Below, in pieces: positions 1 through 7,804 of a stretch of DNA of 7,804 bases. How positions within the stretch are numbered: the first letter of the stretch is position 1; each line of letters opens with the position of its first letter. The stretch is from an uncultured Thermoleophilia bacterium (GTDB taxonomy: Bacteria > Actinomycetota > Thermoleophilia > UBA2241), in the NCBI GenBank assembly GCA_903921965.1, contig CAIXSE010000319.1, positions 1-7,804 on the forward strand, given 5' to 3'. Below the pieces are notes generated by a model that was not told the DNA's origin, searched no databases, and was given only the letters and a program-made list of their open reading frames with translations. Made by a program: the position numbers and the translations under genes.

Positions 1-1
1 C

Positions 2-2833
2 ACGCTGCTGCGCGAGCGCCTCGGCCTCACCGGCGTCAAGGTCGCCTGCGACCAGGGCGCCTGCGGCGCCTGCACCGTCATCCTCGACGGGCGGCCGGTG
101 CTCTCGTGCACGACGCTCGCCGCCGAGGCCGACGGCTGCTCGGTGCTCACCGTCGAGGGCCTCGCCGAGGACGACCCGCTGATCGTCGCCTTCGCGACGC
201 AGGCGCAGCCCGGCCACGGGACGGCGCTGCAGTGCGGCTTCTGCACGCCCGGCATGGTGATGACCGCCAAGGCGCTGCTCCTGCGCACCCCGCAGCCGAC
301 CCGCGAGCAGGTGGTGGACGGCATGGCCGGCAACATCTGCCGCTGCGGGTGCTACCCGGGGATCGTCGAGGCGGTCGTGCGCGCCGGGGAGCTCGCGGCC
401 GGGCGGGACGCCGGACCGGCCGGAGAGCCGGCTGCGGAGCGTGTGGCGGCGCCCGGCGCCGGCCCCTTCGTCGGTTCGTACTCGCCGCGCGTCGACGCGC
501 TGGAGAAGGTCACCGGGCGCGCCGGCTACCTGGCCGACCTGGTCCTCGGCATGCGCGGCCGGGGCCTGCTGCACGCCAGCTGCCTGCACAGCCCGTACCC
601 CGCGGCTCGCATCGTGAGCCTCGACACGAGCCGCGCCGAGGCCATGCCGGGCGTCGTCGCCGTGCTCACCTGCGACGACGACGAGGTCCGCCGGCTCAAG
701 CCGACGAACGCCAGCTGGACGCCCTTCTACACGGCGTCCTACGAGCGCATGACCTGGCCCGCGTACCGCGACCGCCGGGTGCTGGGCGACACGGCGTACT
801 GGGCCGGGGACGAGGTCGGCGTGGTCGTCGCGGCCGAGAGCAAGGAACAGGCGGACGCGGCGCTCGCGGCCGTCGAGGTCCAGTGGGAAGAGAAGCCGTT
901 CGTGCTCGACCTGTGGGAGGCCATGCAGCCCGGCGCGCCGGTGGTGCACCCCGAGATGAATCCAGAGGGCAACACCTTCCCGCCGCCGCCGCCGCTGACG
1001 GGCCCGACCTTCCTCGAGCGCGGCGACCTCGAAGAGGGCTTCGCCGCGTCCGACGTCGAGATCGAGTTCGAGACCTCGTACCACAACCCCGACCACGGCT
1101 GCCTCGAGACGCGCGGCTGCGTCGTGCGGTGGGACGGCGACCGCCTGACCTGCTGGACGAACTACTACGCCGCCGACCAGCCCCGCATCTCCCTGGCGGA
1201 CATGCTGGAGGTCCCGCTGAACCGCGTGCGGGTCATCAACCCGTACATCGGCGGCAGCTTCGGGCGCGGCAACGAGGCCGACCAGCCGTTCCTCGTCTTC
1301 ACCGCCCTGCTCGCGAAGCGCTGTGGGGGGCGCCCCGTGCTCTACCGCATGGACCGCCGCGAGGACTTCCACGACACGCGCTCGCCCGTGCTCTACAGGG
1401 TCCGCGCCGGCGTGCGTGACGACGGCACGATCCTGGCACTGCACACCAGGGCCTACAGCCGGGCCGGCGCCTACGCCGACGACACCATGGGCGCCGCCGA
1501 CACGGTACCCCGCGAGGTCGCCGAGCTCTCGCTGGCGCCCATCCCCAACCTCCGCATGGAGGCGTACTGCGTCTACACCAACACCGTCCCCGGCGGCGTG
1601 AAGCGCGGTATCGGCAACAACGAGCTCAACCTGGCCTGGGGACGCCTGCTCGACGAGATCGGCGAGCGGCTCGGCCTCGACCCCGTGGATGTCGCTCTCA
1701 GGAACATGGGCAACCCGTGGAACCCAAGGCCGGACGAGAGCCTGGCGGCGGTGCTGAACGAGGGCGCCGGCAGGATCGGCTGGAGCCGGCGCCGCAAGGC
1801 GCCCTCGGGTGCCGCGGACGGGCCGGCGAAGCGGCGCGGCCTCGGCATGTCGGTCCACAACACGTGGCACGCGGCCTGGCAGGAGATCCCTCGCGGCCGC
1901 GTGCAGGTCCGTCTGACGATGAACCCGGACGGGTCGGTGGTGCTCGACGCCCCCACCGCCGAGACGGGGACCGGCTCGAGCAGCTGCACGGTGTTCGCCT
2001 GCGCCGACGCGCTCGCCTGGCTGGGGGTCGCCGCCGCGGACATCACCTACCTGGCGCACACCGACACCGACCGCGGGCTCAAGGACATGGTGCAGACCGA
2101 CAGCGCCGTGTCGTACCTGCAGGCCGAGCTGATGCCCAGGGCCGCCGGGGAGCTCAGGGAGAAGGTGGTGGGGCACATCGCGGGCCTTCTGGAGGTGCCG
2201 CGGGACGAGGTGGACATCCGCGAGGGCCGTGTCTACTGGCCGGGCGGCCCCGGCGACGGGCGCCCGCTGGCCGAGGTCATGCTGGAGAAGTCGGACCTCG
2301 CCGCCTTCGTCGTCGAGGTCGAGGACCTGCCCCCGGCCGAGGTCACGGGGTGCCCCTTCCTCGCCAGCTTCGTCGAGGTCGAGGTCGACACCGAGACCGG
2401 CGCCGTGGAGGTGGTCGAGGCCGTGCAGGCGACCGACTGCGGCAAGGTGATGTACCGGGCCGGCGCGGACGGGCAGCTCATCGGCGGCGTGACCATGGCC
2501 GCCAGCGAGGCGCTCCTCGAGGAGATCGTCCACGACGCGCGGACCGGGCTGCCCCTCAACTTCAACTGGGTCGACTACCGCATGGCGACGCTGGCCGACG
2601 CCCCGCAGGTCGCGCCGGCGGCGCTCGAGGTGTGGCGGGGCGCCGGCAACCACCCGGCGAGCGGTCTCGGCGAGTCGGCGATCACGGCGACGCCGGCCGC
2701 CATCGCCAACGCCGTGCGCAACGCCGTCGGCGTGCCGCTGTACGATCTGCCGATCACCCCGGGGAAGGTGCTGCAGGCGCTCGCTGACGGCCGTCGAGGG
2801 CCCGGCCCCGCAGGAACGGAGGCTCGGCCGTGA
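2..2833 (+). CDS. Xanthine dehydrogenase-family molybdoenzyme, fused [2Fe-2S] and molybdopterin subunits (5' partial)
   Basis: This is the catalytic chain of a molybdenum hydroxylase or reductase. It is open to the left edge, so the start codon and probably about 25-35 residues are missing; 943 residues are visible. The plant-type [2Fe-2S] domain comes first, with CDQGACGAC at about 47-73 and a fourth Cys near 107. The second [2Fe-2S] domain follows, with CGFC (233-244) and CRCGC (338-352). After a Gly/Ala/Pro-rich linker (about 392-475) the molybdopterin domain runs to the end. It shows GGSFGRGNE (1250-1276), KRGIG (1601-1615), and the motif GLGESAI whose Glu (codon 2672-2674) matches the catalytic base of the family (Glu1261 of bovine xanthine oxidase, Glu869 of Desulfovibrio aldehyde oxidoreductase MOP). 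The Fe-S/Mo fusion without FAD resembles MOP, but here a separate FAD subunit overlaps it by 4 bases. Several Mo-site motifs are atypical (WTNYY, GTG for GQG), so the substrate cannot be named. The family call is secure. Confidence 0.93.
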   Translation, partial: TLLRERLGLTGVKVACDQGACGACTVILDGRPVLSCTTLAAEADGCSVLTVEGLAEDDPLIVAFATQAQPGHGTALQCGFCTPGMVMTAKALLLRTPQPTREQVVDGMAGNICRCGCYPGIVEAVVRAGELAAGRDAGPAGEPAAERVAAPGAGPFVGSYSPRVDALEKVTGRAGYLADLVLGMRGRGLLHASCLHSPYPAARIVSLDTSRAEAMPGVVAVLTCDDDEVRRLKPTNASWTPFYTASYERMTWPAYRDRRVLGDTAYWAGDEVGVVVAAESKEQADAALAAVEVQWEEKPFVLDLWEAMQPGAPVVHPEMNPEGNTFPPPPPLTGPTFLERGDLEEGFAASDVEIEFETSYHNPDHGCLETRGCVVRWDGDRLTCWTNYYAADQPRISLADMLEVPLNRVRVINPYIGGSFGRGNEADQPFLVFTALLAKRCGGRPVLYRMDRREDFHDTRSPVLYRVRAGVRDDGTILALHTRAYSRAGAYADDTMGAADTVPREVAELSLAPIPNLRMEAYCVYTNTVPGGVKRGIGNNELNLAWGRLLDEIGERLGLDPVDVALRNMGNPWNPRPDESLAAVLNEGAGRIGWSRRRKAPSGAADGPAKRRGLGMSVHNTWHAAWQEIPRGRVQVRLTMNPDGSVVLDAPTAETGTGSSSCTVFACADALAWLGVAAADITYLAHTDTDRGLKDMVQTDSAVSYLQAELMPRAAGELREKVVGHIAGLLEVPRDEVDIREGRVYWPGGPGDGRPLAEVMLEKSDLAAFVVEVEDLPPAEVTGCPFLASFVEVEVDTETGAVEVVEAVQATDCGKVMYRAGADGQLIGGVTMAASEALLEEIVHDARTGLPLNFNWVDYRMATLADAPQVAPAALEVWRGAGNHPASGLGESAITATPAAIANAVRNAVGVPLYDLPITPGKVLQALADGRRGPGPAGTEARP
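2813..2822 (+). promoter_or_regulatory. Ribosome binding site for the FAD/GltD fusion gene
   Basis: GGAACGGAGG ends 7 bases before the GTG at 2830. It lies inside the last codons of the upstream gene, whose TGA (2831-2833) overlaps the GTG. The good Shine-Dalgarno match plus the GTGA overlap supports this start and suggests translational coupling of the two subunits. Confidence 0.7.
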
Positions 2834-5175
2834 GCGGCGCGCGGATCGACTACCGGGCGCCGGCCGGAGTGGGGGAGGCGGTGGAGCTCCTGCGCGCCGG
2901 CAGCGGCAGGGCGCGCCTGCTGGCCGGCGGCACCGACATCTACGGCGTCCTCAAGGCCGGCGTCCACGGCCGCGAGGAGGTGCTGCTCGTCGACCTGAAG
3001 AGGATCCCGGGCCTCGACGGCATCGTCGAGGGGGACGGCGAGGTCGTGATCGGCGCGCTCACCCGCCTCGCCGACGTCGCGCGGGACGGACTCGTCGGCG
3101 CGCGCCTGCCCCTGCTCGCGGAGGCGGCGCGCGCCGTCGCCTCGCCGCAGCTGCGCGAGATGGCCACGGTCGGCGGCAACCTCTGCCAGGAGACCCGCTG
3201 CTGGTACTACCGGGCCCCGGACGACGCGTTCCACTGCCACCGCAAGGGCGGCGAGCTGTGCGCCGCGGCCGTCGGCGACAACCGCTATCACTCGGTCTTC
3301 GGCTCGGCGCGGGTCGTCGACCCGCCGTGCGTCGTGGCCTGCCCGAACCACAACGGCATCCCGGTCTACCTCGAGGCCCTGCGGCGGCTGGACCTGGACG
3401 AGGCGGCGCGCCTGCTGCTCGCCGAGAACCCGCTGGCCGCCATCACGGGCCGCGTCTGCCCGCACGCCTGCGAGCAGGGCTGCAACCGCTGCGGCCTCGA
3501 CGAGGCGCTGTCGATCCGCAGCCTGGAGCGCGAGGTCGGCGACCACGTCCTGGACCACCCGGCGGCGTTCCTCGGCGACGCGCCGCCGGCGACCGGCAGG
3601 CGCGTGGCCGTGGTCGGCTCCGGACCGGCGGGCCTGACGGCCGCGTACTTCCTCCGCCGCCGCGGCCACGCCGTGACCGTGTACGAGCGCGAGGCCGGGC
3701 CGGGCGGGATGCTCGCGCTCGGCATCCCGCCGTTCCGGCTGGCGCCCGAGGTCGTGTCCGGCGTCGTCGGGCTCTTCGAGCAGCTCGGCGTCGAGTTCCG
3801 CTGCGGCGTCGACGTCGGCGTCTCGGTCCCGCTCGAGGACCTGCAGGCGACGCACGACGCCGTCGTCGTCGCCTGCGGCGCCTGGGAGTCCCCGCGCATC
3901 GGCATCGAGGGCGAGGATGCCACGGTCTCCGGCCTTGACTACCTCCGCAGTGCGGCGCTCGACCTCGGGTGGCGCGAGACGGGCGACGTGCTCGTGGTCG
4001 GCGGCGGCAACGTGGCCGTCGACGCCGCCATGACGGCGCTCGCGCGTGGCGCGGCATCCGTGACGATGGTCTGCCTCGAGGCGCGCGCCGAGATGCCCGC
4101 CTTCGAGTGGGAGGTGACCGAGGCGCTCGAGGCCGGCGTCAGGCTCCGCGACCGGTGGGGCCCCCGAGCCGTGCGCCTGGAGGCGGGCGCCGTGACCGGC
4201 GTCGAGCTGGTGCGCTGTACCGCCGTGCTCGACGAGCACGGCGCCTTCTGCCCGACCCTCGACGAGACGGTGCGCGACGTCTTGCCGGCCGGCAAGGTCG
4301 TCATGGCGGTCGGCCAGCGCGTCGACCGGTCGTGGCTCCCCGCGCTCGACGACGACCCGGCCGCGAGCGGGCGCACCACGCCCACACTCGTCTGCGGCGA
4401 CGCCGCGACCGGTCCGGCGACGATCGTCGAGGCCGTCGCCTCCGGGCGGGCGGCCGCGGCGTCCATCGCCGGGCTGCTGTCTTCAGGGACCGCCGAGGAG
4501 GGCTCGCGCCCGCGCCGGTCCGGACTGCTTCCGGCGGACGACGAGAGTCCCGGCCGGACCTCCCGCGCCCTGACCGGCGCCGCACAGCCGGGCCTCCGGG
4601 CCCGGCGGGACGGCGACTCCACGAGCTGCCGGAGCGAGGTGGGCGAGGAGGCCAGGCGCTGCCTGGACTGCAGCTGCATCGCCGTCTCCCCGTCGGATCT
4701 GGCCCCGGCGCTGATCGCCCTCGGCGCGCGCGTCGAGACCTCGGTGCGCACGCTCGACGTGGCGCAGCTGTTCGCGGCCTCGCAAGACGGGTCCACCGTC
4801 CTCGAGCCGGACGAGATTCTGCTGCGCGTCCGCGTCCCGCTTCCCGGCGGCGACGCGGCCGGCGCGTTCGCCAAGTTCAGGGAGCGCAGGTCCGTCGACT
4901 TCCCCATCGTGAACGTCGCCGTGCAGCTCGACATGAGCGCGTCGCGCATCGTTGCCGCCCGCCTCTGCGCGGGCGCCGTGGCGCCGGTGCCGCTGCGCCT
5001 CGTCGAGGCCGAACGATGCCTGGCCGGCCGGGAACGCAGCCTCGCCGTGTGCCGTGAGGCGGCCGAGGCGGCCATGGGCAGCGCCGTGCCGCTGCGGAGC
5101 AACAGCTACAAGCGCCGGGTCCTCGGGGCCCTCGTGCGGCGTGCCCTGGAGCAGGCCATGGGAGTCGCGCCGTGA
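2830..5175 (+). CDS. FAD subunit of a molybdenum hydroxylase with an inserted GltD-like NAD(P)H oxidoreductase module
   Basis: This 781-residue protein is about 2.5 times the usual length of a CoxM/XdhB-type FAD subunit (near 290-330). Residues 5-158 are the first part of the FAD-binding fold, with LLAGGTDIYG (30-39) and ATVGGNLC (112-119). Residues 616-776 complete it: CIAVSPSDLAPALIALGA, then the C-terminal CO-dehydrogenase flavoprotein domain from about 680 (FAKFRERRSVDFPIVNVAV). Between them sits a GltD/NfnB-like oxidoreductase (see separate entry). Cysteines 119, 124, 136, 144 and 616 flank the junction and resemble the extra [4Fe-4S] loop known in the beta subunit of 4-hydroxybenzoyl-CoA reductase. 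The protein most likely carries electrons between NAD(P)H and the [2Fe-2S]/Mo chain encoded just upstream, with which it overlaps by 4 bases. The frame is uninterrupted and codon use matches the neighbours, so this looks like a real fusion, not an assembly join. The direction of electron flow is not known. Confidence 0.92.
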   Translation: MSGARIDYRAPAGVGEAVELLRAGSGRARLLAGGTDIYGVLKAGVHGREEVLLVDLKRIPGLDGIVEGDGEVVIGALTRLADVARDGLVGARLPLLAEAARAVASPQLREMATVGGNLCQETRCWYYRAPDDAFHCHRKGGELCAAAVGDNRYHSVFGSARVVDPPCVVACPNHNGIPVYLEALRRLDLDEAARLLLAENPLAAITGRVCPHACEQGCNRCGLDEALSIRSLEREVGDHVLDHPAAFLGDAPPATGRRVAVVGSGPAGLTAAYFLRRRGHAVTVYEREAGPGGMLALGIPPFRLAPEVVSGVVGLFEQLGVEFRCGVDVGVSVPLEDLQATHDAVVVACGAWESPRIGIEGEDATVSGLDYLRSAALDLGWRETGDVLVVGGGNVAVDAAMTALARGAASVTMVCLEARAEMPAFEWEVTEALEAGVRLRDRWGPRAVRLEAGAVTGVELVRCTAVLDEHGAFCPTLDETVRDVLPAGKVVMAVGQRVDRSWLPALDDDPAASGRTTPTLVCGDAATGPATIVEAVASGRAAAASIAGLLSSGTAEEGSRPRRSGLLPADDESPGRTSRALTGAAQPGLRARRDGDSTSCRSEVGEEARRCLDCSCIAVSPSDLAPALIALGARVETSVRTLDVAQLFAASQDGSTVLEPDEILLRVRVPLPGGDAAGAFAKFRERRSVDFPIVNVAVQLDMSASRIVAARLCAGAVAPVPLRLVEAERCLAGRERSLAVCREAAEAAMGSAVPLRSNSYKRRVLGALVRRALEQAMGVAP
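3304..4674 (+). other. GltD/NfnB-like Fe-S flavoprotein module nested inside the FAD subunit (residues 159-615)
   Basis: The insert starts with a Fer4_20-like Fe-S region: CVVACP at 167-172, NPLAAITGRVCPHACEQGC at 200-218 and C221, the cysteine pattern of GltD, NfnB/PreT and dihydropyrimidine dehydrogenase N-termini. An FAD dinucleotide fold follows (VVGSGPAG 261-268, E286, GGML 292-295, GIPPFRL 298-304). A second, NAD(P)H-binding Rossmann fold follows that (VVGGGNVAVDAA 389-400). It closes with the family's FAD-contact motif CGDAATGPATIVEAVASGRAA (522-542). Residues 551-605 are a low-complexity linker rich in Ser, Arg, Gly and Ala. The insert ends with EEARRCLDC (606-614), a motif usually found at the N-terminus of the GltD Fe-S domain or in C-terminal Fe-S tails of relatives. 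Domain identity is clear; the exact boundaries are uncertain by several residues. Confidence 0.88.
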
Positions 5176-5216
5176 GATCCGCTGCGCGAGCTCGCCGGCG
5201 GAGGGGCTGATCGCGT

Positions 5217-5222
5217 GGGAGG
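5217..5222 (+). promoter_or_regulatory. Ribosome binding site choosing the start of the flavoprotein gene
   Basis: GGGAGG ends 7 bases before the GTG at 5230 and favours that start. A competing site, GGAGGGG at 5200-5206, lies 8 bases before the in-frame GTG at 5215. The longer form would add only MGGGG, which looks like translated Shine-Dalgarno sequence, so 5230 is preferred. Confidence 0.5.
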
Positions 5223-5229
5223 TGGCGGT

Positions 5230-6564
5230 GTGGAGAACCACGATGTGGTGGTGGTGGGTGCGGGCGTGTCTGGTCTGGCGACGGCCTGGCACCTCCGCGA
5301 CCGGGACGTGCTCGTCCTCGAGGAGACTGACCGGCTCGGCGGTCGCATGCGTTCAGAGCCGCGCGCCGACACGTGGCTGAACTTCGCTGCCCACGTGTAC
5401 GGCGGGGACGGTACGGCCACCGACCGCCTGTTCCGCGGACTCGGCGTGACGGCTCTGCCTCTGCCCGGCAAGCTCGCGGCTCTCGCGTACGCCGGCCGGA
5501 TCGTCACGAGCCCCGTGGAGACGTACCCGGCGCTTCTGCCGCTGCCGCCGGCGTCGCGTGCCGCGCTCGTGCGTGCGGGGCTCCGGCTGCGCTTCGACGT
5601 CGCGCGCTACGCGCGGGCTGCCCGGCTGCGCGCCGGCGAGACGCCGGCCGAGCGGCAGGCGCGCATCCTCGCCTTCATGGACGACCGCTCGTTCAGCGAG
5701 CACATGGGGCCGCTGCCGCCCGACGTGGACGGCATGTTCCGGTGCACCCTGACGCGCTCGTCCGGAGACCCGGAGGAACTCGCGGCCGGGTATGGCGTCG
5801 GCTACTTCAACCTCGTCTGGGACCGCTCGGCGGGCCTGTCGCGCGGCGTGGTCGGAGGTCCCGGCGCCGTCATCGAGCGGCTCGCCGCGGCGTTGCCGCC
5901 CGTCGAGACCGGATCGAGGGCGGTCCGCGTCGAGCAGGACGCGCACGGCGTCCGCGTGACGGTGCGGCGCGGCGACGAGGAGCGCGTGGTCGGGGCGGGC
6001 GCCGCCGTCCTGGCCGTGCCGGCGCCGGTGGCGGCCGACCTCGTCGCCGGACTGCCTGCCGAGACCGCCGCCGCCCTGCGGGCCGTGCGCTACGGACCTT
6101 ACGTGGTCGGTGCCTTCCTGGTGGACGGCGCCGACCTGCCCTGGCGCGGCCTGTACGCCGTGGCCACGCCCGGCCGCAGCTTCAGCATGGCGTACAACAT
6201 CGGCAACGTCCAGGAGCACCCCTCGCTGCCGCGTCCGCGCCACGGCAGCGTGATGGTCTACACGGCGGCGTCCCAGGGCCGCAGGCTGCTGGCCGAGGAC
6301 GACGACACCATCGCCGAGCGCTACACGCGCGACCTCGCCGAGGTCTTCCCGGGGTGCGAGGGGCTCGTCAAGGAGGTGGTCGTCCGGCGCTGGCCGCGGG
6401 GCCTGCCGTTCGCGCACGCCGGCCGCGGGCGCCTGCAGCCGGCTCTCACGCGGCCGCTGGGCCGCGTCCATCTGGTCGGTGACTACCTCGGCACGAGGTA
6501 CGTGGAGACCTGCGCGGAGACCGCGGAGGCCGTGGCGCTGCGTGTCAGGGGCTGGCAGACCTGA
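5230..6564 (+). CDS. FAD-dependent oxidoreductase, amine oxidase/protoporphyrinogen oxidase-like
   Basis: This is a 444-residue flavoprotein of the amine oxidase/HemG(HemY)/phytoene desaturase superfamily. The N-terminus has the FAD dinucleotide motif VVVVGAGVSGLATAWHL (6-22), the ribose-binding acidic residue E31, and LGGRM (36-40), the GG signature of this superfamily. The middle has GVVGGPGAVIERLAAALP (about 210-227) followed by a beta-strand pair with VRVTVR, as in protoporphyrinogen oxidases. The C-terminus has the second FAD contact VHLVGDYLG (413-421), followed by VETCAETAEAVAL in place of the usual GA..SG pattern. No signal peptide or membrane segment is seen, so it is probably cytoplasmic. 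It starts 54 bases after the molybdoenzyme FAD subunit and probably belongs to the same operon. Being close to haem or carotenoid enzymes in fold does not give it that function: no haem or carotenoid gene is nearby. The substrate is unknown. GTG 5215 is an alternative start. Confidence 0.85.
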   Translation: MENHDVVVVGAGVSGLATAWHLRDRDVLVLEETDRLGGRMRSEPRADTWLNFAAHVYGGDGTATDRLFRGLGVTALPLPGKLAALAYAGRIVTSPVETYPALLPLPPASRAALVRAGLRLRFDVARYARAARLRAGETPAERQARILAFMDDRSFSEHMGPLPPDVDGMFRCTLTRSSGDPEELAAGYGVGYFNLVWDRSAGLSRGVVGGPGAVIERLAAALPPVETGSRAVRVEQDAHGVRVTVRRGDEERVVGAGAAVLAVPAPVAADLVAGLPAETAAALRAVRYGPYVVGAFLVDGADLPWRGLYAVATPGRSFSMAYNIGNVQEHPSLPRPRHGSVMVYTAASQGRRLLAEDDDTIAERYTRDLAEVFPGCEGLVKEVVVRRWPRGLPFAHAGRGRLQPALTRPLGRVHLVGDYLGTRYVETCAETAEAVALRVRGWQT

Positions 6565-6566
6565 CG

Positions 6567-6613
6567 GCCGGCGGCCGCGGGCCGGGCGCCCCGTGAACGG
6601 CCGCGCCGCCGGC
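6567..6613 (+). terminator. Possible GC-rich hairpin after the flavoprotein gene
   Basis: GCCGGCGGC (6567-6575) can pair with GCCGCCGGC (6605-6613), beginning 3 bases after the stop codon. A competing stem GCGGCCG (6571-6577) with CGGCCGC (6598-6604) overlaps it. There is no T-run afterwards, and such pairings arise easily in GC-rich DNA, so transcript termination is only possible. Confidence 0.25.
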
Positions 6614-6642
6614 GTGCGGCGAGGCTGGAGCCGGGCAGGGTG

Positions 6643-6671
6643 TTGTGTCGGGGCCCGGAACGTCGCATACT
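6643..6671 (+). promoter_or_regulatory. Tentative sigma70-type promoter for the AOR-like gene
   Basis: TTGTGT (6643-6648) and CATACT (6666-6671) are separated by 17 bases and match the -35 and -10 consensus at 3 and 4 of 6 positions. Transcription would start near 6678, placing the inverted repeat at 6688-6711 just downstream, a usual place for a repressor site. An alternative -10, TATATC at 6701-6706, lies inside the repeat but lacks a good -35. Confidence 0.3.
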
Positions 6672-6687
6672 GCACGCGTCTTGTTGG

Positions 6688-6711
6688 GAAGTGATATGCC
6701 TATATCACTTC
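6688..6711. promoter_or_regulatory. Perfect AT-rich inverted repeat, probable operator
   Basis: The arms GAAGTGATAT (6688-6697) and ATATCACTTC (6702-6711) are exact reverse complements separated by GCCT. It is the most AT-rich patch in a very GC-rich window and sits in the only sizeable intergenic region, upstream of the AOR-like gene. The length and symmetry fit a dimeric regulator's binding site. The spacing (GTGA, 10 bases, TCAC) does not fit the CRP/FNR pattern, so the regulator family is unknown. It could also fold as an RNA stem with a 4-base loop, but no T-run follows to make it a terminator. Confidence 0.6.
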
Positions 6712-6733
6712 TGGTCTGCTCCGGGCGACGGAT

Positions 6734-6760
6734 GGGCGAGCGTGGGCGACGCTCCGGCCC
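6734..6760 (+). promoter_or_regulatory. Leader hairpin immediately upstream of the AOR-like gene's ribosome binding site
   Basis: GAGCGT (6738-6743) pairs with ACGCTC (6749-6754) around a 5-base loop. GGGC (6734-6737) extends the stem with GCCC (6757-6760) past a 2-base bulge. The hairpin ends just before the GGAAAGGA ribosome binding site and could affect translation or mRNA stability. This rests on pairing alone. Confidence 0.3.
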
Positions 6761-6762
6761 CG

Positions 6763-6772
6763 GGAAAGGATG
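6763..6772 (+). promoter_or_regulatory. Ribosome binding site deciding the TTG start of the AOR-like gene
   Basis: The stretch GGGAAAGGATG region (AAGGA at 6766-6770) aligns with AAGGAGG and leaves about 9-11 bases to the TTG at 6782. The in-frame ATG at 6770 is followed at once by TGA (6773-6775), so it cannot be the start, and GTG 6772 is in another frame. TTG 6782 is the only start that preserves the AOR N-terminal strand. Confidence 0.55.
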
Positions 6773-6781
6773 TGAGCGACC

Positions 6782-7804
6782 TTGACCGACTTCCTTACGA
6801 TCGATCTGACGACGGGCGCCGCAAGCCAGGAGCCGCTGGCTCCCGAGTACGCGGCGATCGGCGGCCACGGGCTCACCTCCGCGGTCGTGGCGAGGGATGT
6901 GGACCCCGCGGCCGATCCGCTCGGGCCGGACAACGTGCTCGTGATCGCCGCCGGGATCTTCGCCGGGACGACGGTCCCCAACGGCCACCGCCTCTCGGTG
7001 GGCGGCAAGAGCCCGCTCACCGGCGGCATCAAGGAGGCCAACTCCGGCGGCTCCGCGGCGCGCGCCATGGCGCGGCTGGGGCTGCGCGGCATCGAGCTCA
7101 AGGGCCGCGCCGCCGAGCTCAGCGTGCTCGAGATCGGCGCGGGTGGGGCGAAGCTGGCCCCCGCGCCCGAGCTCGCGGGCCTCGGCTCCTACGCCACCGT
7201 CGACGCTCTCAGGGAGAAGTACGGCGACAAGCCCTCGTTCATCTGCATCGGCCCGGCCGGCGAGATGATGATGAAGGCCGCTGCGGTCATCGTCACGACC
7301 GCCGACCACTACCTGCGCGCCGCCGCGCGCGGCGGCCTCGGCGCCGTCATGGGTTCCAAGAACATCAAGGCCGTCGTGATCGACAGCACCGGCGGCCCCG
7401 GTGTGTCCGTCGCCGACCCCGAGGCGCTCAAGGACCTCTCGAAGCAGCTCACCGAGGGCATCCTCTCGCACCCGGCGATGGCCGCCCTCGAGGCGCTCGG
7501 CTCGGCCTTCCTCATCAACGTCACGCAGTCCATGGGCTGTCTGGCCACGAAGAACTTCTCCGCGGGCACGTTCGAGAACGCCGCCGCCATCACCGGCGAG
7601 CACATGGTCGAGCTGATGAACGCGCGGCCCATGGCCGACCCCAGGCACAGTTGCATGCGCGGCTGCATCATCAACTGCTCGCAGGTGTACACCGACGAGG
7701 ACGGCGTGCCGATCACCTCCGGCCTCGAGTTCGAGACCATCGGCCTGGTCGGCTCCAACTGCCTGATCGACGACATCGACCAGGTGGCGCGCATCGACCG
7801 CCTC
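6782..7804 (+). CDS. Aldehyde:ferredoxin oxidoreductase (AOR) family tungsten/molybdenum enzyme (3' partial)
   Basis: AOR-family enzymes hold W or Mo on two pterins plus one [4Fe-4S] cluster and oxidise aldehydes to acids, usually with ferredoxin. The 341 visible residues are roughly half of a typical 600-700. The N-terminal strand FLTIDLTTG (4-12) and GGHGLTS (27-33) match the usual VDL..G and GG.GL motifs. SVGGKSPLTGGIKEANSGG (about 76-94) is the classic pterin-binding segment, and IGPAGEMMMKAAAV and ARGGLGAVMGSKNIKAVV are family signatures. HSCMRGCIINC supplies cysteines 291, 295 and 299 for the [4Fe-4S] cluster; the fourth, by analogy with Pyrococcus AOR Cys494, lies beyond the edge. TSGLEFETIGLVGSN follows, as in YdhV-like members. 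The cysteine spacing is CX3CX3C, against CX2CX3C in Pyrococcus AOR. It starts at TTG after its own apparent control region. The substrate and the metal cannot be told from sequence. Confidence 0.93.
   Translation, partial: MTDFLTIDLTTGAASQEPLAPEYAAIGGHGLTSAVVARDVDPAADPLGPDNVLVIAAGIFAGTTVPNGHRLSVGGKSPLTGGIKEANSGGSAARAMARLGLRGIELKGRAAELSVLEIGAGGAKLAPAPELAGLGSYATVDALREKYGDKPSFICIGPAGEMMMKAAAVIVTTADHYLRAAARGGLGAVMGSKNIKAVVIDSTGGPGVSVADPEALKDLSKQLTEGILSHPAMAALEALGSAFLINVTQSMGCLATKNFSAGTFENAAAITGEHMVELMNARPMADPRHSCMRGCIINCSQVYTDEDGVPITSGLEFETIGLVGSNCLIDDIDQVARIDRL

Follow-up and report, generated by a model that had tools for sequence, protein, structure and literature searches.

A GltD/NfnB-type oxidoreductase module nested within the FAD subunit of a xanthine-oxidase-family molybdenum enzyme

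To our knowledge, the electron supply to xanthine oxidase (XO)-family reductases in anaerobes is known for few enzymes. In 4-hydroxybenzoyl-CoA reductase (4-HBCR), the electron donor is ferredoxin (PMC12771579). The chains 1rm6_B (from this enzyme) and the PaoB-like 5g5g_B and 5y6q_B share the FAD_binding_5/CO_deh_flav_C fold and have [2Fe-2S] and molybdenum partners; at 316-330 residues they are too short to accommodate an NAD(P)H module, unlike the chain described here. XdhD-YgfM from Escherichia coli is a reductive, NADH-driven member of the XO family, and the GltD-related YgfK is encoded in the same cluster (PMC12507026, PMC2276186). Unlike a nested module, YgfK is described as a protein in its own right, with yanthine as its own substrate, and YgfM, of about 30 kDa, has no room for a module (PMC12507026). 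A further NADH-driven reductive precedent is the Enterocloster urolithin dehydroxylase Ucdh, a three-subunit XO-family enzyme nearest to 4-HBCR, with NADH as donor in vitro; in the portion of its description that is available, the medium subunit has FAD only and a GltD module goes unmentioned (PMC12771579). Because Ucdh and XdhD-YgfM are reported to use NADH with no module in the same chain, such a module would be unnecessary for NADH as such.

GltD-like proteins are described as using low-potential [4Fe-4S] clusters to offer electrons from NAD(P)H to another protein or domain (PMC8097209). NfnB, GltD and dihydropyrimidine dehydrogenase combine, like the module described here, a Fer4_20-type Fe-S domain with FAD and NAD(P)H Rossmann folds. 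NfnB bifurcates together with NfnA, and in StnC of the Sporomusa transhydrogenase a GltD module lies inside another redox protein, at residues 102-565 (PMC10482914). The host of StnC is a NuoG-like protein, whereas that of the present chain is an FAD subunit. In a 2018 survey of fusions, GltD is entered as unfused to the XO family (PMC6147048), and our literature searches found no published description of this arrangement.

The window (the whole 7,804-nucleotide stretch of DNA that was analysed, from an uncultured Thermoleophilia bacterium) carries on its forward strand an uninterrupted open frame, from a GTG start at 2830 to a stop at 5175, whose product of 781 residues is an XO-family FAD subunit with a 457-residue GltD/NfnB-type module inside it (Table 1). 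The original prediction of a module nested in the subunit, rather than fused to it end to end, is borne out by the Pfam order (FAD_binding_5 at residues 6-122, Fer4_20 at 164-240, Pyr_redox_2 at 258-503 and CO_deh_flav_C at 684-776), by alignments and by the AlphaFold2 model. As in other FAD subunits of the CoxM/XdhB/HcrB kind, FAD_binding_5 and CO_deh_flav_C form one fold, and the FAD motifs AGGxD and GGN of the host are kept, with G33, G34 and D36 in 215 of 216 aligned rows (one gap) and G116 and N117 in all of them. These 216 rows take in all 205 proteins (partial ones included) and ten loci; their counts leave out two of the nested copies in genome G026 (the second and the third) and the copies from the surveys of relatives of genomes G003 and G002, except L044. 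Within the insert, Pfam and fold matches both recognise the predicted Fe-S domain of GltD/NfnB type, followed by both Rossmann folds as in GltD-like proteins. In the model of the full chain (pLDDT 89.2, pTM 0.88), the host [4Fe-4S] loop is one of the least certain parts; a fold search recovers both folds from it, and the two host halves, whose failure to reassemble had been named as grounds for abandoning the idea, align together as one fold.

Table 1. Features of the nested gene and its neighbour (window coordinates; residue numbers are those of the 781-residue chain).
Feature	Coordinates	Strand	Description
Gene 1, 5' end cut by the window	2..2833	+	[2Fe-2S] domains fused to the molybdenum-cofactor subunit; Pfam, PDB relatives
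Nested FAD subunit	2830..5175	+	781 aa; ORF, Pfam, homologues, AlphaFold2 model
Host N-terminal half	2830..3303	+	Residues 1-158; FAD_binding_5 and first three Cys of the predicted [4Fe-4S] loop
C124, C136, C144	3199..3261	+	Proposed ligands 1-3 of the host [4Fe-4S]; kept in 216/216 rows
Inserted module	3304..4674	+	Residues 159-615; Fer4_20, FAD Rossmann, NAD(P)H Rossmann, C-terminal linker with EARRCLDC
C167, C171, C210, C214, C218	3328..3483	+	Module cluster Cys; kept in 216/216 rows
E233	3526..3528	+	Proposed Glu ligand of the FAD-proximal cluster; kept in 216/216 rows
L416-E417	4075..4080	+	Follows strand 2 of the NAD(P)H Rossmann fold; NfnB/StnC-type relatives have RR there
C611-x2-C614-x-C616	4660..4677	+	Junction motif; C611/C614 proposed for the module distal cluster, C616 for the host cluster
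Host C-terminal half	4675..5175	+	Residues 616-781; starts at host-loop Cys 4; CO_deh_flav_C; Pfam, empty-site alignment

The site of insertion can be read from six module-less relatives (aligned stretches of 302-333 aa), which keep equivalents of C124, C136, C144 and C616 and in which HSIFG (three of the six; the others have HALFD, HALFD and HGLMG) is followed, after 3-4 residues, by the equivalent of C616. The break at G158 and the resumption at C616 hold in this alignment, and the fixed place at the [4Fe-4S] loop that had been proposed can be refined to a position between the third and fourth cysteines of the predicted loop, which the module splits. These four cysteines have their counterparts in the loops of 5y6q_B and PaoB. 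Of the inserted [4Fe-4S] loop expected of a 4-HBCR beta subunit, the chain keeps the four cysteines, in a stretch that is poorly modelled (pLDDT below 50 at residues 124-133); the chain scores 159.4 against TIGR03195 (4-HBCR subunit beta), below the cut-off of 404.55.

Conserved motifs point to two FADs and several clusters per chain. Beyond the residues invariant in all rows, C611 and C614 are found in 203 of 216 (13 gaps and no substitutions) and C616 in 204 (11 gaps and one His), so that eleven invariant or almost invariant cysteines and E233 would make twelve ligands, enough for three [4Fe-4S] clusters. E233 aligns with K170 of StnC and with the Glu of NfnB-type chains, and the ligand role of this position in relatives is taken from PMC10482914. 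On this assignment, a single C-x2-C-x-C motif (611/614/616) would serve two adjacent clusters. Since StnC-type modules also carry a third cysteine after the CxxC (CGC), C616 could instead belong to the module cluster, with C119 as the fourth ligand of the host; C119 is replaced by Ala or Gly in two of the 216 rows and is absent from 5y6q_B and PaoB.

The best matches of the module in sequence and fold are 8oh5_C (StnC) and the NfnABC chains 9bov_A and 9n5u_A (Caldicellulosiruptor/Thermococcus), all of which show the same permuted order within one stretch: the CxxC of the distal cluster lies at the C-terminus of the module (611, 614 in the nested chain), whereas in a GltD-like module it would be expected at the N-terminus. 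StnC and NfnABC chains have Lys at the proximal-cluster position and RR at the coenzyme site, where the nested chain has Glu and LE; two aligned NfnB-type chains have Glu, as the nested chain does, with the CxxC N-terminal, unlike it. In the NfnB-type 4ylf_B and 5jca_L, the piece matching the C-terminal EAxRCLxC stands at the N-terminus, with i-Evalues (12 and 210) that are weak alone. A regular-expression count in other loci was too strict to lend weight to either order: the CxxC of 15 long-enough modules was scored as N-terminal in none, C-terminal in four (two of them nested) and neither in 11. If the permuted reading is true, the ends of the module should lie close together, and the insertion would for this reason be tolerated. 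A module tree was built by a quick method from a sample of 27 nested rows out of 216, together with 26 further modules (L021 was dropped); on it, the nested label requires two changes. The tree neither shows nor excludes a single origin of the nested module, because the StnC-like L050 falls among the nested rows and the long-branched L051 beside them.

The coenzyme position reads LE in 197 of the 216 rows, RR in 13, LV and VE in one each and a gap in four, and all five NfnB/StnC-type PDB chains aligned have RR. These motifs most likely favour NADH in most of the rows examined and NADPH in a minority. Mapped on a FastTree tree of 80 of the 201 full-length rows, with all 13 RR rows included, the motif requires three changes.

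The nested arrangement occurs in several bacterial groups. With residues 60-230, which span the first junction, as query, 338 clusters at E <= 1e-30 were found among 7,994 scored candidates. PF00941 and PF14691 are present in all 120 of these that were listed. Among the 120 homologues listed by a separate search, 116 have PF00941, PF14691 and PF03450 (PF03450 is missing in P0007, P0018, P0019 and P0020). Alignment A1 comprises the window and 113 of these 120 homologues (P0006, P0007, P0013, P0016, P0018, P0019 and P0020 are left out). Full-length nested genes were counted in at least nine of 99 whole genomes, G001 and its relatives, where one partial copy was also seen, in at least six of 148 among those of G003, whose own copy is cut by a contig end, and in at least six of 151 among those of G002; all are lower bounds, with scoring limited to the best candidates per genome. 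Carriage by plasmids or phages was rejected, as none of the 532 plasmid and 32 phage records with a match reaches 80% coverage of the query at a single location. An artefact of assembly or gene prediction that fused two genes might be suspected from two genomic copies elsewhere with an in-frame TGA and from the L004 copy, broken at undetermined bases. Against this, the same junction recurs in 338 clusters, in several named phyla and in an apparently single-contig genome of 5.09 Mb, and the frame breaks sought at 3304 and 4674 are absent from ten loci and from full-length proteins, which run in frame across both junctions; on the junction clusters and whole-genome copies, we reject this explanation with near certainty.

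The nested gene forms an operon with genes for molybdenum and [2Fe-2S] proteins. It overlaps gene 1 (MoCoBD_1, MoCoBD_2, Fer2_2 and Ald_Xan_dh_C) by four bases (GTGA, 2830-2833), and in 17 of 20 loci examined the nested gene adjoins homologues of both the molybdenum and the [2Fe-2S] part of gene 1 in the same orientation; the remaining three loci are truncated. Because it pairs with two diverged sets of molybdenum subunits, the nested subunit looks like a general electron input and not a substrate-specific device. The molybdenum subunits scanned all score below the listed NCBIfam equivalog cut-offs, and Pfam and NCBIfam searches of the families and their neighbours for a substrate gave no consistent pathway. 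Neighbouring genes include a periplasmic binding protein and a thiolase (L069), an amidohydrolase (L001), a CN hydrolase and an RraA-like aldolase (L003), and a CoA-ligase-like gene. At L084, a separate gltA/NfnB-type gene lies about 6 kb away, which shows only that the organism has both.

We think it fairly probable that the nested chain is the electron-input subunit of an XO-family molybdenum enzyme, presumably cytoplasmic, in which NADH is oxidised within the chain and the reaction is most likely reductive, such as a dehydroxylation. A permuted, StnC-like GltD module would have been inserted between the third and fourth loop cysteines of an HcrB/PaoB-like FAD subunit. Electrons would pass from NADH to the module FAD, then to a proximal [4Fe-4S] cluster (C171, C210, C214, E233), a distal one (C167, C218, C611, C614) and the host cluster (C124, C136, C144, C616), with C-x2-C-x-C coupling the second and third clusters, and finally through the host FAD and two [2Fe-2S] clusters to molybdenum. 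We thus infer the direct wire from NAD(P)H through Fe-S clusters to the molybdenum chain that had been proposed; the enzyme would resemble 4-HBCR in its working, with an NADH dehydrogenase in the same chain taking the place of ferredoxin, and would probably obtain electrons from NADH by itself. The chain scores 241 against TIGR03315 (YgfK), below the cut-off of 835.3.

The same wiring might run in reverse, the substrate being hydroxylated and the module handing electrons to NAD(P)+, which we regard as possible though unlikely. The majority of known XO-family enzymes oxidise, the catabolic-looking neighbours at L069, L001 and L003 favour this direction, and the binding protein, amidohydrolase, thiolase and CoA-ligase-like genes fit oxidative catabolism too. 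However, the FAD of an ordinary xanthine dehydrogenase already reduces NAD+, so the extra FAD and the low-potential clusters would bring no obvious gain. Characterised GltD-type modules are moreover reported mainly to supply another site with electrons from NAD(P)H (PMC8097209).

Flavin-based bifurcation or confurcation, in which the module FAD would send part of the electrons from NADH into the molybdenum chain and part to a further acceptor, is improbable. E233 and R303 are invariant across all 216 rows and align with the Glu ligand and Arg201 that are tied to bifurcation in NfnB (PMC10482914), so both the proximal-cluster Glu and the FAD-contacting Arg of NfnB are present; yet StnC also has this arginine (R239) and its GltD domain has reportedly lost bifurcation (PMC10482914). 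An NfnA-like partner ([2Fe-2S] and FAD) was not found among the four proteins scanned in the short window, and no observation here demands a second acceptor; the electron splitting entertained in the original prediction is, on these grounds, not supported. A single-chain bifurcating input, in which a low-potential electron would travel via C-x2-C-x-C to molybdenum for an uphill dehydroxylation and the other electron to a second acceptor, seems similarly doubtful; if true, we would know of no earlier molybdenum hydroxylase with flavin-based bifurcation built in. A ferredoxin-free, self-wired reductase family without bifurcation is the milder and likelier version. Finally, the module might serve another partner, such as ferredoxin, and be merely anchored on the molybdenum enzyme, with no electron exchange between the units. 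The poor modelling of the host loop leaves some room for this, but in the aligned rows the insertion lies at a fixed point between loop cysteines and, if the ligand assignment holds, the spacing of C-x2-C-x-C must bring both sites together, which makes simple anchoring very improbable.

The same permuted GltD module is found in two unrelated hosts, the NuoG-like protein of StnC and the FAD subunit described here. If the reading of an NADH-driven input subunit is true, a single chain would unite an NADH dehydrogenase with a molybdenum hydroxylase, with ligands of two [4Fe-4S] clusters within a six-residue motif, and C-x2-C-x-C would provide a sequence signature by which NAD(P)H-driven molybdenum enzymes may be recognised in metagenomes.

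The nested frame encodes 781 residues, and the limits given in the original prediction, in which the FAD-subunit fold breaks off at G158 and resumes at C616, are borne out by an empty-site alignment of six relatives that lack the module (loci L034, L035, L036, L038, L039 and L042). In these, HSIFG or a similar motif (HALFD, HGLMG) is followed by three or four residues and then by the cysteine aligned with C616. The module enters between the third and fourth loop cysteines, since the equivalents of C124, C136, C144 and C616 are common, by alignment, to 5y6q_B, PaoB and the module-free L038.

The nested gene is common and real. Within a search space of about 5.8 billion proteins, both host halves and Fer4_20 are present in 116 of the 120 homologues among the matches listed. 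A junction search, with a query cut down to residues 60-230 so as to span the first junction, scored 7,994 candidates, of which 338 clusters reached E 1e-30 or better, and PF00941 and PF14691 occur together in 120/120 of those listed (the best 120 of 338). The sources named among the matches listed include Thermoleophilia, Thermodesulfobacteriota, Anaerolineales, Elusimicrobia, Spirochaetia and Myxococcota, and named genome contigs also place the gene in Dehalococcoidales and Bdellovibrionales. Counting the centre genome in each case, the gene is full-length in at least nine of 99 genomes comprising a Thermoleophilia genome and its relatives (one further copy is partial), and is found in at least six of 148 for a deltaproteobacterial genome (there the copy of the centre genome is truncated at the end of a contig) and in at least six of 151 for a Dehalococcoidales genome. 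One copy sits on a contig of 5,085,533 bases, from a genome listed at 5.1 Mb. Two copies, one of them among the three in genome G280, each contain one in-frame TGA, possibly reflecting recoding, decay or sequencing error. A protein of 1061 aa (P0006) comprises MoCoBD_2 plus the nested FAD subunit, which could mean either that the Mo subunit has been fused on as well or that frames were joined.

Conservation was read from 216 aligned rows (205 proteins, partial ones included, ten genome loci and the window). C124, C136, C144, C167, C171, C210, C214, C218 and E233 are invariant; C611 and C614 show 13 gaps and zero substitutions, C616 eleven gaps and one H, and two rows have A or G in place of C119. 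Judged from the sequence, these eleven cysteines other than C119, together with the glutamate, would make up the twelve ligands that three [4Fe-4S] clusters need. The proposed ligand sets are C167/C218/C611/C614 and C171/C210/C214/E233, by analogy with dihydropyrimidine dehydrogenase and NfnB. By general geometry, the alpha carbons of two residues with a single residue between them, such as C614 and C616, lie at most about 7.3 Å from each other, and therefore the host cluster and the distal module cluster must lie side by side, provided that the ligands are correctly assigned. Alternatively, C616 could be a module residue, with C119 as the fourth host ligand, because StnC-type modules also end in CGC, comparable to C614-x-C616. 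In our reading of the alignments, E233 matches a Glu in NfnB and Lys170 in StnC, both described at the relevant cluster position in the accessible text of PMC10482914.

In the NfnB-type chains 4ylf_B and 5jca_L an EAxRCLxC piece precedes the Fe-S domain, whereas in the nested protein it is the last piece of the module; the profile match to the N-termini of these chains is weak alone (i-Evalues 12 and 210) and lies in the expected place. StnC and two NfnABC chains carry the piece at the end, as the nested protein does, and give one continuous match. Both ends of a module permuted in this way should meet at the distal cluster, so that insertion into a loop would be easy.

At positions 416-417, LE is found in 197 of the 216 rows, including the window, RR in 13, gaps in four, and LV and VE in one each; by contrast, all five PDB chains aligned have RR. 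An acidic residue at this place of a Rossmann fold usually indicates NADH. The coenzyme motif requires three changes on a tree built from 80 of the 201 rows that are full-length. The RR carriers (loci L044, L057, L058 and L059, and nine database proteins) are apparently NADPH-type members.

Homologues of the [2Fe-2S] and Mo parts are encoded beside the nested gene, on its own strand, in 17 of the 20 loci examined; in the other three (L060, L074 and L079) the contig or locus ends beside it. The window has both parts joined in a single product, that of gene 1, whose end shares the bases GTGA with the start of the nested gene. A tblastn comparison separates the Mo subunits into two sets: over the main piece, identity to the window's Mo subunit is 43-84% in the first and 26-31% in the second, where two short pieces reach 41-42%. 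Thus, at least two diverged Mo subunits are supplied by one type of input subunit. Among solved chains, the window's Mo subunit matches aldehyde oxidoreductase 1sij best, the alpha chain of 4-hydroxybenzoyl-CoA reductase (4-HBCR) being third, and its alignment with 1sij includes the GxGE segment, which carries the active-site Glu. The Mo subunits scanned did not reach the cut-offs of the NCBIfam equivalogs listed. Neighbouring genes vary between loci, and the XdhC and MobA-like proteins of L072 would fit a sulfurated cytosine-dinucleotide cofactor. In the window frames and domain scan, no link was found between the nested gene and the amine-oxidase-type protein or the aldehyde ferredoxin oxidoreductase; a perfect inverted repeat, possibly an operator, ends 70 bp before the frame of the latter.

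Features of the window and of compared loci
Feature	Location	Remarks
Nested gene	window 2830-5175 (+)	
H154	nested protein	kept in 216/216 rows
C463	nested protein	kept in 208/216 rows; six gaps, one S, one P
Amine-oxidase-type FAD protein	window 5215-6564	downstream of nested gene
Inverted repeat	window 6688-6711	GAAGTGATAT/ATATCACTTC, 10 bp, 4-bp spacer
Aldehyde ferredoxin oxidoreductase	window 6782-7804	AFOR_N, AFOR_C; cut off
Mo subunits, 43-84%	L001-L004, L066, L067, L069, L073	
Mo subunits, 26-31%	L068, L070-L072, L075, L079, L082-L085	
Neighbours	L001	amidohydrolase, alpha/beta hydrolase
Neighbours	L003	CN hydrolase, RraA-like aldolase
Neighbours	L069	periplasmic binding protein, thiolase
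Neighbours	L072	XdhC, MobA-like transferase
Neighbour	L082	MFS-type protein, under its cut-off
Neighbour	L085	CoA-ligase-like protein, under its cut-off
Separate gltA/NfnB-type gene	L084:925-2337	TIGR01316 633.4, cut-off 471.75; about 6 kb from nested gene
CRISPR-like array	L072:600-3900	repeat of 32 nt, period about 66 nt; roughly 5 kb from nested gene
Nested genes with in-frame TGA	G289:C41:80381-82753; G280:C70:5991-8351	

A survey published in 2018, covering about 5,900 organisms, reported new domain fusions of molybdoproteins, and its accessible text gives GltD (COG0493) as fused with the DMSO-reductase family and not with the xanthine-oxidase family (PMC6147048, Table 4); the survey may cover Mo-binding subunits, so an insertion into the FAD subunit could have escaped it. 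In the available part of a review from 2021 on GltD-like modules, the systems treated are glutamate synthase, dihydropyrimidine dehydrogenase, Nfn and AegA (PMC8097209). No description of the nested arrangement, whose structural logic is unusually neat, was recognised in a literature text search, mostly outside subscription journals, and one may exist elsewhere.

According to the accessible part of PMC12771579, 4-HBCR accepts reduced ferredoxin and the related Ucdh uses NADH; the same source cites the 4-HBCR structure for inverted electron flow and an extra [4Fe-4S] cluster. In PMC12507026 (available text), a preparation of purified XdhD, in which a second protein presumed to be YgfM co-purified, reduced uric acid with NADH, and GltD-like proteins are described as passing NAD(P)H electrons to a second protein or domain via low-potential [4Fe-4S] clusters (PMC8097209). 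Bifurcation by the nested module is possible, given that E233 and R303 are invariant, but StnC retains the arginine and is reported as non-bifurcating in the text available from PMC10482914. The catabolic neighbour genes would suit an enzyme working oxidatively; this direction is less favoured than the reductive one, because an enzyme oxidising its substrate with NAD+ should get by without a module of this kind. The use of NADH by Ucdh without the module would argue against the module being necessary. Combining the precedents of 4-HBCR and Ucdh, of XdhD-YgfM and of the GltD-like proteins, the module most likely substitutes for ferredoxin at the host cluster, and the molybdenum site would be supplied from NADH through it.
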